64,000 nucleotides of DNA from Pseudanabaena sp. FACHB-2040. Lineage in GTDB: Bacteria; Cyanobacteriota; Cyanobacteriia; Phormidesmidales; Phormidesmidaceae. The notes below the pieces were generated by a model, which did not search any database, was not told where the DNA came from, and was given only the letters and a program-made list of their open reading frames with translations. The first letter of the stretch is position 1. Every line of letters starts with the position of its first letter. The translations under genes were made by a program, and so were the position numbers. The stretch is from contig NZ_JACJQO010000008.1 in NCBI RefSeq assembly GCF_014696715.1, positions 124,001 to 188,000 on the forward strand. The letters are read 5' to 3'. Below, in pieces: positions 1 to 64,000 of the stretch.

Positions 1-762
1 CTAGAGCAGCGGGTCGAAAAGCGCACCGCCCAGCTACAGGAGTCTAACCGAGATCTAGAAGCTTTTTCCTACACGGTGGCCCATGACCTGCGGGCTCCGC
101 TGCGGGGCATTCAAGGATTTGCTCAGGCGCTGCTAGAAGACTACGGCGACCAGCTAGACGAAACTGCCCAGGAGTACATTCAGAGCATTTTTGAAGGCAC
201 CCACCGAATGAACCAGCTGGTCGATGACCTGCTAGCGTACAGCCGCCTCAGCCGCGAACAGGTGCGCCTGACAACAGTTTCCTTGGCCCATGTCGTCGCG
301 GAGGCCCAAGACCAGCTTGCAGCAGATTTGCAGGAGCAGCAGGCCCAAGTCGTCGTCGCCAATTCCCTGCCCAGCGTGATTGGGCAGCGGCCCGTTTTAG
401 TGCAGATGGTGGTCAATCTGCTGTCCAATGCAGTCAAGTTTGTGCCTGCAGGCAGTCAGCCCCAAGTGCGAATCTGGGCCGAGGGGCTAACAGACTCAGC
501 CGCTGGAGTTACCTCCGATTCACCTTCTTCAGCACGAGTGCGTCTTTGGGTCGAAGACAACGGTATTGGTATTGAGCCAGAGTATCGAGAGCAGATATTT
601 GGCGTTTTTGAACGGCTGCACAGCAGAGACGCTTATCCAGGCACAGGCATTGGGCTGGCAATTGTGCGAAAGGGCGCAGAGCGCTTAGGTGGACGAGTTG
701 GTGTAGAGACTGCTCCAGGCCAGGGCAGTCGTTTTTGGATTGAGCTACGGGGAGCGGAATGA
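1..762 (+). CDS. Histidine kinase, C-terminal part (5' end outside window)
   Basis: Open from the first base, so the sensor part lies outside the window; 253 residues are visible. The transmitter is intact. A HisKA dimerisation helix carries the phospho-acceptor His in VAHDLRAPLRG (visible residue 28). It is followed by an HATPase domain with the N box NLLSNAVKF, the G1 box EDNGIGI, and the G2 box GTGIGLAIV near the end. The spelling FSYTVAHDLRAPLRG is typical of phytochrome-like and PAS/GAF kinases whose partners are stand-alone receivers. The stop codon overlaps the start of the next receiver gene (ATGA), so the two are translationally coupled and probably cognate. The sensed signal cannot be read from this fragment. 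Confidence 0.93.
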   Translation, partial: LEQRVEKRTAQLQESNRDLEAFSYTVAHDLRAPLRGIQGFAQALLEDYGDQLDETAQEYIQSIFEGTHRMNQLVDDLLAYSRLSREQVRLTTVSLAHVVAEAQDQLAADLQEQQAQVVVANSLPSVIGQRPVLVQMVVNLLSNAVKFVPAGSQPQVRIWAEGLTDSAAGVTSDSPSSARVRLWVEDNGIGIEPEYREQIFGVFERLHSRDAYPGTGIGLAIVRKGAERLGGRVGVETAPGQGSRFWIELRGAE

Positions 763-1211
763 GCAGTTTGCATCACACCATTTTGCTGGTGGAAGATGAT
801 CCGGGCGATGTCTTTAGAATCCAAAGGGCGTTTCGCAAGGCTAATGTAGTCAGCCCTCTGGAAGTGGTCACCGATGGGGAGCAGGCGATTCACTATCTTC
901 AGGGGCAGGGCGTTTATCAAGACCGCGATCGCTACCCGGTGCCTATCTTGGTGCTGCTCGATCTCAAGCTGCCACGTTACTCCGGCTTTGAAGTTTTAAC
1001 CTGGTTGAGAGATGAATCCACCCTAAAGCACTTGCCAGTTGTGGTTCTGACGTCCTCGGAATATCAGATAGATATTGACCGTGCCTACGCCCTAGGGGCT
1101 AATTCCTACCTGGTTAAGCCGCCCGACACCGATGGGCTGCTAGAAATGGTAAAAGCGGTTGGTTTGTTTTGGCTAATTTTCAACCGTCCTCCGCAATTGG
1201 GCATTAGTTGA
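759..1211 (+). CDS. CheY/Rcp1-like single-domain response regulator
   Basis: A 150-residue receiver without an output domain. Acidic pocket residues (VEDDP, residues 11-15), the phospho-acceptor Asp68 in VLLDLKLP, the conserved Thr/Ser in VVLTSS and the Lys in YLVKPP are all present. The insertion around YQDRDRYP before the phospho-Asp is typical of the Rcp1 family that pairs with cyanobacterial phytochromes. Its start overlaps the upstream kinase stop, so it is the likely direct phosphoacceptor of that kinase. With no DNA-binding domain it probably acts through protein contact. Confidence 0.92.
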   Translation: MSSLHHTILLVEDDPGDVFRIQRAFRKANVVSPLEVVTDGEQAIHYLQGQGVYQDRDRYPVPILVLLDLKLPRYSGFEVLTWLRDESTLKHLPVVVLTSSEYQIDIDRAYALGANSYLVKPPDTDGLLEMVKAVGLFWLIFNRPPQLGIS

Positions 1212-1232
1212 GTTTGGTGTGTAGAAAGAAAG

Positions 1233-1646
1233 ATGACCCAGCAGAAAACAGTTTTAGTGGTGGAAGATGATGCACCTGATTTGTTCCCCTTAAAACGCGC
1301 TTTCCGACAGCTAGACCCCGGATTTGAGCTGAAGGTAGTAGAGACCGGGCAGGATGCAGTGCGTTATCTACAGGGTGAGGGGGCCTATTGCGATCGCAAT
1401 CAACATCCCCTGCCGATCCTGATCATCTTAGATCTGCGGCTGCCCGGTATGTCGGGTCTAGACCTGCTTAAGTGGATCCGGCAACAGCCCCAATTTACTG
1501 ATTTGCCTACCGTTGCTTTGACCGCCTTTGGCAACCGCGACCTGCCCCGCGCCTACGATCTGGGCATCAACTTTTATCTGCTCAAACCTGCCGAGGCGCA
1601 CTCCTTAGCCGAAGTGCTGCAGGCCCTAGACCTCTATCAAGGCTAA
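1233..1646 (+). CDS. CheY/Rcp1-like single-domain response regulator (second copy)
   Basis: A 137-residue receiver paralogous to the gene 21 bp upstream. It has VEDDA (residues 10-14), phospho-acceptor Asp67 in IILDLRLP, Thr/Ala in VALTAF and Lys in YLLKPA. A purine-rich AGAAAGAAAG precedes the ATG. Kinase, receiver and receiver form one probable operon, which suggests either a branched phosphorelay or one regulator acting as a phosphate sink. Both receivers keep the full set of catalytic residues, so neither looks degenerate. Confidence 0.92.
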   Translation: MTQQKTVLVVEDDAPDLFPLKRAFRQLDPGFELKVVETGQDAVRYLQGEGAYCDRNQHPLPILIILDLRLPGMSGLDLLKWIRQQPQFTDLPTVALTAFGNRDLPRAYDLGINFYLLKPAEAHSLAEVLQALDLYQG

Positions 1647-1675
1647 GCGCTGCGGCCAGGCCTGACCGCAAAATA

Positions 1676-1703
1676 GCGACCCCTAACAGGAAACTAGGGG
1701 CGC
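1676..1703 (+). terminator. Candidate terminator hairpin after the receiver pair
   Basis: Inverted repeat CCCCTA (1680-1685) and TAGGGG (1695-1700), extended by GCG/CGC with one bulge. It lies 30 nt after the second receiver. No strong T tract follows, so termination is an inference. Confidence 0.4.
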
Positions 1704-2101
1704 ACTCGTATCCCTTTACACAATTTTCACCTTCATTGTCGTCTAGCCGACATGCCTTAAACCTGCTAGGGGTGTTAAATTTCTAGGGGCAATTACTGAT
1801 ACAGACAAAACCGTATAAATATGGCCTGTTAAGCTCGCTTCTTGGCTAATACTGCACAATTTGCCCGTTTAGGGTTAATTGCTCGGCGACGGCAAGTTCA
1901 CCCATGCCGATCAAGAGGGGAGCAGAGTCCAGGCTTCCTAGAAAACCTTATGAGCTTTGGGGTAGGTCCCAAACAGCACACAGCCTTTTGTGGGGCGCGT
2001 ATTTGGCCTACGGTCAATTCTAGTGGGTTCATTAGGCGGTTTTGTCTTGCGCATATTCAGCTTTTAACCTTCAGCTTTTCACCCACCCAGTTCTAATCCC
2101 T
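1704..2101. other. Intergenic spacer with no recognisable gene
   Basis: About 400 nt between the receiver operon and the secreted nuclease. The small reading frames here have no recognisable domain and poor start contexts. It presumably holds the promoter of the nuclease gene, but no convincing -35/-10 pair was identified. Confidence 0.5.
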
Positions 2102-5100
2102 ATGCCTACGACGCTCAATTCTCTGGTGCCTGAGGGCGCGATCGCACTCAGCAACCCCTACTCCCAGACCTTTGATAGTTTAGCCAACACGAGCACCAAT
2201 ATTGCCTGGACCGACAGCCAAACCTTGGCAGGCTGGTACTCCACCCGGCCGACCTACAACAGCGGCACAGGCTCTTCTAATGCTGGCGCACTCTACAGCT
2301 TTGGGGCAGCAGGCAATGGCGAGCGGGCGCTGGGCTCAGTTGCCTCTGGCTCCACCGGCACCATTTTTTACGGGGCGCGGTTCTTCAACGATACGAGCGA
2401 CACCCTCTCCTCTCTGTTCATTAGCTATGTGGGTGAGCAGTGGCGCAACGGTGGCAACACGGCCCAGCATCAGCTCGACTTTGCTTACCAGATTGGCGCT
2501 TCTGGCTTAACGAGCGGCACCTGGGTTGATTTTGACCCGCTAGACTTTGTTGGCCCCATCGCCACCAGCAGCGCTGGCGCGCTAGACGGCAACGCCAACC
2601 AAGTTAGCCTATCGGGCACACTCAGCGGCTTTTCCCTGGCCCCCGGTGAAGAAATTTGGTTCCGCTGGTCCGACATTGACAATCCGGGCTCTGATCACGG
2701 GCTAGCAATTGATAATTTTCAGCTCACCACTGCTGTTGCCCCCGGCATCACGCTACTAGAGTCGGGCGGCAGCACCGCTGTCAATGAAGAAGGCGAGACT
2801 ACCGATACCTACACCCTAGCCCTGCGAACGACACCGACGGCTCCGGTGCAGGTTGCGATCGCAGCACCCGACAACCAAACCCGCCTTAGTCTCGATGGCA
2901 TCGGCTTTGCCTCGTCGATTACGGTCACTCTGAGCGACACCACGCCCCAGACCATTACCGTTAAGGCAGTGAATGATGCGGCGGTAGAAGGATCACCCCA
3001 CCCCGGCGTCATCACCCACACCGTCACCAGTACCGATGCGAACTACAGCGGGCTTGCGGTGCCCAACCTCAATGTCAGCATTTTAGATAATGACATTGCA
3101 GTCAATATCAGCAAGATTAACGAGATTCAGGGAAGCGGCTTGACGACTGGCTTCCTCAACCAGACCAAGACCATCGAAGGCGTAGTCGTCGGTGCCTTCC
3201 TGGGCAGCTCTGGCTTTAATGGCTTCTATGTGCAGGAGGAAGATGCCGATTGGGATGGCGACGACGCCACCTCAGAAGGCATCTTTGTCTTTGACCCCAC
3301 TGGCCTGTTTTCGGGCAATGTGGGCGACAAGGTGCGGGTCACAGGAACCGTGGGTGAGTTCACTACCTCGGCTACGGGCATTACCGGCGTCACCGTTAAC
3401 AGCAGCCTGACTCAGCTCTCTCTGGCTAACAACGTGGTCACGAACACTGTTGCTAACCTGGGAGCCAGTGAGCTACCCAGCGTTACCTACGTCACGCTTC
3501 CGGTTGCCGATGCCTCTGTGCTAGAGCGCTACGAGGGCATGCTGGTCAACATTGGCGCTGAGAATGGGGACTTAGCGGTCACCAATAACTTCACACTGGG
3601 CCGCTTTGGGCAGGTGGGGCTGTCTGCAGGCGATCGCCTCTACCAATACACTCAGGTGAATGCGCCTAGCGTGGAGGGCTACCAAGACTACCTGGCAAAC
3701 CTGCTCGACAACTACATCATTTTGGATGACGGCAGCAACACCCAAAATCCTGACACCGTCATTCACGCCCGCAATGGACAGCCCCTGAGCGCCACCAATA
3801 CCCTGCGCGGCGGCGATACGGTTGCCAGCATCACTGGGGTGCTCGATCAGCGGTTTGAAGGCTACCGGGTGCAGACCAGAAATCCGGTTGACTTCACAGC
3901 CTCTAACCCCCGCCAAGACACCGCTCCTGACGTGGGCGGCACGCTCAAAGCAGCTAGCTTTAACCTGCTCAACTACTTCAATGGCGATGGCTTGGGCGGC
4001 GGCTTCCCCACCCCCCGCGGAGCCGATAACCCGACCGAATTCCAGCGGCAGCAGGCCAAAACGATTGAGGCAATTCTAGGATTGAATGCCGATGTCATTG
4101 GCTACAACGAAATGGAGAATGACGGCTTTGGGCCGACCAGTGCTGTGCAGCAATTAGTGGACGCGCTAAATGCGATCGCAGGCCCCAGCACTTACGACTT
4201 CGTCATTCCCCCCGCCGATGCCCTAACTGACGGCAAGTTTGGCGGCGATCAAATCACCGTCGGCTTCATTTACAAGACCAACGCAGTTCGCATCGCCCCC
4301 GGCACTGACCCAGCAGCCCTCACTACGGGAGCCTTCGCCCAGGATGATGCCAATCGAGTTCAGCGTCCGGCTCTAGCTGTCACCTTCGAACGGCTGGATA
4401 GCGGCACACCGACCACTGAAACCTTTACCGCCATCATCAACCACTTCAAGTCCAAAGGTTCGAGCACCGGTAGACCTGAAGACGCCAATTTCCAAGATGG
4501 GCAGGGCCTCTCGAATGGCACCCGGACTCTTGCCTCTCAAGAACTGGCGGCTTGGCTGGCAACGAACCCCACCGGCACCGCCGATCCAGACTACCTGATC
4601 ATGGGAGATCTCAATGCCTACCGCCTTGAAGACCCCATCACCACGCTGACCAATGCCGGTTACACCAGCCTATTTGGCCCCGAATCTTACTCCTACCAGT
4701 TCCAGGGACAGTGGGGCTCGCTCGATCACGCCCTGGCCAGCGGCAGCCTAGCCAGTCAAGTGACAGGTGCCGCCAAGTGGCACATCAATGCCGATGAACC
4801 TGTGGCGCTGGACTACAACCTGAATTTCAAATCTCCAGCCCAGCAGACCAGCTTCTACAATGCTGATCCCTTTGCATCCTCTGACCACGATCCGCTGGTG
4901 GTGGGCCTGAACCTGACAGCCACTGTGATTCCAGGCACTCAGCAGTTTGGCGGCAATGGCCGCGACACGCTGATCGGCACTGCCGGGGCAGACTACCTCG
5001 ATGGCGGCAACGGCGATGACATCTTGAGAGGCGAGGCTGGCAACGACACCTTGATCGGCGGAAACGGAGCCGATCAGTTAATCGGTGGACTGGGAAGCGA

Positions 5101-5473
5101 TCTCATGACCGGTAACAACGGCCCCGACCGCTTTATCCTCAACGGCTTGAATGAGTCGCTGTTGAGCAGCTTTGATGTCATCACCGACTTCAAGATTGGC
5201 ACCGACACCCTCGATGGCCCCAATACAGTGAGCGCTGCCAATGTCGCTAAAGCCGGAGCCATTGCGGCCCTGTCGGCGGCAGACATCGGCGCGGTGCTCA
5301 CCGCCAGCAGCTTCGTAGCCAACGGAGCCGCTGTTTTCACCCTGGGCAGCGAAGGCAGCACCCGCACCTTTGTGGCGCTGAACGACAGCGACGCTGGGTT
5401 CTCAGCCAACACCGATGCGGTAATTGAGATTACCGGCTACAGCGGCAACCTCAACGCCCTCTGCATTGCCTAG
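2102..5473 (+). CDS. Secreted ExeM/NucH-like endonuclease with Calx-beta and RTX repeats
   Basis: A protein of 1123 residues from the ATG at 2102 (MPTTLNSL). An in-frame TTG 60 nt earlier is less likely. Domains in order: an N-terminal beta-rich region (1-210); a Calx-beta-like module (about 217-334); an OB-fold-like region of the kind seen in ExeM/YhcR nucleases (about 337-600); an endonuclease/exonuclease/phosphatase domain (about 613-940) with NEMEND, INHFKS, MGDLNAY and SSDHDPL; then RTX glycine/aspartate nonapeptides (about 950-1007) with GGNGDDIL and GGNGADQL. There is no cleavable signal peptide, which fits type I secretion through the C-terminal RTX region. The likely role is extracellular DNA degradation for phosphate or nutrient scavenging. 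No type I secretion genes are adjacent, so it must use a transporter encoded elsewhere. Confidence 0.88.
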   Translation: MPTTLNSLVPEGAIALSNPYSQTFDSLANTSTNIAWTDSQTLAGWYSTRPTYNSGTGSSNAGALYSFGAAGNGERALGSVASGSTGTIFYGARFFNDTSDTLSSLFISYVGEQWRNGGNTAQHQLDFAYQIGASGLTSGTWVDFDPLDFVGPIATSSAGALDGNANQVSLSGTLSGFSLAPGEEIWFRWSDIDNPGSDHGLAIDNFQLTTAVAPGITLLESGGSTAVNEEGETTDTYTLALRTTPTAPVQVAIAAPDNQTRLSLDGIGFASSITVTLSDTTPQTITVKAVNDAAVEGSPHPGVITHTVTSTDANYSGLAVPNLNVSILDNDIAVNISKINEIQGSGLTTGFLNQTKTIEGVVVGAFLGSSGFNGFYVQEEDADWDGDDATSEGIFVFDPTGLFSGNVGDKVRVTGTVGEFTTSATGITGVTVNSSLTQLSLANNVVTNTVANLGASELPSVTYVTLPVADASVLERYEGMLVNIGAENGDLAVTNNFTLGRFGQVGLSAGDRLYQYTQVNAPSVEGYQDYLANLLDNYIILDDGSNTQNPDTVIHARNGQPLSATNTLRGGDTVASITGVLDQRFEGYRVQTRNPVDFTASNPRQDTAPDVGGTLKAASFNLLNYFNGDGLGGGFPTPRGADNPTEFQRQQAKTIEAILGLNADVIGYNEMENDGFGPTSAVQQLVDALNAIAGPSTYDFVIPPADALTDGKFGGDQITVGFIYKTNAVRIAPGTDPAALTTGAFAQDDANRVQRPALAVTFERLDSGTPTTETFTAIINHFKSKGSSTGRPEDANFQDGQGLSNGTRTLASQELAAWLATNPTGTADPDYLIMGDLNAYRLEDPITTLTNAGYTSLFGPESYSYQFQGQWGSLDHALASGSLASQVTGAAKWHINADEPVALDYNLNFKSPAQQTSFYNADPFASSDHDPLVVGLNLTATVIPGTQQFGGNGRDTLIGTAGADYLDGGNGDDILRGEAGNDTLIGGNGADQLIGGLGSDLMTGNNGPDRFILNGLNESLLSSFDVITDFKIGTDTLDGPNTVSAANVAKAGAIAALSAADIGAVLTASSFVANGAAVFTLGSEGSTRTFVALNDSDAGFSANTDAVIEITGYSGNLNALCIA

Positions 5474-5492
5474 CTAAAAACCCCATAGCCCT

Positions 5493-5529
5493 CGAAATCC
5501 TTGGGCTCTTTAAAGACCCAGGGATTTCG
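5493..5529. terminator. Bidirectional terminator hairpin between convergent genes
   Basis: Arms CGAAATCC (5493-5500) and GGATTTCG (5522-5529) are perfect. The stem continues inward through TGGG/CCCA and TCTTT/AAAGA. It sits between the 3' ends of the nuclease (plus) and the trehalose synthase fusion (minus) and can serve both. Confidence 0.75.
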
Positions 5530-5535
5530 TCACTT

Positions 5536-8500
5536 CTAGCCAGCGCTTTGATGGGTGATTGGCCCGGTGGCAGAGGCAGGAGAATAGGGCTCCAGCACCT
5601 CCCAGTTACTCAAAACTGAGGACTCTAGCAGTTGAAGAATCCGCTGCAGCGGTATGTCTACCCAGTCTGGGCGGCTGTTGAGTTCGTAGCCCAGCTCGTA
5701 GATTGACTTCTCAAACAGGTAGGCATCTAGCAGGGCTTTTAGTTCCGGCTGAGTTTTGGGGATAAAAGAGGCATCCTCAGCGGTAGCCAGATAGGCATTG
5801 ATAAACGTAGCACTCACCCACGAGTACCAATACTGTGCCCACTGTTCCATGACCGGCAGATTGTCAGGCCGAATCAGGCCGTTGGCGACCTCGTTGCGAA
5901 AAGCTAGGGTCAGCGCATGGTTAAAGGATTGCAGCATCCCCGCCACGTCCCGCAGGGGCGATCGCTTGGTTCGCCGCTCTGCCAGGGGGCGCGCCGCTTC
6001 TCCCTCAAAGTCAATGATGACAAAATCTTTACCGGTAAACAGCACCTGCGACAGCCGGTAGTCGCCGTGACAGCGAATTCGGGTTGCCGAGATCGGCTGA
6101 GTGAGTAGGGCTTTGATGCGATCGCGAATCTCCCCCTGGCGGCTCAAGATGGTCTGGGCCAAGAGCTGCGTATCTGGCAACAGGGTCTCTAGCCGCTTCT
6201 CTAGCAGCAGCAGCACCTGCTCTGTCAGATCTCGCATATCTTGATACACCGAGCGCTGGTGCTGAAGTGAAAAGGCTTCTGGCGCAAAGTCAGGGTTTTC
6301 TGAATCAGTTGCCAAAGCTAGGTGCATCTGAGCGGTGCGCTGCCCCAGCAGTTTGACCGTATCTAGGTAAGAAACAATGATGTTGTAGCTAAATGAGGGC
6401 GCTTTTCGATTTAGCAGCTCCACCAGGGAGCGTGAGGGCAGCTTAACCTGATGCAGATCAGCCTCGGGCAGCACCATTACCCGCTCAAAGTAGTTGCGCA
6501 GGCAGTCTAGCGTAAAAGACCAGGCATCAATGCTGTTGGCGACAAACTGCTGGGCAATGGCCAGCGTCATCGTCTCACCGCTAGGGTGGTGATATTCCCA
6601 GGCCCCCACTACCGGAGCAAACTGCTTTAGCTCCGGCTTCTGCATTAAGAAGCGGCCAATTTCCAGATCGGGGTTAATGCCATTTTCAAGCTTGCGGAAA
6701 AACTTGAGAATGAGCCGGTTGCCATACACCACAGAAGAATTGCTCTGTTCCTCCTTAATTGGCGAAGGCTTAAGCTCATTTCGGTTGAGTTGGAGCCAGC
6801 TAACCCTATCGGTAGCAGTTGCCACCAGTTTCCCAGCAAGGCCCTGGTACTGGTGCTGATGGGCAATGGCGGCCAGCGATAGGCTCAAAAAGTCTTTGTC
6901 AGCTAGAGCATCGTAGAGCACTCCACCAATGTTTTGCCCCTGCATCTGGAGGTTTGCTAGCCCATGCTGGTAGTGCTCACCAATGCGCTCACTGCCTACA
7001 GATTCCTCGGCGTAAGCAAGCGGCAGCATATAAACTTCAGAGCTGCTTTCGCTGTAGATCACGCGCAGTAGAACTATGTAGGCGGTTGCGCCCGCTGTTT
7101 CAGGCGCAGGGTCGGGCACCAGTGGGATGGCTTCAGTAATTTGAGTTGATTGAATGGTGCGAGCTTTGCCGCTAAACCAGCGCCGAGTCGGCAGATAGTC
7201 TGACAAGATGGCTTCCAACGCCGCCTTTGCCTGGGGTTGAGAAAAGACGTTGTGCCACTTTCCCTCAACCACTAAAGCAGGATGTTTAGACTGTGGCTCT
7301 GGTAGGGCAGCTGTGGCCTGAGGCTGTAGGGCAAACCAGTAAAACCCGTTGCTACCTAGGCTCAGAAAGTAGCGATCTTCTCGAATCAGCGGAAACTGAG
7401 TGCCCGCAAAGATCTCAATCGGAACTGTCCCTGCAAAAGCAGACAAATCTAGCTCCACCGTTTGAGCAAAGCGCGATAGGTTAGCTACCACCAGCATGTG
7501 TTCATTGCCGTAGCTGCGGGTAAAGGCCAGCACCTTGCGATTCGTCGTATTTAACAGCTCAAAGCTCCCCCGCCCCAAAGACTGAAAGCGCTTGCGCACA
7601 CCGATAGCGCGTTTGGTCCACCACCAGAGAGAGCTGGGGTTGAGCTGCTGAGTTTCAACGTTGATCGCCTCGAAGTGGTACACCGGATCAATAATTACAG
7701 GCAAATGCAGCTGCTCCGGGTCGGCGCTGCTAAAGCCTGCATTAGGGCCAGTATTCCACTGCATTGGGGTGCGCACGCCATTGCGATCGCACGCATTGAG
7801 ATTATCTCCCATGCCAATCTCATCACCGTAGTAGAGCACAGGCGTGCCCGGCATTGAGAGCAACAGACAATTCATCAGCTTGATCTGGTTCTGATTGTTG
7901 GCCATCAGCGGGGCCAACCGCCGACAAATCCCTAGATTAATCCTCGCCTCGGTATCTTGGGCATAGACCCGATACATATACTCTCGATCCTGATCGCTGA
8001 CCATCTCTAGCGTCAGCTCATCATGGTTACGCAAAAACAAAGCCCACTGGCAGTTCTCAGGAATCTGAGGCGTTTGCTGCAGGATATCTACAATGGGAAA
8101 GCTATCTTCCAGCTGCAGCGCCATAAACAGCCGAGGCATCAGGGGAAAGTGAAAGGTCATGTGGCATTCATCGCCCTGGCCGTAGTAGGCAGCGGCATCT
8201 TCAGGCTGTTGATTAGCTTCAGCTAAAAGCATCCGATTAGGATAGTTTTCGTCTATGTGACGCCGCAGCTGCTTTAAAAAAGCATGGGTTTGGGGCAGGT
8301 TCTCACAGTTCGTCCCTTCCTGCTCATATAGATAGGGCACAGCATCTAGGCGCAGACCATCAACGCCCATCTCCAGCCAGAAATCAGCAATATCAAAAAT
8401 GGCCTGTCGTACCTGAGCACTTTCAAAATTTAAGTCTGGCTGATGGTGATAGAAACGGTGCCAGTAATAAGCCCCAGCAACCGCATCCCAAGACCAGTTA

Positions 8501-8967
8501 GACGGCTCAAAGTCTTGGAAAATAATGCGAGTTTCCTGATATTTTTCCGGGCTGTCGCTCCAAACGTAGAAATCTCGCTCTTGGCTTCCCTCAGGCGCGG
8601 TGCGGGCCGCCTGAAACCAGGGGTGCTGGTCAGAGGTATGGTTAACCACCAGCTCAATAATGACCCGAATACCCCGCTGGTGAGCAGCCTCTAAAAACGT
8701 TTTGAAATCGCCTAGAGTGCCATAGATCGGGTTGACGCTGTAATAGTCAGAAATATCATAGCCATCATCCTTTTGAGGCGAGGGAAAAAAGGGTAATAGC
8801 CAGATAGCGGTAACTCCTAAATCCTGCAGATAATCCAGCTTTTTTGTCAGCCCTGGAAAATCACCAACTCCGTCACCGTTGCTGTCGGCAAAAGCTCGAA
8901 TAGAAACCTCGTAGATAATAGCGTCCTTAAACCATAAAGAATCGTTGTTTAACGTCAAAACCTGCAT
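5536..8967 (-). CDS. treS: Trehalose synthase-maltokinase fusion (TreS-Mak)
   Basis: An 1143-residue two-enzyme protein. Residues 1-550 are a GH13 trehalose synthase that interconverts maltose and trehalose. The nucleophile Asp is in DGLRLDAVPY (about 208), the acid Glu in LLAEANQQ (about 247) and the third acid in RNHDELT (about 318). From about 566 it becomes a maltokinase-like domain with the phosphotransferase motifs RCHGDYRLSQVLF (about 968) and IIDFEGEAARP (about 983). The fusion couples trehalose/maltose conversion to maltose-1-phosphate formation, the entry to the GlgE alpha-glucan route. No GlgE is adjacent. The ATG at 8967 has GGGGAAAG just upstream and is preferred over the in-frame ATG at 8994, which has no ribosome site. 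Trehalose here probably serves osmotic or desiccation tolerance. Confidence 0.93.
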   Translation of the reverse strand: MQVLTLNNDSLWFKDAIIYEVSIRAFADSNGDGVGDFPGLTKKLDYLQDLGVTAIWLLPFFPSPQKDDGYDISDYYSVNPIYGTLGDFKTFLEAAHQRGIRVIIELVVNHTSDQHPWFQAARTAPEGSQERDFYVWSDSPEKYQETRIIFQDFEPSNWSWDAVAGAYYWHRFYHHQPDLNFESAQVRQAIFDIADFWLEMGVDGLRLDAVPYLYEQEGTNCENLPQTHAFLKQLRRHIDENYPNRMLLAEANQQPEDAAAYYGQGDECHMTFHFPLMPRLFMALQLEDSFPIVDILQQTPQIPENCQWALFLRNHDELTLEMVSDQDREYMYRVYAQDTEARINLGICRRLAPLMANNQNQIKLMNCLLLSMPGTPVLYYGDEIGMGDNLNACDRNGVRTPMQWNTGPNAGFSSADPEQLHLPVIIDPVYHFEAINVETQQLNPSSLWWWTKRAIGVRKRFQSLGRGSFELLNTTNRKVLAFTRSYGNEHMLVVANLSRFAQTVELDLSAFAGTVPIEIFAGTQFPLIREDRYFLSLGSNGFYWFALQPQATAALPEPQSKHPALVVEGKWHNVFSQPQAKAALEAILSDYLPTRRWFSGKARTIQSTQITEAIPLVPDPAPETAGATAYIVLLRVIYSESSSEVYMLPLAYAEESVGSERIGEHYQHGLANLQMQGQNIGGVLYDALADKDFLSLSLAAIAHQHQYQGLAGKLVATATDRVSWLQLNRNELKPSPIKEEQSNSSVVYGNRLILKFFRKLENGINPDLEIGRFLMQKPELKQFAPVVGAWEYHHPSGETMTLAIAQQFVANSIDAWSFTLDCLRNYFERVMVLPEADLHQVKLPSRSLVELLNRKAPSFSYNIIVSYLDTVKLLGQRTAQMHLALATDSENPDFAPEAFSLQHQRSVYQDMRDLTEQVLLLLEKRLETLLPDTQLLAQTILSRQGEIRDRIKALLTQPISATRIRCHGDYRLSQVLFTGKDFVIIDFEGEAARPLAERRTKRSPLRDVAGMLQSFNHALTLAFRNEVANGLIRPDNLPVMEQWAQYWYSWVSATFINAYLATAEDASFIPKTQPELKALLDAYLFEKSIYELGYELNSRPDWVDIPLQRILQLLESSVLSNWEVLEPYSPASATGPITHQSAG

Positions 8968-9043
8968 TTCTTTCCCCGTCTTACCTCTAACCATCGATAG
9001 AGTTGGGCCCTAAAGCTGAACTAACTCTGTCTCAAAAATAAGT

Positions 9044-9087
9044 ATTTCCTATTCCTTTCCCTTAACTATTCCTTAAATATAGGAAAT
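9044..9087. promoter_or_regulatory. Inverted repeat upstream of treS
   Basis: Perfect 9-bp arms ATTTCCTAT (9044-9052) and ATAGGAAAT (9079-9087) with a 26-nt spacer lie 77-120 bp upstream of the treS start in an AT-rich stretch. It could be an operator or part of the promoter; no protein can be assigned. Confidence 0.3.
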
Positions 9088-9100
9088 TCAAATGAAATGC

Positions 9101-9298
9101 CCTCCCCTGATAGGAGGGGAGGACGGGGAGAGTGGAGGAGTGAATAGGTGGATGGGTGGATGAAATGGGATGGATGGGGAGGCAGAGGTTTGGAGTTCTG
9201 GGCTTTGTGCTTTCTGAGGGGAGGGTGCATCTGGGCTAGACTTATCCTAATTCTTTAACTAGCCGCTACTCGTCCACCCATCCACTCTCCTACCCCTT
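9101..9298. repeat. Paired G-rich / C-rich minisatellite arms
   Basis: A G-rich arm (9119-9182, units like GGATGGGTGGATGA) faces a C-rich arm (9268-9298, CGTCCACCCATCCACTC). Transcripts could fold into a long imperfect hairpin. The same element occurs at four other spacers in this window. A short CCTCCCCT/AGGGGAGG hairpin directly precedes it. It lies in the 5' region of treS. Confidence 0.6.
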
Positions 9299-9369
9299 AT
9301 CTGCAGCTTTTGGTGTGCCCGTGAGCTGAAGCCGTGGGTTCTTTGTTAGGTTAGCCCGGTTAAACATCA

Positions 9370-9412
9370 AAAAAATGGACACGCTCACCCTTCCTAAGCG
9401 TGTCCATTTTTT
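9370..9412. terminator. Strong bidirectional terminator
   Basis: A perfect 16-bp stem: AAAAAATGGACACGCT (9370-9385) and AGCGTGTCCATTTTTT (9397-9412) with an 11-nt loop. The flanking A and T runs give a T tract in either direction. It lies 26 nt beyond the stop of the minus-strand gene at 9439. Confidence 0.85.
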
Positions 9413-9438
9413 GTGTACTCGTAGGCTAGCAGCTAGCC

Positions 9439-9750
9439 TTAGTAGCCAAAAGCTCGGGTTTGTTTTTCGTTGAAGGGCTTAGATTTCTTTTCATAGCACT
9501 GCAGCCCTGCGTTGCTAAGAACGATCTGGTGGCCCTGGAAGTGGTGAAACTCACCGCTGACTGCGCCTTCCCAGTCACCGAGATCGCGGGCAGTCTCTAG
9601 AAAGCGCTGAAAGGTCTTGGTTCTGATTTCGGCAATAACGACGTAGCCATCGCAGAACACTTCGATTTTGGTGAAGCCTTTTGAGCCAGGCCCCGCCAAA
9701 GGAACACCGCTAAATTTAACTCTGACGTCAACTCGTCCTTTCGCAGGCAT
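9439..9750 (-). CDS. Small conserved cyanobacterial protein of unknown function
   Basis: 103 residues, no signal peptide or membrane segment. The beginning KGRVDVRVKFSGVP, the middle IEVFCDGYVVIAEIRTKTF and the tail LSNAGLQCYEKKSKPF resemble a small cyanobacterial family often annotated as FinO-like, recalled from memory rather than checked. If that is right, an RNA-binding role is possible but unproven. It stands alone with its own strong terminator downstream. Confidence 0.6.
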   Translation of the reverse strand: MPAKGRVDVRVKFSGVPLAGPGSKGFTKIEVFCDGYVVIAEIRTKTFQRFLETARDLGDWEGAVSGEFHHFQGHQIVLSNAGLQCYEKKSKPFNEKQTRAFGY

Positions 9751-10207
9751 TTTTCGGGTCTTTTTTCAGGTCGATTGTGTGCAGTATTGCTGCTCTTATC
9801 ACAATAGCTCAGCCGGTCTGGCTCTCGCACTAGGCATAGAACTGGCCGGTTTTGTGCTGAGCGCAATCGCATCTCGATAGTTTTCCATTTTTGAGGATTT
9901 CTGGCAAGGGGGAAATTTGCGATCGCACCAAACCCAGGCCAAATCAAGCGGGAGAGAATCATTACAGCGTCTCTGACTAGGCCAAGCGGCAGCCAACTAA
10001 GCCGCCAGCAGCTTTAACACAGCAAGAATCAACAAGACAAGATTCGCCTGGCCCATTTAGTGTTGGGCTGCTGATGTGCTGCCGACTGGCATCCATCCAT
10101 CTAAACTTCCGTGGAGCGGAATTCCCGAGACAGCTCCATTTCCTATTTCGCAATAGCCTCCCGATACGTTTCCCCCTAGCAGCTTCTAGGCAGCCCCTAC
10201 AACCCCT
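9751..10207. other. Intergenic spacer with no recognisable gene
   Basis: About 450 nt between divergent small genes. It contains one GCGATCGC site and several weak palindromes such as GGCAGCC/GGCGGCTT. No reading frame here has recognisable protein features. Promoters for both flanking genes are presumably inside. Confidence 0.45.
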
Positions 10208-10447
10208 ATGCCCGAGCAAAACCTCGAACCTCTATTTCTACAGCCCCTCGATCCGTGGCTGCGCGAACAAATTTTGCGGCTCAGTGTCGATATGCTGAGC
10301 GTAGGACTTTTGACCTGCACCGCCTGCGAAAAAGTGTTTGGTGAATACATCCTAGAGTACAAAGGCGAGACATTTCGGCTGCCAGCAGGCAAAGCCTACG
10401 CATTTCTCAAGTACGTGCAAGAAACGACAACCGATTCATTCCAATAA
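10208..10447 (+). CDS. Small protein of unknown function, upstream of redox two-component pair
   Basis: 79 residues, family not recognised. It has a two-cysteine motif CTACEKVF near the middle (residues about 37-44), followed by a short beta-like segment YILEYKGETFRLPAG. It ends 14 nt before the receiver/thioredoxin-reductase fusion and reads in the same direction, so it could be the first gene of that operon. The paired cysteines make a redox or metal role conceivable, but this is only an inference. Confidence 0.5.
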   Translation: MPEQNLEPLFLQPLDPWLREQILRLSVDMLSVGLLTCTACEKVFGEYILEYKGETFRLPAGKAYAFLKYVQETTTDSFQ

Positions 10448-10461
10448 CCCAGCGCCCTACC

Positions 10462-12129
10462 ATGAGCAAACCTGTCCTTCTGACCGTGGACGACGATGCG
10501 GATGTGCTGCAGGCAATTTCTCGTGACCTGCGCAAGCAGTATGGCGATCGTTACCGGGTGCTCCGAGCTGATTCTGGCAGCGCCGCCCTCGATACCCTGA
10601 AAAAGCTCAAACTCCAGAATGACTCTGTGGCGCTGATGCTGGTAGACCAGCGGATGCCCGAGATGAACGGGGTTGAGTTTTTAGAACAGGCACTAGAGCT
10701 TTTTCCAGAGGCAAAGCGGGCGCTGCTGACTGCCTATAGCGATACCGATGCGGCCATTCGTGCCATCAACGAGGTCAGCCTCGACTATTACTTAATGAAG
10801 CCTTGGGACCCGCCCGAAGAGCAGCTGTACCCAGTAATTGATGACCTGCTAACCGATTGGCAGGCCCACTTTAAGCCTCCCTTTGAGGGCATTCGCGTCA
10901 TCGGCGATCGCTGGAACCCGCGCAGCCACCAGGTAAAAGACTTTCTATCGCGCAACCAGATTCCCTACCGCTGGATGGACGTTGAGCAAAACAAGGAAGC
11001 TGTCACCCTGCTTGAGTTGACGGATTTGGAGAAGCCAGTGCTGCCGCTGGTGCTCTTTCCCAATGGCGATCGGCTGGTGCAGCCCAGCAACACCCAGCTA
11101 GCCGCTAAGGTGGGGCTGCAGACGGTCGCGGCCAAGCCCTTTTATGACCTGGCCATCATCGGCGGCGGGCCTGCCGGACTGGCAGCGGCAGTCTATGGTG
11201 CATCGGAGGGGCTGCGGACGGTGCTGATCGAGCGCGAGGCCCCTGGCGGACAGGCGGGCACCAGCTCTCGGATTGAAAACTACCTGGGCTTTCCGGTAGG
11301 GCTCAGCGGCAGCGATCTGGCTCGACGAGCCGTCAGCCAGGCCCGCCGCTTTGGGGTCGAGATTTTGTCGCCCCAGGAGGTGCAGGGCCTGCGGGTAGAA
11401 AACGATTATCGCTTCATCACCCTCTCTGACGGCATTGAGATTAGCTGTCACGCGCTGATTTTGGCCCTAGGCGTTTCCTGGAAGCGGATGAACACCATAC
11501 CCGGCATGGAACGGTTAACCGGAGCCGGGGTGTATTACGGAGCCGCCCAGACCGAGGCCCTAGCTTGCGCCGATGAGGATGTCTACATTATTGGTGGCGC
11601 TAACTCGGCCGGACAAGCCGCCATGTACTTCTCTAAGTACGCGCGCAAAACTACCCTGCTTGTGCGGGGCGACTCGCTCACTAAAAGCATGTCTCAGTAC
11701 CTAATTGAACAGATTGAGGCGGCTCCTAATATTGAGGTGCTGGCTCATACCAGCGTGATTGAGGCCAAGGGAGAGACTAGCCTAGAGGCGCTGGTGCTGC
11801 AAAATTCTCAGACGGGCGCAACAGAGACGGTGCCCACCAACTCTCTGTTTATCTTTATCGGCGCAATGCCCCGCACTGAATGGCTAGATGGGCTGGTTCA
11901 AAGAGATGAGCGGGGCTACCTGCTGACCGGGGGCGAACTTGAGTCAGAGGTGCCGCCTGCTCAGGTTTGGCCGCTGGAGCGACCGCCCTACCTGCTAGAG
12001 ACCAATGTACCCGGCGTGTTTGCCGTCGGAGATGTGCGGCGTGGATCGGTTAAGCGGGTGGCTTCTGGGGTGGGCGAGGGGTCAATCTGCGTTCAGTTTG
12101 TGCATCGGTACTTAGGCGACCTGCTATGA
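10462..12129 (+). CDS. Response regulator fused to thioredoxin-fold and thioredoxin-reductase-like domains
   Basis: 555 residues in three parts. A receiver (1-125) has TVDDDAD, phospho-Asp62 in MLVDQRMP and the Lys in YLMKPW. A glutaredoxin/thioredoxin-fold segment (about 145-220) has no CxxC. A FAD/NAD(P)-binding thioredoxin-reductase fold (about 228-550) has GGGPAGLAAA (about 233), IIGGANSAGQAA (about 376) and the FAD-binding VFAVGDVRRG (about 520). Where true thioredoxin reductases have CATC, this one reads VYYGAAQTEALACADED (about 358-372), so the redox-active disulfide is missing. It therefore probably oxidises NAD(P)H onto another acceptor or senses flavin/nucleotide state. Its stop overlaps the next gene's start (ATGA), pairing it with a histidine kinase. 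Confidence 0.88.
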   Translation: MSKPVLLTVDDDADVLQAISRDLRKQYGDRYRVLRADSGSAALDTLKKLKLQNDSVALMLVDQRMPEMNGVEFLEQALELFPEAKRALLTAYSDTDAAIRAINEVSLDYYLMKPWDPPEEQLYPVIDDLLTDWQAHFKPPFEGIRVIGDRWNPRSHQVKDFLSRNQIPYRWMDVEQNKEAVTLLELTDLEKPVLPLVLFPNGDRLVQPSNTQLAAKVGLQTVAAKPFYDLAIIGGGPAGLAAAVYGASEGLRTVLIEREAPGGQAGTSSRIENYLGFPVGLSGSDLARRAVSQARRFGVEILSPQEVQGLRVENDYRFITLSDGIEISCHALILALGVSWKRMNTIPGMERLTGAGVYYGAAQTEALACADEDVYIIGGANSAGQAAMYFSKYARKTTLLVRGDSLTKSMSQYLIEQIEAAPNIEVLAHTSVIEAKGETSLEALVLQNSQTGATETVPTNSLFIFIGAMPRTEWLDGLVQRDERGYLLTGGELESEVPPAQVWPLERPPYLLETNVPGVFAVGDVRRGSVKRVASGVGEGSICVQFVHRYLGDLL

Positions 12130-13532
12130 GGCGGCAAGACATGCTCTGCATTGATGATTTGCTCATTCTAGAGCCGTTTAACCAGCTGCCTAGGGAGCGG
12201 CTGGAGTGGCTGTGCGATCGCACCTCCTCCCTCCAGTGTGCTAAAGGCGACTTGCTGGTGCACGAAGGCGACCAGGTCGACACAATATATGTGCTGATTT
12301 CTGGCCGCATCAGCATTACTCGGTTCACGGAAGGGACACAGATGCCGCTGGGGCAGCACGATGCGCCGGGCTATTTTGGCGAAATCCCGGTGCTGACAGG
12401 GGAACCTGCGCCAGTAACGATGTATGCCGCCACCGAGTGTCAGCTGCACAAGATTTCTGGCGACGATTTTCTCACCCTGCTACACGAGTGCCGCAGCTTT
12501 GAGCAGACCGTGTTTCGCCTGTTTCAGCAGCGGCTGCGAGGCCTAGAGTCATTCATTCGCAGCCGTGAGAAAATGGCGGCGCTGGGCACGATGGCGGCGG
12601 GGCTAGCCCACGAGCTAAATAACCCCGCTGCGGCGTTAGTGCGGGCCTTACGTGATGTAGTGCCAGCTATCCGCGAATTGGAGCACATGAACCTGCTCTA
12701 CGGGCAGAGCCAGGTCGATCCGGAGCACACCAAGCAGTGGCAGGCCACCCGTGATGCCGGATACGAAGCGATTTTGAATCATCGGATAGACTCGGCCACC
12801 TTGGGCGATCGCGAGGAGGAACTGCTCGAATGGCTCGAAGACTATGGAGTTGACCAGGCTTGGAAGCTAACTGAGCCGCTGGCGCTGGCAGGTATCAGCA
12901 CAGACACCCTGGAATCTTTGATAGCCCGCTGGCGAGACGACCCTTCCGAACTGCGAGACCAGGGGATTCGCTGGCTGGCCCTCTCCTTTGAAGTGATGTC
13001 TATGATTCAGAGCGGGCTACATGGGGCCGAGCGGATCTCGGTTTTGGTCAAGTCGATGAAGTCTTACTCCTACATGGATCAGGGAGCGCAGCAAATCGTC
13101 GACATCCACGACGGGCTAGAAGACACGCTGCGGCTGATGTCGTTTAAGCTCAAGCACGGGGTGACCGTGTGCCGCCAGTACGACTCAACCCTGCCCAAAG
13201 TTTCGGCCCACGGCAGTGAACTCAATCAGGTCTGGACTAACCTGATCGACAACGCTATTGACGCCATGGACGGCAAGGGCACGCTGACCCTCAAAACCTG
13301 CTGGTTTAAAAACTGTGTGCGCGTCGAAATTATCGATTCGGGCAGCGGCATTCCCCCCGAAATTAAGACACGGATTTATGAGCCGTTCTTTACCACCAAG
13401 CCGGTCGGCAAAGGGACGGGCTTGGGCCTCGAAACCGTCCGTCGCATTATCGAGAATCGGCACCAAGGCACCCTCTCGGTCGAGTCTGTACCGGGGAAAA
13501 CCTGCTTTGCCGTAGGGCTACCGGTTCAGTAG
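12126..13532 (+). CDS. Cyclic-nucleotide-domain histidine kinase, partner of the TrxR-like regulator
   Basis: 468 soluble residues. A cyclic-nucleotide-binding/CRP-like beta barrel (about 15-135) includes GDLLVHEGDQVDTIYVL and GYFGEIPVLTGEPAP. A HisKA helix has the phospho-His in AAGLAHELNNPAAAL (about residue 162). A long helical insert follows, then an HATPase domain with NLIDNAIDAMDG, DSGSGIP and GKGTGLGLE. The HELNNP spelling is the NtrB/HPK4-like subtype. The ATG lies inside the stop of the receiver/TrxR fusion, so the two are almost certainly a cognate pair. The input may be a cyclic nucleotide or, by context, a redox cue. Confidence 0.9.
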   Translation: MRRQDMLCIDDLLILEPFNQLPRERLEWLCDRTSSLQCAKGDLLVHEGDQVDTIYVLISGRISITRFTEGTQMPLGQHDAPGYFGEIPVLTGEPAPVTMYAATECQLHKISGDDFLTLLHECRSFEQTVFRLFQQRLRGLESFIRSREKMAALGTMAAGLAHELNNPAAALVRALRDVVPAIRELEHMNLLYGQSQVDPEHTKQWQATRDAGYEAILNHRIDSATLGDREEELLEWLEDYGVDQAWKLTEPLALAGISTDTLESLIARWRDDPSELRDQGIRWLALSFEVMSMIQSGLHGAERISVLVKSMKSYSYMDQGAQQIVDIHDGLEDTLRLMSFKLKHGVTVCRQYDSTLPKVSAHGSELNQVWTNLIDNAIDAMDGKGTLTLKTCWFKNCVRVEIIDSGSGIPPEIKTRIYEPFFTTKPVGKGTGLGLETVRRIIENRHQGTLSVESVPGKTCFAVGLPVQ

Positions 13533-13559
13533 TCCAATTTTAGGAAAAGAGTGCTGCGG

Positions 13560-13601
13560 ATAGGGGGTGGATGGGTAGATGGGTGGATGAGTAGTGGCTA
13601 T
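13560..13601 (+). repeat. G-rich minisatellite (single arm)
   Basis: GGGGGTGGATGGGTAGATG-type units after the kinase stop match the G-rich arm of the paired spacer elements elsewhere in the window. No C-rich partner is seen here. Confidence 0.55.
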
Positions 13602-13713
13602 TTGGACAATTGGCATAGCGTGATCTGTAGAAACGTGATCCGTCATTAGAAAGAGCCGCACAGACAGCCTGCTGCCTACGATGTAAGCGTTGACCGCCTA
13701 CATTTGACAAATA

Positions 13714-14511
13714 ATGAATTCATCCACCCGCCCCTTAGCTGTTGTTACCGGGGCCTCTAGCGGCATCGGCTACGAACTGGCCAAACAATTTGCCGAAAAT
13801 GGCTTTGACCTGCTCATTACGGCCACTGGCCCCAGCATCAACGAAGCCGCTCAAACCTTACAGGAGCTAGGAGCCAACGTTAAAACCGTACAGTCTGACC
13901 TGTCAACCTATGAGGGGGTCGAGATCCTATATCAGGAGATTGTGTCGGCCAGTCGGCCTGTCGATGCGATCGCAATCAACGCGGGTGTGGGCGTAGGCGG
14001 CGAGTTTGCTCGCGAAACCGACCTCAGAGACGAGCTGAATCTGCTCAATCTCAACGTTGTCTCAACCGTCCACTTGGCGAAGCGGGTGGTTAAAGACATG
14101 GTGAATCGCGGTGAGGGCCGCATCCTCTTCACCTCTTCCATAGCCTCCATCATGCCTGGCCCCTTTGAAGCAGTCTATGCAGCTTCAAAAGCCTTCACCC
14201 ATTCTTTTGCCGAGGCATTGCGCAACGAGCTAAAAGACACTGGAGTGACGGTCACCTCTCTGATGCCAGGGCCAACCGACACCAACTTCTTCGACCGCGC
14301 CGACATGAACGACACCCTGGCTGACTCCGTCATACAAGACGATCCGACTGAGGTCGCTAAGCAGGGGTTTGAAGCGCTGATGTCGGGCAAAGACAGCATC
14401 ATTGCTGGGTCTTTCATGACCAAGCTTCAGGGCAACGTTGCTAAAGTTTTGCCCGACACGGTGAAGACAGCTCTGCACCGCCAGATCGCTGAACCGCGCT
14501 CAGGTAAGTAG
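13714..14511 (+). CDS. Short-chain dehydrogenase/reductase
   Basis: 265 residues, the normal size for a classical SDR. It has the nucleotide-binding glycine motif TGASSGIGYE (residues about 12-21), the NAG motif in AINAGVGVGG, the active-site Ser in FTSSIAS and the catalytic YxxxK as YAASKAF. The C-terminal substrate loop MPGPTDTNFFDRADM is of the broad type seen in DltE-like and ketoacyl-reductase-like enzymes, so the substrate cannot be predicted. It stands alone between two signalling genes and has a strong terminator after it. Confidence 0.92.
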   Translation: MNSSTRPLAVVTGASSGIGYELAKQFAENGFDLLITATGPSINEAAQTLQELGANVKTVQSDLSTYEGVEILYQEIVSASRPVDAIAINAGVGVGGEFARETDLRDELNLLNLNVVSTVHLAKRVVKDMVNRGEGRILFTSSIASIMPGPFEAVYAASKAFTHSFAEALRNELKDTGVTVTSLMPGPTDTNFFDRADMNDTLADSVIQDDPTEVAKQGFEALMSGKDSIIAGSFMTKLQGNVAKVLPDTVKTALHRQIAEPRSGK

Positions 14512-14523
14512 CTACCTGGGCAG

Positions 14524-14567
14524 GCGAATTGCCGTTGTCTGACAACCGTTCAGCAACGGCAATTCGC
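14524..14567. terminator. Strong hairpin after the SDR gene
   Basis: Perfect 14-bp arms GCGAATTGCCGTTG (14524-14537) and CAACGGCAATTCGC (14554-14567), loop 16 nt, 12 nt after the SDR stop. The T tract is weak (CATCCTTCTT). Confidence 0.7.
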
Positions 14568-14615
14568 TAACATCCTTCTTAGGAAGTATTCTCTTGGGTG
14601 AGCAATTCCGCTTGA

Positions 14616-17600
14616 ATGGGGAAGACCGTGTATGCATACGGGTACCTCATGAAGCGCGATGCCACTGGCAAGTTTGTGACCAACTGGGGTTCAGAAACGA
14701 AGCAGCGAGTCAGCCTTTCTCTGACCCATACAGCCTGGCAATCGCTTGACCAGGAGGCTCGCAGGCGAGGCATTTCGCGCTCGGAAGTGATTGAGCAGTT
14801 TGCCCGCAGCCTGACAGATGAGCCGGTAACGTTAAACCACAATGAAGCCGGGGTTAGCCACGACATTGATATCATTCGGCAGGCCCTCGAAACTGAACAC
14901 GCTTGGTTTGAATCAGTGCTGCAGCAGATTCCTGCGGGGGTGATGATTGCCGATGCCGCTGGCAAGCTAGTGCTGATCAATGAACAGGCCAAAGCCCTAG
15001 TCGGATATGAATATGGACCCTCACTGCAGCTAGAAGACTATAGCTCAGTGATCCCATTTGAATTGCTGCGGGCTGATGGGCAATCCTATACTGCCGATGA
15101 GTATCCGCTGGTGCGATCGCTGCGTAGCGGCACAGTCATTACCAACGAAGAGATGGAAATCCACTGCTCAGATGGCAGCCGTGTTTTCATCAACATCAGC
15201 TCAGCCCCGATACGTGATCAGCAGGGGCAGGTAGTGGCCGCCGCCGCAATCCTTCAAGATGTCACTCAGCGCAAGCTGATGGAACAAGCCCTGCAGAAGA
15301 GCGAGTCGCGGCTACGAGGCCTGTTTGACGCCAGTCCTATCGGCATTATCATTGGCGATTTTCAAGGCCATATTTTAGAGGTCAACGATGCTTGGCTCAA
15401 CATTTTGGGCTACCCGCGAGAGGAGGTGGTGTCGGGGCAGGTCAATTTTTTAGACATTACCCCGCCGGAGCACCTGCACCTCGATCAGCAGGCCATGGCA
15501 GAGATGAAGGCCACGGGTTCCCACACGCCCTACGAGAAGGAATATATCCGCAAAGACGGCAGCCGCATTCCAGTGTTGGTTGGCACAGCGTATCTCGGTG
15601 GCCCCAGTGATTTGGGCATTGGCTTTTTGGTGGACTTGAGCGATCGCAAACACCTAGAACTTGAGTTGCAGCAGCAAGAGCAACAGTTTAAGCTGGTCGT
15701 CGAAAATGCCCCCGATATTATCAGCCGGATGGATTGCGGCTTTCGCCACCTCTATGTCAGCCCTTCAATAGAGCAAGCAACCGGAATTCCGTCGGAGCAG
15801 TTCATTGGCAAAACCAATGCCGATTTAGGCATGCCAGAGGCGATCTGCAGTGCCTGGGTGACTGCTCTAAAGCAAGTTTTTGAGACCGGCCAGGAGCAGA
15901 CCATTGAGTTTAACTTTCCAACCCCTGAGGGCGAGCGCTGGTATCAGTCGCGGATTTTTCCCGAGTTTGCTGTCAATGGCTCAGTCAAAACCGTACTGAA
16001 TATCGCCCGCGATGTCACCGACTACAAGCAGGCTGAAGCGGCTCAAGCGCAGGCCCGACAGCAAATCGAGCAGCTGCTGACAGAGCTGCAGCAAAAGGAG
16101 CGGCAGCAGCAGTTTTTGATCGACTTAAACGATGCCATCCGGGCCCTGCAAGACTCCCAAGACATCATCTGGCATATCGTCTGTGCCACCGGGCAGTACT
16201 TCAACGTTACTCGCTGCACCTACGGCGACATCGACCCTCAGCAGGAATACGTCATTGTCGAACGCGACTTTTGCAGCGGCGTCATTAGCGTGGTGGGCAA
16301 ACACCTGCTCAACGCCTTTGGGCCGGAGAGTATCGCTGAACTGAAGCAGGGCAAAACCCTGGTGATCGAGGATGTTGACCGCGACCCTCGTACCGCCAAC
16401 GCTGCCCCTGCTTTTAACGCTATCCAAACCAAATCGCTTCTATGCGTGCCGCTGGTAAAAGCGGGGCGCTTTGTAGCGGTGCTGGTGCTGCACCATGTGG
16501 TCCCTCGCCTCTGGACAGCAGAAGAAGCGGCCTTGGTGGAACGCATTGCTGAAAAAGCCTGGCTGGCTATCGAGCGAGCGCGAGCTGAAAGGGCATTGTG
16601 CGCGAGCCAAGACCGCCTACAGCTGGCCCTGATTGTAGGGCGCATGGGCACCTGGGACTGGAACCTAGAGACAGACCAGATCACCTGGTCAGAGGGGCAC
16701 TACACCATTTTAGGCCTACAGCCCCACGAATGCGAGCCCAGCTACGAACTCTGGAGCCAAAGCGTTCATCCCGATGATTTGGCTGCAACCGAGGCAACGC
16801 TGCGCATGGCCATGCTGGAAAGAACAGAGTATGCCCACGAGCATCGCGTCCTTTGGCCCGATGGCTCTACTTACTGGATCGAAGCGCGGGGCCAGTTTAC
16901 CTACAGTGCTGACGGACGGCCAACCCGCATGATTGGCATTTTAATTGATGTGACAGAGCGCAAGCAGGCCGAACAAGAACGAGAACAGCTGCTAGAGCGC
17001 GAACGCAGTGCCCGCTCCCAGGCAGAAGCCGCCAACCGGATCAAAGATGAGTTTTTGGCGGTGCTGTCTCATGAGCTTAGGTCACCGCTCAACCCGATCT
17101 TGGGCTGGGTTAAAATGCTGCGCCAAAAGCAGCTAGATGCCGTCAAAATCCAGTACGCGCTAGAAACCATTGAACGCAATGCCAAACTACAGGCCCAGCT
17201 GATTGAAGACCTGTTGGATGTTTCGCGCATTTTGCAGGGCAAGATGACGCTCAATGTCGGCCCGGTCAACCTGGTGGACACGGTTGAGGCTGCGCTAGAA
17301 ACGGTGCGGCTGGCAGCCGAAGCTAAGCAGATCGCTGTCATCATCGATTTGCAGGACAGCCGCCAAGAAACCTCCAACGGCCAGCCTCTTACCACAACAG
17401 GCGATTCCAATCGGCTCCAGCAGGTTGTCTGGAACCTCTTGTCTAATGCGGTCAAATTTACCCCTGCCGGGGGGCGTGTTGAGGTGCGGTTGACTTGGGT
17501 TGGGGGTCAAGGGTTAATAGCCAGTGGCCATGAGCCACACCCCTCCAGCTCCCAAGACAAAGGCCAAATTACCCCTGCTCCATTCGTCCAAATCACGGTT

Positions 17601-18254
17601 AGCGATACCGGCCAAGGCATTCGCCCTGATTTTTTGCCTTACGTGTTTGACTACTTCCGCCAAGAAGACAGCACCACTACTCGAAGATTTGGCGGACTGG
17701 GCCTAGGGCTAGCAATTGTTCGGCACCTGACAGAACTGCATGGCGGTACAGTTTGGGCAGAAAGCCCCGGCCTCAATCTAGGGGCCACTTTTGGCGTCCG
17801 GCTGCCGCTAAGAGCAGCCCATCAGGAAGGGCCTGCCGACAATAGCCCGTTGGAAGAGGCAATCGATCTGGCGGGCGCACGCGTGCTGATTGTAGATGAC
17901 GATTCTGATATGCGCGAGCTGGCTACCTTTATTCTGGTGCAGGCAGGGGCAACGGTGGCTACAGCCACTTCGGCCGCTGAGGCACTGACTCGCTTGAGTC
18001 AGTCGGTTCCAGACTTGCTGCTGTGCGACATTGGCATGCCGGACATCAATGGCTATGCTCTGATGCAGCAGATCCGAAAAGGCCTGCCCGAACACGGCAG
18101 CACTGTACCTGCGATCGCACTGACAGCCTATGCAGGCGAGGTTAATCGGCACCAAGCCCTAGCCGCCGGATTTCAGCAGCACCTGGCCAAGCCGGTTGAC
18201 CCTGGAGAGTTGGTGCGTGCGATCGCACACCTCCTCGGCATTGACGCGGGCTAG
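14616..18254 (+). CDS. Hybrid histidine kinase with RHH-like N-terminus, four PAS, GAF and receiver
   Basis: 1212 residues, no transmembrane segment. Residues about 25-70 (RVSLSLTHTAWQSLDQEA, then GISRSEVIEQFARSL) look like a CopG/ribbon-helix-helix unit, an unusual start for a kinase. Then PAS modules at about 90-205, 215-335, 345-460 and 660-785, with a GAF domain at about 500-655. The kinase core has phospho-His819 in VLSHELRSPLNP and an HATPase with NLLSNAVKF and a degenerate G1 box SDTGQGI. The C-terminal receiver has Asp1138 in LLCDIGMPD. The start is uncertain: the ATG at 14616 and one at 14649 both lack a clear ribosome site. No separate output regulator is adjacent, so the RHH part could itself be the output or a dimerisation element. 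Confidence 0.88.
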   Translation: MGKTVYAYGYLMKRDATGKFVTNWGSETKQRVSLSLTHTAWQSLDQEARRRGISRSEVIEQFARSLTDEPVTLNHNEAGVSHDIDIIRQALETEHAWFESVLQQIPAGVMIADAAGKLVLINEQAKALVGYEYGPSLQLEDYSSVIPFELLRADGQSYTADEYPLVRSLRSGTVITNEEMEIHCSDGSRVFINISSAPIRDQQGQVVAAAAILQDVTQRKLMEQALQKSESRLRGLFDASPIGIIIGDFQGHILEVNDAWLNILGYPREEVVSGQVNFLDITPPEHLHLDQQAMAEMKATGSHTPYEKEYIRKDGSRIPVLVGTAYLGGPSDLGIGFLVDLSDRKHLELELQQQEQQFKLVVENAPDIISRMDCGFRHLYVSPSIEQATGIPSEQFIGKTNADLGMPEAICSAWVTALKQVFETGQEQTIEFNFPTPEGERWYQSRIFPEFAVNGSVKTVLNIARDVTDYKQAEAAQAQARQQIEQLLTELQQKERQQQFLIDLNDAIRALQDSQDIIWHIVCATGQYFNVTRCTYGDIDPQQEYVIVERDFCSGVISVVGKHLLNAFGPESIAELKQGKTLVIEDVDRDPRTANAAPAFNAIQTKSLLCVPLVKAGRFVAVLVLHHVVPRLWTAEEAALVERIAEKAWLAIERARAERALCASQDRLQLALIVGRMGTWDWNLETDQITWSEGHYTILGLQPHECEPSYELWSQSVHPDDLAATEATLRMAMLERTEYAHEHRVLWPDGSTYWIEARGQFTYSADGRPTRMIGILIDVTERKQAEQEREQLLERERSARSQAEAANRIKDEFLAVLSHELRSPLNPILGWVKMLRQKQLDAVKIQYALETIERNAKLQAQLIEDLLDVSRILQGKMTLNVGPVNLVDTVEAALETVRLAAEAKQIAVIIDLQDSRQETSNGQPLTTTGDSNRLQQVVWNLLSNAVKFTPAGGRVEVRLTWVGGQGLIASGHEPHPSSSQDKGQITPAPFVQITVSDTGQGIRPDFLPYVFDYFRQEDSTTTRRFGGLGLGLAIVRHLTELHGGTVWAESPGLNLGATFGVRLPLRAAHQEGPADNSPLEEAIDLAGARVLIVDDDSDMRELATFILVQAGATVATATSAAEALTRLSQSVPDLLLCDIGMPDINGYALMQQIRKGLPEHGSTVPAIALTAYAGEVNRHQALAAGFQQHLAKPVDPGELVRAIAHLLGIDAG

Positions 18255-18263
18255 AGCAATACT

Positions 18264-18911
18264 ATGCTTGAGCAAAGAGGACTCTCCAGCTTCCACATCA
18301 AGCTTCTAGCCGCCATTACCATGCTGATCGATCATATTGGCGCGGTCTTATATCCAGAAGTGGACTGGCTGCGGGCCATAGGGCGCATCAGCTTCCCCCT
18401 GTTTGTTTGGCTGCTGGTTCAAGGCGAAGCCCATACTCGCGACATCTGGCGCTACGGGCTACGGCTAGTGCTGCTGGGGCTGATCTCACAGCCAATTTAC
18501 CAGCTGACCTTTGGCGTAACCGATCTCAATATCCTATTTCAGCTGTCGGTGGGGCTAGTCTGCCTTCGCTTGGCGCGGCAGTGGCCCGATCTGCAAATCC
18601 TGGTTTGGCTGGCAGGCGCAGCCGTCACCGAAGTTTTGAACATGAACTATGGTAGCTACGGCATTGTTCTGGTGCTGCTGACCCGCTACTTTCGACCTAA
18701 TTTTGCTTGGTGCCTGGTCTGGGTGGGATTTCATCTAGTTTGGGCAAGGTTCATGGGGCCATTTCAGCTACCAGCGGCAGTCATTCCCCTATTCTTCTTC
18801 TGGGCAAATGGCCAGCGCGGTCCCAAAGCCCGATGGTTTTATGCTTTTTACCCAGGGCATCTGGCGCTGCTGGCTTTGATTGCGCGGGGAATAGGGGTGC
18901 CGGGAGGGTAA
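18264..18911 (+). CDS. TraX-family membrane protein
   Basis: 215 residues, highly hydrophobic, with about seven predicted membrane segments. The start LSSFHIKLLAAITMLIDHIGAVLYP and the RxIGRISFPLFVWLLVQG segment are the hallmark of the TraX family, named for the F-plasmid pilin N-acetylation protein. Many bacteria carry chromosomal TraX-like proteins with no conjugation link. No other transfer gene is visible here, so a conjugative role is not supported. It starts 9 nt after the hybrid kinase and may be co-transcribed. Confidence 0.85.
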   Translation: MLEQRGLSSFHIKLLAAITMLIDHIGAVLYPEVDWLRAIGRISFPLFVWLLVQGEAHTRDIWRYGLRLVLLGLISQPIYQLTFGVTDLNILFQLSVGLVCLRLARQWPDLQILVWLAGAAVTEVLNMNYGSYGIVLVLLTRYFRPNFAWCLVWVGFHLVWARFMGPFQLPAAVIPLFFFWANGQRGPKARWFYAFYPGHLALLALIARGIGVPGG

Positions 18912-18936
18912 AAGTGGGCGGAGAAAGGAGACACGA

Positions 18937-18990
18937 TTTTCTTAGGTAACATTTAAGGCATTGCCAAGACAATTTTGTTACCTAAGAAAA
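18937..18990. repeat. CTTAGGTAAC hairpin element, copy 1
   Basis: Perfect 14-bp arms TTTTCTTAGGTAAC (18937-18950) and GTTACCTAAGAAAA (18977-18990), spacer 26 nt. The same arms with a 25-26 nt spacer but unrelated spacer sequence recur at 22366-22415 and 27087-27135. It lies 25 nt after the TraX gene and could also act as a terminator. Confidence 0.8.
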
Positions 18991-19155
18991 GAGAAGGCAT
19001 GGAAAAGAAATACCTAAAGAGGGGGAAACGGGGGAAAACAGAGACGAGGATGGGAGAATGTAAACTTCTGGGAGGTTGATTGGGACAATGCAGCGAAGAA
19101 TAACGTTTCAGGCTACATTACATCAAAAAACTAGGCATATTTGGAAGCGTCTTCG

Positions 19156-20769
19156 ATGCCTAACCTGTTGAATCAGTGGATCAAGCTAAAGAGTCAAGAG
19201 TGGATTGAGTGCGATCGCATCTCCCTGCCATCCGCTTCAGTTTTGAGGCCCTGTGGGGCAGCCGGGGCGATGTTGGTGGTTCTTATTAGCAGTTGCGGGG
19301 AACCACACACCATTTCCCTTGCCAGCGGCACAGAAGGTGGTTTCTACAGCCGGCTGGGTGAACAAGTCAGCCTATCTACTCAGAAAACAGCAGGTATTTC
19401 GGTCCAAAATCGGCCTTCCCAAGGATCACGAGAAAACTTGGAGCGGCTGATTCAGGGTGAGGTTGATTTTGCCCTAGTGCAGCTAGACGTGGCCAGGGAA
19501 GCTCTGCAGACTAGGCAGGTGCTGGCCGTGGCGGCTTTGGCCCAGGAAGACGTGCATATCGTGGTTTGGCGTGATTCTGGAGTGCAAACTCTAAGCGATC
19601 TGCAGGGGCGACGGGTAGCGGTAGGGGCACCGGGCAGCGGCATTCGTCACACCACTGACCAACTGGCTCAGGCCAGCCAGCTGACATTTCAAAACGATGA
19701 CTCAGCCTTTGATGAAGCCTTTGAGCAGCTACAGGCTAGGCAGGTTGACGCTGTGATCTATGTTGGCAGCGTCGGTGCCAGCCAGAAGCTCCAGCAGCAG
19801 TTTCTCGATCATCCCCAATACACGCTGGCTGCTATTTCACCCTCAGTTACCAACCATTTGACGATCCGCTACCCTGGCTCGTATCAGCCTACAACTCTGC
19901 CGCCCGGTGCTTATGCAGTGTTGCCCGCCACACCCGAGCGAGATGTCTCAACCCTTGCCACCGCTACCGTTTTGGTCACCCGACCCAACGTCAACCGCAG
20001 AGCCGTTGGCCTGGTCACCTGGTCAGTTTTGGCCGATGCTCGGGCTTATGCCCAGTTTTATCCGGCCTTGCTAGAGGGTGAGGCAGCGGCAGCGCTGCGG
20101 CGGGGGCTGCTCTACCTCCATCCGGCTGCTGAGGAGGTATACGAAAACGGCGATCCTCGCGCTGTTCTGGCCCGCTATTGGAACAATAACGACGATCTCC
20201 AGGCGGGGGTCTTTTTGCTCGGAGGTACAACAGCCATTGGTCTACTGCTGCGCTACTGGCGCAAACGGCAATCCCATAAAACTGTAATTGCCACAAGTGA
20301 TCGCATTAATGAACTGCGGCAGCTGCTGCCAGACTACCCCCAGCAAGCCCTCAGCGGCATTGAAGACCTGAGCCAGGAAAACCGGCTGCGGTTCATTGAC
20401 GGAGCTGTCACCCCCGAAATCTACGAACAGCTGCGCCACAAAACCCAGACCTTTACCGATCAATGCCGATCCCAACTCGACGAGCAACGCACCCAATTTG
20501 TGCGCGACACCCTACTGCTGCTAGACGAATGGCAAGCCACGCTGCAGAGCAACCCCACTGTCGCTCTACAAAAACTGAGCCAGATCAAGCACCAGTACCG
20601 AGAAATGTTGTTAGCAGGCCAAGTTGATATCAAAGCCTACATTGAGCTAGTGCAGCTAACGCTGATGTCGGTTATGACCCTGGTGCCGACAGCCCAGGCA
20701 GAGAGGACGCAGGGATGTGAAGAAGCGGTAACAGGGGGACGTGTGGATGTGGAGAAGCAGGAGAGTTAA
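19156..20769 (+). CDS. Membrane-anchored TAXI-type solute-binding protein
   Basis: About 537 residues. A lipobox-like segment MLVVLISSC (about residues 40-48) is followed by a TAXI-family substrate-binding fold: ISLASGTEGGFYSRLGEQ, SRENLERLIQGEVDFALVQ, VAVGAPGSGIRHT. A single membrane helix GVFLLGGTTAIGLLLRYW (about 357-374) then leads to a helical cytoplasmic tail of about 160 residues. TAXI proteins usually feed TRAP transporters, but no DctQ/DctM-type permease is nearby. The tail and membrane helix suggest a receptor or an anchored scavenging protein. An in-frame TTG at 19141 is a less likely start. Confidence 0.8.
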   Translation: MPNLLNQWIKLKSQEWIECDRISLPSASVLRPCGAAGAMLVVLISSCGEPHTISLASGTEGGFYSRLGEQVSLSTQKTAGISVQNRPSQGSRENLERLIQGEVDFALVQLDVAREALQTRQVLAVAALAQEDVHIVVWRDSGVQTLSDLQGRRVAVGAPGSGIRHTTDQLAQASQLTFQNDDSAFDEAFEQLQARQVDAVIYVGSVGASQKLQQQFLDHPQYTLAAISPSVTNHLTIRYPGSYQPTTLPPGAYAVLPATPERDVSTLATATVLVTRPNVNRRAVGLVTWSVLADARAYAQFYPALLEGEAAAALRRGLLYLHPAAEEVYENGDPRAVLARYWNNNDDLQAGVFLLGGTTAIGLLLRYWRKRQSHKTVIATSDRINELRQLLPDYPQQALSGIEDLSQENRLRFIDGAVTPEIYEQLRHKTQTFTDQCRSQLDEQRTQFVRDTLLLLDEWQATLQSNPTVALQKLSQIKHQYREMLLAGQVDIKAYIELVQLTLMSVMTLVPTAQAERTQGCEEAVTGGRVDVEKQES

Positions 20770-20784
20770 GGGGGCGGGGAAGAC

Positions 20785-20812
20785 AGGGGGACGTGTCACT
20801 GCGTCTCCCCCT
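20785..20812. terminator. Terminator between convergent genes
   Basis: AGGGGGA (20785-20791) pairs with TCTCCCCCT (20804-20812), with CG/CG continuing the stem, between the TAXI gene (plus) and the small protein at 20821 (minus). Confidence 0.6.
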
Positions 20813-20820
20813 TCTACTCT

Positions 20821-21234
20821 CTAAGACTTGAGCACCAAATCAAGCAGCTCTCTGGCAGGCTGAGCCTTAGCCAGGGCCGACTGATAGTCGTCGTAGGAGC
20901 GCACCAAGCGAGACAGGCCATTCACGCCTGATTTAAGCTGGTCTAGCTCGTCACCTGAGAGGAGTTCGCCATCGAGCATTCGCACTAGCAAGGGTTTGAT
21001 GTCTCCAACTTCCTGGCGGGCTTTTTGCAGCTTCTCGACGGTACCTAGCAAGGATTTGAGGGCGGCAAAGATGTCTTCAATATTGGCGGGATTTGCGTCT
21101 TGGGAGGGTGATTCTTGGGGGGGTGATTCCGGAGCAGCAATCTCCAGTTCAGGGGAGGCTGCTTCCGGTGCAGGGGGGGTTGTCTCTTCCGGCTTAGCAG
21201 CCGTTTTAGAGGTAGCGACTTTAGGGGGTGCCAT
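20821..21234 (-). CDS. Small proline/glutamate-rich protein of unknown function
   Basis: 137 residues from the ATG at 21234; the frame is open further upstream but that part looks non-coding. The N-terminal half is a disordered Pro/Glu/Ala-rich linker (EETTPPAPEAASPELEI). The C-terminal half is alpha-helical, with heptad-like spacing in LKSLLGTVEKLQKARQEV and a GVNGLSRLVRSYDDYQSAL segment. No family is recognised. It converges on the TAXI gene. Confidence 0.6.
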   Translation of the reverse strand: MAPPKVATSKTAAKPEETTPPAPEAASPELEIAAPESPPQESPSQDANPANIEDIFAALKSLLGTVEKLQKARQEVGDIKPLLVRMLDGELLSGDELDQLKSGVNGLSRLVRSYDDYQSALAKAQPARELLDLVLKS

Positions 21235-21281
21235 CCAGGTATTCTCTAGCCCAACTTCCCTAGTGTAGGGGTTTCTCGACT

Positions 21282-21445
21282 TTAGGGGGTCATGCGGTAG
21301 CCCATTCCCCGCACGGTCTCGATCAGCTCGTTCCCTAGTTTCTTTCGTAAATACCCGATATAGACATCCACAATGTTGGATTTTGGATCGTAGTCGTAGC
21401 CCCAAACCGGCTCTAGCAGCTGCTCTCGGCTGAGAATTTGTCCGG
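21282..21445 (-). pseudogene. OmpR-type response regulator, C-terminal remnant
   Basis: Only the last 55 or so residues of a winged-helix output domain remain: [19 protein letters not shown], then [13 protein letters not shown] and [10 protein letters not shown], ending in a stop. The receiver domain is absent. On its 5' side the sequence changes abruptly, in another frame, into a phosphotransferase remnant near 21445. It is a broken gene fused to unrelated debris. Confidence 0.85.
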
Positions 21446-21640
21446 TCGCAGACTGTACTCGGTGATGTGGGCTATGAAATTGCCAATATCTAACGCTGGA
21501 TGCCCTTGGCAGCACAGGTCTATGTTCACCAGCCAGAGGCGATCGCTGTCTACTAGCACCTGATCATTATAGAAATAGAAGTTGTGGTGGATGGTGCTAG
21601 GGGCATGGCGGGGAGATAGGTTGCGATCGCATCACACCCC
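21443..21640 (-). pseudogene. Aminoglycoside-phosphotransferase-family remnant
   Basis: Reading the minus strand gives CDAIATYLPAMPLAPS, then after a one-base shift [20 protein letters not shown], then [19 protein letters not shown]. This is the catalytic core pattern (H-x-D-like, D-Q-V-L, DIGNF) of the APH/choline-kinase fold. The frameshift lies near 21592. The catalytic Asp of the HxD motif reads Asn, and both ends are missing. Confidence 0.7.
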
Positions 21641-21813
21641 ACTCCATCAAAGCTCGCCGTCCCAGTCTGTGGCACACTAGCTGCACTGAGGTCACTTGCT
21701 CGCACCTCGGGTAGGAGCTGCCGAAGGGGGGGTTGGAGGGCGTCTAGGTCGAAGGTGGTGGGTACGAAGGGAATGCAGTCTTAGCTATACTGACTCGTCC
21801 TCAGTGGGGTCAG

Positions 21814-21996
21814 GTGACCTCCTCCAGTGGCGAAATTATTGTGTATCAGGCAGAGTCCGTTGTTCAGGGTCAGAACCGGGGTGACTTTGTCGTCACCTAC
21901 CTGATTTCGCGGGGGCAAACAGAGATCGATGAGGTCACCCGCGTCATTGTCAAAGCAACACAGCGATGCGACCAGCCCGATCACACTTGGCTCTAG
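21814..21996 (+). CDS. Short reading frame inside the debris region, uncertain
   Basis: 60 codons beginning GTG, with no recognisable domain. Its central part GDFVVTYLISRGQTEIDEVTRVIVKA reads like a genuine beta/alpha segment, so it may be a further fragment of a lost gene rather than a working one. Confidence 0.25.
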   Translation: MTSSSGEIIVYQAESVVQGQNRGDFVVTYLISRGQTEIDEVTRVIVKATQRCDQPDHTWL

Positions 21997-22030
21997 TCTG
22001 GTTTGGGGATGTGCTCGATTCTGGGCACAC

Positions 22031-22244
22031 GATACGGATGAGGGCATTGCCCTAGAGCACCAAGAACACATTTATTGAACGCTTCGCCCGCATCTTCCAC
22101 CGCTACCGTCGCTCTGAAGGAGCCGGCTTAGGTCTAGCCATCGTCAAGACAATCGCTGAAGCCCACGGCGGGCACGTTGAGCTGATCAGCTATCCAGGCC
22201 ATGGCTCCACCTTCACGGTAGTCATTCCAATTGATCCCTCTTAA
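22031..22244 (+). pseudogene. Histidine kinase HATPase remnant
   Basis: Plus-strand translation gives DEGIALEHQEHI, then after a one-base shift near 22072 ERFARIFHRYRRSEGAGLGL, AIVKTIAEAHGG and a stop after STFTVVIPIDPS. These are the F and G2 boxes of a sensor kinase. Everything upstream is missing. The fragment is divergent from the OmpR remnant, so the two may come from one lost two-component operon that was rearranged. Confidence 0.85.
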
Positions 22245-22365
22245 GCAGAAACTTTCACCCTTCACCTTCTACCCGCATCGTAAAACGGCCTGCCTAGAAA
22301 ATACCTTGCTGAGATATGGACACCTCGAATCAACGGCCTCCAAGACACTCTCAGCCACTACGACT

Positions 22366-22415
22366 TTCTTAGGTAACAGAATTGCGAGTTTTAGGTCAAG
22401 AATGTTACCTAAGAA
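22366..22415. repeat. CTTAGGTAAC hairpin element, copy 2
   Basis: Arms TTCTTAGGTAAC (22366-22377) and GTTACCTAAGAA (22404-22415), spacer 26 nt. The right arm supplies the TAG stop codon of the primase-like gene, so the element sits exactly at that gene's 3' end and may work as its terminator. Confidence 0.8.
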
Positions 22416-24274
22416 TATGCACCTTGCCAATACGCTTGCCGCAGATAGTAAAGCAGTGTAATCAGCTCCTCATCCTGCAGTTGGCTCCGCCGTCTGCCCT
22501 CAAATCGGGCTGCAATGAAGTGCATTATCTGCTCTGCCGTCCAACCCAGACGCTTGACTTGGTCCGCGAGTTTATCAAATAACTCAGACAGCGGAATTTG
22601 GCTACCTGAGGTTGGGCCCAATCCCTCCATTTCAATGGCCTGGTCGGGCTGTGGAAAACTTAGCGTCTCCCCCCGCACCCCCCTCTCCGGAGAAATGAGG
22701 TTTAAATTCGAACCTGCGTCATGGCCTGCAGAGCTTTCACCCTTCATTAATCTCTCTAAGGTCTGTAACGCCCCTGTTTTCTCTAGGTTTGAGCGATCGT
22801 TAAAACCTGCCTTAAAACTCGCTGCGTCCTTCTGATCGCGCTCTGGGTCTGCTGTTACAGGCGATTGCTCAGGCTGCTGCGCCAAAAAGGGCTTTGAGTC
22901 TTCTGCAATAGACGCTGAGAGGTGGTCTGGATGCCACAGGCCTAGATGCTTGTAGAGGGTCTGGGCTGAGGTCTGGGCCATTGTGATCAGTACCTGCACT
23001 CGGGCCCTGACGGTAGTTGGCATTTGCCCCAGCGTTAGAAGCTGCTGGGCAGCCCGCTGAATGCGACAGCGGGCGTCTTGCGATCGCACCTCATTCTGGT
23101 TAGGAGTAGACTCGGTCGATGTCGGGCTGCCCATGGGCCAGTAATACTTCTCGGCAGCTCTCGCCCAGGCAATTGCTCGTCGCCGGATCTCGCCTTGGTG
23201 GCGGCAATATTGGCGGTAGCCGGGCAGGTGTGGGGCAATGCGGCAAATGTAATCAATCAGGGCCGTTCCTTGGTGTCGCTCAAAGACAACCCCGTAGCAG
23301 GCAATGGTTTTAAGCAGCCGATTAGTCTGGCCGTAGTCGGTCCAACCTTCGGCAATCTCTATTTCTAGGTCAGCTCGCCAGGTTTGTGTCAGGCTTAGGG
23401 TGCGCCGAGCTCGTCTGCGTCGATTGTTGCGACCAACGCTCAGTGCTCGGTGCAGCATCTCCATATCTTGGGCCTCTGCTGCCTGCTCCCAAATCCAGAG
23501 GAAGTGCGACAAGCTGTCGGTCACGGGCTGCAGGGCGTCATCTAGAACGCAGGAGCCGCTGCCGGGCTGAAGGGGCAGCCGGTGGGCATTGTATTCAACA
23601 AAGATAGTGACCCCATAGGTTTTGGGGTTGGGAAAGATTTCGAGCTGCCCCGGCTTAATCTCAAAGCCTTGGGCCTTGAGGCAGCCCTCTAGAGCCACCG
23701 CTAGATTAAAGGTATTAACAGCTTCTGGTAGCGGTACATAGAGGTGCAGCCCGCCATTCCAGCTAGAGCGAATCAGTAGGGTGCGGGCAATGCCTATTGT
23801 TTCCAGCGCGGCCCGTAGGGTTGCAATAGACTCTGCCGACTGGTCTTTGCCCCCGTTGTTGGAGCGATAGGGGCTACCGGCATCTAGGTCGATCAGGGCG
23901 TAGCGTGTAGTCTGGCCAAAGCGCACGCCGATCAGCGTGTTAGCGTCTTGCCAGAGGCTCCATAAGACTCTCGGCCGCAGCGGGTAGCCAGTAAGGGTTC
24001 TCCAGAGGGGTGCAGCGGCGGCATTCTCTGGCAAATCAGCTGTAATAGCCTGCCACGGGTAATGACCAAAGATTTCGCACAGCCCCTTGCCATCAGGATG
24101 CCCAGGTAAAGGATCTGAGGTAAGGAAGTCGCTTTTAGGTCTGCTCTTTTTAGGGTTTGGTTGGTTTAACAAAGCACTATCTCCAATGAAAGGGCGAGAG
24201 CCTAAGCCAAAACTCTCGAAGTTGTAATCAATGGGGAAGAAAGTGTTTTGCCTGCAAACAAACCCAAACAGCAC
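22409..24274 (-). CDS. Primase-like (AEP-type) plasmid replication protein
   Basis: 621 residues. The N-terminal half has motifs in the order expected for an archaeo-eukaryotic-primase catalytic core: YALIDLDAGS (hhhDhD metal-binding motif), RSSWNGGLHLYVPLPE (s-x-H motif, with the Arg/Ser-rich approach) and GQLEIFPNPKTYG, followed by HRLPLQPGSGS. The C-terminal half is helical with a basic segment GRNNRRRRARR and a Pro/Gln-rich linker. It lies directly beyond an iteron array and a Rep-like gene on the same strand, which supports a priming or initiation role. The assignment rests on motifs read by eye; no helicase motifs are visible. The start may be the ATG at 24274 or a later one. Confidence 0.65.
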   Translation of the reverse strand: MLFGFVCRQNTFFPIDYNFESFGLGSRPFIGDSALLNQPNPKKSRPKSDFLTSDPLPGHPDGKGLCEIFGHYPWQAITADLPENAAAAPLWRTLTGYPLRPRVLWSLWQDANTLIGVRFGQTTRYALIDLDAGSPYRSNNGGKDQSAESIATLRAALETIGIARTLLIRSSWNGGLHLYVPLPEAVNTFNLAVALEGCLKAQGFEIKPGQLEIFPNPKTYGVTIFVEYNAHRLPLQPGSGSCVLDDALQPVTDSLSHFLWIWEQAAEAQDMEMLHRALSVGRNNRRRRARRTLSLTQTWRADLEIEIAEGWTDYGQTNRLLKTIACYGVVFERHQGTALIDYICRIAPHLPGYRQYCRHQGEIRRRAIAWARAAEKYYWPMGSPTSTESTPNQNEVRSQDARCRIQRAAQQLLTLGQMPTTVRARVQVLITMAQTSAQTLYKHLGLWHPDHLSASIAEDSKPFLAQQPEQSPVTADPERDQKDAASFKAGFNDRSNLEKTGALQTLERLMKGESSAGHDAGSNLNLISPERGVRGETLSFPQPDQAIEMEGLGPTSGSQIPLSELFDKLADQVKRLGWTAEQIMHFIAARFEGRRRSQLQDEELITLLYYLRQAYWQGAYS

Positions 24275-24408
24275 AGCCTTTGATTGAGCTGTGGTTATTG
24301 CTGTATGAAAGAATTGGTCTTAAAATAGACAAAACAACTCCGCAAGTACTCAAATAGCTGTGGCAGCTCGATTTGGTGAGTACTCATTCCCGCAAGGGAT
24401 CAATTAAG

Positions 24409-24441
24409 AGGCTTCTGCTGGTGGTTCAGTGGAAGCCTTTT
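24409..24441 (+). terminator. Candidate terminator hairpin
   Basis: AGGCTTC (24409-24415) and GAAGCCT (24432-24438) followed by TTTT. It lies in the non-coding region upstream of the primase-like gene; what it would terminate is unclear. An untranslated RNA of the origin is possible. Confidence 0.4.
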
Positions 24442-24497
24442 AGCTATTTGTTTATGTAATCATCGGCAGACTGCTCACGCGAAAAAGAGGTTGTTAT

Positions 24498-24546
24498 TTA
24501 GTACACGCCTTTCAGGGTTCAAAAAGCGTGTACTAATCGATCTCTT
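24498..24546. repeat. Inverted repeat TTAGTACACGC in origin region
   Basis: Perfect 11-bp arms TTAGTACACGC (24498-24508) and GCGTGTACTAA (24536-24546), spacer 27 nt. The geometry resembles the CTTAGGTAAC elements but the arms differ. Confidence 0.6.
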
Positions 24547-24663
24547 ATAGCAGATGCCTGATTACAGCTCGGCTGCTCAAAACAGACTGTTTGTAATCAC
24601 TTGAGCAGCATAAAATCTCAACCGAAATGCAAAACCCTTGAAGATCCGTTCCCGCTCAACGAC

Positions 24664-25332
24664 TTTGGGGGTGGGGTTCTAGAGACTTTGGGGTGGGGGC
24701 TCTAGAGAGTTTGGGTCAGTGGTTCTAGAGTCGCTTGTAATCATACTTAGGGGGGAGGTTCTAGAGATATCTGTAATCAAACCCGCCCGAAGTTTGGGGT
24801 GGGGGTTCTAGAGCTCAGTTGTAATGGTGTAATAATCTGGCTTTTAAGGGGTGGGGTTCTAGAGGTATCTGTAATCAAACCTGCCCGAAGTTCGGGTGAG
24901 GGGTTCTAGAATCTCTAAGTAATCATGTAATCCAAAGGAGTAGGCCTGTTGGTATAGGCTGCTTTAGAGAGTTCTGCACCTTCTTGGTCATTTGGGGGGT
25001 AGGTTCTAGAGCAGTGCTGTAATCATGCGATCGCAACTACTCCTATTTGGGATAGGGGTTCTAGAGACTTTTTGTAATCATGTAATGATTAAAGCCTGAG
25101 ATTGCCTCCTAGTAAGGGTTCTGCTGGCTATAAATATCCCCTGTTTTGCTAGGTCTGCACTAGCAAAGCTCTATCTTTTAAGGTATGGGCTGGCCTTCTG
25201 CTCGAATATCTGAGTTACAAAAGGGGTTTATCCAACCGGATTCTGAATAATTGCAGTATTTGCAGCACAAGATGACCCGATTCACAGATCAGCCTGTGTT
25301 AGGGGAGGGGTTCTAGAGATTCTTTGTAATCA
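24664..25332. repeat. Iteron array, candidate plasmid replication origin
   Basis: Ten copies of a GGGGTTCTAGAG core, with TCTAGA at 24678, 24701, 24724, 24760, 24807, 24858, 24905, 25005, 25060 and 25312. All have the same orientation and most are preceded by a G run. Six are followed 12-14 nt after the TCTAGA start by TGTAATCA; two more have near matches. Two copies share a longer block beginning GTAATCAAACC. The array lies between the 3' end of the Rep-like gene and the 5' side of the primase-like gene. This is the arrangement expected for an iteron-controlled theta origin. TGTAATCA also occurs at the very end of the Rep-like gene. Confidence 0.75.
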
Positions 25333-25373
25333 ATCCTTCGAGCAAACTGCTTTGTGATCGCGTGTAGTTGAGA

Positions 25374-26792
25374 TCACATGTAATCAAATACCTGCCGCAG
25401 CGTTTCCTCATTCTCAGGGCTGATTGAGCGGGTGCCATTTTCAATCATTGAGATTAACCCTTGGCTCAGACCCGTTAGGGCCGCCAGCTTGCGCTGACTC
25501 CACCCCTTTTCTGTCCGCAAATGATGGACCTCTGTTCCGGTAAGCCCGTCTTTTTCGGCTTCGGGTGTAGGCTCCAGCAAGGTATCGGTGGCGGCTCCCT
25601 CTCCGGGCAGCAGTCCGTGGTTAATCCAAGCTTCGGGCGGGCTAATCCACAGGTAGGCATCCATCAGCGTCTCAAAGAACCCTCTAGGCCGCCTTGAGAT
25701 TTCCTCTCGGCCAAAGCTGATAGGCCGAATCTCAACTGGGTAAGTGTCGCCATCAAACTGGATCTTCCAGCCCTTGTCGTGGAGGGCGAGCAGATCGTCG
25801 TCCCAGGTGCTAGCCAGCTTTTTGCGGAGCTGATAGTCTTCGTAGGCTGCCTGAATACGCTGGGGGCCGTAGGCTACCTCCATCAGAGTCTTAACATTGA
25901 GCGCGTTCTGGCGGCTGAGCTGAGTTTTGAAAAGCAGCCAGACCATGAGCCGGGCGGCTCCTTCGCGGTGCTGCCAGAGCCCCATCACGCTTTTGAGCAG
26001 CGATTTCGATAAAATGCCCTGCTGCGGTCGTACCGCTTGACCGTCTTCGTCATCTAAAAAGTACTTGGCCCAGAGCCCAGCCTTAACCACAAAGGTCATG
26101 CCAACCAGCTCCTGATTGCCGAAGAGGTCGTATTGATAGTGATAGCGGGTTCCTAGCAGGTGCCAGAGTCGGCCTTCCTCAATGGTAAAGCCCTTCGACT
26201 TGCCCTGCCGGGGCCAAGAAATGTAGGTGGTAATTTTGCAGGGCTGCTTGGCGATCTCTTCAATCAGCGCCAGCTTTTCTTTTCGGTTTTTATCTGTGCG
26301 CTGTTGCAGGCCCAGGTAAGCCTGAATCTGGCGATCGCTGATGACCAGTTCCTGCTCCCAAGGCCGCTCAACCTGAGTAGCATGAGCAGCAAAAATCAGG
26401 TGCATACAGGCAGCCCGAATGTCGAAAGTCTCAATCACTGCCAGGGCTGCTGCCCCCGCTAGTGTAGCCGGGTGCTCGTCTTCTAAGTTCTCAGTCACCC
26501 AAAAGTAGATTGCCCCCTGGCCGTTACCAATGTCGGGAGCGTAGCACAGTTTACCGTCGGGGTCAGGCTTCCAAGGCAGGTGATCCCGCTGGGTCAAAAT
26601 CTTGCTGGCCTCAAAAATGGGCAGTGGGGAAGCGACCGGTGTTGTGGAGCTGTTGGCAAACAGGTCTGGGTTGGTCACTGGCCGATCACCTGCCAAAGTC
26701 GGAGGAGTCTGGGCCTCGTCTGTTGCTGAGGCTTTTTTCCTCGCCTTAGAGGTGGGCTTTTGAGATCGGGGGGACTTGCGCGATGTAGCCAT
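25374..26792 (-). CDS. Rep-like plasmid protein with C-terminal XRE-type HTH
   Basis: 472 residues. A basic N-terminus (RKSPRSQKPTSKARKKAS) is followed by a helical/winged-helix body (about 130-380) with YLGLQQRTDKNRKEKLALIE and LSKSLLKSVMGLWQHREGAA, the general look of Rep_3/RepA-type initiators. It ends in a lambda-repressor-like HTH (about 412-470) with LRTEKGWSQRKLAALTGLSQ and ISMIENGTRSI. The gene ends 40 nt from the last iteron. Function as initiator is inferred from the neighbourhood. The HTH could bind the iterons or autoregulate. The ATG at 26790-26792 lacks a strong ribosome site. Confidence 0.6.
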   Translation of the reverse strand: MATSRKSPRSQKPTSKARKKASATDEAQTPPTLAGDRPVTNPDLFANSSTTPVASPLPIFEASKILTQRDHLPWKPDPDGKLCYAPDIGNGQGAIYFWVTENLEDEHPATLAGAAALAVIETFDIRAACMHLIFAAHATQVERPWEQELVISDRQIQAYLGLQQRTDKNRKEKLALIEEIAKQPCKITTYISWPRQGKSKGFTIEEGRLWHLLGTRYHYQYDLFGNQELVGMTFVVKAGLWAKYFLDDEDGQAVRPQQGILSKSLLKSVMGLWQHREGAARLMVWLLFKTQLSRQNALNVKTLMEVAYGPQRIQAAYEDYQLRKKLASTWDDDLLALHDKGWKIQFDGDTYPVEIRPISFGREEISRRPRGFFETLMDAYLWISPPEAWINHGLLPGEGAATDTLLEPTPEAEKDGLTGTEVHHLRTEKGWSQRKLAALTGLSQGLISMIENGTRSISPENEETLRQVFDYM

Positions 26793-26889
26793 GAGCCAGT
26801 TTGCTTAAAGGATAAATCCTGATTCTTAAGAATACCGCCCCTGCATGGAATAGGACTGAATAGCTCGCCTTGATTCGATTTTTGTACAG

Positions 26890-26980
26890 GGCGTTGCTGA
26901 GTGGTGAGATAATTTTACTCATCCTCAAGCAACGGCTTAAGCCTTCCAAGCGTGGTCTCATCCCCGGAATCAGCAACGCC
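26890..26980. mobile_element. MITE-like element or IS remnant (91 bp)
   Basis: Terminal inverted repeats GGCGTTGCTGA (26890-26900) and TCAGCAACGCC (26970-26980) enclose 69 nt without a gene. The GGCGTTGCTGA end is of the type seen on cyanobacterial DDE insertion sequences. An internal AGCAACG at 26928 repeats the end. TACAG occurs near both flanks but not directly abutting, so a target duplication is not certain. Confidence 0.5.
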
Positions 26981-27086
26981 TAATACAGTTCTTTCTTATT
27001 AGCACTAACAGCTGCACTGGGTGTAGACCCAGCGCCCTTGCCAGAGACTATTCATAGCCCGATTTTAGGAATTGGTGTAAACAAAA

Positions 27087-27135
27087 TTCTTAGGTAACAT
27101 ACTCGTAGCCTCTCTCTAATCTCGTTACCTAAGAA
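27087..27135. repeat. CTTAGGTAAC hairpin element, copy 3
   Basis: Arms TTCTTAGGTAAC (27087-27098) and GTTACCTAAGAA (27124-27135), spacer 25 nt. It ends 4 nt before the ATG of the DUF6788 gene, so in this position it occupies the leader and could control translation. Confidence 0.8.
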
Positions 27136-27139
27136 AGCC

Positions 27140-27469
27140 ATGTCCTCCTCCAAACTCTCTGCCGCTGATATCCGCCACCACATCACTCACGACCTCACCT
27201 TAGATCAAGTAGAAGACCTACAGATCTGGCTAGCAGATCACCTGGCAACCCTAGAGCGACAGGCTGAGGAATGGCTGCCTCCAACGGCTAATCAAGTGGT
27301 GGCAACCCGGCGATTGGGTAAGTCCTGTCTGCTCTTAGAAGGGGTCAAATGCGGCAAGGAAAACTGTCGCTGTGCCAGCGGTAAGCTCCATGGCCCCTAT
27401 TGGTATGAATATTGGCGGGAGGGCAGCCGGGTTCGCAAACGCTACCACGGCAAACAAATTAGAAGCTGA
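27140..27469 (+). CDS. DUF6788-type small cysteine protein
   Basis: 109 residues. The C-terminal half carries the DUF6788 pattern GVKCGKENCRCASGKLHGPY followed by YWREGSRVRKRYHG. The three clustered cysteines suggest a small zinc- or nucleic-acid-binding unit. The N-terminal half is helical. Proteins of this type are common on mobile DNA in cyanobacteria and other phyla. Its function is unknown. The gene begins directly after copy 3 of the hairpin element. Confidence 0.75.
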   Translation: MSSSKLSAADIRHHITHDLTLDQVEDLQIWLADHLATLERQAEEWLPPTANQVVATRRLGKSCLLLEGVKCGKENCRCASGKLHGPYWYEYWREGSRVRKRYHGKQIRS

Positions 27470-27657
27470 AACAAAGCCTGACCGTACCCCTTGAAGATGT
27501 GCTGATTCTTACACTGGGCGCAATTCATGCTCCTTTAAAGGACTGTGCTTAAGTCGGTACAGAGGACTGCTATCCTCTTTTTCTCTGTCGGCTGGTTAAC
27601 TTGTACTATACGCGACTGAAACGTCTCTAAACCTTGGATTGAGGGTAGTGAGGAGAC

Positions 27658-27672
27658 TTAGAATTCTAGAAT
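27658..27672. promoter_or_regulatory. Candidate parS / operator palindrome, left of parAB
   Basis: TTAGAATTCTAG contains the palindrome TAGAATTCTA (27659-27668). The same decamer occurs on the other side of parAB at 29616-29625. The shared 12-mer CTAGAATTCTAA is in opposite orientation at the two sites. A further AGAATGATAG follows here and recurs inside parB near 28223. Confidence 0.4.
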
Positions 27673-27692
27673 GATAGCTTTGGCTAGGGTAA

Positions 27693-28766
27693 TTAAACCT
27701 CAATTCCTAAATCCTCGGCAATAGAGGCAATCTCATCTAACAGCTTGTCGATTTTACTGATTCGGCTCTGCACCTGCTTGTTTTTAAATAGCTGCTTCTT
27801 ACGGCGCAACATCTTGATCTGAGTATAAACTCGCTCGTAGACAGGTTCTTCTGACAAGTTCTGATTGAGACTTTCTGGTTGGCTGTCCCCAGATGTTCCC
27901 AGACGCCCCCTTTCGCTACTTTCACTTAAGGCTGATCTGGCTGATGAGGATCTGTGAATTTGAGACAGTAGCTTCATCAGCTCTTCTTTGGTCAGCCCTT
28001 CACTCTGCTGCACAAGCTGCTCATGTAGGTTCTCTGGCTGGCGGTTGATCAGCGTGGCGTTGGTGGGTGAAAGTTTTCCTGCTCGGACTGCTTCTAGAAT
28101 GACTGGGGCCAAATTAAGCAGGGGCAGTCGATTTGAGACAAAGCTGCCAACCTTCAGATCAAATTCTTCTAAGATGGCCTCTGCCACCTGCATCTCTTCC
28201 TCATCAACGCTGCCTATCATTCCAGAATGATAGTTTTTGATTTGGCCTACAAGTCTCTTCACCTCTTCAAAGGACTTCTTTAGCCGCAGCATCAGTAAGC
28301 CCATAATCGAGTCGGTTTCCTCGATTGGGGAGATTTCTTCGCTTAAGAGGTGAGCAATTAGCGCCACCTCTAGGGCCATTTCATCGGACATTTCCACGGT
28401 CATCGCTGGAATAGTCTCGATGCCCAACTCGCAGCAGCAGCGCCAGCGCCGCTCGCCGCTGATAATCTCGTAGAGCCCATCCTCAGCAGTTCGCACCAAA
28501 ATGGGTTCTAACACGCCTTCATGTTTATCAATGGAGGCTTTGAGCTTTGCCATTTTGTCTAGGGCAAAGTAGCGCCTAGGCTGCTTTAAGTTTTCAGGTA
28601 GGCGCAGGGGAACGATCTGTTGAGTAGGGAGCTGAGTGCTGGCGCTAGTGGATTGCGATCGCAGCATCTCCAGTTCAGCCTTGAGCTGAGCGATTTCATC
28701 ATCTCGTTGGGAAGACATCGCTCCCTGAAACATGGTAGACATGGGGCGCTTGCTTAGACGTGCCAT
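27693..28766 (-). CDS. parB: ParB-family partition protein
   Basis: 357 residues. The ParB/Srx N-terminal domain has LPENLKQPRRYFALDKMAKL and the signature ISGERRWRCCCELG (the GERRxRA box, about residues 118-131). The HTH region follows, with IGSVDEEEMQVAEAILEEFD and LVEPI-like segments. A disordered linker leads to a basic helical C-terminus (MLRRKKQLFKNK). It begins 2 nt after the parA stop, so it is one operon. A TA-rich N-terminal tail MARLSKRPMSTMFQGAMS carries basic residues. It should bind a centromere; candidate sites flank the operon. Confidence 0.85.
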   Translation of the reverse strand: MARLSKRPMSTMFQGAMSSQRDDEIAQLKAELEMLRSQSTSASTQLPTQQIVPLRLPENLKQPRRYFALDKMAKLKASIDKHEGVLEPILVRTAEDGLYEIISGERRWRCCCELGIETIPAMTVEMSDEMALEVALIAHLLSEEISPIEETDSIMGLLMLRLKKSFEEVKRLVGQIKNYHSGMIGSVDEEEMQVAEAILEEFDLKVGSFVSNRLPLLNLAPVILEAVRAGKLSPTNATLINRQPENLHEQLVQQSEGLTKEELMKLLSQIHRSSSARSALSESSERGRLGTSGDSQPESLNQNLSEEPVYERVYTQIKMLRRKKQLFKNKQVQSRISKIDKLLDEIASIAEDLGIEV

Positions 28767-28768
28767 GA

Positions 28769-29599
28769 TCAGGCTCCAATAACTGCATCTGCAATGTCTG
28801 CATAAATTCGATTGGCTGCTTCACCGGGCCGAAACAGCCCTAAAGGTAGACCGGCAGCCGCCGCATTGGCGATATGGGCACTGTCGTTAATCTTGGAAAA
28901 CATGGGGATGCCCATTGTTCGCATGATGCTAGGCAGGGTCTCAATGTCTGCGATAGGGCTCAGACCTAGGTTGTCTCGGTGCATGGCGCGGTCTTTAAAC
29001 CCGTTGGGCACAAGGCCCAGGATCTCAGGCGCTGGCTTTAGCCTCAGCTCTTGGCGGGTGCGGTAAATCCAGTCAATCAGCTTAGCGACCGCATCAATGT
29101 CTTTATCCTCGGGCTTGAGCGTGACTAGGATGTGGGTTGAGGCTGCCAGGGTAACCGTATGAAGCTGCTCAATAGTGCCAGGACAGTCAAAAATAATGAT
29201 GTCGTGAGGCAGTGGGTAGTCTTCTAGCTTATCGGCCAAAAGATACTCGCCTCGCTTAGTCATCGTCAGGCGCTGAGCAGTTTCAGATAAAACTAGGCCG
29301 CCCAGACAAGCATCAATTCCTGAGATCCGATCTGCCCAGGCCGAAAACAAAGGGTAGTCTCCAGCAAACTCAGGTCGCAAAATGTAGTCAATCGTCTGGT
29401 CGGCTGCGGGATCATCTAAGCCACAAAATAGGGTTAAAGAGCCGTTGGGGTCACAGCCAAAGAGGGCAACGGTCTGCTTCTTTCTAGCCAACTGGTAGGC
29501 CAAGTTGACTGCTAGGGTAGTTTTTCCAACTCCGCCGCTGTTAGATTGGATGGCAATTCTTTTTTGGGGCATGGGGAGTTCATCAGAACGCCCTATCAT
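28769..29599 (-). CDS. parA: ParA-family partition ATPase
   Basis: About 276 residues from the ATG at 29599, or 267 from the ATG at 29572. Walker A reads SNSGGVGKTTLAVNLA. The usual deviant Walker A is KGGxxKT, so the signature lysine is replaced by serine here. Walker A' DPNGSLTLF and Walker B IIIFDCPGTIEQL are present. The C-terminus is DSAHIANAAAAGLPL. It precedes parB with a 2-nt gap. The role is ATP-driven partition of the replicon. Without the signature lysine the dimer ATPase may behave differently, though some ParA subtypes tolerate this. Confidence 0.85.
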   Translation of the reverse strand: MIGRSDELPMPQKRIAIQSNSGGVGKTTLAVNLAYQLARKKQTVALFGCDPNGSLTLFCGLDDPAADQTIDYILRPEFAGDYPLFSAWADRISGIDACLGGLVLSETAQRLTMTKRGEYLLADKLEDYPLPHDIIIFDCPGTIEQLHTVTLAASTHILVTLKPEDKDIDAVAKLIDWIYRTRQELRLKPAPEILGLVPNGFKDRAMHRDNLGLSPIADIETLPSIMRTMGIPMFSKINDSAHIANAAAAGLPLGLFRPGEAANRIYADIADAVIGA

Positions 29600-29614
29600 A
29601 ATACCTAAGCCCAA

Positions 29615-29626
29615 CTAGAATTCTAA
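29615..29626. promoter_or_regulatory. Candidate parS / operator palindrome, upstream of parA
   Basis: CTAGAATTCTAA lies 16 nt upstream of the parA ATG at 29599 and repeats, inverted, the site beyond parB. This position suits an autoregulatory operator or a partition site. Confidence 0.4.
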
Positions 29627-29651
29627 AATCTTACGGAGAAGCCGTGAATTC

Positions 29652-30584
29652 CTAGGCTGGGTGAGGCGATTCCTGGGCGTAGCGGCTGAGACTCTGCGCA
29701 GACTTGTGCCGGGTTAACGCAATGACCTGATGCAGGTCTAGGTCCTGATGCATCAGACGAGCGACAAAAGTATGGCGGAACCGATGGGGATGCAGGCTGA
29801 AGCCGGTGGCTGCCTGCAGTTTATTCAAAACATCGCGCACGCCCCACGCGCTGAGGCGCTGCCCGTAGCTGCGGCGCGAATAGGAGAGAAACAAAGGGCA
29901 ACTGTCGCTTAGGCTTTCCCCCAGCCGAGTCCGTGAGGCGAGGTAGGTCTCCAAATCTTTTCGGGCCTGGTCGTTGAGCGGCACCTGACTAATCACTTGA
30001 GTTGTTCTAACCTGGAGCCGATCGCTCCGGTAACCGCCTATATCTAGAGCAGAAATTTCCTCCGCTCTAACCCCATGAAGCAGAACCGAGATGAGTGCAG
30101 TGTCCCGTTTAGGAAAAGAACCTGCGAGAGCCATCTCATAAATCTGGGCTAGTTCTGTTGGGCTGAGTGCTGTGGTGTGGGTATTTTCGCTGTGTGAGTC
30201 ATGGGGTGTAGCCACGGCTGATGTGGGATCTTTGGGTATGTATCCGCTATCAACCATCCAGCGAAAAAATTTCTGAAGTGTTGCCATTGCTCGTTTAACA
30301 GTGGCAGGAGCCAGCGACTGCTCTATTAAAAATTTTTGATACTGCACTATCTGCCCATAGCTGACCTGCGGCCAATCTGTCTCGGTCCACTCCAAGAATC
30401 GCTTCAGATCTTGTCGGTAGGCTTTTTGGCTGTTTTCAGAGAGCGATCGCACCTGCAAAAACTCATCCACACTTGCCTGGCGTCGGTCGGTCGGCAACCC
30501 TGACCCTCTCTGGCTCGGCTTAGAGGCAGCCCGTTGAAGCTGAAGCGAAATAATGACAGGCTCTGGTGTCGGCTTTCGAGGCAT
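29652..30584 (-). CDS. Tyrosine recombinase (XerC/D-like), plasmid type
   Basis: 310 residues. The N-terminal SAM-like core-binding domain has VDEFLQVRSLSENSQKAYRQ, and the catalytic domain has LLHGVRAEEISAL (first Arg), PHRFRHTFVARLM (H-x-x-R) and LTRHKSAQSLSRYAQ (His and the nucleophile Tyr). Lying just upstream of parAB in the same direction, it is likely a resolvase for plasmid multimers or an integrase of the module. No att or dif-like site was identified. Confidence 0.88.
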   Translation of the reverse strand: MPRKPTPEPVIISLQLQRAASKPSQRGSGLPTDRRQASVDEFLQVRSLSENSQKAYRQDLKRFLEWTETDWPQVSYGQIVQYQKFLIEQSLAPATVKRAMATLQKFFRWMVDSGYIPKDPTSAVATPHDSHSENTHTTALSPTELAQIYEMALAGSFPKRDTALISVLLHGVRAEEISALDIGGYRSDRLQVRTTQVISQVPLNDQARKDLETYLASRTRLGESLSDSCPLFLSYSRRSYGQRLSAWGVRDVLNKLQAATGFSLHPHRFRHTFVARLMHQDLDLHQVIALTRHKSAQSLSRYAQESPHPA

Positions 30585-30726
30585 TGTTTGCAGTCCCGAT
30601 AAAGATACGATTTAGATAAAATTATTTGGGATAAGACAAGTCTAAGACAATATGGCACAATACACTCAAGTCCAGTCGCAGCGGCCTAACAGGGACTGAT
30701 AACGGCTCATTCGACTCAGCAAAACT

Positions 30727-31287
30727 ATGCCCAAACGGCCAAAGTCAGGTGCTGTTTCCAATGCTGCTCCTAAAGGGGGCAAAAAACACTCGGGCATTCC
30801 CGAAAAGTGCCGCAAGTGCGCCATGCTCTCAGCGGAGCAGGCTCAGGTCCTGCATGGGCCTGAAGGCAATGGCTGCTGGAATCCAGCGGTGTGCTACAGT
30901 CGCCGCTCCTATGCCAGACACCGCGATCGCATTAACCAGACCCGTAACCGCAGACGCAGGCAGGTAGAACTGGAGCAGATTTCTGTGGATTTGGGGCTGC
31001 TGGCGCAGGTCGTCTTTGCGGTGCTGGTGGTATATCGCAAAGCTGGGGCTGATACACCTGTCCACGCGATCGGTGCTGAGATCTGGCAAGGCCAGGAAAA
31101 AGTAGCGGTGGTGCCCCCCATTCACTGTGCTGGCTTGGTGCCCAGCCAAGTCCATGCCTATGTGGGAAAAATGCTGCAGCTTCTAGAAAGCCGCTACACC
31201 CTCAAGAAGTTTGCCAGCCAGGTACGACTAGACCCAGACCTGTGCCGCCTGCGCCCCTGCCCACTGCACCCCGAAGAGGGCGCATGA
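30727..31287 (+). CDS. Plasmid-type protein with cysteine motif, unknown function
   Basis: 186 residues, family not recognised by name. After a basic start (MPKRPKSGAVSNAAPKGGKK) comes a CxxC ... GCWNPAVCYSRRSYARHRDR block (about residues 33-75), which looks like a zinc-ribbon fused to an arginine-rich helix and suggests nucleic-acid binding. The rest is a mixed alpha/beta domain (VVPPIHCAGLVPSQVHAYV). It is divergent from the recombinase and overlaps the next gene by ATGA. Confidence 0.65.
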   Translation: MPKRPKSGAVSNAAPKGGKKHSGIPEKCRKCAMLSAEQAQVLHGPEGNGCWNPAVCYSRRSYARHRDRINQTRNRRRRQVELEQISVDLGLLAQVVFAVLVVYRKAGADTPVHAIGAEIWQGQEKVAVVPPIHCAGLVPSQVHAYVGKMLQLLESRYTLKKFASQVRLDPDLCRLRPCPLHPEEGA

Positions 31288-32015
31288 GGCTAGTCCAGCT
31301 GGAGCTACCCCTGTGGCAGGTGCTAGAAACCGCTGCCCAAGCCCCTGCCGAGGCAGACATGATTGCCCTGCTTGATCTGCTGGAAGAAACGCTGTCTGCC
31401 TTAGATGCTTTGGGGCGGCTGCAGGTCGTTTCGGAAGGAATTGCCCAAATTGTGCAGGTGTTTGAGATGCGATCGCAAATCGCATTTGAAGACCTAGAAG
31501 CTACTGCCAGCGATGAGGGGCCGCCAATGCCTGCCAACGCCTTTGATCAATATGTGCGGCAGACGATGGAGCTTGATTTTGAGCCTTTCATTGCCGCTCC
31601 AGAAGATTTGCCCAAAGCTTCTAGCCATGGCCGAGATGACGGGGCTCTAACAACTTCAGTGGCCGGAGAACTTGATAGAGCTGCTCTGCTGCAGGTGCTA
31701 GAGACGCAGATGAGCCAAGAACCCGCTCTCACCGAAGCCGACATCTTTAATCGCACCCTGTCCCTTGCCCACGAAGAAGATGTCTCTACCTGGGTAGCAG
31801 AAATTACCCGATGGATGAGCCAAAATGCCTGCACCGAAATTACCCTGATCCAGCTTCAGCAGCTGACCGGAATGCCGTTGATTCAGCTGTGGCTGGCGCT
31901 ACTGTTAGGTGGCTACCCGATAGAGCAGCGTGGAGACTTTTACGACATCAGTAGTGTTTGGGTAAACAGGCTTCCAGACAACAATTCTGCCGTTCATCCG
32001 CAAGAATCTCTTTAA
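31284..32015 (+). CDS. Unknown plasmid-type protein, coupled to previous gene
   Basis: 243 residues from the ATG inside the upstream stop (ATGA overlap). It is acidic and helical: LLDLLEETLSALDALGRLQVV and LALLLGGYPIEQRGDFY. The tail ITLIQLQQLTGMPLIQLWLALL resembles a small winged-helix-like segment. No family is recognised. The tight coupling means it probably works with the cysteine-motif protein. Confidence 0.65.
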   Translation: MRLVQLELPLWQVLETAAQAPAEADMIALLDLLEETLSALDALGRLQVVSEGIAQIVQVFEMRSQIAFEDLEATASDEGPPMPANAFDQYVRQTMELDFEPFIAAPEDLPKASSHGRDDGALTTSVAGELDRAALLQVLETQMSQEPALTEADIFNRTLSLAHEEDVSTWVAEITRWMSQNACTEITLIQLQQLTGMPLIQLWLALLLGGYPIEQRGDFYDISSVWVNRLPDNNSAVHPQESL

Positions 32016-32083
32016 GGTCAGTACAATCCTGATGTGGGGCGTCGGCTGGAGACCCCCTTAAATCTTTTAGAGGGATGCTGCAA

Positions 32084-32590
32084 ATGATGTCAAAAGAGAT
32101 GACCGCTGGAATGAATGCCATGCCAATCAATATTGGTATTGGGGAACAGGACCGCCAAGAAATTGCTCAAGGTCTTTCTAAACTGCTGGCTGATACTTAC
32201 ACCCTTTATCTAAAAACCCACAACTTCCACTGGAATGTTACGGGGCCGATGTTTCAGACCCTGCACCTGATGTTTGAAACGCAATACAACGAGCTAGCCC
32301 TGGCCGTCGATCTGATTGCCGAGCGCATTCGTGCCTTGGGGTTTCCAGCCCCAGGCACCTATCAGTCGTTTGCCAGCCTCTCCTCAATTGGGGAAGAAGA
32401 GGGCGTGCCTAGTGCTGAAGACATGATCCGTAAGCTGGTAGAAGGCCAGGAAGCAGTGGTTCGCACCGCCCGCTCAGTGTTTCCGGTAGTTGAGCGGGTC
32501 AGTGATGAGCCGACCGCTGACCTCCTAACCCAGCGGATGCAGGTTCACGAAAAAACAGCATGGATGCTCAGGAGCCTGCTAGGGCAGTAG
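32084..32590 (+). CDS. dps: Dps-family ferritin-like protein
   Basis: 168 residues from the ATG at 32084, which has GAGGG 9 nt upstream; an ATG at 32075 overlaps that site. Four-helix ferritin-like fold with the Dps signature: [17 protein letters not shown] (ferroxidase His), [20 protein letters not shown] (Asp/Glu ligands) and a C-terminal helix ending [10 protein letters not shown]. It stores iron and protects DNA from peroxide in starvation or oxidative stress. Confidence 0.93.
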
Positions 32591-32660
32591 CACTGTTCAT
32601 CGGCAGGCATAGGATGACTTTCTTATGCCTGTATAAACGGGCCTGTAGAGGCTGACAAAT

Positions 32661-32690
32661 AAGCACCCCGGCAGAGCTGTTGGGGTGCTT
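32661..32690 (+). terminator. Rho-independent terminator after dps
   Basis: AAGCACCCC (32661-32669) and GGGGTGCTT (32682-32690), loop 12 nt, followed by GTTTAT; a perfect 9-bp stem. Confidence 0.8.
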
Positions 32691-32805
32691 GTTTATGGCT
32701 AAAGGCTCAGGCCCGTCCCAAGTGGGGTCGGTACACTGGCATTCAACAAACTTTATTGGCCGCTTCCTTGTCGCTCAGTACCTCTTAGTTCAGTAGCTCT
32801 TAGTG

Positions 32806-32997
32806 ATGACCCCTTCAAAGCAAACCCGGCTGATCGAATTCTTGCGAGATACGTTAGCGGTGCCTGCCGATGCACTGGCTTTAGGGCTGCGCCGAGCTGA
32901 GCAAGCCCCCAATCTGCTGCCAATGATCCTCTGGCAGTACGGTTTTGTTGACCTAGAGCAGCTCAATCAGATTTTTGACTGGATGGAGCAGGTTTAG
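32806..32997 (+). CDS. DUF2949-type small protein
   Basis: 63 residues from ATG (a GTG lies directly before it). The pattern LPMILWQYGFVDLEQLNQIFDW identifies the DUF2949 family, which is found essentially in cyanobacteria. No function is known. It stands alone and converges on the DUF2811 gene. Confidence 0.8.
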   Translation: MTPSKQTRLIEFLRDTLAVPADALALGLRRAEQAPNLLPMILWQYGFVDLEQLNQIFDWMEQV

Positions 32998-33017
32998 CCA
33001 TTTCTCTTGACTCAGTT

Positions 33018-33230
33018 TTAAGCTGCGTAGTCAAACAGAGCATCCAGGTAGATCCGGTTAACTCTGCGATCGCACATCCCATTTTGCATAAGAAACAGTG
33101 ACAGCGCAGCACAGAAAACTCGGTGCTGGCTCCAGGTCGGATGGGTTTCGAGATAGGTCTGCAGCGATTCGTGCAGTTCCTCAGGGATCTCAACGTTCAG
33201 ACTGATCCGGGGCACCATTGTCGTCGCCAT
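33018..33230 (-). CDS. DUF2811-type small protein
   Basis: 70 residues from the ATG at 33230, preceded by AGGAGAG-like purines (GGAGAGTTGGCTT, weak). It has ISLNVEIPEELHESLQTYLE, then HRVFCAALSLFLMQNG and YLDALF, the DUF2811 pattern common in cyanobacteria. The helical, ribbon-helix-helix-like spacing hints at a small DNA- or protein-binding unit, but no function is established. Confidence 0.75.
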   Translation of the reverse strand: MATTMVPRISLNVEIPEELHESLQTYLETHPTWSQHRVFCAALSLFLMQNGMCDRRVNRIYLDALFDYAA

Positions 33231-34023
33231 AAGCCAACTCTCCTTCACAATAGGAACCAAAAAATCGACGGAAATTACAAAACTAGACACCCAAAAGCTG
33301 CGCTCGACGGACTTAGAGTTTAGCTCTAAACTTCCAGCTTTAAAGGAAATCTAGAGGGTGAAGACTCTTGAGTCAGGGCGCTGCAATAGCTGTCGCATCA
33401 TTGTCACTAACCCGCCCACCCCTGTCAACGTTGCCAAAGACAGGCAGATGCGCTAGTGAACCAAAGCCGGAACGAAAGAATGAGGGTTCTGGTAGTTCCC
33501 GATTCGCTGGGTTTGGGGGCAAATGATGATTTTGCAACTTTTAATTTGTGGAGAGGCGTAATCCACAGAAATTGCCCAACCCCTAGCAGTGCTGTTTTAC
33601 CCTGTGGAAAATGGGCCGATCCCTTGGGGAGAACTTTGAACAAAGCTGGGGAAAACAAAAATAAAATCCAAAAAAATTGTGAAGCCCTAAAAAAAATAAG
33701 TGTGGCCGTCTTTATTGCTCTGTATGCTTGCTTAAAACTCAGCAAAAGCAAGCACTTTGGGATCCGTTTCTATCACTGAGTAAAGATGCTCTTGCCAAAA
33801 AGCAGGCTTCCCACGATAAACTACAGCAAAGCTGTGATTAGTTCATATGTACTCTACAGTAAGTGATTTTAACGCTGTCTTAAGCATCTCTTCCCTAGCC
33901 GCCTGAAACTCATCGGGATTAACTTTCATTTCTAGAAATGATTCCAAGGTCGTCTGCATCCGCTAAGGGTGCCAAGCCTGCCTGTCCGTGTTTGCTTATC
34001 TATGTTTGTAGGAGTAAAGCCTC
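33231..34023. other. AT-rich spacer with DnaA-box-like sequences
   Basis: Nearly 800 nt without a convincing gene. It includes a perfect TGTGGAAAA (33603-33611, the reverse of TTTTCCACA), a near match TAATCCACA around 33559 and an A-rich stretch at 33650-33700. Overlapping frames on both strands across 33425-33780 lack any recognisable domain. A 38-codon frame is listed separately. Confidence 0.4.
33843..33959 (-). CDS. Possible small protein (38 residues)
   Basis: MQTTLESFLEMKVNPDEF followed by QAAREEMLKTALKSLTVEYI: an amphipathic, well-formed helical sequence with natural composition, but no clear ribosome site and no known family. It may be a fragment of an older gene. Confidence 0.25.
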   Translation of the reverse strand: MQTTLESFLEMKVNPDEFQAAREEMLKTALKSLTVEYI

Positions 34024-35061
34024 ATGGGAAGGTATCGAAACCGCAGGATGCCCCTGGACGGTTGGACCGCCGGCTTGACGACAGCTGCCCTCTTGGGAGT
34101 TGCCCCTGCAGTTCAGGCCAATGACATTACCTTGGCCTTTGACTTGCCGCCTACTGGGGCTCCCATGCCTGTCCAAGCAGATCTGTCACCAGAGGTGACC
34201 CTCACTTCTGATCTACCGCTATCTTCTGGGGCGGCCTCTGAGGTGCCAGTACCTTCTGAGGTGTTAGAAGGCCCGCTGCGGCTAGAGCGACTGCCGGTGC
34301 CAGCAGCGCCTCCTCCAGTAATTGAGACTTCGACCATAGCGCTGCCGCCACCGCCCGACTCAGAAGGTCAAGCGGCCCTTGTCGCTCCAACCGGCGAATC
34401 CGATTTGTTTGCTGGAGGCTCTGATTCCTTGGTAGCCCGAGCGGTGGGCAGTGCTGAGGGCACCCGCACCCCTCAAGGTCACCGCACTTCGGCCTATTAC
34501 GGCCATGTTGATCCCGGCAATGGAGCCTGGAACTTAGGCAGCTTCTCTTACCAGCACGGAGCGCCCTCTCCTGAAGTGGCCGATGCCAGACAGCTGCAGC
34601 GGCTACAGCGGCAGGCTACTGAGCTAAATCGACAGGCCCAGGATAAGGGCTTAACTCTGACACTGGCAGAAACCCTCAACGGCATTGACCTAGCCAATCA
34701 GGCTTCGCTGGCCGCCTTAGACCGGGGCTATCTAGACTGGCTGCACCAGGCCCATGAGCTAGGCATGGCTGGCGATGAGGCTATTCTCTATGCCCGCACC
34801 CGCGCCTTTTTAGACCCCGACACTGGTCGGTGGAATGCTCCTGGGCTAGGGAATGCTGTCGCTAGTATTTCCCAGGATCAGGAGCGGCGGTTGGGTGCGA
34901 TCGCAAAAACAATTGCCCTTGAGCAGGAGATCTCTGTCGCAAGTCCGATTTCTTCAGTTCCCCAAGCCTTGATTACCGAGAAACCTGAAGTCATCACTCC
35001 ACAGTTAGAACCAACGGCAGATCAAGTAGTAGACGTTATTCTCAGCTTAGACTTGCCGTGA
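34024..35061 (+). CDS. Exported protein of unknown function
   Basis: 345 residues. A signal peptide (basic GRYRNRRMPLDGW, hydrophobic TAGLTTAALLGVAPA, cleavage near VQA/ND) is followed by a Pro/Leu/Ser-rich disordered segment (33-160). A conserved-looking helical domain (about 165-310) has HVDPGNGAWNLGSFSYQHG, QRQATELNRQAQDKGLTLT and LDPDTGRWNAPGLG. The latter part resembles periplasmic helical domains of cyanobacterial hypothetical proteins. The GTAGGAG before the ATG is a good ribosome site. Confidence 0.75.
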   Translation: MGRYRNRRMPLDGWTAGLTTAALLGVAPAVQANDITLAFDLPPTGAPMPVQADLSPEVTLTSDLPLSSGAASEVPVPSEVLEGPLRLERLPVPAAPPPVIETSTIALPPPPDSEGQAALVAPTGESDLFAGGSDSLVARAVGSAEGTRTPQGHRTSAYYGHVDPGNGAWNLGSFSYQHGAPSPEVADARQLQRLQRQATELNRQAQDKGLTLTLAETLNGIDLANQASLAALDRGYLDWLHQAHELGMAGDEAILYARTRAFLDPDTGRWNAPGLGNAVASISQDQERRLGAIAKTIALEQEISVASPISSVPQALITEKPEVITPQLEPTADQVVDVILSLDLP

Positions 35062-35488
35062 AAGTAGCTTTGAGTATCAGGGTTGAGTAATCACTCTCAC
35101 AGTCCTCTGAAACTAGAATCCATCCACTGCTCAGCGGAAGAAATACCTCTTTGAGTAGATAAGCATAGGTTTTTGCCAGTCTAAGTTTTAACTGTAGTTC
35201 TAGAAGTTTTTTGGAGTATTCCTAAAAAGCTTAAATCTCTGTTCAACGTTCTGCTCAGGAAGCAGGCTAATTGCCTATCTGTTGTCAGTTAAGCGAATTG
35301 GCGTCTTTTTGCGCTGCTTAGTTCTTGGCTTAAACGTGCGAAGTTCAGATCCACTACAGCTGGATCTGTTTTTCTGATGTTTGGAAATTCCTTTCTATAC
35401 TGCTTAGGATTTCTTCTCTAGATGTAGTGCCAGCAGATAGGTTGACCCCTTCCAGTCGTCATTGACCAGTCATCATTGAGGAAAAACA
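35062..35488. other. Intergenic spacer
   Basis: About 430 nt, AT-rich, with no gene seen. It carries one clear terminator (listed separately) and presumably the promoter of the Thr/Gly-rich protein. Confidence 0.5.
35346..35373 (+). terminator. Rho-independent terminator
   Basis: CAGATCCA (35346-35353) and TGGATCTG (35361-35368), loop 7 nt, followed by TTTTTCTG; it faces the plus strand and probably ends the transcript of the exported protein at 34024, implying a long 3' UTR. Confidence 0.7.
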
Positions 35489-36340
35489 ATGAGTGTGAAA
35501 AACAACGAAAAGTCAGCTAAGAAATTAGCGAGCATTGTCGGCCTGGTAAGTGTCAGTGCATTCCTGAGCCTCCCAGCTCTAGCGCTGCTCAATTCCCAAT
35601 CCTCCAATACCGATTCGGTCAATACTGAATCAGGGCAGCTACTTGGACAAACGGGCGGTACCACGGGGACAGGAACGACAGGTGCGACGGGTACAACGGC
35701 TCCTGGTGCAGCAACTCCTGGCACGACTGGCACTGGCACTGGCATTGATACGACGACCCCTGGTGCAGCAACTCCTGGCACTATTGGAACCGACGGTGCA
35801 GCAACTCCTGGTACCGCTGGAACTGGCACTGGTGCAACTCCTGGTACTAGTAGAACAACGGGTACCGGTGCAACTCCTGGTACTAGTAGAACGACGGGTA
35901 CCGGTGTAGGAACTGGCGCAGGTGGCACTGGTACGACAACTCCTGGTGTAGCAACTCCCGGCACGACTGGCACCGGCGTAGGTGGCACTATTACGACTCC
36001 TGGCACTACTGGAACTGGCACCAGCATCACAACTCCCGGCACGACTGGCACTGGTACAGGGGCTGGCGCAGGCGGTACGGTCACAACTCCTGGCACCACG
36101 GCTCCCGGTGTGGGTACGGGCGTAGGTGGCGCGGGTACGACGACCCCCGGTGTAGGCACTGGAGTTGGTGGTGCAGGTACGACAACTCCTGGTGTAGATG
36201 CAGGAGTTGATGGCACTGGCACAACAGGTACGGGCGCTGGTGTAGGGGCCGGTGGTGCAGAAGGCTTCGATGATGGCACGACTGGCACAGGCGCAGGTGC
36301 TGGTGCAGGCGGCACAGACGGCGTTCGAGCTTTCTGGTAA
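35489..36340 (+). CDS. Exported Thr/Gly-rich low-complexity repeat protein
   Basis: 283 residues. A signal peptide ([22 protein letters not shown]) is followed by about 230 residues made almost wholly of Thr, Gly, Pro, Ala and Val in repeats such as TPGTTGTG and [15 protein letters not shown]. The DNA is a degenerate tandem repeat. AGGAAAAACA precedes the ATG. Composition resembles surface, glycosylated or matrix proteins. Thr-rich tracts are candidate O-glycosylation sites, but this is inference. A long frame on the opposite strand is a by-product of the repeat. Confidence 0.7.
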
Positions 36341-36348
36341 ATAGTAGT

Positions 36349-36376
36349 GGTGCGGACGTAGAATCCCGTCCGCACC
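36349..36376. terminator. Hairpin after the Thr/Gly-rich gene
   Basis: Perfect 10-bp arms GGTGCGGACG (36349-36358) and CGTCCGCACC (36367-36376), loop 8 nt, 8 nt after the stop; no T tract. Confidence 0.6.
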
Positions 36377-36427
36377 GACTGCATTTGAATCAGAATTACA
36401 CTATGGCGTATTGGGCTTATTAGAGGT

Positions 36428-36988
36428 ATGGCGTATCAGATACTCAAGCTTCTTCCGTTTGCCACTCTAGCCTGGTCCCTGTGGCTGTATCTCACTCCTC
36501 GAACCCCAGTCGCTTCGCAGCCGGTCACGCCTCCCCAAATGGCAGCAGCAAAGGCCGCCTCTTCTAATGCTGCTGTTGACCCAACGTTAGAGTCCAACCG
36601 GCTAGAAATTGAACTGAGTCGCCGCACGGTGACCCTATACCGAAACAACGCCAAGGTAAGAAGCTACCCCATTGGTGTCGGTCGGCAGGGTTGGGAAACG
36701 CCGGAAGGGCAGTTCAGAGTGATGCAGATGCGGCGCAACCCAGTTTGGATTCACCCCTTTACCAATGAATCGTTCCCGCCGGGGCATCCTGAAAATCCTT
36801 TAGGGTCTTACTGGATAGGCTTCTGGCGCAATGGCGAAGACTGGATTGGATTTCACGGCACACCTCCTTCTGATCGACAGACGGTGGGCCAGGCAATCTC
36901 CCACGGCTGCATTCGCATGTATGACGAGGACATTGCGGAACTGTATAACGAGGTGAACTTAGGCAGACAGGTCATTGTGAAGCCCTAG
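36428..36988 (+). CDS. L,D-transpeptidase (YkuD family), membrane-anchored
   Basis: 186 residues. An N-terminal signal anchor (ILKLLPFATLAWSLWLYL) is followed by a YkuD domain (about 58-186) with LEIELSRRTVTLYR, a YPIGVG strand and the catalytic signature HGTPPSD ... ISHGCIRMYDED. The nucleophile Cys, His and Arg are all present. It should cross-link peptidoglycan or attach proteins to it. The 3' end overlaps the convergent DUF922 gene by 17 bp. Confidence 0.92.
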   Translation: MAYQILKLLPFATLAWSLWLYLTPRTPVASQPVTPPQMAAAKAASSNAAVDPTLESNRLEIELSRRTVTLYRNNAKVRSYPIGVGRQGWETPEGQFRVMQMRRNPVWIHPFTNESFPPGHPENPLGSYWIGFWRNGEDWIGFHGTPPSDRQTVGQAISHGCIRMYDEDIAELYNEVNLGRQVIVKP

Positions 36989-37742
36989 AGCCGCCAGGAA
37001 AAACAGCGCCCTGACTAGATCCGTGATTAGTTGTGTGGTCGTAGTCTAAGTCTCTCTGGTTATAACGTCTAATAATGCTCTGACTGGCGACATTGGCAGC
37101 ACTGTCGAGCGCCTGGCAGGATGAGTAGGCAGGGAGCTGGTTTAAGGCCGACAGAATCTCTCTGCCTGCAGAAATGCCGTTGTTTTTATGTCCGTCCTCA
37201 TGGTTTTGTAGTGCCGTAATGTACCGCTGCCATTCCGCAACCAGCGATCGCGGTGCTCCTGCGGGAGGTACCCACTGTGGATAGGTAATGGTGACGTCGA
37301 TTTTGGTCGCTGGCGAACTGACGCTACATTGGCTGCTGGCTCTGTTATAGCGATATGACCAGTGCACGAACCATTCGGTTCTAGCGTCGTAGCGCCGCCC
37401 TTCCGCAGGCTCAAAGGGGCCTTGCTGGAGCATTTGTGTTCGCAACTGGGTGGCGCTGGTGCCGGTAATTGGGTAGTAACGATGGTTGACGTTGATGGTT
37501 GGCGCTACTAATGGCTGAGCCTGCTGACTTTGCAGCCTGCTCTGAAGCTGTTTTTTGGGTTCGTTTAGGCTCTCTGTTTCAAAGGAAGCAGCTTCTGCTT
37601 TCAAGGCAAGGTTTGCGCTACCAAAACCAAAACTTTGCAGTTCAGGCGTTTTCAGCAGATGCCCTTGGATAGGTCCGCCTGCTAAGCTAAGCAGTAGGGT
37701 CAATAAAAACAGTCCGAAAAACTTGAAACGCAGCACAGGCAT
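36972..37742 (-). CDS. DUF922 family secreted putative metalloprotease
   Basis: 256 residues. A signal peptide (FKFFGLFLLTLLLSLAGG) is followed by a DUF922 domain (about 110-230). This has YYPITGTSATQLRTQM, WRY-like WFVHWSYRYN, paired cysteines, and the HExxH-type motif NHEDGHKNNG (about residue 191), which suggests zinc peptidase activity. The C-terminal tail DYDHTTNHGSSQG is short. It is downstream of the rhodopsin on the same strand with a 169-bp gap. Function is unproven. Confidence 0.8.
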   Translation of the reverse strand: MPVLRFKFFGLFLLTLLLSLAGGPIQGHLLKTPELQSFGFGSANLALKAEAASFETESLNEPKKQLQSRLQSQQAQPLVAPTINVNHRYYPITGTSATQLRTQMLQQGPFEPAEGRRYDARTEWFVHWSYRYNRASSQCSVSSPATKIDVTITYPQWVPPAGAPRSLVAEWQRYITALQNHEDGHKNNGISAGREILSALNQLPAYSSCQALDSAANVASQSIIRRYNQRDLDYDHTTNHGSSQGAVFPGGSRASQ

Positions 37743-37911
37743 TCCTTCTAAGCGAGCGCTCAGATATAATGCCCCCTTCTCCTCAAAATCTCTCTAAAGA
37801 TAGAGGTGCTGCACAGAAATTTATGTAGATGTAGTTTTTATAGCTTGTCTGGGCTGCTGAGTGGGGGATGGGAGGCTGCGATCGCAACCTCCCTCAATCC
37901 TCTTTACGCCC

Positions 37912-38736
37912 CTAACGGCTGCCACCCGGAAAATAGCGCCGCCGCCGCTGCCGCCGCGGTTGCCAGGGCAGTCTAATGTCGCTGAAGTGGAAAGTACCGC
38001 TGACAAAGTGCTCCTCAGTAGTTTCTGTTGGTTTCTCCTTTAAGCTGCGCAGCCCATTGAGGTCAATGAAGCTAAAAACGACTTTAGAGAAAAATGGAAC
38101 TAGACAGAAGAGAAAGGTTTCGACCGTGCGATCAAAAACATTTAAGGCAGCAGGCCCCAAAATCCAAATAATTGGGTAGCAAATCCAGGTTACGGTGAAA
38201 AAGGTGGTTAAGCGGTCATAAAATCGAACTAGTGCAGGCTCATTCTGCGATTTAGCCCGGTCACGGTAGGGGCCCCAGATCAGCCAGAGCACTACTAGAA
38301 ACGCGACCGTTCCATTGATGTACCAGAAATACCGCACACTGGGTACGGCAGCAATATCGGCTAACAAGCCCGACCCAATGACAATCACCTGCGTGGCCAT
38401 GGCAGAGAATATCAGGGTCCAGTCTTTGTGTTTCATGTAGTGCATGGCCGACCAGCCCAAGGCCAATAGCAGTAGGGGCGTGGTGACAATCCAATCTAAG
38501 TAACGACCTAGAAAGACAATATGGTCATCGAAGGGATTGATTCTGCCAAACTCTAGGCCTTCACCCGGCATTACTAAGGATAAATAAGCCAGCCCTGACC
38601 AGATTGGAATAAACATCGCAACGAAATATTCCAGCTTGGGAAGGCCCTTGGGATTTCTGCCAAGCAAGGCAAAATATAGGGCTCCAATTGCCATGCCAGC
38701 AATGTAGAGCCACTGCCAAAAATACTGCCAATTCAT
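37912..38736 (-). CDS. Anabaena-type sensory rhodopsin (xenorhodopsin clade)
   Basis: 274 residues from the ATG at 38736, which has AAGAGG 6-11 nt upstream. Seven membrane helices; the whole protein follows Anabaena sensory rhodopsin (for example RNPKGLPKLEYFVAMFIPIW, FSFIDLNGLRSL). The retinal Schiff-base Lys is K218 in PFFSKVVF. Counterion Asp81 is in RYLDWIVTTPLLLLAL. The proton-donor position is Ala92 instead of Asp. The position of bacteriorhodopsin Asp212 is Pro214, as in Anabaena sensory rhodopsin. The cytoplasmic tail is basic (RRQRRRR). The soluble transducer normally next to such rhodopsins is not adjacent. Expected role: photochromic green/orange light sensing, or inward proton transport as in some xenorhodopsins. 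Confidence 0.93.
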   Translation of the reverse strand: MNWQYFWQWLYIAGMAIGALYFALLGRNPKGLPKLEYFVAMFIPIWSGLAYLSLVMPGEGLEFGRINPFDDHIVFLGRYLDWIVTTPLLLLALGWSAMHYMKHKDWTLIFSAMATQVIVIGSGLLADIAAVPSVRYFWYINGTVAFLVVLWLIWGPYRDRAKSQNEPALVRFYDRLTTFFTVTWICYPIIWILGPAALNVFDRTVETFLFCLVPFFSKVVFSFIDLNGLRSLKEKPTETTEEHFVSGTFHFSDIRLPWQPRRQRRRRYFPGGSR

Positions 38737-39302
38737 AAATAACCTCTTATTGTAATTCTCAGCTAAGGCAATTCTTGTCAAAGAAAAGTGATCGAAATGT
38801 GATCAATGCTCAGGAGTAAAATTCAGGAACAAAATTTTTGCTACTCCGGTTCCTATTCACAGGTACAGAACTGCTTGAATGGCACAACTAACCTAATTAA
38901 TAGCGGCTCCTGCAAGCAAAATCCTACTTAGATAACCATTCTCTCTAAAGAGAAAGCTTCTATCTTGAGATGCATTTAGATATTTCAGTTAACTGCAAAT
39001 TCAGATACAGATTTAAGGGTTTTGAGAGTCATACAAAGCTTTAAAGCCTGGCCTAGCCAACAATTAGCTCGATGCCAGCAGTGTTAAATCAACTGCAGAA
39101 TTATAGGCTGCTCATCATTCGTTTGCCATCATTTGCTCATCGCTAGACACCGATGGCGATCACTAACCCACTACTGTGGCAGGGGCTAACAATTTATAAA
39201 TCATTCTCCTTTAGCAGGATGATCCTCTGTCTTGGCCTACCTAGCATCGAGTTGATCGGTTTCCTCGAAGACCTGTGACCTCGCGCAAAGGCAGATACTC
39301 TC
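38737..39302. other. Divergent promoter region, rhodopsin and phosphoketolase
   Basis: 566 nt, AT-rich, no gene seen. Two TGATC-containing repeats AAGTGATCGAAATGTGATC (38785-38803) lie near the rhodopsin start; TGTGATC is a CRP half-site sequence, but no full palindrome was found. A small palindrome TTCTCTCTAAAGAGAA sits near 38939. Confidence 0.4.
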
Positions 39303-41774
39303 ATGACCCAAGCGATCGCACGTGAAGCTCAATCGGGCACCCTTGCCCCCGACCTGCTGCGTAAAATGGACGCCTACTGGCGGGCAGCCAACTATCTTTC
39401 AGTGGGCCAAATATATTTGCTCGATAATCCCCTGCTTAAAGAGCCGCTGACCTTGGATCACGTGAAGCCTCGATTGCTAGGCCATTGGGGCACCACACCG
39501 GGGCTAAATTTTATCTATGTTCACCTCAACCGCGCTATTAAACAGTACGACCTGAATGCAATCTACATTGCGGGGCCGGGGCATGGTGGACCTGGCCTGG
39601 TTGCCAATACCTATCTAGAAGGCAGTTACAGCGACTACTATTCCAACATTTCTCAAGATGCCGAGGGCATGAAAAAGCTGTTTAAGCAGTTTTCGTTTCC
39701 CTACGGCATTCCCAGCCATGTCGCGCCAGAGACACCCGGCTCGATTCACGAAGGAGGAGAACTGGGCTACTCCATTGCCCATGCGTATGGAGCCGCTTTT
39801 GATAACCCGGATTTGCTGGTCTGCTGTGTCGTAGGCGATGGCGAAGCGGAGACAGGGCCTCTGGCAACGGCCTGGCACTCCAACAAGTTTCTCAACCCGG
39901 CCCGCGATGGAGCCGTGCTGCCCATTCTGCACCTAAATGGCTACAAAATTGCCAACCCAACGATTTTGGCCCGCATGAGCGAGCGGGAGCTAGAGAGCCT
40001 ATTTGTGGGCTATGGTTACAAGCCCTACTTTGTCGAAGGCTCTGAACCCGAAGCCATGCACCAGCTCATGGCCGAAACTCTAGATACCATCATTGGGGAG
40101 ACTAAGGCGATTCAGCACGAGGCTCGCACCAGCGGTTTGAAAGAGCGGCCCCAATATCCCATGATCATCTTGCGATCGCCCAAAGGCTGGACTGGCCCCA
40201 AGGAAGTAGATGGTAAAAAAACGGAGGGTTTTTGGCGATCGCACCAGGTGCCTTTTGCTGAGATGAAGAGCAATCCAGAGCACCTAAAGCTGCTGGAAGA
40301 CTGGATGAAGAGCTATCGACCGGAGGAGCTGTTTGACGAAAACGGCAGGCTGATCGAAGAACTGGCCGAATTGGCACCGCAAGGCCAACGGCGCATGGGC
40401 GACAACCCCCATGCCAACGGTGGGGCCATACTGCACGACCTGCGGATGCCGGACTTTCGAGATTACGCCTTTGAGATGAGCGCTCCCGGCACTGAATACG
40501 CCGAAGCCACCCGCATTATGGGTACCTTCCTGCGCGATGTGATGAAGCTCAACTTAGATAGGGCCAACTTCCGCCTTTTTGGCCCCGACGAGACGGCCTC
40601 TAATCGACTGAGCTCGGTATTTGAGGTGAGCGATCGCACTTGGCTAGAAGACATCTACCCCTACGACGATCACCTCTCGCCCGAGGGACGCGTCATGGAG
40701 ATTTTGAGCGAGCATACCTGTCAAGGCTGGCTGGAGGGCTACCTGCTCACTGGGCGACACGGCCTCTTCTCCTGCTACGAGGCGTTTATCCATATTGTCG
40801 ATTCGATGTTTAACCAGCACGCTAAGTGGCTGGAAAGCTGCAACCACATTGAGTGGCGGCGGCCCGTGGCCTCGCTCAACTACCTGCTCACCTCCCATGT
40901 TTGGCGGCAGGACCACAATGGCTTTAGCCACCAAGACCCCGGCTTTCTAGACGTAGTAGCCAACAAGAAGGCCAGTGTCACTCGAATCTACCTACCGCCC
41001 GACGCCAACACCCTGCTCTCGGTAACTGATCACTGCTTGCGCAGCCACAACTATATCAATGTCATTGTGGCGGGTAAACAAGCGGCTCTCCAGTACCTCG
41101 ATATGGATGCTGCCGTGAAGCACTGCACCCTAGGCATTGGCATTTGGGAATGGGCTAGTAATGACCAGGGAGGAGAACCGGATGTGGTGATGGCCTCCTG
41201 CGGCGACGTTCCTACCCTGGAAGCCTTGGCGGCAGTGGATATCCTGCGGCAGAACTTTCCCGATCTCAAGGTGCGATTTGTCAACGTCGTTGATCTGATG
41301 AAGCTGCAGCCAGAGAGCGAACACCCGCATGGACTGAGCGATCGCAAATTTGACTCCCTGTTTACGACCGACAAGCCCATCATCTTCGCCTTTCACGGCT
41401 ATCCCTGGCTGATCCACCGGCTTACTTACCGGCGCACCAACCACAAAAACCTCCATGTCCGGGGCTACAAAGAGGAAGGTACGACCACAACCCCCTTCGA
41501 CATGGTGGTGCGAAACGATGTGGATCGTTTTCATCTAGCGATGGATGTCATCGATCGCGTGCCCAAACTCCAGAACGTGGGTGCCCATGTTCAGCAAAAG
41601 CTGCACGAAAAGCTGGTCGAGCACGTCCACTACATCTCAACCTATGGCGACGACATGCCCGAGATCCAAGACTGGAAATGGCCCTACTCCGGCCAACCGT
41701 CTGACCAAAGTCCTCAAGATGTAGCTACCCCCGATGCTGCAGACGAATCAGAGAGCGTGCGCTCAGACGCTTAA
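39303..41774 (+). CDS. xfp: Xylulose-5-phosphate/fructose-6-phosphate phosphoketolase
   Basis: 823 residues, the usual length. Family landmarks: [40 protein letters not shown], the TPP-binding [19 protein letters not shown] and [11 protein letters not shown]. It splits xylulose-5-P (or fructose-6-P) with phosphate into acetyl-phosphate and glyceraldehyde-3-P (or erythrose-4-P), a thiamine-diphosphate enzyme of the carbon-conserving shunt. The C-terminal tail ([19 protein letters not shown]) is acidic and disordered. No acetate kinase is adjacent. A GCGATCGC site occurs at the second codons. Confidence 0.96.
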
Positions 41775-42306
41775 ACAGAAGGACTAAGGGCGAGATTTCA
41801 GCCCATAAGCCAACGTCTTATGGTGCCCTAGCGCCGTGAAGCTAAACCCTCTGGGCTTTTACTTCACCGGCGCTGGGGCTTTGTCACATAAATCAAAACC
41901 CTAGCGCCAAACTTTTTCAGGTTGTTATTACCCGGCATGAAGGCGCAAATTTTCACGACTTCATTTAGAGCAGTTGTGTTCCTGTAGAAGTACAGCTTGT
42001 GGCTTTAAATCAACTCAAATGCCGTCTTCCAAAAAACGAGCTGAAAGATCATATCACCTACCTTTTGTTTCGGGTGAATTACTCCTGTCTAACCGCTGCT
42101 GAAAAAGCTCAACAGCACTCACCGAATGGAAAGCGTAAAGAAGTTTTGTAGTTTTTTGACCAGAGTATCTACTAAAGGTGAAAAAGGGATTAATTAAACT
42201 AGTGTGAATAGACTCTGTAGGTACGGGTTTAATGATCGGTAGGGCGTCTCCGGGTGTTTGCGGAGGTAAAAAAGGGATTTCTTTAGATATTTGCGGAGGC
42301 GTCGAG
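41775..42306. other. Intergenic spacer
   Basis: About 530 nt. The first 100 nt hold the phosphoketolase terminator. The rest is AT-rich with no recognisable gene. The decamer TTTGCGGAGG occurs twice just before the next gene, at about 42255 and 42290; the second acts as ribosome site. Confidence 0.5.
41825..41879 (+). terminator. Large terminator hairpin after phosphoketolase
   Basis: GCCCTAGCGCCGTGAAG (41825-41841) pairs, with a bulge and a mismatch, with CTTCACCGGCGCTGGGGC (41862-41879), followed by TTTGTC. Confidence 0.75.
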
Positions 42307-45300
42307 ATGACATCGTCCATTGATCAAGGTGAGATAGGGCGGCTTCAGGCTTTGCATGCTTACAACATTCTCGATACGTCTGCTACCGCTGAGTTCGACG
42401 ATCTTACTTTGCTAGCAGCCGAGATTTGCCAAACCCCAATTGCTTTGATCAGCCTGATAGATGCATCTCGACAGTGGTTCAAGTCCAGGATCGGGATACC
42501 CCTTTCAGAAACTCCCAGAGACATTGCGTTCTGCAACTACACCATTAGGGCTGATGTGCCGCTAGTGGTCGAGGATACGCATACCGATCCACGCTTTGCG
42601 GCAAACCCTTTAGTCTTGGGAGAACCCAAAATCCGCTTCTATGCAGGGTCTTCCTTAATCACCCCTAATTCCTATCGAATCGGAACCCTCTGCGTGATTG
42701 ATGTGGTTCCTCGGCAGTTGACTAGCAAGCAGCTTTCCGCTTTACAGGCTTTGAGTCGACAGGTCGTTAGCCAACTGGAGCTGCACAAAAGCTATAGCAC
42801 TCTAATAGAGCTTGCTGCTAAGCAGCAAGGGGCTCTAACAAGTACAAGTGATATTTGGGACTGCAAGCAGTCAGACACAGCCGCTCTTCAGCTATCAGCG
42901 AAAGTAGACTCTTTAGAAGCGGCCGTTATTCCAACCAGTTGGGCTGGCATTACCTTGAACTGGGACGCTTCTATTAAGGAAATCCTATACTCTGCGGCTG
43001 CCCATCTGGCTATTGGTCATCGGCAGGCATCGGCCGCTCTTAGGAATTCACTCAAAGAACTTGCTGATATTAAGTTTGCACTAGATCAGTCCTCGATCGT
43101 CGCAATTACAGATTCTCGAGGAATCATTACCTACGTCAATGACAAATTTTGTGAGATTTCCCAGTACAGCAGAGAAGAGTTAATCGGCCAAAATCATCAG
43201 TTAATCAACTCTAGCTACCATTCGAGAGCCTTCTTCCAAAATATGTGGAGAACTATCTCAAGCGGCAAGGTATGGCAAGGAGAAGTTAGGAATCGAGCCA
43301 GAGACGGCTCACTTTACTGGGTAGGCACTACTATTGTGCCGTTTCTAGACTCCCAGGGCAAACCCTCTCAATACGTCGCTATCCGCAACGACATTACTGC
43401 TCGTAAGCAGGCAGAAGTCGCAGTGCTGCGTGCTAAGGAATTTAGCAACCACATTGTGACGGCTTCCCCAACCCTCATTTGTGGAATTGCTCCCAATGGA
43501 ACGACCTCGTTTGTCAATCAGGCAGTTAGCCAGATTACGGAATATCCAGCTAAAGAGTTGGTGGGCCAAAACTGGTGGCATCTCCTCTATCCTCAAGGCG
43601 AATATTGGCAGGTTGAAAAACTCTTTCGAGATTTCAACCAGGGGCAAGTTGTTAACTATGAAATGACGCTAACAACTCGAAGCGGCAGCAAACGAGTTAT
43701 TGCCTGGAACTCGGTTAACCGCTGGAATGCCCAGGGCGAACTTTTAGAAATTGTGGGCATTGGGGTTGATGTTACTGAGCGTAAGCATAGCGAAGCTGTC
43801 TTGAGACAACAGCGGGAGCGCGAAGGGCTGGTGACCGCTATCGCCCATCGAATTCGCCAATCTTTGGATCTGCACGAAATTTTGAATACCACGGTGGCAG
43901 AAGTGCAGCAAACGCTGCAGGCAGATCGGGTAATTACCTATCGCACCAACCCCGATGGTTCGGGGCAGGTGCTAACAGAAGCAGTTGCCCCCGGCGTATC
44001 GTCTATCTTTAACTATCTTTTGCCTGCAGACATTTTCCCCCTACAGTGCTATCAGCTCTATCAGCAGGGTCGAGTTCGACAGGTCACTAATGTTGAGCAA
44101 GACCCCATGTCTGAATGTTTGCGCGACACGCTGCGCCAGATCGGGGTGAAATCTAAGTTGGTAGTGCCCATTATTCATGAAAGTACGCTTTGGGGCATTT
44201 TGGTAGTCCACCAGTGTAGTCGGACTCGGCAGTGGGAAGGGTGGGAGACAGACCTGCTGCGGCAGCTCTCGACTCAAGTTGCGATCGCAGTCCACCAAGC
44301 AGCCCTTTACCAGCAGTCTCAGTCAGAACTGGCCGAGCGCAAGCAGGCAGAAGCCGCCCTCAGAGAGAGCGAAGCTCGATACAGGCTGGTCGCTGAAAAT
44401 ATGCGTGATCTGGTTTCGCTCCACGATCCAAAGGGTCATTTTCTGTATGTCAGTCCATCCTGTAAGTCTCTTCTGGGCTACAGCAGTAGTGAGTTGCTGG
44501 GGCAGCTTCCCGTCGCATTTTGCTATCCCGGCCATCGAGATGAGGTGCAGCAGGCAATTGATCTAGCAGCAGCAGGTCAAGAATCAGATTCGATTACCTG
44601 TCAGATGCGGAAAAGAACGGGAGACTACATCTGGTTAGAAATTTTAGCGAAGCCAATCTTTGACGAATTCGGTCAAGTCACGCGGTTTCAAATGACATCA
44701 CGCGATGTCACTGAACGCATGAAGTTTCAGGAGCAATTGATCGCAGATGCGCTTCATGATGGTCTAACTGGTCTGCCTAACCGGAGCTTGTTAATGACCC
44801 GACTAGATCAGGCCCTTAAAGACCTTAAAGTAGATGCTACAAAACAGTTTGGGGTGCTGTTTCTAGATCTCGACCACTTCAAGGTGATTAACGATAGTCT
44901 TGGTCATTTGTTAGGTGATCAGCTGCTCTGCGCCATTGCCAAGAAACTACAGGCTCTTGTCCGTACAAATGATGTTGTTGCCCGGTTAGGAGGAGATGAA
45001 TTTGTTATTCTCACCGAGAACATTAGAAACGCTAGTGAAATTCTCAACCTAGCAAGCCGCATCAGTCAGGCTTTTAGGCAGCCTCTCACAGTGGAAGGGC
45101 ATGAGCTATTTGTTACTGTGAGCATTGGAATTTTGACAGGCGACCCAATTTATCAAAATGCCTCGGTGCTGCTGCGCGATGCCGATATCTCTATGTATCA
45201 GGCAAAAGCAAAGGGCAGAAACGGCTATCAAGTGTTCAGCCCATCAATGCACCTTCAGGTACTCAAGCGGCTTAATTTAGAGACTGATCTGCGTAAAGCC

Positions 45301-46053
45301 TTAGACCACCAGGAACTGTTTTTACTGTACCAGCCTATTGTTTCTTTAGACAGCCAAGAAATCGTCGGCTTTGAGGCCCTAATCCGCTGGAAACATGCCT
45401 CCCGAGGACTGATTTTACCGACTGATTTTATTCCGGTGGCTGAGGAGACAGGCTTGATTGTGCCCATCGGTCTGTGGACTCTTGAAACAGCCTGTCGCCA
45501 GATCGTTGCTTGGCAGAGCCAGCTTCCGCTTGCCCATTCTTTGAAACTCAGTGTCAACCTCTCCGCCCGGCAGCTACAAAATACCGCGTTTCTACAGCAG
45601 GTAGATGATACGCTCAGGTTGACTGGTATGCCGCCCAATCGTCTCAGTCTAGAGCTGACTGAAAGCATCATGGTTCAAGATAATTTAGACACCATTGGGC
45701 TACTCAGACAGCTGCGGGAAAGAGGCATTCGCATCAGCATTGATGACTTTGGTACTGGCTATTCGTCGCTACGCTATCTTCATCAAATGCCTGTTGATGC
45801 GCTGAAAATAGATAAATCTTTTGTTGAAAATATGCATGATGATAGCCACCATCAAAAGATTATCGAAACCATTATTGCGCTTAGCCAACACTTGAAGCTA
45901 GACGTGATTGCAGAAGGGATTGAGAGCCGTGACCAGCTAGCTAACTTAAAACAGCTAGATTGCCAGTTTGGCCAGGGTTATCTATTTGCCAAACCCCTAA
46001 AGCCTGAAGAAGCTAGCTTGCTTCTAAAACAACCCCATTTTAAGTACCTATAA
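42307..46053 (+). CDS. GAF/PAS diguanylate cyclase-phosphodiesterase (GGDEF-EAL)
   Basis: 1248 residues from the ATG at 42307, which has GGAGG 7 nt upstream; an earlier in-frame ATG at 42232 has none. Order: GAF (about 15-165, no chromophore Cys seen), PAS (255-370), PAS (385-500), GAF (505-690), PAS (695-815), GGDEF (820-985), EAL (995-1245). The cyclase motif RLGGDEF is intact at 895-899, with an RxxD inhibitory site (RTND) five residues before. The phosphodiesterase motif FEALIRW is intact at 1023-1025. Both activities on cyclic di-GMP are possible. Cytosolic. Followed by a hemerythrin gene. Confidence 0.94.
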
Positions 46054-46172
46054 TCGGCTTTGAGGAACATTAACTTTTCTGTCCTATGGCCTGGCTCAGT
46101 GCTGCGATTTGTCTAGAGGGGAACTCTAAAACGTGGAACGGTTCAAGGTTTAGTGTTTCACAGGACTGTAGT

Positions 46173-46592
46173 ATGCAGAAATTTGAGTGGACTGACAGTT
46201 TAAGCGTTGGTGTTCCTATGATTGATACGCAGCATAAGGAACTGATTGCCGCTTTTAACGATCTCTCGGATGCGATTGAACAGGGAACGGGATCAACTTC
46301 TATCAAAAAGCTACTGGTCTTTTTGCAGTATTTCACCGAGTGGCATTTTGGGCAGGAAGAAAGCTGTGCAGCCAAGCACAAATGCCCTATTGCTGGTACC
46401 AATCAGCAGGCTCACGCTAAGTTCTTGGAAATTTTCGGAGAGCTAAAAACCCGATACCGCGAAAGTGGAGCTAGTGAAGAGATTGCCCGCCAGGTCCACA
46501 CTCAGTTGGCCGATTGGCTAGTTAGCCACATTATGACCATTGATACTCAGCTGGGGCAGTGTATTCGACATAGGAGCACTAGTGTTGCTTGA
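46173..46592 (+). CDS. Bacteriohemerythrin
   Basis: 139 residues from the ATG at 46173. Carries the di-iron oxygen-binding signature: IDTQHKEL, FTEWHFGQEE, QQAHAKFLE and SHIMTIDTQLG, matching H...HxxxE...HxxxH...HxxxxD. It is a single-domain protein of the normal length that binds oxygen or nitric oxide. It starts 119 nt after the cyclic di-GMP enzyme on the same strand, so the two may be co-regulated. Confidence 0.93.
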   Translation: MQKFEWTDSLSVGVPMIDTQHKELIAAFNDLSDAIEQGTGSTSIKKLLVFLQYFTEWHFGQEESCAAKHKCPIAGTNQQAHAKFLEIFGELKTRYRESGASEEIARQVHTQLADWLVSHIMTIDTQLGQCIRHRSTSVA

Positions 46593-46617
46593 AGATAGGG
46601 GGTTGCGATCGCATCAT

Positions 46618-47616
46618 TTAAGCCGACGCTTCGCCGTGAAATTTTAGGCTGAGGCAGGCAATGCCTAACGTCACCAGCAGAATACCTAAAAGCTGCATCA
46701 GCGTAATTCCCTCTTGCAGGGTAAACCAGGCCAGAAGAGCCGTCAGGATAGGGGTTGTGGAGCTAATGAGAGAGGTGCGCGCCGCGCCGATCATCTGGAT
46801 ACCGTAGTTATTGAGAATGTAGGCAATCATGGCGGTAATGCCACTAAGGCCGCTTACCAGCCAAATAGCAGGCCAAAACTCAGGCAGCACCTGAATGTTG
46901 ACCCACAGCAAGCTGACCGTCGCTAGCACTAGATTGGTAGCAAACAGCACCAGGGAAAACGGCAGGGGATGGAGTGGACGCTGCCCCGGCGGCAGAGTCT
47001 TTGCCCGCAGAGAAAGCTGGGTCAGTAGACTGTACCCAGCAAAGCAAAACCCGGCACTCAGTGCTGACAGGCTGCCCTTAATCCAACTCGCCAGAGGGAG
47101 AGTATCGGGGTGAGGGGTCGTTAGCACTAGGCCCAGTAGAATCAGCCCCATCAGCCTCAGGTGAAAAGGTTTGGGCCGCTCCCCCAAAAGCGCCCAGGCC
47201 AGCAGCGTCGTTAACGCTGGGTGAATGAAGAACAGGGTGACGGCAATACCCGTTGACAAAAAGCTGATTGCGGTGAACAGCAGCACCAAGGCCGCAAAGA
47301 CAGCTACTGAGGCTCCTATAACCGTCAACCCATACCGAATTTTTCGAGGGTTGGAATCTGTTGGGCTCAAAGTGAAGGTTTGTCGCAGTTCTTGGAAAGT
47401 CGGTGGATAAAGGTTGCAGCTAATAGCAAACATCATCGGCACGACAAATAGCGTCCGCAGCTGGAGCAGCAGCACCGAATGCTGGAAGCTCGGCTCTACC
47501 CAACCGCCCCAAGGAAACTGTCCCAAGATGATTTGGGGGCTGACAATAATCTTCAATGCGACATTTTGAATCGCCAGACAGCAGGTAGAAAGCAGAACCA
47601 GCAGCGTCCCGAGCAT
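46618..47616 (-). CDS. EamA-family (DMT) transporter
   Basis: 332 residues, ten membrane helices in two EamA repeats. The first repeat includes LAWALLGERPKPFHLRLMGLI and the second ends in LLAWFTLQEGITLMQLLG, the typical ExxT/GE-type helix ends. It is a drug/metabolite-superfamily permease, substrate unknown. It converges on the hemerythrin gene. Confidence 0.9.
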   Translation of the reverse strand: MLGTLLVLLSTCCLAIQNVALKIIVSPQIILGQFPWGGWVEPSFQHSVLLLQLRTLFVVPMMFAISCNLYPPTFQELRQTFTLSPTDSNPRKIRYGLTVIGASVAVFAALVLLFTAISFLSTGIAVTLFFIHPALTTLLAWALLGERPKPFHLRLMGLILLGLVLTTPHPDTLPLASWIKGSLSALSAGFCFAGYSLLTQLSLRAKTLPPGQRPLHPLPFSLVLFATNLVLATVSLLWVNIQVLPEFWPAIWLVSGLSGITAMIAYILNNYGIQMIGAARTSLISSTTPILTALLAWFTLQEGITLMQLLGILLVTLGIACLSLKFHGEASA

Positions 47617-47680
47617 AGCAAATGGGGTTTAAGAAGGGATGGCGTGATTCTAAAGCAGGGCTTTTGCTGGCTGTTCCCCC

Positions 47681-48643
47681 TCAAGCCGAAAGCCCCACTG
47701 GGAAGTGGCAGGCGGCCCAGTGCTCTGGGATGGCCTCCTGTAAAAGGGGCATTTCTTGCTGGCAGCGGTCCTGACCTTTGGGGCAGCGGCCATAGAGGCG
47801 GCAGACCTGGGGTGCAGGGTTGATGGGGCTGCGGGGTTCGCCCAGCAGGGGAATGGGCTGGGGCTTGGCCTCAAAGCTGGGAATCGCTGAGAGCAAGGCT
47901 TCGGTGTAGGGATGACGCGGACGGTTAAAGATTTCGCTGACGGTGCCGGCTTCGACAATCTGGCCTAGGTACATTACTAAAATGCGATCGCACAGCAGCC
48001 GCACCACATTCAAATCGTGAGATACAAATAAATAGCTCATGCCCAACCGCGCCTTTAGGTCAGCCAGCAGATGCAAAATGATCGCCTGCACCGACACATC
48101 TAGGGCTGAGGTCGGCTCATCAAGCACCAGCAGCTTTGGACTCAGGGCAATGGCGCGGGCAATGCCCACCCGCGCTTTCTGCCCACCGGAGAGCTGGTGC
48201 GGAAAACGGCTGAGCAAGTCTTGGGGCAATCCGACCAATTCCGCGAGTTCTGCTGCCCGCTGCCGCAGATGGGCCGAGTCACGCTTGCCAGAGAGCTGCC
48301 GAATTGGCTCCGTAATCGTGTCGTAGGCCGTAAAGCGTGGATTGAGGCTATCAGTTGGGTCTTGAAACACCAGCTGAATTTTCCCCCGGTAGCGGCTTTT
48401 AGGAAATTGCCGAGCCGCCATCGTGCTGATAATCGTATCCTCAAAGCGAATCTCACCTGAGGTCGGGTCCAGTAGCCGAGTAATCAGACGGATCAAGGTG
48501 GACTTGCCGCAGCCCGATTCGCCCACCAAGCCGACACTTTCGCCAGGGTGAATATCGAAGGAAACCCGATCGACCGCGTGCAGGTGAGCGGTTTTGCTGA
48601 TGGGGAAGCGTTTGGAGAGGTTGTTGACTTGGAGGAGGGGCAT
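47681..48643 (-). CDS. Peptide/nickel-type ABC transporter ATPase (OppF/DppF-like)
   Basis: 320 residues. Walker A GESGCGKSTLIRLI, Q loop VFQDP, signature LSGGQKARVGIARAIALSP, Walker B LLVLDEPTSALD and H loop VSHD are present. The C-terminal oligopeptide-transporter extension has four cysteines (CRLYGRCPKGQDRC ... ACHFP), as seen in OppF/DppF proteins that carry an iron-sulfur site. It is the last gene of the five-gene minus-strand operon. Confidence 0.93.
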   Translation of the reverse strand: MPLLQVNNLSKRFPISKTAHLHAVDRVSFDIHPGESVGLVGESGCGKSTLIRLITRLLDPTSGEIRFEDTIISTMAARQFPKSRYRGKIQLVFQDPTDSLNPRFTAYDTITEPIRQLSGKRDSAHLRQRAAELAELVGLPQDLLSRFPHQLSGGQKARVGIARAIALSPKLLVLDEPTSALDVSVQAIILHLLADLKARLGMSYLFVSHDLNVVRLLCDRILVMYLGQIVEAGTVSEIFNRPRHPYTEALLSAIPSFEAKPQPIPLLGEPRSPINPAPQVCRLYGRCPKGQDRCQQEMPLLQEAIPEHWAACHFPVGLSA

Positions 48644-48647
48644 GGGG

Positions 48648-48787
48648 GGTAGGGGGTGGATGGGTGAGTGGATGAGTGGGTGAGTAGACGAGTAGGGGAG
48701 TGGGGGGTTTGAGAGTTAGCTGTTAAGTACTGATTTCATGTTTCATATGCTTCCTTACCCATCCACCCATCTACTCATCCACCCTTT
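48648..48787. repeat. Paired G-rich / C-rich minisatellite between the two ATPase genes
   Basis: A G-rich arm (48648-48707, GGATGGGTGAGTGGATGAG units) and a C-rich arm (48755-48785, CCATCCACCCATCTACTC) face each other across 48 nt in the spacer between dppD-like and dppF-like genes. Same family as the elements at 9119, 50743 and 55716. Confidence 0.6.
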
Positions 48788-49796
48788 ACAAAGGCTTTTG
48801 GCACGCGACAAAATGCTCTCGGTCAATCAGGTCTAGGGTCAGGGGAGGTTGGTCGCAGAGATTAGTTTCGTAGCGATCGCATCTTTGGCTAAAGCGACAA
48901 GGGGGGAGATCGGTAGCTTTGAGATCAGGCAGGTTACCGGGGATGGGGACGAGGTCGGCGAAGGTTTTGTGGGGTTCGGGGGTGGCGGCGATGAGTTTGG
49001 CGGTATAGGGGTGGCGGGGATGGGCGAAAAGGGCGTGGGTGGGGGCCAATTCAACGACGTGTCCGGCGTGCATGACGACGATGCGATCGCAATATTCTGA
49101 GGCTAGTGCCAAATCGTGGGTAATCAGCACAGTGGCCATTTGGCGCTGCTCGGCCAGGTCTTTGAGCAGATTCATTACGGTAGCTTGGGTGGTGACGTCT
49201 AGCCCTGTGGTGGGTTCGTCAGCGATCAGGAGTTTAGGCGAGCAGGCCAGGGCTAGGGCAATCATAATGCGCTGGCATAGTCCGCCCGACAGCTCATAGG
49301 GATAGGCGTCGTAGCGTTTTTCGGCATCGGGTATGCGAACGCTAGACAGCAGATCAATCGCTTTGGTTTTTAAATCTGCTGAGGGCAGGTTTGAATGGCA
49401 CCGCAGGACGTCCTCAATCTGCTTACCCACCTTACGAATGGGGTTCAATGCTGTGCGCGGGTTCTGAAAGATCATCGAGAGTTCTTTGCCCCGCAGTTGC
49501 CGTAGGGCAGACTCAGGCTCTGCTAGCAGATCAACGTTTTTCTCGCCCGTTTGCAATAACGCCTGCCCTTTTGTCACCCTTCCAGCCCGATCCAGCACGC
49601 CCATTAAGGTAAAAGCCGTGACCGATTTGCCAGAACCGCTCTCGCCCACAATACCGACTGTTTCCCCTGGCTGAATGGCGAAGCTGACAGATTCCAGCGC
49701 CTTAACCACACCGGAACGGGTGCGAAACTCGACTGTAAGGTTTTCGACCGACAGCAGCGCTGCTTGAGTTTTGACCGGAATCGGGGTGGTTTGCAT
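48786..49796 (-). CDS. Peptide/nickel-type ABC transporter ATPase (OppD/DppD-like)
   Basis: 336 residues from the ATG at 49796 (a GTG at 49820 is in frame but has no ribosome site). Walker A GESGSGKSVTAFTL, signature LSGGLCQRIMIALALACSP, Walker B LLIADEPTTGLD, H loop ITHD. The C-terminal extension with CRFSQRCDRYETNLC and ACQKP matches OppD/DppD. It pairs with the downstream ATPase to power the DppB/DppC channel. Confidence 0.93.
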   Translation of the reverse strand: MQTTPIPVKTQAALLSVENLTVEFRTRSGVVKALESVSFAIQPGETVGIVGESGSGKSVTAFTLMGVLDRAGRVTKGQALLQTGEKNVDLLAEPESALRQLRGKELSMIFQNPRTALNPIRKVGKQIEDVLRCHSNLPSADLKTKAIDLLSSVRIPDAEKRYDAYPYELSGGLCQRIMIALALACSPKLLIADEPTTGLDVTTQATVMNLLKDLAEQRQMATVLITHDLALASEYCDRIVVMHAGHVVELAPTHALFAHPRHPYTAKLIAATPEPHKTFADLVPIPGNLPDLKATDLPPCRFSQRCDRYETNLCDQPPLTLDLIDREHFVACQKPL

Positions 49797-49900
49797 GGTT
49801 AGGGTGAGTTGCGATCGCACAACCTAGACAGGGTTCGATTAAAGGCAGAGGCCCAGGTGCAGAAACTTGGCGACAGAAACTTGGCGCAAAAACTATGGAT

Positions 49901-50746
49901 TTACGTACGCATTCGAGGATCGATCAAATCCCGCAGCCCATCGCCCAGCAGGTTGAAGCAAAACACTGCCAGCATCAGCACCGCACCGGGAAACAGGGCC
50001 AGCCACCATTCTCCCGACACGATATAGGTCGCACCTTCGGCCACCATGATGCCCCACTCAGCGGTCGGCGGTCGGACGCCTAGGCCAATGAAAGACAGCC
50101 CCGCCGCATTGAGAATGGCCCAGCCCATATTCAGCGACATATGCACCATCATCACCGGCAGCACGTTGGGAAATAGGTGCTGGGCCATAATGCGCCAGTC
50201 GCCATTGCCCACCAGCCGCGCCGCCTCGACATAGCCAGCTTCGCGCCGGATCAAAACTTCCGATCGCACGACTCGGGTGTAGAGCGGCAGGTTGATAACG
50301 GCCGTTGCATAAATGATGTTCTCAATGGAGTTGCCCAGCGCCGCCACTAGCCCCATCGCCAGCACAAATAAAGGAAATGCCATCAGGGTGTCTATGCAGC
50401 GAGAAATGATGCGGTCAGTCCAGCCGCCGAAATAGCCTGCGCAGGTGCCCAAAATGCTGCCTACCCAAAACGACATTGCGACCGCCAGCACCGCAATACC
50501 CAAATCCAACCGGGTCGCCACAATCACGCGGCTGAGCACATCTCGCCCCAACTGGTCGGTGCCAAACCAGTGAGATGGGGAGGGGGCCTGTAGTGCGATC
50601 GCAGAATTGCTAGCCAGCGGATCATAGGGTGCCAGCGCCTCGCCAAAGATAGCAAACAGCGCAAACACAAAAAACAGCCCAAACGCAGCAAAGGTAATGA
50701 CGTTTTCGCTAATTACGTACTGGGTGTGGCGGAGGGTGGCGGTCAT
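49901..50746 (-). CDS. ABC transporter permease (OppC/DppC-like)
   Basis: 281 residues, about six membrane helices. It has the DppC start EALAPYDPLASNSAIALQAP with FGTDQLGRDVLSRVI and the EAA loop EAARLVGNGDWRIMAQHLFPN. It is the inner-membrane channel half that works with DppB. Confidence 0.94.
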   Translation of the reverse strand: MTATLRHTQYVISENVITFAAFGLFFVFALFAIFGEALAPYDPLASNSAIALQAPSPSHWFGTDQLGRDVLSRVIVATRLDLGIAVLAVAMSFWVGSILGTCAGYFGGWTDRIISRCIDTLMAFPLFVLAMGLVAALGNSIENIIYATAVINLPLYTRVVRSEVLIRREAGYVEAARLVGNGDWRIMAQHLFPNVLPVMMVHMSLNMGWAILNAAGLSFIGLGVRPPTAEWGIMVAEGATYIVSGEWWLALFPGAVLMLAVFCFNLLGDGLRDLIDPRMRT

Positions 50747-50934
50747 GGGGCGGAGGGGTGGTGAATGGGTAGGAGAGAAGGGGGGAAGACGCAGAGAGGG
50801 GAGCGCGGGGATGGGGATGGTGGGGGAGATAGGGGGGACAGGAGAGATCGGGAATTCATCGAATATTGCTCATCCACTCATTACTCCTCTACTCATCCAT
50901 TTATCTACCCCTTACCCCTCCACCCCTCCACCCC
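50747..50934. repeat. Paired G-rich / C-rich minisatellite between permease genes
   Basis: A G-rich arm (50747-50845) and a C-rich arm (50870-50945, CTCATCCACTC then repeats of CCCCTCCACCCCTTA) fill the spacer between the dppB-like and dppC-like genes. It disrupts the otherwise tight operon spacing and may form a transcript hairpin. Confidence 0.6.
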
Positions 50935-51960
50935 TTACCCCTCCACCCCTGCCCTTGGGTCAATCACTACATACAGCAGGTCGATCAGCAGGTTGAGAAA
51001 GACGTACAGCAGTGCCATCGTCAAGATAAAGCCTTGGATCGGGGCGTAGTCTGACTGCACGAGGGCTTCGACGGCGTAGGAGCCGATACCGGGCCAGGCA
51101 AAGACTTTTTCAACTAGGATGTTGGCTCCTAGCAGAAAGGAAAAGACAATACCGAGGGTGGTGACAACGGGGAGCATGGCGTTGCGGAAGGCGTAGCCAA
51201 AGAGGATTTGGCGGGGCGGTAGGCCGCTGGCTCTGGCAGTGCGGATGAAGTCGCTAGAGAGAATGGCGAGCATGGCGGCGCGGGTGACGCGCGCTAGGGG
51301 AGCTAGGGCAAACAGACCCAGGGTGATAGCGGGCAGAATGAGCTGAGCTAGGGCGGCCCCAAACAGACCCAGATCGCCTGCTAGTAGGCTGTCGATTAAG
51401 TAAAAACCGCTTACCTGAGGGGGGGCACTATGAAGTAGATCTAGCCGCCCTACGGGAGCCGGAGCCAGACCCAAGCGGTAATACAAGATGTACAGCAGAA
51501 ATAGGCCGGTAAAAAAGGTGGGCAGAGAGACGCCTGCTGTTGCCAGTAGCCTGACTGAGTGATCAATCCAAGAATTGGGTCGGGTGGCTGCTAGGATGCC
51601 GAGGGGAAGGGCAAGTGCGATCGCAAATACCAGTCCGGCCAAGGTCAGTTCCAGAGAGGCGGGCAGCCGCGTCATCAGGTCATACACTACGGTTTGGCCG
51701 GTCGTGAGCGAAACGCCCAGATCGCCCCGAATCAAGTTGCCCAGGTAAAGCAGAAACTGCTCTGGCAGGGTGCGGTCGAGTCCCAAGCTGCGGCGGATCT
51801 CCTCAATGGCCTCTGCAGTAGCCGCTGGTCCGGCGAAGAATGCAGCAGGATCACCAGGCAGGGCTCGCGTCAGCAGAAATGTCACAATAACCACCCCGAT
51901 GACGCTCGGAATTGCGCCCGCTAACCGCCGTCCGATAACTTTTCCCGTTGACTGTGCCAT
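50935..51960 (-). CDS. ABC transporter permease (OppB/DppB-like)
   Basis: 341 residues, six membrane helices. DppB landmarks: VTFLLTRALPGDPAAFFAG, LGLDRTLPEQFLLYLGNLIRG, LGVSLTTGQTV and the EAA loop RTARASGLPPRQILFGYAFRN. Last residues AGVEG are encoded within the C-rich minisatellite, so the repeat has invaded or extended the end of the gene. It starts 3 nt after the binding-protein stop. Confidence 0.94.
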   Translation of the reverse strand: MAQSTGKVIGRRLAGAIPSVIGVVIVTFLLTRALPGDPAAFFAGPAATAEAIEEIRRSLGLDRTLPEQFLLYLGNLIRGDLGVSLTTGQTVVYDLMTRLPASLELTLAGLVFAIALALPLGILAATRPNSWIDHSVRLLATAGVSLPTFFTGLFLLYILYYRLGLAPAPVGRLDLLHSAPPQVSGFYLIDSLLAGDLGLFGAALAQLILPAITLGLFALAPLARVTRAAMLAILSSDFIRTARASGLPPRQILFGYAFRNAMLPVVTTLGIVFSFLLGANILVEKVFAWPGIGSYAVEALVQSDYAPIQGFILTMALLYVFLNLLIDLLYVVIDPRAGVEG

Positions 51961-51963
51961 GAC

Positions 51964-53643
51964 TTACGCCTTTTGCAGCTGACGGAAATCGAGCTGGCGG
52001 TGGAACCAATACTGGTAGCCGCTGATGTTGGGCTGCATCGCTACTCCTAGCACCGGTTGCACGAGAGGCACGCGGGGCACTTCCTGCCAGGCAGTTTTGA
52101 TAAAGCCTTTCACACTCTCGTCATACTCTGCCTTTCCTGGTTCCGAGGCCAGCGCCTTTTCGATCTGCTGGTCCATTGCCGGGTTCTTGTAGGAACTGCC
52201 GTTAAAGGTCGCATCCTGGCTGTGGTAAGCGTAGAAAAAGAAGTAATCAGGGTAATTTAGCCAGCCACCGAAGTTGTTGACAATCATGGGCCGGCTCTTT
52301 TCGACCAGCACCGCCCGGAAGTTGGCGTTGGGCACTTTCTCAATATTGATCTTGATGCCGATCTTCGCTAGCGACTCCTGCATCAGCACGACTGCCGGTT
52401 CGGCCCATTCTTTGGTGCCCAGGTCAAAGGCCAGCGTTGTTTCAAACCCGTCGGGATAGCCAGACTCAGACATCAGCTTTTGGGCCATTGCCAGATCGGT
52501 CTTGTAAGGGCTGGGCTGGGGCCACTCAGCAGATTTAGGCTCAAAGTCGCCGCTGCCATAGAGGGGCACCGTCTGCCCATAAAAGGCCGTTTCTGCGATC
52601 GCATCGTAGGGCATGGCATAGGCGACTGCCTGCCGCACTTTAGTATCGGCAAAGGGGTTCTCAGCCCCCTTTAGCTGAGCGTTGGTGTGCATATCGACGG
52701 AGTAGACGCAGTTTTCAATTGGAGCCGATAGAACCGTAAACTGGTCCATCGCCTTGAATTCTTTCAGGTCTTTTTCCGAGAGGTCAAAGTTGATGTCGAT
52801 GTCGCCCCTCTCCAGCAGCGCCCGTCGGTTACCTGCCTCCGGCACGTTGAGCACAATGACTTCTTCAATCTGGGGCAGTGGGCCTGACTTCCACTCCTCG
52901 AAGCGCACTAGGGTAATGCGCTCGTTGGGCTTAAACTCGCCGAGCTTATAAGCCCCGCCCCCGGCATCGTTACTGTTGAGCCACTCGGCTCCCCAGGGGT
53001 CGGCTTCGCTCAGGTGGGGCTTCACCAATTCCGAGTTGATCACGACCGGAATCGGGACTGCCAGATCGATCATGGTGAGCTTGTCGGGGCGCAAAAACTT
53101 CACCCGGAAGGTGTGGTCGTCTACCACCTCAAACTGCTCTGGCTTCTCCAGTACCCCTGCCTTCATCTGAAAGGTGGGAAAGCCGCCGATAGACACGGCC
53201 CGATCAAAGGACCACTTCACATCTTTGGCTGTCACCGGCGTGCCGTCGTGGAAAGTAGCGTCCTGCCGCAGAAAGAAGGTGACAGACATCCCATCTGAAG
53301 CCATTTCCCAGCTCTCTGCCAGCTCCGGCTCAAGCACTGTGTAGTCGTAGGATAGCGAGCCATCAGGCGTTTCTTTGGTGCCAAAGGTCATCAGCCGGTC
53401 ATACATCGCCCAAGAGATACCGTAGGCAGGCCGATTGGTTCCTATGCGGTGTAGGTCGAGACTGTTGGGAAAGCCGCCGCCCTGCACCATCGTCAGCTTG
53501 GCATTGGTGGCCCCAGCAGTTGCCCCAGCCGCCGCTTCAGAGGATGCTACAGGAGAGTTTGAGCTACAGGCTTTTAGCCCATTGGCCAATGTAATGCCAG
53601 CGGTAAAACTAAGGCTAGTTTTGAGCAGTTTTCGGCGTTTCAT
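51964..53643 (-). CDS. Extracellular solute-binding protein family 5 (peptide/nickel type)
   Basis: 559 residues. N-terminus MKRRKLLKTSLSFTAGITLA followed by NGLKACSS: a KRR start plus a lipobox-like LKAC, so a lipoprotein or Tat-type export. SBP_bac_5 features: the YEP-like LEPELAESWEMASDG, FFLRQDATFHDGTPVTAKDV, and GGGAYKLGEFKPNERITLVR. First gene of the ABC operon; it defines the substrate (likely peptides or a similar organic molecule). Confidence 0.93.
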   Translation of the reverse strand: MKRRKLLKTSLSFTAGITLANGLKACSSNSPVASSEAAAGATAGATNAKLTMVQGGGFPNSLDLHRIGTNRPAYGISWAMYDRLMTFGTKETPDGSLSYDYTVLEPELAESWEMASDGMSVTFFLRQDATFHDGTPVTAKDVKWSFDRAVSIGGFPTFQMKAGVLEKPEQFEVVDDHTFRVKFLRPDKLTMIDLAVPIPVVINSELVKPHLSEADPWGAEWLNSNDAGGGAYKLGEFKPNERITLVRFEEWKSGPLPQIEEVIVLNVPEAGNRRALLERGDIDINFDLSEKDLKEFKAMDQFTVLSAPIENCVYSVDMHTNAQLKGAENPFADTKVRQAVAYAMPYDAIAETAFYGQTVPLYGSGDFEPKSAEWPQPSPYKTDLAMAQKLMSESGYPDGFETTLAFDLGTKEWAEPAVVLMQESLAKIGIKINIEKVPNANFRAVLVEKSRPMIVNNFGGWLNYPDYFFFYAYHSQDATFNGSSYKNPAMDQQIEKALASEPGKAEYDESVKGFIKTAWQEVPRVPLVQPVLGVAMQPNISGYQYWFHRQLDFRQLQKA

Positions 53644-53948
53644 AGCGGCCCCAAAAGAGTGTGCAAACTGAGTGAAGGGATTACGAAAAATCGGGTTCTA
53701 AAAAAGAGTAAAATCAGCTACAGTTTGTAAGCTGATGACTGTGTGATGTGCGTTGAAGTTGGGCTTAACTGTAGAACACACATCAGAAAGAATGGGAGAA
53801 GAATTTGGGAAGAATTCGGGAAGAATATTTACCATTTGATGACAGAAGTAAGCCTCGAACAGCTTGACAGAAACCCGATTTTAAGGAGTTTGAAGACTGC
53901 AGATTTAAATGCTGTAACTTGACATAGACTGCTCAAAACAAAATTTTC
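53644..53948. promoter_or_regulatory. Divergent promoter region between ABC operon and CHASE kinase
   Basis: 305 nt. A threefold near-direct repeat (T/C)GGGAAGAATT spans about 53792-53831, at 11-13 bp spacing. TTGACA occurs at about 53920 upstream of the kinase start, but a matching -10 box at the usual spacing would sit almost on the ATG. No gene is seen. Confidence 0.4.
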
Positions 53949-55715
53949 ATGGTTGTCACGCGGCTTTTTCGATCTCTGCCCACTACGTTCACCCTGATCG
54001 TCGGGCTAGGGCTGACCCTAACGACAACGCTGTGGGTGGGGCGATGGGAACGGCTAACGCGGCAAAGTGAATTTCAGCAGCAGATTGATAACCTTACAAC
54101 GTCGCTTCAGCGCACTACAAACCGCTACAACGAGCTGCTGCTCTCTCTAGGAGACCTCTACCGGGTTGCGGATAATCAGGTCAGCCAAACTGATTTTCAC
54201 CGCTTTGTGCAGCGGGCCTTAGGTTCTTATCCCGGCATTCAGGCGCTGGAGTGGGCACCGCGCGTTCCGGCAGCAGAGCGCGCGGCTTATGAGCAGGCGT
54301 TGGCGCTGCAGGGCAGCTTTGAGCAGGCCAGCATCTTAGAGCGCAATGCAGCTGGAGCGATGGTTCCGGCGGCTCCGCGCAGTGAATATATACCCGTTAC
54401 CTACATAGAACCCTGGCAGGGCAACGAAGTGGCAATGGGCTACGACCTGGCTTCAGACACGACCCGGCAGGTGGCCCTAGATCTGGCGCGAGATACGGGT
54501 GCGATCGCATTTACTGCCCGCATCCAGCTAGTCCAAGAAACTGCCGACAACCAATACAGCTTCCTGGTCTTTCTGCCGGTTTATAGCCAGCCAGCCTCTA
54601 CCCTAGAAGCCCGACGACAGCACCTAGAGGGCTATATTCTGGGCGTGTTTCGGGTTGCCGATGTGGTCGAAGAAGCCCTTCAAGACTTGAACTTCGGCAT
54701 TGACTTCTATCTCTATGACCAAACCGCCAGTTCCGACGAGCAATTTTTAGGCTTTTACAACTCTGCGCTGCAGCGAGTCGTTACCACAGCTAACCCCATT
54801 CCCAAAACTCAGCCGGGCAGAAACTTTTTGTGTTCAGATCAACAGAACTGTACCCAAAGCCTATACCTAGGCCAGCGGGAATGGCGCATCGTGTTCCTGC
54901 CCTCTTCTGCTTACCAGCCTCGCTATTTTCCCTTGAGCACTTTGGCGACGCTGTTGATTGGCCTACTGCTCACCAGCAGCCTGCTGATTTACCTATCGCG
55001 CTGGCAGGCCGAACTAGAGCGCACCCGCGAACTGAGCGACCTGAAGCTGCGTCTATTCTCTATGGCCTCCCATGAGCTGAGAACGCCGCTGAGCATCATT
55101 TTGGTTTCGGCTCAGTCTTTAGAAACCAATCGGGCCATCTTGACCCCGACCCAGCAGACCAACGCCATTGAGCGCATTCAAACCGCTGCCAAGCGGCTCA
55201 GCCAGCTCGTCAGCGACATTCTCACCCTGACCCGCGCCGAAGCAGGCAAGCTGGAGTTTACCCCTGAGATTATTGAGCTAGAACCCTTCTGCTGGCAAAT
55301 CGTAGACGAAGTGCAGGCCAGCCTCAAACCCACCCAGCACCTGTTGTTTGAGCTGCCGCTACCGCTGCCCAAAGCCTTCCTCGATAAAAAGCTGCTGCGC
55401 TCACTGCTGCTGAACCTGCTCTCCAACGCCGCCAAATATTCCCCGGAAGACGGCAAAATCCAGCTTCAGGTCAGCCTTACCAGCAATACTCTGCACTTTC
55501 AGGTCAGCGATCAGGGCATTGGCATTCCCCCAACCGCCCAAGACCAGATCTTTGAAGCCTTCTATCGCGGAGACAACGTCGGCAGCGTCCAAGGCACCGG
55601 GCTAGGTCTCGCCGTCGTTAAAACTTGTGTAGACCTACACGACGGCACCCTGAGCGTAAGCAGCACTCTGGGGGGTGGGACTGTGGTGTCGGTTGCCTTG
55701 CCTTGGGTGGAGTAG
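53949..55715 (+). CDS. CHASE-domain sensor histidine kinase
   Basis: 588 residues. Membrane helix (about 13-30), a large extracytoplasmic CHASE-type sensor (about 40-330, with IQALEWAPRVPAAERAAYEQA), a second membrane helix (STLATLLIGLLLTSSLLIYL), then HisKA with phospho-His375 in MASHELRTPLSI and an HATPase with NLLSNAAKYS, DQGIGIP and GTGLGLAVV. It senses an external small molecule. It converges on an OmpR-type regulator 250 bp away, its probable partner. Confidence 0.93.
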   Translation: MVVTRLFRSLPTTFTLIVGLGLTLTTTLWVGRWERLTRQSEFQQQIDNLTTSLQRTTNRYNELLLSLGDLYRVADNQVSQTDFHRFVQRALGSYPGIQALEWAPRVPAAERAAYEQALALQGSFEQASILERNAAGAMVPAAPRSEYIPVTYIEPWQGNEVAMGYDLASDTTRQVALDLARDTGAIAFTARIQLVQETADNQYSFLVFLPVYSQPASTLEARRQHLEGYILGVFRVADVVEEALQDLNFGIDFYLYDQTASSDEQFLGFYNSALQRVVTTANPIPKTQPGRNFLCSDQQNCTQSLYLGQREWRIVFLPSSAYQPRYFPLSTLATLLIGLLLTSSLLIYLSRWQAELERTRELSDLKLRLFSMASHELRTPLSIILVSAQSLETNRAILTPTQQTNAIERIQTAAKRLSQLVSDILTLTRAEAGKLEFTPEIIELEPFCWQIVDEVQASLKPTQHLLFELPLPLPKAFLDKKLLRSLLLNLLSNAAKYSPEDGKIQLQVSLTSNTLHFQVSDQGIGIPPTAQDQIFEAFYRGDNVGSVQGTGLGLAVVKTCVDLHDGTLSVSSTLGGGTVVSVALPWVE

Positions 55716-55968
55716 AGGGGTGGATGGATGGGTAGATGGTAAGGGGTAAAGGGTGGATGGATGAAGGATAGATGAGTGGGGAGTGGATGGGACACGGGGA
55801 ATGCGGGGAAGGTAGATAGATGGATCCGGCTTCTACCGGCTGGCTTGGTCTACAAATGCATCCATATCTCTAATCTCTAAGGAGAGTTTTAGATCTCCCA
55901 AATCTTTACTCCTTCGCACCCCCGCTCCCCACCACCCCTCTACCCTTTACCCTTTACCCTTCACCCCC
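55716..55968. repeat. Paired G-rich / C-rich minisatellite between kinase and regulator
   Basis: A G-rich arm (55716-55815, GGGTGGATGGATGGGTAG units, with a GGTAAGGGGTAAAGGG block) faces a C-rich arm (55917-55975, with CTTTACCCTTTACCC). The GGTAAAGGG-type block is complementary to the CCCTTTACC block, so the two arms can pair. It may act as a two-way terminator for the convergent genes. Confidence 0.6.
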
Positions 55969-56640
55969 TCACCCTCTCAACCGATACCCCAACCCATGCA
56001 CGGTTTCAATCAAGTTCCTCCCCGCGCCTGCTTTTTGCAGCTTTTGCCGCAGGGCTTTGACGTGGGCTTTTACGGTTTCTTCGCCGGGGATTTCTTCTAA
56101 CGTCCAGATTGATTCTAGGATAAAGGCTCGGTTGAGCACACGCCGTCCGTTTTGCATGAGCAGTTCTAGAATGGCAAACTCTTTGGGGGTTAGGCGCAGC
56201 GGGCTGTCTCGGTAGCTGGCTTCGTAGGTGCTGGGGTTGAGCCGCAGGTCGCCCCAGCGCAGGAGCGGGGAGTTGCCTCTCTCGCCCCGGCGCAGCAGTG
56301 CTCGAATCTGTGCTAGCAGTTCTGCCAGGTCAAAGGGTTTGACCATGTAAACATCGGCCCCAGAGTCTAGGCCAGCAACTTTGTCTAGGCTGGTGTCGCG
56401 GGCGGTCAGCATGAGCACTGGAGACTGGTAGCCGCGCGATCGCATTCTTTGACACAGGGACAATCCATTGAGCCGAGGCAAGGTCACATCTAGTAGAGCC
56501 AGGTCATAAGGCAGGGTTTCTAGCTGAGTCCAAGCTACTTCTCCGTCTTCTGCTACATCCACGGTGTAGTGCTGAGCCGCGAGTGCTTCTGCCAATGAGG
56601 TAGCCAGGGGTCTGTCGTCTTCTACCAAAAGAATCCGCAT
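55969..56640 (-). CDS. OmpR/PhoB-family response regulator
   Basis: 223 residues. Receiver (1-115): LLVEDDRPL, phospho-Asp in ALLDVTLPRLNG, Thr in MLTAR, Lys in YMVKPF. Winged-helix output (about 125-220): RLTPKEFAILELLMQNG, VKAHVKALRQKLQKAG and HGLGYRL. It probably pairs with the convergent CHASE kinase. Its stop lies within the C-rich arm of the spacer element. Confidence 0.95.
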   Translation of the reverse strand: MRILLVEDDRPLATSLAEALAAQHYTVDVAEDGEVAWTQLETLPYDLALLDVTLPRLNGLSLCQRMRSRGYQSPVLMLTARDTSLDKVAGLDSGADVYMVKPFDLAELLAQIRALLRRGERGNSPLLRWGDLRLNPSTYEASYRDSPLRLTPKEFAILELLMQNGRRVLNRAFILESIWTLEEIPGEETVKAHVKALRQKLQKAGAGRNLIETVHGLGYRLRG

Positions 56641-56807
56641 ATGTCACAACCGACTACGGGGGTTAGAGCACCCGTGTGCTGAGAGCGCTGTGACTAGCAT
56701 CCTGCCTTGAATTGCGATCGCAAATTGTTAGCCAACGCACAACAGCGGCTTGACTCTGTTTTTAATGAACTGGCTGAGCTGCTATTAAAGAGGTGCGCAG
56801 GCAGGTT

Positions 56808-57491
56808 TTATGCCTGTGAGTCGGCCTCTAAAGGAGCTTGGTAGCCGCAAACTCCATTGGCATCCCACTGAACTTCTGCAATCAGGAGAGCGCAGCCGCT
56901 GATGACAATGCCCGTCGTGAGCGGCTGCCACATACCGACGTGGGGAAGTATGTAAATCGTGAGGAAATGCGCGGCTGCTATCAGCATAAAGGCGCGCGAT
57001 CGCATTCCCAATCCTGTGATCACATAGCCAATACCGCTAATGCCTAGCCACAAAGGGCACAAATGTCCTAAAACCTCACCCCATCCCAAAAACAGGCTTA
57101 AATCGGTCGTCAGAGTGCCCACCAGCATCAACCCGCTCCAGCCATAGAGCACCCAGGTTAACCGTTCTTCAGCACTAAAGTGGGAGGTTAGAGCCACCAT
57201 CCCCACGACACAGAGCACCGTTAATCCAGAGGCCATCATCGCCTGAGCAAACCAGTTTAGCGACAAAAACTGAGCAGCCAGAAAAATTGCGGCAGATACA
57301 GCTGCCCACAGTAGACACGCCTGATCATGCCGCGTGTAGAACGTGGACACAATAACCCGCTGTTTAATCTGCCAGTGAACCCGCCACAGTCCTGGTGAAT
57401 CGTAAATAGAAAAGGCCGACTGTTTCTTAGAAACTATTGGAGTATCAAAGTTAAAGAAGCTCATTTTAAGGAAGGGAAAAAGCCTGGACAT
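56808..57491 (-). CDS. Membrane protein of unknown function
   Basis: 227 residues, about six membrane helices (for example CLLWAAVSAAIFLAAQFLSL and AQAMMASGLTVLCVVGMVAL) after a soluble N-terminus. No family is recognised. The start is ambiguous between ATGs at 57491 and 57464; neither has a ribosome site. The gene stands alone. Confidence 0.65.
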   Translation of the reverse strand: MSRLFPFLKMSFFNFDTPIVSKKQSAFSIYDSPGLWRVHWQIKQRVIVSTFYTRHDQACLLWAAVSAAIFLAAQFLSLNWFAQAMMASGLTVLCVVGMVALTSHFSAEERLTWVLYGWSGLMLVGTLTTDLSLFLGWGEVLGHLCPLWLGISGIGYVITGLGMRSRAFMLIAAAHFLTIYILPHVGMWQPLTTGIVISGCALLIAEVQWDANGVCGYQAPLEADSQA

Positions 57492-57965
57492 AAAAGCTGT
57501 TCAATGCCCTTAGCTTCCTCTAGCTGCCCCCAGACAAACTCTGTCAATGGAGCAAACCCAATTGGGTTGGCGATCTGCCGTTGGAGACATTCAGCTTAGC
57601 TTTTAGAGCAGCTATTACTTAGCTCTGCTTTAAGAGCTACTGTCAAGACAACAAGTTAGGAGCGCGTTCAGATAGTTCAATCTGAGAGTTGTAGGTAGTA
57701 AAGTTACGAAACCATAACTGAGAAAACGAATGTCTCATAGTCATCTTCACAGCCAAATTGGCTTTGACCGAATGAGGCCATTAGCAACAGATTGGTATCG
57801 TTCGATACTGTTAGTTTCCTATGCCCATGACGTTTTATTTGGGGGAAAGCTAACGGCCCGCAGCGCGTACCAGAAGGTAAGCCAGCGTCTAGGCTAGTCT
57901 CGGTTCTCGTTTTTAACTGCGATCGCACACAGGCACCCAATTCACAGGCAAAACCCTCTTTCCGC

Positions 57966-58184
57966 TCGCCTCTAGGGTGGGCTAGCTGATTGCCGGAGCG
58001 ATCCTGATGTATCTGTCGCCTGCCATTCTCGATTAGGTTTTGGCTTCCGAGCGCATGTGCCTCTAGATGGAATAGCTAAGCTGAGGCGGTTACCGACCTG
58101 AGCCGACGGGTTAGAGCCATCGCCTTAACGCTCACCTTAGCGGGGAATTTGATTTGGTATCAGCGGTTTGAGGGCAAAGCCTAG
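57966..58184 (+). pseudogene. Possible degraded small membrane-protein gene
   Basis: Plus-strand frames read LIAGAILMYLSPAILD, then stops, and after a frameshift EAVTDLSRRVRAIALTLTLA followed by GNLIWYQRFEGKA and a stop. Natural-looking hydrophobic and basic segments interrupted by several stops suggest an inactivated two-helix membrane protein. The family could not be named. Confidence 0.4.
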
Positions 58185-58440
58185 GGGCGCGGTCAGGTCT
58201 AGAGATGGCTCAGCAGGCGGCCACACCCAAAGCCCTGATACCGACTCTACTCATTAGAATATTGTGGTCAGTGAGCCAGACTCCTCTAAATTTTCCCTGC
58301 TGCCCACCAAAATTTATTAACCCTAAAGCGGGTCGTGACTGGCCTAGTATCCTTGCTGCTGGCTCTGTTGCAGCGCCAAGCTTAAAGTCTAGACCCAATA
58401 ATTTACGGTTGACTTCAACCAATTGGTGTAAATGCTCTCC

Positions 58441-58590
58441 CCAGTTCAAAGATTGAATGCTACTATGAAGGCTGAGATAAAGATCGGTGTAGCGTTTGTT
58501 TCAAGTGTTGACGTTTTTTTTACGCTCGGTATTGACAGGCTTCTCTCCGAAATTTCACTCTCTACATACCTCTAATTTTGGAGACAATCC
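58441..58590 (+). promoter_or_regulatory. 5' leader of the RNA-binding-protein gene
   Basis: A likely long untranslated leader with a T8 run near 58512 and GGAGA 7 nt before the ATG. RRM genes in cyanobacteria often have long leaders involved in cold induction, which is known for the family but not shown here. Confidence 0.4.
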
Positions 58591-58923
58591 ATGTCGATTT
58601 ACGTAGGCAACCTGTCCTATCAGGTAACTGAGCAAGATCTGACTGAAGTATTCGCAGAATACGGCACAGTCAAGCGGATTCAGCTTCCCACAGATCGTGA
58701 AACCGGCCGCATGCGTGGTTTTGGTTTCGTCGAAATGTCAGCTGATGCTGAAGAGCAAGCTGCCATTGACGCCCTCGATGGTGCAGAGTGGATGGGTCGT
58801 GACCTCAAAGTCAACAAAGCCAAGCCCCGGGAGAACAACAACTCCTTCGGTGGCGGCGGTGGCGGTGGCGGCGGTCAGCGTCGCGATGGCTTCTCTCGCA
58901 ACAACTTCTCCCGCAACTACTAA
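58591..58923 (+). CDS. RRM-type RNA-binding protein with glycine-rich tail
   Basis: 110 residues. One RRM (1-80) with RNP2 IYVGNL at the start and RNP1 RGFGFVEM in the middle, then a Gly-rich tail (SFGGGGGGGGG) ending with RRDGFSRNNFSRNY. This is the cyanobacterial Rbp family, cold-inducible and linked to mRNA binding and thylakoid mRNA localisation in characterised relatives. A strong terminator follows. Confidence 0.95.
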   Translation: MSIYVGNLSYQVTEQDLTEVFAEYGTVKRIQLPTDRETGRMRGFGFVEMSADAEEQAAIDALDGAEWMGRDLKVNKAKPRENNNSFGGGGGGGGGQRRDGFSRNNFSRNY

Positions 58924-59016
58924 ACCGCTGTCTTTGTAGGATGCGCTAGGTGAAAACTGAACGCATCCTGCTATAGATGCAGCTATACATTGTCTAGTTC
59001 ATCTACAGCGTTACTT

Positions 59017-59050
59017 CAAAGAGCCCAAGCAAACTTGCTTGGGCTCTTTG
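59017..59050. terminator. Strong terminator after the RNA-binding-protein gene
   Basis: Perfect 16-bp arms CAAAGAGCCCAAGCAA (59017-59032) and TTGCTTGGGCTCTTTG (59035-59050), with a minimal loop. Confidence 0.85.
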
Positions 59051-59083
59051 GCGTTTATGGGCTGCAGCACCCCCTACGGCTTG

Positions 59084-59320
59084 CTAGCTTGTAGCCTTTC
59101 CTAGCCTGCGGCTCATGACGCTGATGTATTCACCGTTTCTGCCGGTGGCAACGGGGTCGATCCAGGCGGTGCGATCGCAGTAGCCCAGCACCTCCATACG
59201 GTTGATCGCCCTGACAACAGCAGAGTAATCCCCCAGCAAAATATGGCAGAGCCGATCTGGGTGGTACGAGGGCAATCGAAAATTTGAGGAGCTGTTCTCC
59301 CCTTCAGGTGATTGAAACAT
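59084..59320 (-). CDS. Small conserved cyanobacterial protein
   Basis: 78 residues. The segment HILLGDYSAVVRAINRMEVL, then GYCDRTAWIDPVATGRNGEY and ISVMSRR, matches a small cyanobacterial family recalled by pattern; the function is unknown. The helix-plus-arm layout suggests a small binding protein. It is convergent with the RNA-binding-protein gene. Confidence 0.7.
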   Translation of the reverse strand: MFQSPEGENSSSNFRLPSYHPDRLCHILLGDYSAVVRAINRMEVLGYCDRTAWIDPVATGRNGEYISVMSRRLGKATS

Positions 59321-59550
59321 ACGGGTCTCTCCGTCTTCGTAAAGAAAACGGGGAACTATCTAGCCGTCCCCAATGAAGGTAAAACGCGACGCTAGAGCCT
59401 AGAATGATCCCAGGTTATCGCCAGCTTACCCCGGATAAGTTGGGATGACTCAGGGGATTTGAGAAGCTCCAACTTCTCTCTTCCCCGCCCAGAATCATTC
59501 CCCGCACTAATAACTTGCCAGAAGCGCACCGAAAGCGCAACCGTGCAGGG

Positions 59551-60528
59551 CTAACTTATATCCAGCGGGCTCCTCACCCCACGCCCCCCTTGATTTAGCA
59601 CATGGGTATAGATCATTGTGGTTTTGACATCCTTATGGCCCAGCAATTCCTGAATTGTGCGTATGTCGTAGCCGTTTTGCAGTAGGTGAGTCGCAAAGCT
59701 GTGGCGAAACGTGTGGCAGCCAACTCGCTTGTGGATACCAGCACTTCTAACAGCTTGTTTGACAGCTTTTTGCAAGCCGCTCTCATGCAAGTGATAACGC
59801 ACAACAGCTCCGCTGCGAGGGTCGCGACAACGCGTTGACGACGGAAAGACAAATTGCCAAATCCACTGGCGATTGGCATTTGGGTACTTGCGGGCTAATG
59901 CAAAAGGCAATACCACCGCACCATAGCCCTGCTCCAAATCTTGCTGATGGAGCCGCTGCACCATCTTTAAGTGTTCCTGCAAGGGATTAACTGCGCTTGT
60001 AGGCAGCATGGTCACCCGGCTCTCTTGCCCCTTTGCATTTCTCACAATAATTTGGTGCTGGGGAAAGTCCAAGTCCTTAATCCGCAACTGCATGGCTTCC
60101 CGCAGCCTTAGCCCACTGCCATAGAGCAACTGAACGATAATGCGATGGACACCCGACATGTGCTGCAGTACAGAACGCACCTCATCAGGAGTTAGCACAG
60201 TCGGCAGCTTCCGTGAGCGCTTCGCTCTGATAGCGTCAATCCTGCCATCTAAAGGCTGACACAGAACTTCTTGATAGAGAAACAGCAACGCGCTCAGAGC
60301 TTGATTTTGAGTAGCAGAAGCTACATTTCCTTCAACAGCCAAGTGAGTCAAAAATGCCTCAATCTCAGGCACCCCCATCTCTTTAGGATGTCGCTTGTTG
60401 TGAAAAAGGATAAAGCGACGAATCCATTGAACGTAGGTTTCCTCAGTGCGGTACGAGTAGTGCTTTACGCGAATGGTATCGCGAACTTGATCCAGCAGCT
60501 TCTTGGGAGGAGGCTGATTAGACTCCAT
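59551..60528 (-). CDS. intI: Integron integrase (IntI-type tyrosine recombinase)
   Basis: 325 residues from the ATG at 60528 (MESNQPPP). An upstream in-frame start at 60561 is less likely. N-terminus [20 protein letters not shown] and [20 protein letters not shown], then [20 protein letters not shown]: the standard integron-integrase spelling. Catalytic residues: Arg in [13 protein letters not shown]-x-x-R in [12 protein letters not shown], His in [15 protein letters not shown] with the Tyr nucleophile. The extra IntI-specific segment before the HxxR box ([20 protein letters not shown]) is present. The tail [10 protein letters not shown] is typical. It is transcribed away from the cassettes, as in classical integrons. 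Confidence 0.93.
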
Positions 60529-60609
60529 AGGGTAGATGCACACTAAATAGACAGTAAACAAAACCTAAGCAATCTAGCCCGCTAGAAGAAGGGGTGGTTA
60601 TACTGAATT

Positions 60610-60732
60610 TTTCCACCTAATCACCCTCACAGGCGTGTTAGGCTGACGTATTTCCACCTAATCATCTCTATAGGGTGATTAGGCTGATGTATTTCCACCT
60701 AATCACCCGTATAGGGATATTAGGCGGAAACT
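60610..60732. repeat. 41-bp tandem hairpin repeats upstream of intI
   Basis: TTTCCACCTAATCACC occurs at 60610, with near-identical copies at 60651 and 60692: an exact 41-bp period, three units. Each unit carries an inverted repeat; unit 2 is perfect, CCTAATCA (60657-60664) and TGATTAGG (60676-60683), and the others vary on both arms. Unit 1 contains GTTAGGC (60637-60643), which fits the integron core GTTRRRY. The set lies 82-204 bp upstream of the integrase ATG, where attI and the cassette promoter are expected. Confidence 0.75.
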
Positions 60733-60744
60733 TTCCCTCTAAAC

Positions 60745-60764
60745 AATTGTTAGCCTGCTTCGTT
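60745..60764 (+). other. Candidate attI recombination point
   Basis: GTTAGCC lies at 60749-60755, directly before the first cassette gene and next to the 41-bp repeats. It fits the GTTRRRY core except at one position. A cut after the G would begin the first cassette at 60750. Assignment is by position only. Confidence 0.4.
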
Positions 60765-60816
60765 TGCTGGTGAGTCAGACGAAAACACTTGCAGAGCAAT
60801 TTTCAAAGTAGTTTGT

Positions 60817-60849
60817 TCAATAAACGTTTTTTGTGCTAACGTTTATTGA
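60817..60849. promoter_or_regulatory. Operator palindrome upstream of marR
   Basis: Perfect 12-bp arms TCAATAAACGTT (60817-60828) and AACGTTTATTGA (60838-60849), spacer 9 nt, ending 18 nt before the ATG of the MarR gene. It has the size and position of a MarR autoregulatory operator. Confidence 0.7.
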
Positions 60850-60867
60850 GTGAATGGCATTGGCTTT

Positions 60868-61425
60868 ATGAAGAGGCGAACAACCCCGAAACAGTCCTTA
60901 AAACATTCAAGCCCATCAATCAACTCACCTACCTTTAACAACCACGAATTGGACTGGGAGCCTTTGCCTGAATGTCTTGGTCGTTGGACAGGCTTCGTGC
61001 TGCATTGGGTAACTGAGCTTGGTTCACAGTTTTATGCTCGTGCGATGGCTCCCTTAAATTTACGCCCGCTTCAGGTTGGTATTCTCCAATTACTAGCGGG
61101 TGAAGGTTCAATGGTTCAAGCACGACTTGGTGAGAGGCTGCGTGTTGATAAAGCTACAATGGTTACTCTTCTAAATGACTTAGAAGAGCAGGGCTTGATT
61201 GAACGACGACCTCATGCACACGATCGTCGAGCTTATGAAATTCATCTTCTAGAAGCTGGTAAGCAACGCCTTCAAGCAGCAGAAAAATTATCAGTTGAAG
61301 CTGCACAACAATTCTTTTCCACTTTGACACCTCAGGAACAGCAAACTCTCAATGAACTGTTGAGGCGAGTTGCAACAAGCAACGCCTCATGGAAACCGTC
61401 AGCGCTTAAAGATACTGCCGAATAA
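60868..61425 (+). CDS. MarR-family transcriptional regulator (cassette gene)
   Basis: 185 residues from the ATG at 60868; a GTG at 60850 directly abutting the operator is the alternative. MarR winged helix: LRPLQVGILQLLAGEGSMVQ, ARLGERLRVDKATMVTLLND and LEEQGLIERRPHAHDRRAYE (the wing with DRR). The N-terminus is basic and variable. It is the first gene of the first integron cassette and is followed 32 nt later by a membrane-protein gene it probably controls. A self-contained operator fits mobile cassettes. Confidence 0.9.
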   Translation: MKRRTTPKQSLKHSSPSINSPTFNNHELDWEPLPECLGRWTGFVLHWVTELGSQFYARAMAPLNLRPLQVGILQLLAGEGSMVQARLGERLRVDKATMVTLLNDLEEQGLIERRPHAHDRRAYEIHLLEAGKQRLQAAEKLSVEAAQQFFSTLTPQEQQTLNELLRRVATSNASWKPSALKDTAE

Positions 61426-61457
61426 CTCAGGCTAACAATACAAGAGGTACAAACACT

Positions 61458-61910
61458 ATGAGTACAGCAATCATTGTTTTCGTAGTTGCTGCTTTTGCAA
61501 CCTTTTTCAATAACGCTTTGCATTGGTACACACAAGTTACAACTTATCCGCTTCTAAGTTGGGTTGGGCAAGCAGAGTTCGTATCGTTCCACAAAGAGTA
61601 TGAGCGTAGACTACCATTCAGCATTTACGTACCTTACACGCTGCTGATGTTCAGTACACTTCTCCTGATATTCCTCCGTCCGGTAGAAATCGAACTTGGA
61701 TGGGTGTTCGTGTTACTTGTACTGAATGCGTCCATTATGATCGTGAGTCTTGTCTTTGCTGTCCCGATTCATACTCGGCTTGATCGTCAGGGTTATTCCG
61801 ACAAAGCTGGGATTCGTGAACTCATTCGATATAATCGCGTTAGACTCATCATCTCATCAACCAGTAGCATCGTTATGCTGTACTTAATGGTAGGTTTGTT
61901 GATGAGCTAG
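61458..61910 (+). CDS. Four-helix membrane protein (cassette gene)
   Basis: 150 residues, four predicted membrane helices (IIVFVVAAFATFFNNALHWY, YVPYTLLMFSTLLLIFL, WVFVLLVLNASIMIVSLVFA, a last one near LIISSTSSIVMLYLMVGLLM). No family could be named. AAGAGGT 8 nt before the ATG is a good ribosome site. It shares the cassette with the MarR regulator and ends 37 nt before the attC site. Confidence 0.75.
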   Translation: MSTAIIVFVVAAFATFFNNALHWYTQVTTYPLLSWVGQAEFVSFHKEYERRLPFSIYVPYTLLMFSTLLLIFLRPVEIELGWVFVLLVLNASIMIVSLVFAVPIHTRLDRQGYSDKAGIRELIRYNRVRLIISSTSSIVMLYLMVGLLMS

Positions 61911-61946
61911 CCAGCAAATCTCCTGTAGTTGGTCGTATGATCAGCA

Positions 61947-62034
61947 CGCTAACAACCTGGTTGGAGCGGACTGACACAAGATCTTGGTAGAGATGCAAAG
62001 GCTGCTGATAGCCGCTCAACCGGAGCGTTATGCA
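61947..62034. other. Integron attC site
   Basis: R'' with GCTAAC (61948-61953), L'' TTGGAGCGG (61961-61969), L' CCGCTCAA (62012-62019), R' with GCGTTATGC (62025-62033). L'' and L' pair except for one extra G in L'', the extrahelical base that is the hallmark of attC. The AAC/GTT pair is conserved and both R-L spacers are 7 nt, with CTGG/CCGG pairing. The site closes the MarR cassette; the exchange point is after the G at 62027. Confidence 0.85.
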
Positions 62035-62075
62035 ATCTATACACATTCGTAAGTTTGCAAAAGAGGAGAGAACAT

Positions 62076-62450
62076 ATGGCGATCAGGGGAAGCTGCCACT
62101 GCGGGAAGACTGCCTTTTGCATCGAGGGTGATATTCCTGCGAAACTTACTCGGTGCACTTGTTCCTTTTGTTCCAAACGCGGTGCGCTGTGGGCGTACTA
62201 CCAGCCTAGTCAGTTTCAAATAACAACCTCATCAACTGACGATGCGACTTATCGCTGGAATACGAAATCTGTAGTGCATCACTTCTGCCCTGAGTGCGGG
62301 TGTACCACGTTCTCCGATAGTCCCGCTTTTGAACTGGACGGAAGTTGGGACAAAAGCACCCGCCGAATCGGCGTTAATGCACGTCTGTTCGACAACTTCG
62401 ATGCAGCCACAGCGTCTATCGAGGTTATCGACGGTAAAAACCTCTGGTAG
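62076..62450 (+). CDS. GFA-family (glutathione-dependent formaldehyde-activating-like) protein, cassette gene
   Basis: 124 residues with AGAGGAG 8-14 nt before the ATG. Zinc-binding cysteines: GSCHCGKTAF, CTCSFCSKRG and CPECGC, the GFA fold pattern. Related proteins are found in many integrons and chromosomes; most are not true S-(hydroxymethyl)glutathione synthases, so substrate is unknown. It forms the second cassette, beginning just after the attC site. No closing attC is recognised downstream. Confidence 0.85.
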   Translation: MAIRGSCHCGKTAFCIEGDIPAKLTRCTCSFCSKRGALWAYYQPSQFQITTSSTDDATYRWNTKSVVHHFCPECGCTTFSDSPAFELDGSWDKSTRRIGVNARLFDNFDAATASIEVIDGKNLW

Positions 62451-62498
62451 CTAGTTGCTCGGCGAAAGGACTTGATGAACTGCAAATCCCTTCCATGT

Positions 62499-62779
62499 CT
62501 ATTGGGCTATTTGAAATGATATTTTCCATTCGAGAAATTGGCCCAAACGACTTGTGAGTTGGAGGTGTATACCGAAGCGGCTACGGAATTGTTCGTCTAC
62601 GAGGTCGGCGTCGTTTGTTGCAGTTGCCAGAAAGTCCCAATGTGCCAAGACAAAGGTAACTAGGACAGCACTAGCCAGCGATAGAGCTCAATCAGGCTCT
62701 TCTGGCCGAAACGATGCAGGCCAAAGTGATGCTTGGCAGTTTTGAAGAAGCCCTCAATCTGCCAGCGATGTCGCCCCTT
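62499..62779 (-). pseudogene. IS4-like DDE transposase, C-terminal remnant
   Basis: Minus-strand translation: KGRHRWQIEGFFKTAKHHFG, LHRFGQKSLIELYRWLVLS, then a one-base shift near 62660 and LVTFVLAHWDFLATATNDAD. The WQIEGFFKTAKH(H/R)FGLHRFGQ pattern is the C-terminal region of an IS4-like transposase. Truncated upstream and frameshifted. Confidence 0.75.
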
Positions 62780-62783
62780 TTAC

Positions 62784-63008
62784 CGTTGCATGCGCGCTCG
62801 TTCGGGTGCGCCAAAAACCATTACCGCAGCAGCTCACAAGCTTGCTCGCATTTTCTATAACCTCTGACAGTGCGGAGAAGCCTATGTAGATTCAGGTATT
62901 GACACCTATGAGCAGCACTATCGCGAACGTACCCTCAAGCAACTCCGGCAAAAGGCTCAGACTTTAGACTTTGAACTGCTTCCTGTGGCCTCTGAGTGTA
63001 TTTCCTAG
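62784..63008 (+). pseudogene. IS110-like transposase, C-terminal remnant
   Basis: Plus-strand translation MRARSGAPKTITAAAHKLAR then IFYNL, an in-frame TGA (62865-62867), then GEAYVDSGIDTYEQHYRERT and LKQLRQKAQTLDFELLPVAS before a stop. This is the C-terminal part of an IS110-family transposase; the N-terminal DEDD domain is missing. Confidence 0.75.
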
Positions 63009-63038
63009 GAGCCCCTACAAACAGCTCTGTTGTGCATT

Positions 63039-63120
63039 GATCCTGAAAGAAACACGATTGTCGTCGAATTTGGGGCAATAGTCTCTTGCTATGGCAGATT
63101 AGTCCGTGTTTCTTAGGATT
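63039..63120. repeat. Imperfect inverted repeat after the IS remnants
   Basis: GATCCTGAAAGAAACACG (63039-63056) and CGTGTTTCTTAGGATT (63105-63120) pair with one bulge; spacer 48 nt. It could be ends of a small transposable element or a foldable cassette site, but no integron core triplets are in place. Confidence 0.5.
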
Positions 63121-63234
63121 AGAGATAGTAGTTGAGTTCGATGAGTTACTAGCAATGGGTAACGGGAACATTAGTTGAGGAAAAATTAATTCTTTCCTTT
63201 CTTGTAAAGGTTTCTAGTCGGCAAAGAACCCGTT

Positions 63235-63813
63235 ATGCTAGGCAACTTGCGTATACCAAAAGAAGTCCGCAGAAAAATAGATGACGAGCTTCAGCCCGGA
63301 GAACTTATAAGATGGGTGGATCAGCCTGTGCCTCAATTGATCACAGCATCTTTCATCGTAAGTGCTTTTTTGGGTATTCCCTGGACTAGCTTTGCCATAT
63401 TTTGGATGTGGGGAGCATTGGGGTTCAAACTCCCCAATTTACAAGCAGGTTTACAACCTGAGCATCTGTTTGCTCTTTTCGGTGTACCTTTCGTGCTGAT
63501 TGGGTTTGGAATGCTGTCTAGTCCCCTATGGATGTGGCAAGCAGTACGGAAAACAGTTTACTTGGTTACAGATCAACGAGCTATCTCAATTGAGGGTGGT
63601 TGGTCTACTACTATTAGAAGCTATCTACCTGAGCAATTAGCAAATGTGTACCGGAAGGAAAGAACAGATGGAACGGGTGATGTAGTTATTGTGATTCGGC
63701 ACTGGAAAGACAGTGATGGCGATCAAAGGACTGAAGAGATAGGATTTCTAGGAGTTCGTAACCCCCGAGAAGTTGAAAAAATATTGAAGCAGTTGGCTCA
63801 AAATGCTGCCTGA
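63235..63813 (+). CDS. PH-domain-like (bacterial PH) membrane protein
   Basis: 192 residues. Two or three membrane helices (IVSAFLGIPWTSFAIFWMWG and ALFGVPFVLIGFGMLSSP), then a bacterial PH-like domain with YLVTDQRAISIEGGWSTTIRS and VIVIRHW. The N-terminal LQPGELIRWVDQP is typical of the family. It may be a third cassette gene separated by IS debris, or a native gene. Function unknown. Confidence 0.75.
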   Translation: MLGNLRIPKEVRRKIDDELQPGELIRWVDQPVPQLITASFIVSAFLGIPWTSFAIFWMWGALGFKLPNLQAGLQPEHLFALFGVPFVLIGFGMLSSPLWMWQAVRKTVYLVTDQRAISIEGGWSTTIRSYLPEQLANVYRKERTDGTGDVVIVIRHWKDSDGDQRTEEIGFLGVRNPREVEKILKQLAQNAA

Positions 63814-64000
63814 CAAAACCCATACACTTCGATCGCCGAAAGGAGATCTCTGAAAACGGAAGCGTAACTGTGGGGGGTAATGGCCAACGTTCACCCGGTG
63901 AGGACGCTAATCAACTGGCAGATGGTGCAGCTGAGTCCGACCTAGGCCTGAGATGGGAACTGACTTTTGTGAGGTAAAGGACAGGGGGGAGCTTAGTGTA
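63814..64000. other. Right edge, no gene recognised
   Basis: 187 nt, purine-rich, with no coding frame. No attC core could be aligned. It looks like structured, non-coding DNA. Confidence 0.3.

Follow-up and report, generated by a model that had tools for sequence, protein, structure and literature searches.

We conclude, with a probability of roughly 0.8, that positions 22409-26792 of the DNA analyzed here are a plasmid-derived replication origin of the iteron (theta) type, whose initiator is the protein encoded at 25374-26792. The analyzed stretch, hereafter the window, comprises 64 kb (C8:124001-188000) of the 241,361-bp contig C8 from a genome of 44 contigs. Two minus-strand genes, the initiator (Rep) gene (25374-26792) and a primase-like gene (22409-24274), flank an array of directional direct repeats that takes up the gap between them. 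As judged from sequence, the repeats appear to lie beside their cognate initiator gene in the manner of iteron origins. An earlier note on this DNA had proposed an uncharacterized cyanobacterial plasmid origin. The iteron origin is upheld by the predicted Rep and Prim-Pol folds, the locking of the repeat motif to Rep, the operator and purifying selection, whereas a plasmid location is not evident for the window, as C8 ends at an rRNA operon and is most simply placed on the chromosome.

The array (24664-25332, minus strand) is composed of ten TCTAGA-centred sites that read 5' to 3' as TGATTACA-N6-8-TCTAGAACCCCnnCCCC, or TGATTACA-N6-8-TCTAGAACCCC as written in the gene direction. The TCTAGA cores were located at 24678, 24701, 24724, 24760, 24807, 24858, 24905, 25005, 25060, and 25312, and the G-rich flank lies to the left of all ten, demonstrating a single orientation. 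The ten copies in one orientation, and their position after the HTH/Rep-like gene and ahead of the primase-like gene, are as the earlier note described them. The partner box TGTAATCA follows the core unchanged in six copies and as the near matches TGTAATGG and AGTAATCA in two, so that most copies do carry it; the distance of 12-14 nt given previously is, however, a start-to-start distance (12-13 nt), the true gap being 6-7 nt. Likewise, the site of about 30 bp is indeed bipartite, but its G-rich side reaches further than was written. Numbered from the initiator side and all on the minus strand, iterons 1 (25299-25332, recognized by repeat family D1 and motif comparison), 2 (25047-25080), 3 (24992-25025), 5 (24847-24877), 7 (24749-24779), and 8 (24711-24744) are full bipartite sites, and iterons 4 (24892-24925) and 6 (24794-24827) have the variant boxes TGATTACT and CCATTACA, respectively. 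The two leftmost copies, iterons 9 (24688-24711) and 10 (24665-24688), are tandem copies with a spacing of 23 bp that lack TGATTACA and its complement TGTAATCA. With up to two mismatches allowed, GGGGTTCTAGAG has 16 matches in the 64-kb window versus 4.6 expected, a number reached in 0 of 100 shuffles, and the ten array copies among them are all on the plus strand. Shuffled windows contain at most three TCTAGA per 660 bp, and a chance origin of the array is thereby ruled out. Between 24200 and 25459, no 60-bp stretch exceeds 63% AT, and no AT-rich unwinding element is conspicuous.

The same site recurs in relatives, which were compared using 80 loci from genome contigs. The consensus from 16 homologous gaps is TGATTACA-N6-8-(T)CTAGAACCC-n4-CCC-n-AA, or tandem copies without TGATTACA that have a period of 22-23 bp. 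In these gaps, which represent several genera, CTAGA starts 14-16 nt past the start of TGATTACA (77 pairs) and is followed by aCCCnnnnCCCnAA. The plasmids of Leptolyngbya NIES-3755, Gloeocapsa PCC 7428, and Synechococcus PCC 7502 encode 58-65% identical initiators with the same repeats after the gene, although what comes next differs: a gene for a window-primase relative in the first, for a DUF3987 protein in the second, and for a CyRepA1-family protein in the third. By locus, the same iteron lies ahead of a CyRepA1 gene in L004 and of DUF3987 genes in L003 and L054, and in relatives with divergent initiator and primase genes the array still lies between them, on the primase strand. No comparable array was detected upstream of Prim-Pol genes that have no such initiator beside them (pSYSG, contigs C27, C19, and C31 of the window genome, and BL0902), which rules out a primase-associated array. 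These two observations together indicate that the array follows the initiator and not the primase. An array was present at 21 of the 26 loci where the initiator has a replication gene as neighbor versus 14 of the 62 where it has none, a comparison that ignores kinship and counts among the latter a locus (L042) cut off where a primase-like reading frame begins. A search of 59 family genomes showed clusters of the bipartite motif almost only at the initiator locus, and the reversed control pattern gave one match. At more distant initiator homologues (27-46% identity), the corresponding position is often taken by different repeats, some with a CTAGAAT core.

Several of these loci have further features of their own. 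Loci L060-L111 encode approximately 40% identical initiator homologues, many without a primase or array and some on chromosome-size contigs from Nostocales and others. In Oscillatoria PCC 7112 (L027, 4950-10520), a distant initiator homologue, ACAAAACCTCTAGAATGCC repeats, a hypothetical gene, and a plasmid-coded dnaB helicase gene lie in a row, and on pANACY.01 of Anabaena cylindrica (L028, 4464-9153) a gene with a reverse-transcriptase domain lies beside an initiator homologue. A phage origin of the module was ruled out, neither protein being matched by tblastn in 50,697 phage records.

The 472-aa product of the initiator gene has a core of two predicted winged-helix domains and a C-terminal XRE-type HTH domain (residues ~418-470). 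Pfam matches this C-terminal HTH only (PF01381 HTH_3, E 4e-10), and searches of Pfam, PHROGs, and NCBIfam returned HTH/regulator profiles and no curated Rep profile. We found no described function for this family, which the databases list only as an HTH regulator. An AlphaFold model was built from 45 homologues (pLDDT 83.5). The best PDB fold match of the model found by Foldseek was to domains 2-3 of RctB, the initiator that binds the iterons of Vibrio chromosome 2 (E 2e-4, probability 1.0), and two crystal structures of these domains were the only PDB matches with E <1e-3. The TM-scores of this match over the full chain are low (0.28/0.44), and it is thus taken as support at the level of domains. 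RctB domains 2-3 contain two winged-helix motifs and have been described as structurally homologous to the plasmid F protein RepE (PMC5395669); the modeled Rep would accordingly have the winged-helix core of iteron-type initiators. In a congeneric genome (G001), the genes for Xer, ParA, ParB, DUF6788, and Rep are syntenic with the window (locus L032), and comparison of the 92% identical Rep proteins gave a dN/dS of 0.045, demonstrating strong purifying selection. That locus has two iterons left, one of them inverted, and no primase gene follows Rep; the conservation of Rep despite this suggests that it may have another role. The neighboring DNA of this fragmented assembly matches C6 of the window genome, a different contig.

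The primase-like gene encodes up to 621 aa, its start codon being uncertain. Its Pfam match, PF09250 (E 0.0033), is under the gathering score. The residues DxD (D129, D131), H177, and E212 are invariant, and the structural model, of modest confidence (pLDDT 61.7), has a clear fold match to the CAPP Prim-Pol 7p9j (E 2e-6) and to other AEP enzymes. The predicted fold and the DxD/H/acidic catalytic pattern place the protein in the Prim-Pol/AEP superfamily. Family searches revealed no helicase domain in it, and neither the primase nor the initiator had a significant BLAST match to two CyRepA1 proteins. Two adjacent relatives of the window primase (36% identity) are encoded on Synechocystis plasmid pSYSG (L008, 5998-9620) and are candidate replication genes.

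Between the array and the primase gene lies a putative control region, whose inverted pair, -10 box, and strong leader hairpins were missed in the earlier note. An operator-like pair (24559-24599) consists of TGATTACA (24599-24592, minus strand) facing TGTAATCA (24566-24559, minus strand) at a distance of 33 bp. The same pair, at 32-33 or 43-44 bp, is present between array and primase in 9 of the 16 homologous gaps, the two spacing classes differing by one helical turn; this arrangement was found neither in shuffles nor on the other strand (0 in each). In the nine gaps, the pair is followed by a TATAA-like box 16-17 nt past the start of GTAATCA, which in the window is TATAAG (24544-24549, minus strand, 16 nt). 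This putative -10 box of a primase promoter was found by comparison, a plain sigma-70 consensus scan having left it unreported. The inverted iteron half-site would thus resemble the operators of iteron systems, though it precedes the primase gene. The primase leader can form a hairpin with 15-bp arms (24498-24536, minus strand; folding z -6.2), and a second hairpin followed by a T-rich tail (24404-24443, plus strand; z -3.8) on the strand opposite the primase is a possible antisense RNA end. A comparable leader hairpin is kept in four relatives; its loop contains UUGG, and several of its pairs show compensatory changes. An antisense RNA ending in the primase-leader hairpin is therefore plausible. 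Replication control by an antisense RNA has been proposed for pSYSA (PMC9978351). No Rfam RNA reached the gathering score in the 64-kb window.

From these features, a working scheme of origin function can be proposed. In each direct repeat, the TCTAGAACCC half would be read by the two winged-helix domains of the initiator and the TGATTACA half by its C-terminal XRE-type HTH. The array-bound initiator would open the DNA and recruit the AEP primase and the host replicative helicase on the primase side. Initiator dimers on the inverted TGATTACA pair may control the primase promoter, as a form of autoregulation, and the antisense RNA ending in the leader hairpin could be a second brake.

On the far side of the initiator gene are a DUF6788 gene (27140-27469, plus strand), which also occurs beside Rep homologues elsewhere, and the minus-strand genes for a ParB-like protein (27693-28766; PF02195, E 7e-23), a ParA-like protein (28769-29614; PF13614, E 1e-23), and a XerC/D-like tyrosine recombinase (29652-30584; PF00589, E 4e-17). 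A separate family of inverted pairs, TTCTTAGGTAAC-N24-26-GTTACCTAAGAA, occurs in the window at 18939-18988, 22366-22415 (the 3' end of the primase gene), and 27087-27135 (just ahead of the DUF6788 gene), on contigs C15, C38, and C39, and at 4448-4497 of L032. Their arms are conserved and their interiors mostly differ; a partition, recombination, or repressor site is possible. A transposon bounded by the palindromes at 22366 and 27087 is unsupported: additional copies occur elsewhere, and the module lacks flanking direct repeats of ≥16 bp. The left end of C8 (1-600) is a repeat common to C7:1-170 and C15:9858-10262, and the C15 copy lies ~350 bp from the TTCTTAGGTAAC site at C15:9501. Further along the window, a bacteriorhodopsin-like gene (37912-38781; PF01036, E 1e-53) adjoins a phosphoketolase gene.

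Two other functions of the array were considered. The HTH protein could be a regulator that tunes the primase gene through many operators, with replication starting elsewhere. Its C-terminal XRE HTH, the annotation of its relatives as transcriptional regulators, the overlap of the inverted pair with the promoter, and the many ~40% identical homologues lacking primase or array are all in line with such a role. We nevertheless consider it improbable: ten to more than 20 direct repeats over 0.5-1 kb with a 22-23-bp period go far beyond the needs of a promoter, the core is predicted to fold like iteron initiators and not like XRE repressors, and the array is kept while the downstream gene swaps among replication proteins. 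The repeats could instead be a partition centromere bound by ParB of the neighboring operon, which lies within a few kilobases of the array. This is very improbable, since the array tracks the Rep homologue and is present where ParAB was neither annotated nor detected nearby (L004, L150); moreover, ParB sites are usually short palindromes, whereas the TCTAGA sites are directional, and the TTCTTAGGTAAC palindrome pairs (18939, 22366, 27087) are better candidates.

An iteron origin of plasmid descent leaves the location of the module to be considered. C8 terminates in the first 75 nt of 16S rRNA as detected by cmscan, and a 195-bp rrn leader is common to the ends of C8, C5 (over 1.25 Mb), and C7, with 116 bp of it also on C9; a 16S search of the whole genome listed no matches, and the rRNA evidence therefore consists of the contig-end cmscan and the shared leader. 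No end overlap indicative of circularity was found in C8. These sequences are most simply read as a contig of the chromosome that was broken at an rRNA operon, and the module in the window strain most likely sits in the chromosome near that operon. The intact module of Adonisia turfae (G033/L049), which lies within a 7.69-Mb scaffold holding dnaA, also argues for such a location. Alternatively, C8 could be an autonomous megaplasmid or chromid of ~240 kb that carries an rRNA operon, the module being its working oriV. This alternative, which concerns the location and not the origin itself, is the less likely one; it agrees with the module being on 196-344-kb scaffolds apart from dnaA in four genomes (G003, G008, G009, G031), as well as with the ParAB and TraX genes of C8, the accessory-type genes in the samples taken from it, and no tRNA found on it. 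With C8 probably chromosomal, the origin may be silent in the window strain, which has its own dnaA on C13. Firing in place, as an additional DnaA-independent chromosome origin in this strain and in Adonisia turfae, is unlikely. Such an origin, if real, would be a natural counterpart of the dnaA suppressors of Synechococcus elongatus, whose chromosome came to be replicated from an integrated plasmid's origin (PMC7198777).

Little information is available on the Rep proteins of plasmids from cyanobacteria, and no known Rep is named for Synechocystis pSYSM and pSYSG (PMC10899382). Our literature searches found no earlier description of iterons in cyanobacterial plasmids, and the word "iteron" is absent from the texts of PMC9978351, PMC10899382, and PMC10079941. 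The present finding suggests that many cyanobacterial plasmids carry members of one initiator family, which has a defined iteron and is combined with exchangeable replication enzymes. It also suggests that CyRepA1-type proteins can function at an iteron origin together with a separate initiator. The module also offers vector parts and, because such modules are chromosomal as well, a direct approach to the question of whether some chromosomes of cyanobacteria start replication at captured plasmid origins.

Among known systems, the module resembles RctB/ori2 of Vibrio chromosome 2 and the iteron plasmids with RepE, pi, and RepA in its predicted two winged-helix initiator, its several kinds of binding sites, its direct repeats at the origin, and its inverted site near a promoter. 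In contrast to these systems, to which no sequence similarity was detected, the window initiator has an extra C-terminal XRE HTH, the composite iterons with TGATTACA are longer (about 35 bp), the operator precedes the primase gene and not the initiator gene, and initiators of this type come with an AEP primase or CyRepA/DUF3987 protein encoded on the plasmid. With the CyRepA1 replicon of pSYSA (PMC9978351) and the CyRepX replicon of pSYSX (PMC10899382), the module shares a cyanobacterial setting, a regulatory region upstream of the replication enzyme, and a proposed control by antisense RNA, and in Synechococcus PCC 7502 an array and initiator of the window type directly precede the CyRepA1-family gene. 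The window primase is, however, not a CyRepA homologue by BLAST, and CyRepX (Slr6031/Slr6090) is helicase-like as published, a description that sets the window proteins apart. Finally, the window primase shares its fold and DxD/H/E pattern with CAPP, the cyanophage S-2L PrimPol, and the PF09250 family, from which it differs in its sub-threshold Pfam score, the lack of a detected helicase domain, and its position beside a separate iteron initiator.

Follow-up and report, generated by a model that had tools for sequence, protein, structure and literature searches.

A probable enlarged attI site with predicted integrase-binding repeats beside intI in Pseudanabaena sp. FACHB-2040, and similar arrays at places that lack intI

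The three tandem repeats upstream of the integron integrase gene in Pseudanabaena sp. FACHB-2040 very probably belong to an enlarged attI site as its accessory portion, in which seven accessory half-sites, predicted to be bound by IntI, lie beside the recombination core. Judging from the sequences compared here, enlarged attI arrays of this type look common in cyanobacteria and also seem to occur at many places without intI in the same genomes. Of all our findings, these scattered orphan platforms surprised us most. All coordinates given below without a contig or locus name refer to the window, which is the whole stretch of 64,000 nucleotides that was analyzed.

The first-pass annotation described three 41-nt copies at 60610, 60651 and 60692 with a spacing of exactly 41, and this description was borne out. 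Copies 2 and 3 are 76% and 73% identical to copy 1, respectively, Tandem Repeats Finder reported a period of 41 with 2.8 copies (score 154), and, with 10.5 bp to a helical turn, the period amounts to 3.9 turns. Every unit encloses an inverted repeat, which is perfect in unit 2 (CCTAATCA/TGATTAGG), and the GTTAGGC motif ascribed to one of the units is located in unit 1, all as previously described. The earlier statement that units 1 and 3 have changes on both arms was wrong over 8 bp: the left arm is CCTAATCA in all three units, and the right 8-bp arm alone differs (GTGTTAGG, TGATTAGG and ATATTAGG in units 1, 2 and 3). Each 41-bp unit consists of two inverted copies of one 18-bp half-site with the consensus gGGttaTTAkrCrGAAA, and the feature is larger than first noted, comprising eight such half-sites, alternately inverted, between the start of intI and an attI-like core. 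With a half-site matrix, seven strong sites were identified between 60592 and 60731, together with a weak one next to the core:

60592..60609, + strand: half-site nearest intI, 17.7 bits
60609..60626, - strand: half-site, left arm of unit 1, 18.2 bits
60632..60649, + strand: half-site, right arm of unit 1, with GTTAGGC, 13.3 bits
60650..60667, - strand: half-site, left arm of unit 2, 14.4 bits
60673..60690, + strand: half-site, right arm of unit 2, 14.8 bits
60691..60708, - strand: half-site, left arm of unit 3, 18.1 bits
60714..60731, + strand: half-site, right arm of unit 3, 20.6 bits
60731..60748, - strand: L-box-like half-site of the attI simple site, reading CCCTCTAAACAATT on the + strand, 7.6 bits

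The other features of the locus are those of an integron, and the array is placed adjacent to and upstream of intI, as is an attI:

59551..60561, - strand: intI, integron integrase gene, as an ORF from a TTG (TIGR02249, 476 bits, cut-off 265)
60749..60755, + strand: attI R-box core GTTAGCC, with conservation across 44 loci fading on its cassette side
60750..62027, + strand: first cassette, with a MarR-family gene (60850-61425) and an unassigned ORF (61458-61910)
61947..62033, + strand: attC, with L boxes forming 11 pairs with one extrahelical base and the R' box GTTATGC
62055..62450, + strand: GFA-family gene of the second cassette (Pfam PF04828)

This intI gene is the only TIGR02249 match over the cut-off in the 6.28-Mb genome, and an ATG at 60528 is a likelier start than the TTG. 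The weak half-site at 60731-60748 is inverted relative to the R box, as is an L box. The core GTTAGCC is one base off a strict GTTRRRY, and the cassette and attC beyond it are correctly oriented; at 60 intI loci, all 92 attC matches likewise fall on the strand opposite intI, which is the cassette orientation. Crossover is expected after 60749, and the two ends of the first cassette, 60750 and 62027, follow from the positions of the core and the attC. The attC scored 77.5 bits with a covariance model (R1) built from 11 cyanobacterial attCs, one from the window and ten from these intI loci, and this score is high by construction since the site is one of the rows from which R1 was built. No clear attC was found after the GFA-family gene, the best downstream match to the model (63808-63895) having 17.4 bits and an E-value of 0.045. 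Inside the first cassette, a 12-bp perfect inverted repeat (TCAATAAACGTT/AACGTTTATTGA) at 60817-60849, just 5' of the MarR-family gene, is possibly an operator.

Conservation beside intI in other genomes had been named in advance as support for the repeat, and the same architecture was indeed found in relatives. An 18-bp matrix was seeded with one unit and trained on the regions upstream of intI in the window and 80 relatives, excluding regions shorter than 120 nt; sites above 7 bits numbered 546 in these training regions versus a mean of 39 in shuffled sequence. Upstream sequence of 250 nt or more was available at 69 loci, 56 of which have at least one convergent pair of half-sites, compared to 0/345 mononucleotide shuffles, a result that is description more than test because these loci also supplied the training data of the matrix. 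This recurrence, like the folding of the array far beyond that of shuffles, shows that the feature is no product of chance. At least two units are present in 48 of the 69, and the number of units per locus ranges from 1 to 6. The spacing is regular across loci, with convergent half-sites 22-24 bp apart (159 cases), divergent ones 17-18 bp apart (176 cases) and those of the same orientation 40-41 bp apart (225 cases). The 13 loci without a unit include most of the Chloroflexota loci, in which half-sites are single or fewer.

A second set was obtained by a family search of 386 cyanobacterial genomes, 25 of which have an IntI at E <=1e-50. Twenty-six intI places were read, three of which were set aside as duplicates of earlier loci, and at least one unit was identified in 10 of the 23 that were counted (L139, L141, L144, L146, L148, L159, L161, L162, L163 and L164). 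Six of the 13 places without a unit belong to family f20, which is cyanobacterial with small genomes and has intI; the misses also include one place with only 116 nt upstream, one match that begins at the contig start and one gene without its first part. A strict unit pattern searched blindly matched 14/386 genomes and its reversed control 8/386, which makes this search weak alone, and most of the multi-site matches were seen by eye to adjoin an intact or broken intI start; the informative part of this search is that multi-site context alone.

When 44 loci were anchored on the core, with the AAC fixed by the construction of the search, conservation persisted on the array side and faded on the cassette side. 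It thus ends at the crossover point, as in an attI. The arrays also follow the integrase phylogeny: on a tree of 85 IntI rows, 62 of them with arrays, the array label requires 6 changes versus a mean of 20.3 in shuffles, none of 500 being as low. The clades without arrays are f20, a group of L093, L096 and L140, a Pseudanabaena pair (L086 and L088) and most Chloroflexota loci, while the long branches of IntI1, the Shewanella phage IntI and L153 are placed unsurely on this tree. In the Pseudanabaena pair, the standard half-sites are absent and a ACAAGATAAATA-like repeat occurs at 17-bp spacing instead, which may be a half-site of changed specificity.

The first-pass annotation also suggested that the units could be foldable recombination sites. 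They would then act as small attC-like sites in single-stranded form; we considered along with this the possibility of a structured leader of the intI mRNA. On each of the two DNA strands the array does fold far more stably than its shuffles (z -7.3 and -6.9), and it matches the attC model weakly (17 bits, E 0.059). However, good folding on both strands is what any such array must show, because it is inverted. Across 180 hairpin pairs, the likeness of the two arms is about that expected from composition, the partners resemble each other no more closely than do those of 200 abutting pairs or of the skipped pairs, and pairing at stem positions 4 and 5 is below expectation. Positions 10 and 13 (and 11 in the hairpin class and one skipped class) show a slight excess, which non-hairpin pairs share and which is expected because the sequence is kept alike within one array. 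Nor do the mismatches favor a strand, with G-T in 223 cells versus A-C in 250. In an alignment of 23 units, the hairpin covariation score was reached by 107/500 shuffles, whereas abutting pairing, which gives no usable hairpin, scored higher (14/500 shuffles). No Rfam family scored above its threshold, and the array has neither the compensatory changes nor the family match of a structured RNA; likewise, it lacks the extended hairpin kept by pairing that marks an attC, having no covariation and just 17 bits with the attC model. A hairpin or RNA function of the units was therefore rejected on covariation, and we regard this explanation as highly improbable. With no covariation between partners and no strand bias of mismatches, the units look like double-stranded integrase sites, and we infer that each half-site is bound by IntI as double-stranded DNA.

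Another suggestion was that the repeats are operator sites, to which IntI or another regulator would bind mainly to control the transcription of intI. The position of the array, about 65-220 bp upstream of the likely intI start codon, is consistent with this, and so is the TTCAGTATAAY motif in the site nearest intI, which is kept among near relatives. On the other hand, no sigma-70-type site turned up in 60500-60900 when this interval was scanned with a promoter consensus, the attI core directly adjoins the array, and, as described below, arrays persist together with attC where intI is absent, so that an operator role is not the whole story. As the main function it is unlikely in our opinion; as a putative secondary role it is possible, and the overlap of the array with the 5' region of intI would permit autoregulation.

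The third suggestion, that the repeats are integrase-binding repeats of attI, is the one we favor, as a prediction supported by the conservation beside intI, by the core and its cassette, and by the match to DR1 and DR2 of attI1 presented at the end. We infer not only binding by IntI but also cooperativity and effects on recombination and regulation. IntI monomers would bind the double-stranded array cooperatively, and the array-bound integrase would then load the core, that is, the L box plus GTTAGCC. It would also set the geometry in which a single-stranded attC is held in the synapse. This role is modelled on what DR1 and DR2 are thought to do in the attI1 of class 1 integrons, with more sites. 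The convergent accessory sites start 23 bp apart, versus 12 bp from core to L box in the relative L214, and the extra distance of about one helical turn may allow binding without cutting.

The first-pass annotation stated that copies of the repeat dispersed over the genome and unconnected to intI would refute its interpretation. Scattered repeats were found, but most of the scattered arrays adjoin an attC in cassette orientation and so stay linked to integron recombination. The further copies of the element in this genome, at 72-87% identity, include the following:

C1:183 kb, C5:117 kb, C5:1082 kb and C5:1153 kb: full orphan arrays (at least six adjacent pairs)
C4, C19 and C26: partial arrays

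Two of the full orphans retain the first intI codons only, and the same truncated intI is found at C1 and C5:117 kb. One border of the scattered copies coincides, by eye, with an attI-like core. The attC model gave 30 matches in this genome at E <=0.1, and at all five full arrays (the four orphans and the intI locus) an attC in cassette orientation is found on the side of the core, about 0.7-2.0 kb away and, at the four orphans, within 2.1 kb. Sixteen other attC regions that were fetched from this genome have no array, apart from one isolated pair of sites; such lone attCs might be what is left of platforms that have decayed, or might have been inserted at genomic sites.

We also compared the orphans in pairs. 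Between C1 and C5:117 kb, 0/49 key half-site positions differ versus 74/609 in the adjoining region (p 0.004) and 6/90 at the other array positions (p 0.09). For C5:1082 kb and C5:1153 kb, the corresponding numbers are 4/49 at the key positions versus 125/660 in the adjoining region (p 0.08) and 25/87 at the other array positions (p 0.005). The adjoining region in both comparisons includes a coding gene. This retention of the half-sites modestly suggests use after the loss of intI.

A family of small proteins, about 80-95 aa long and with no Pfam match above the cut-off, is encoded next to several orphan arrays (L118:8360-8605 and L120:7238-7516), and by eye the window ORF at 59084-59320 on the - strand resembles it. 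The small neighboring ORF was considered as a partner of the integrase and dropped, because the family is dispersed, with 45 matches in this genome, and arrays are near just 4 of the 30 matches that were fetched, two of the four being pieces of one copy.

Orphan arrays are not confined to this genome. We built a sequence model of the array and ran it against 15 genome entries, two of which (G175 and G395) have identical coordinates and are seemingly one genome, and it matched in 13; the two f20 genomes had no arrays and no attC among the matches listed. Regions away from intI with at least two matches or E <=1e-6 were taken as orphans, a rule chosen with both lists already known, and 32 such regions from nine genomes were fetched. 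A chain of at least three half-sites is present in 31 of them, and tblastn found 30 of the 32 to be without intI and two to have a stub. At 23 of the 31 array-bearing loci the nearest attC is within 5 kb and points away from the array, and an attI-like core was identified on the attC side in 21 of these 23 by eye and in 22 by pattern. Overall, 46 of 48 attC sites point away from the nearest array and two toward it. At the remaining 8/31 loci no attC was matched; one or more of their arrays are near a contig end. The missing intI is not merely an assembly gap, since the one-contig genome G012, which has a single IntI, has five orphan regions, three of them with attC.

Two further observations concern the arrangement of arrays and cassettes. 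At L258 (G186:C33), three full attI arrays lie in a row within 6196-11756, alternating with attC sites (7197 and 9383), which gives the impression of a repeated module of array, gene and attC. In another case, three places in a single genome (L250, L251 and L252), attC matches lie about 105-310 bp from the array, near 7588-7893, and two of them have equal attC scores; attC sites so near the array imply very short or empty cassettes.

These data also bear on the explanation that the element is a dispersed repeat, such as a MITE or a REP-like sequence, that came to lie next to intI by chance. Its presence elsewhere in the genome at 72-87% identity would fit, as would the two copies that share both the truncated intI start and a small neighbor gene of a dispersed family. 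However, the repeat is conserved beside intI across many genera, all four full orphans here and 23/31 loci elsewhere have attC in cassette orientation, and the attI-like core is on the attC side in nearly all of the latter. The link of the scattered arrays to attC thus weakens this explanation, which we consider extremely unlikely.

The usual description of an integron, which comes mostly from clinical and Vibrio systems, has one integrase, a single attI and one queue of cassettes. One hypothesis, which we put forward tentatively and hold to be somewhat short of an even chance, is that of a distributed integron, in which one integrase would act in trans on scattered attI platforms, each with its own array and cassettes, and in which the orphans would be kept by selection once they have lost intI. 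The plain alternative is that the orphan platforms are the decay of once complete integrons, which the data do not separate from service in trans. A distributed integron would mean many parallel landing sites instead of one cassette queue. Should the orphan arrays be active, genes can be brought to many chromosomal positions by cassette capture, and loci resembling CALIN need not be dead integrons. Furthermore, if cyanobacterial IntI uses at least seven accessory sites, the natural series of one to six units can serve to test the role of such sites in attI x attC synapsis. The array is also a sequence signature with which attI can be located in genomes whose annotation normally omits it.

Among the known systems closest to the array is the attI1 of class 1 integrons. 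Scanning 420 nt of a class 1 integron with the half-site matrix at a threshold of 3 bits gave four hits, three of which are ACGATGTTACGCAGCAGG, TTGATGTTATGGAGCAGC and TTTGTTTTAGGGCGACTG; these we take to be DR2, DR1 and the L box of attI1, respectively. They score just 3-5 bits, which is below the threshold used for the arrays, and the top hit in this stretch (8.1 bits) falls in a cassette gene. Like the window array, attI1 adjoins intI, has an R box beside an L box with CTAAA, and has supplementary integrase sites, here predicted, on the intI side. The window sequence at the place that matches the attI1 boxes is CCCTCTAAACAATTGTTAGCC. There are two accessory sites in attI1, in direct orientation and 19 bp apart in our scan, versus seven in the window, alternately inverted in a 41-bp repeat. 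The direct orientation of the attI1 type is thus not seen in the array as a whole, where every second site is direct to the core.

According to the available parts of the literature, the L box of attI1 is CCCTAAA and its R box GTTRRRY, and IntI1 binds four regions (PMC12901181); attI is recognized as double-stranded DNA, and the direct repeats favor attI x attC reactions and may be topological filters (PMC8946536). The same text, as far as available, describes DR1 and DR2 as supplementary sites of attI1 and reports no such repeats for the attIA of Vibrio cholerae (PMC8946536), which like the window site is an insertion site beside a chromosomal intI. The arrays are therefore not needed for integron function in general. 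The window units resemble attC sites in their inverted boxes, which are similar to RYYYAAC and GTTRRRY. However, attC is described as an imperfect hairpin that is recombined as a single strand (PMC8946536, available part) and is about 86-88 nt long in these genomes, whereas the window units are 41 bp and without hairpin covariation.

Searches of the open-licence PMC literature listed no title devoted to attI arrays of cyanobacteria or to orphan attI platforms. The closest parallels to the orphan loci are CALIN, the clusters of attC lacking integrase, which also have attC cassettes away from intI (PMC9024848, available part), and delta-attI cassettes, which also have pieces of attI apart from intI, the pieces being 14-18 nt with one exception of 244 nt in the available part of the source (PMC12901181). 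Unlike both of these, the orphan loci described here retain the accessory array together with the core.
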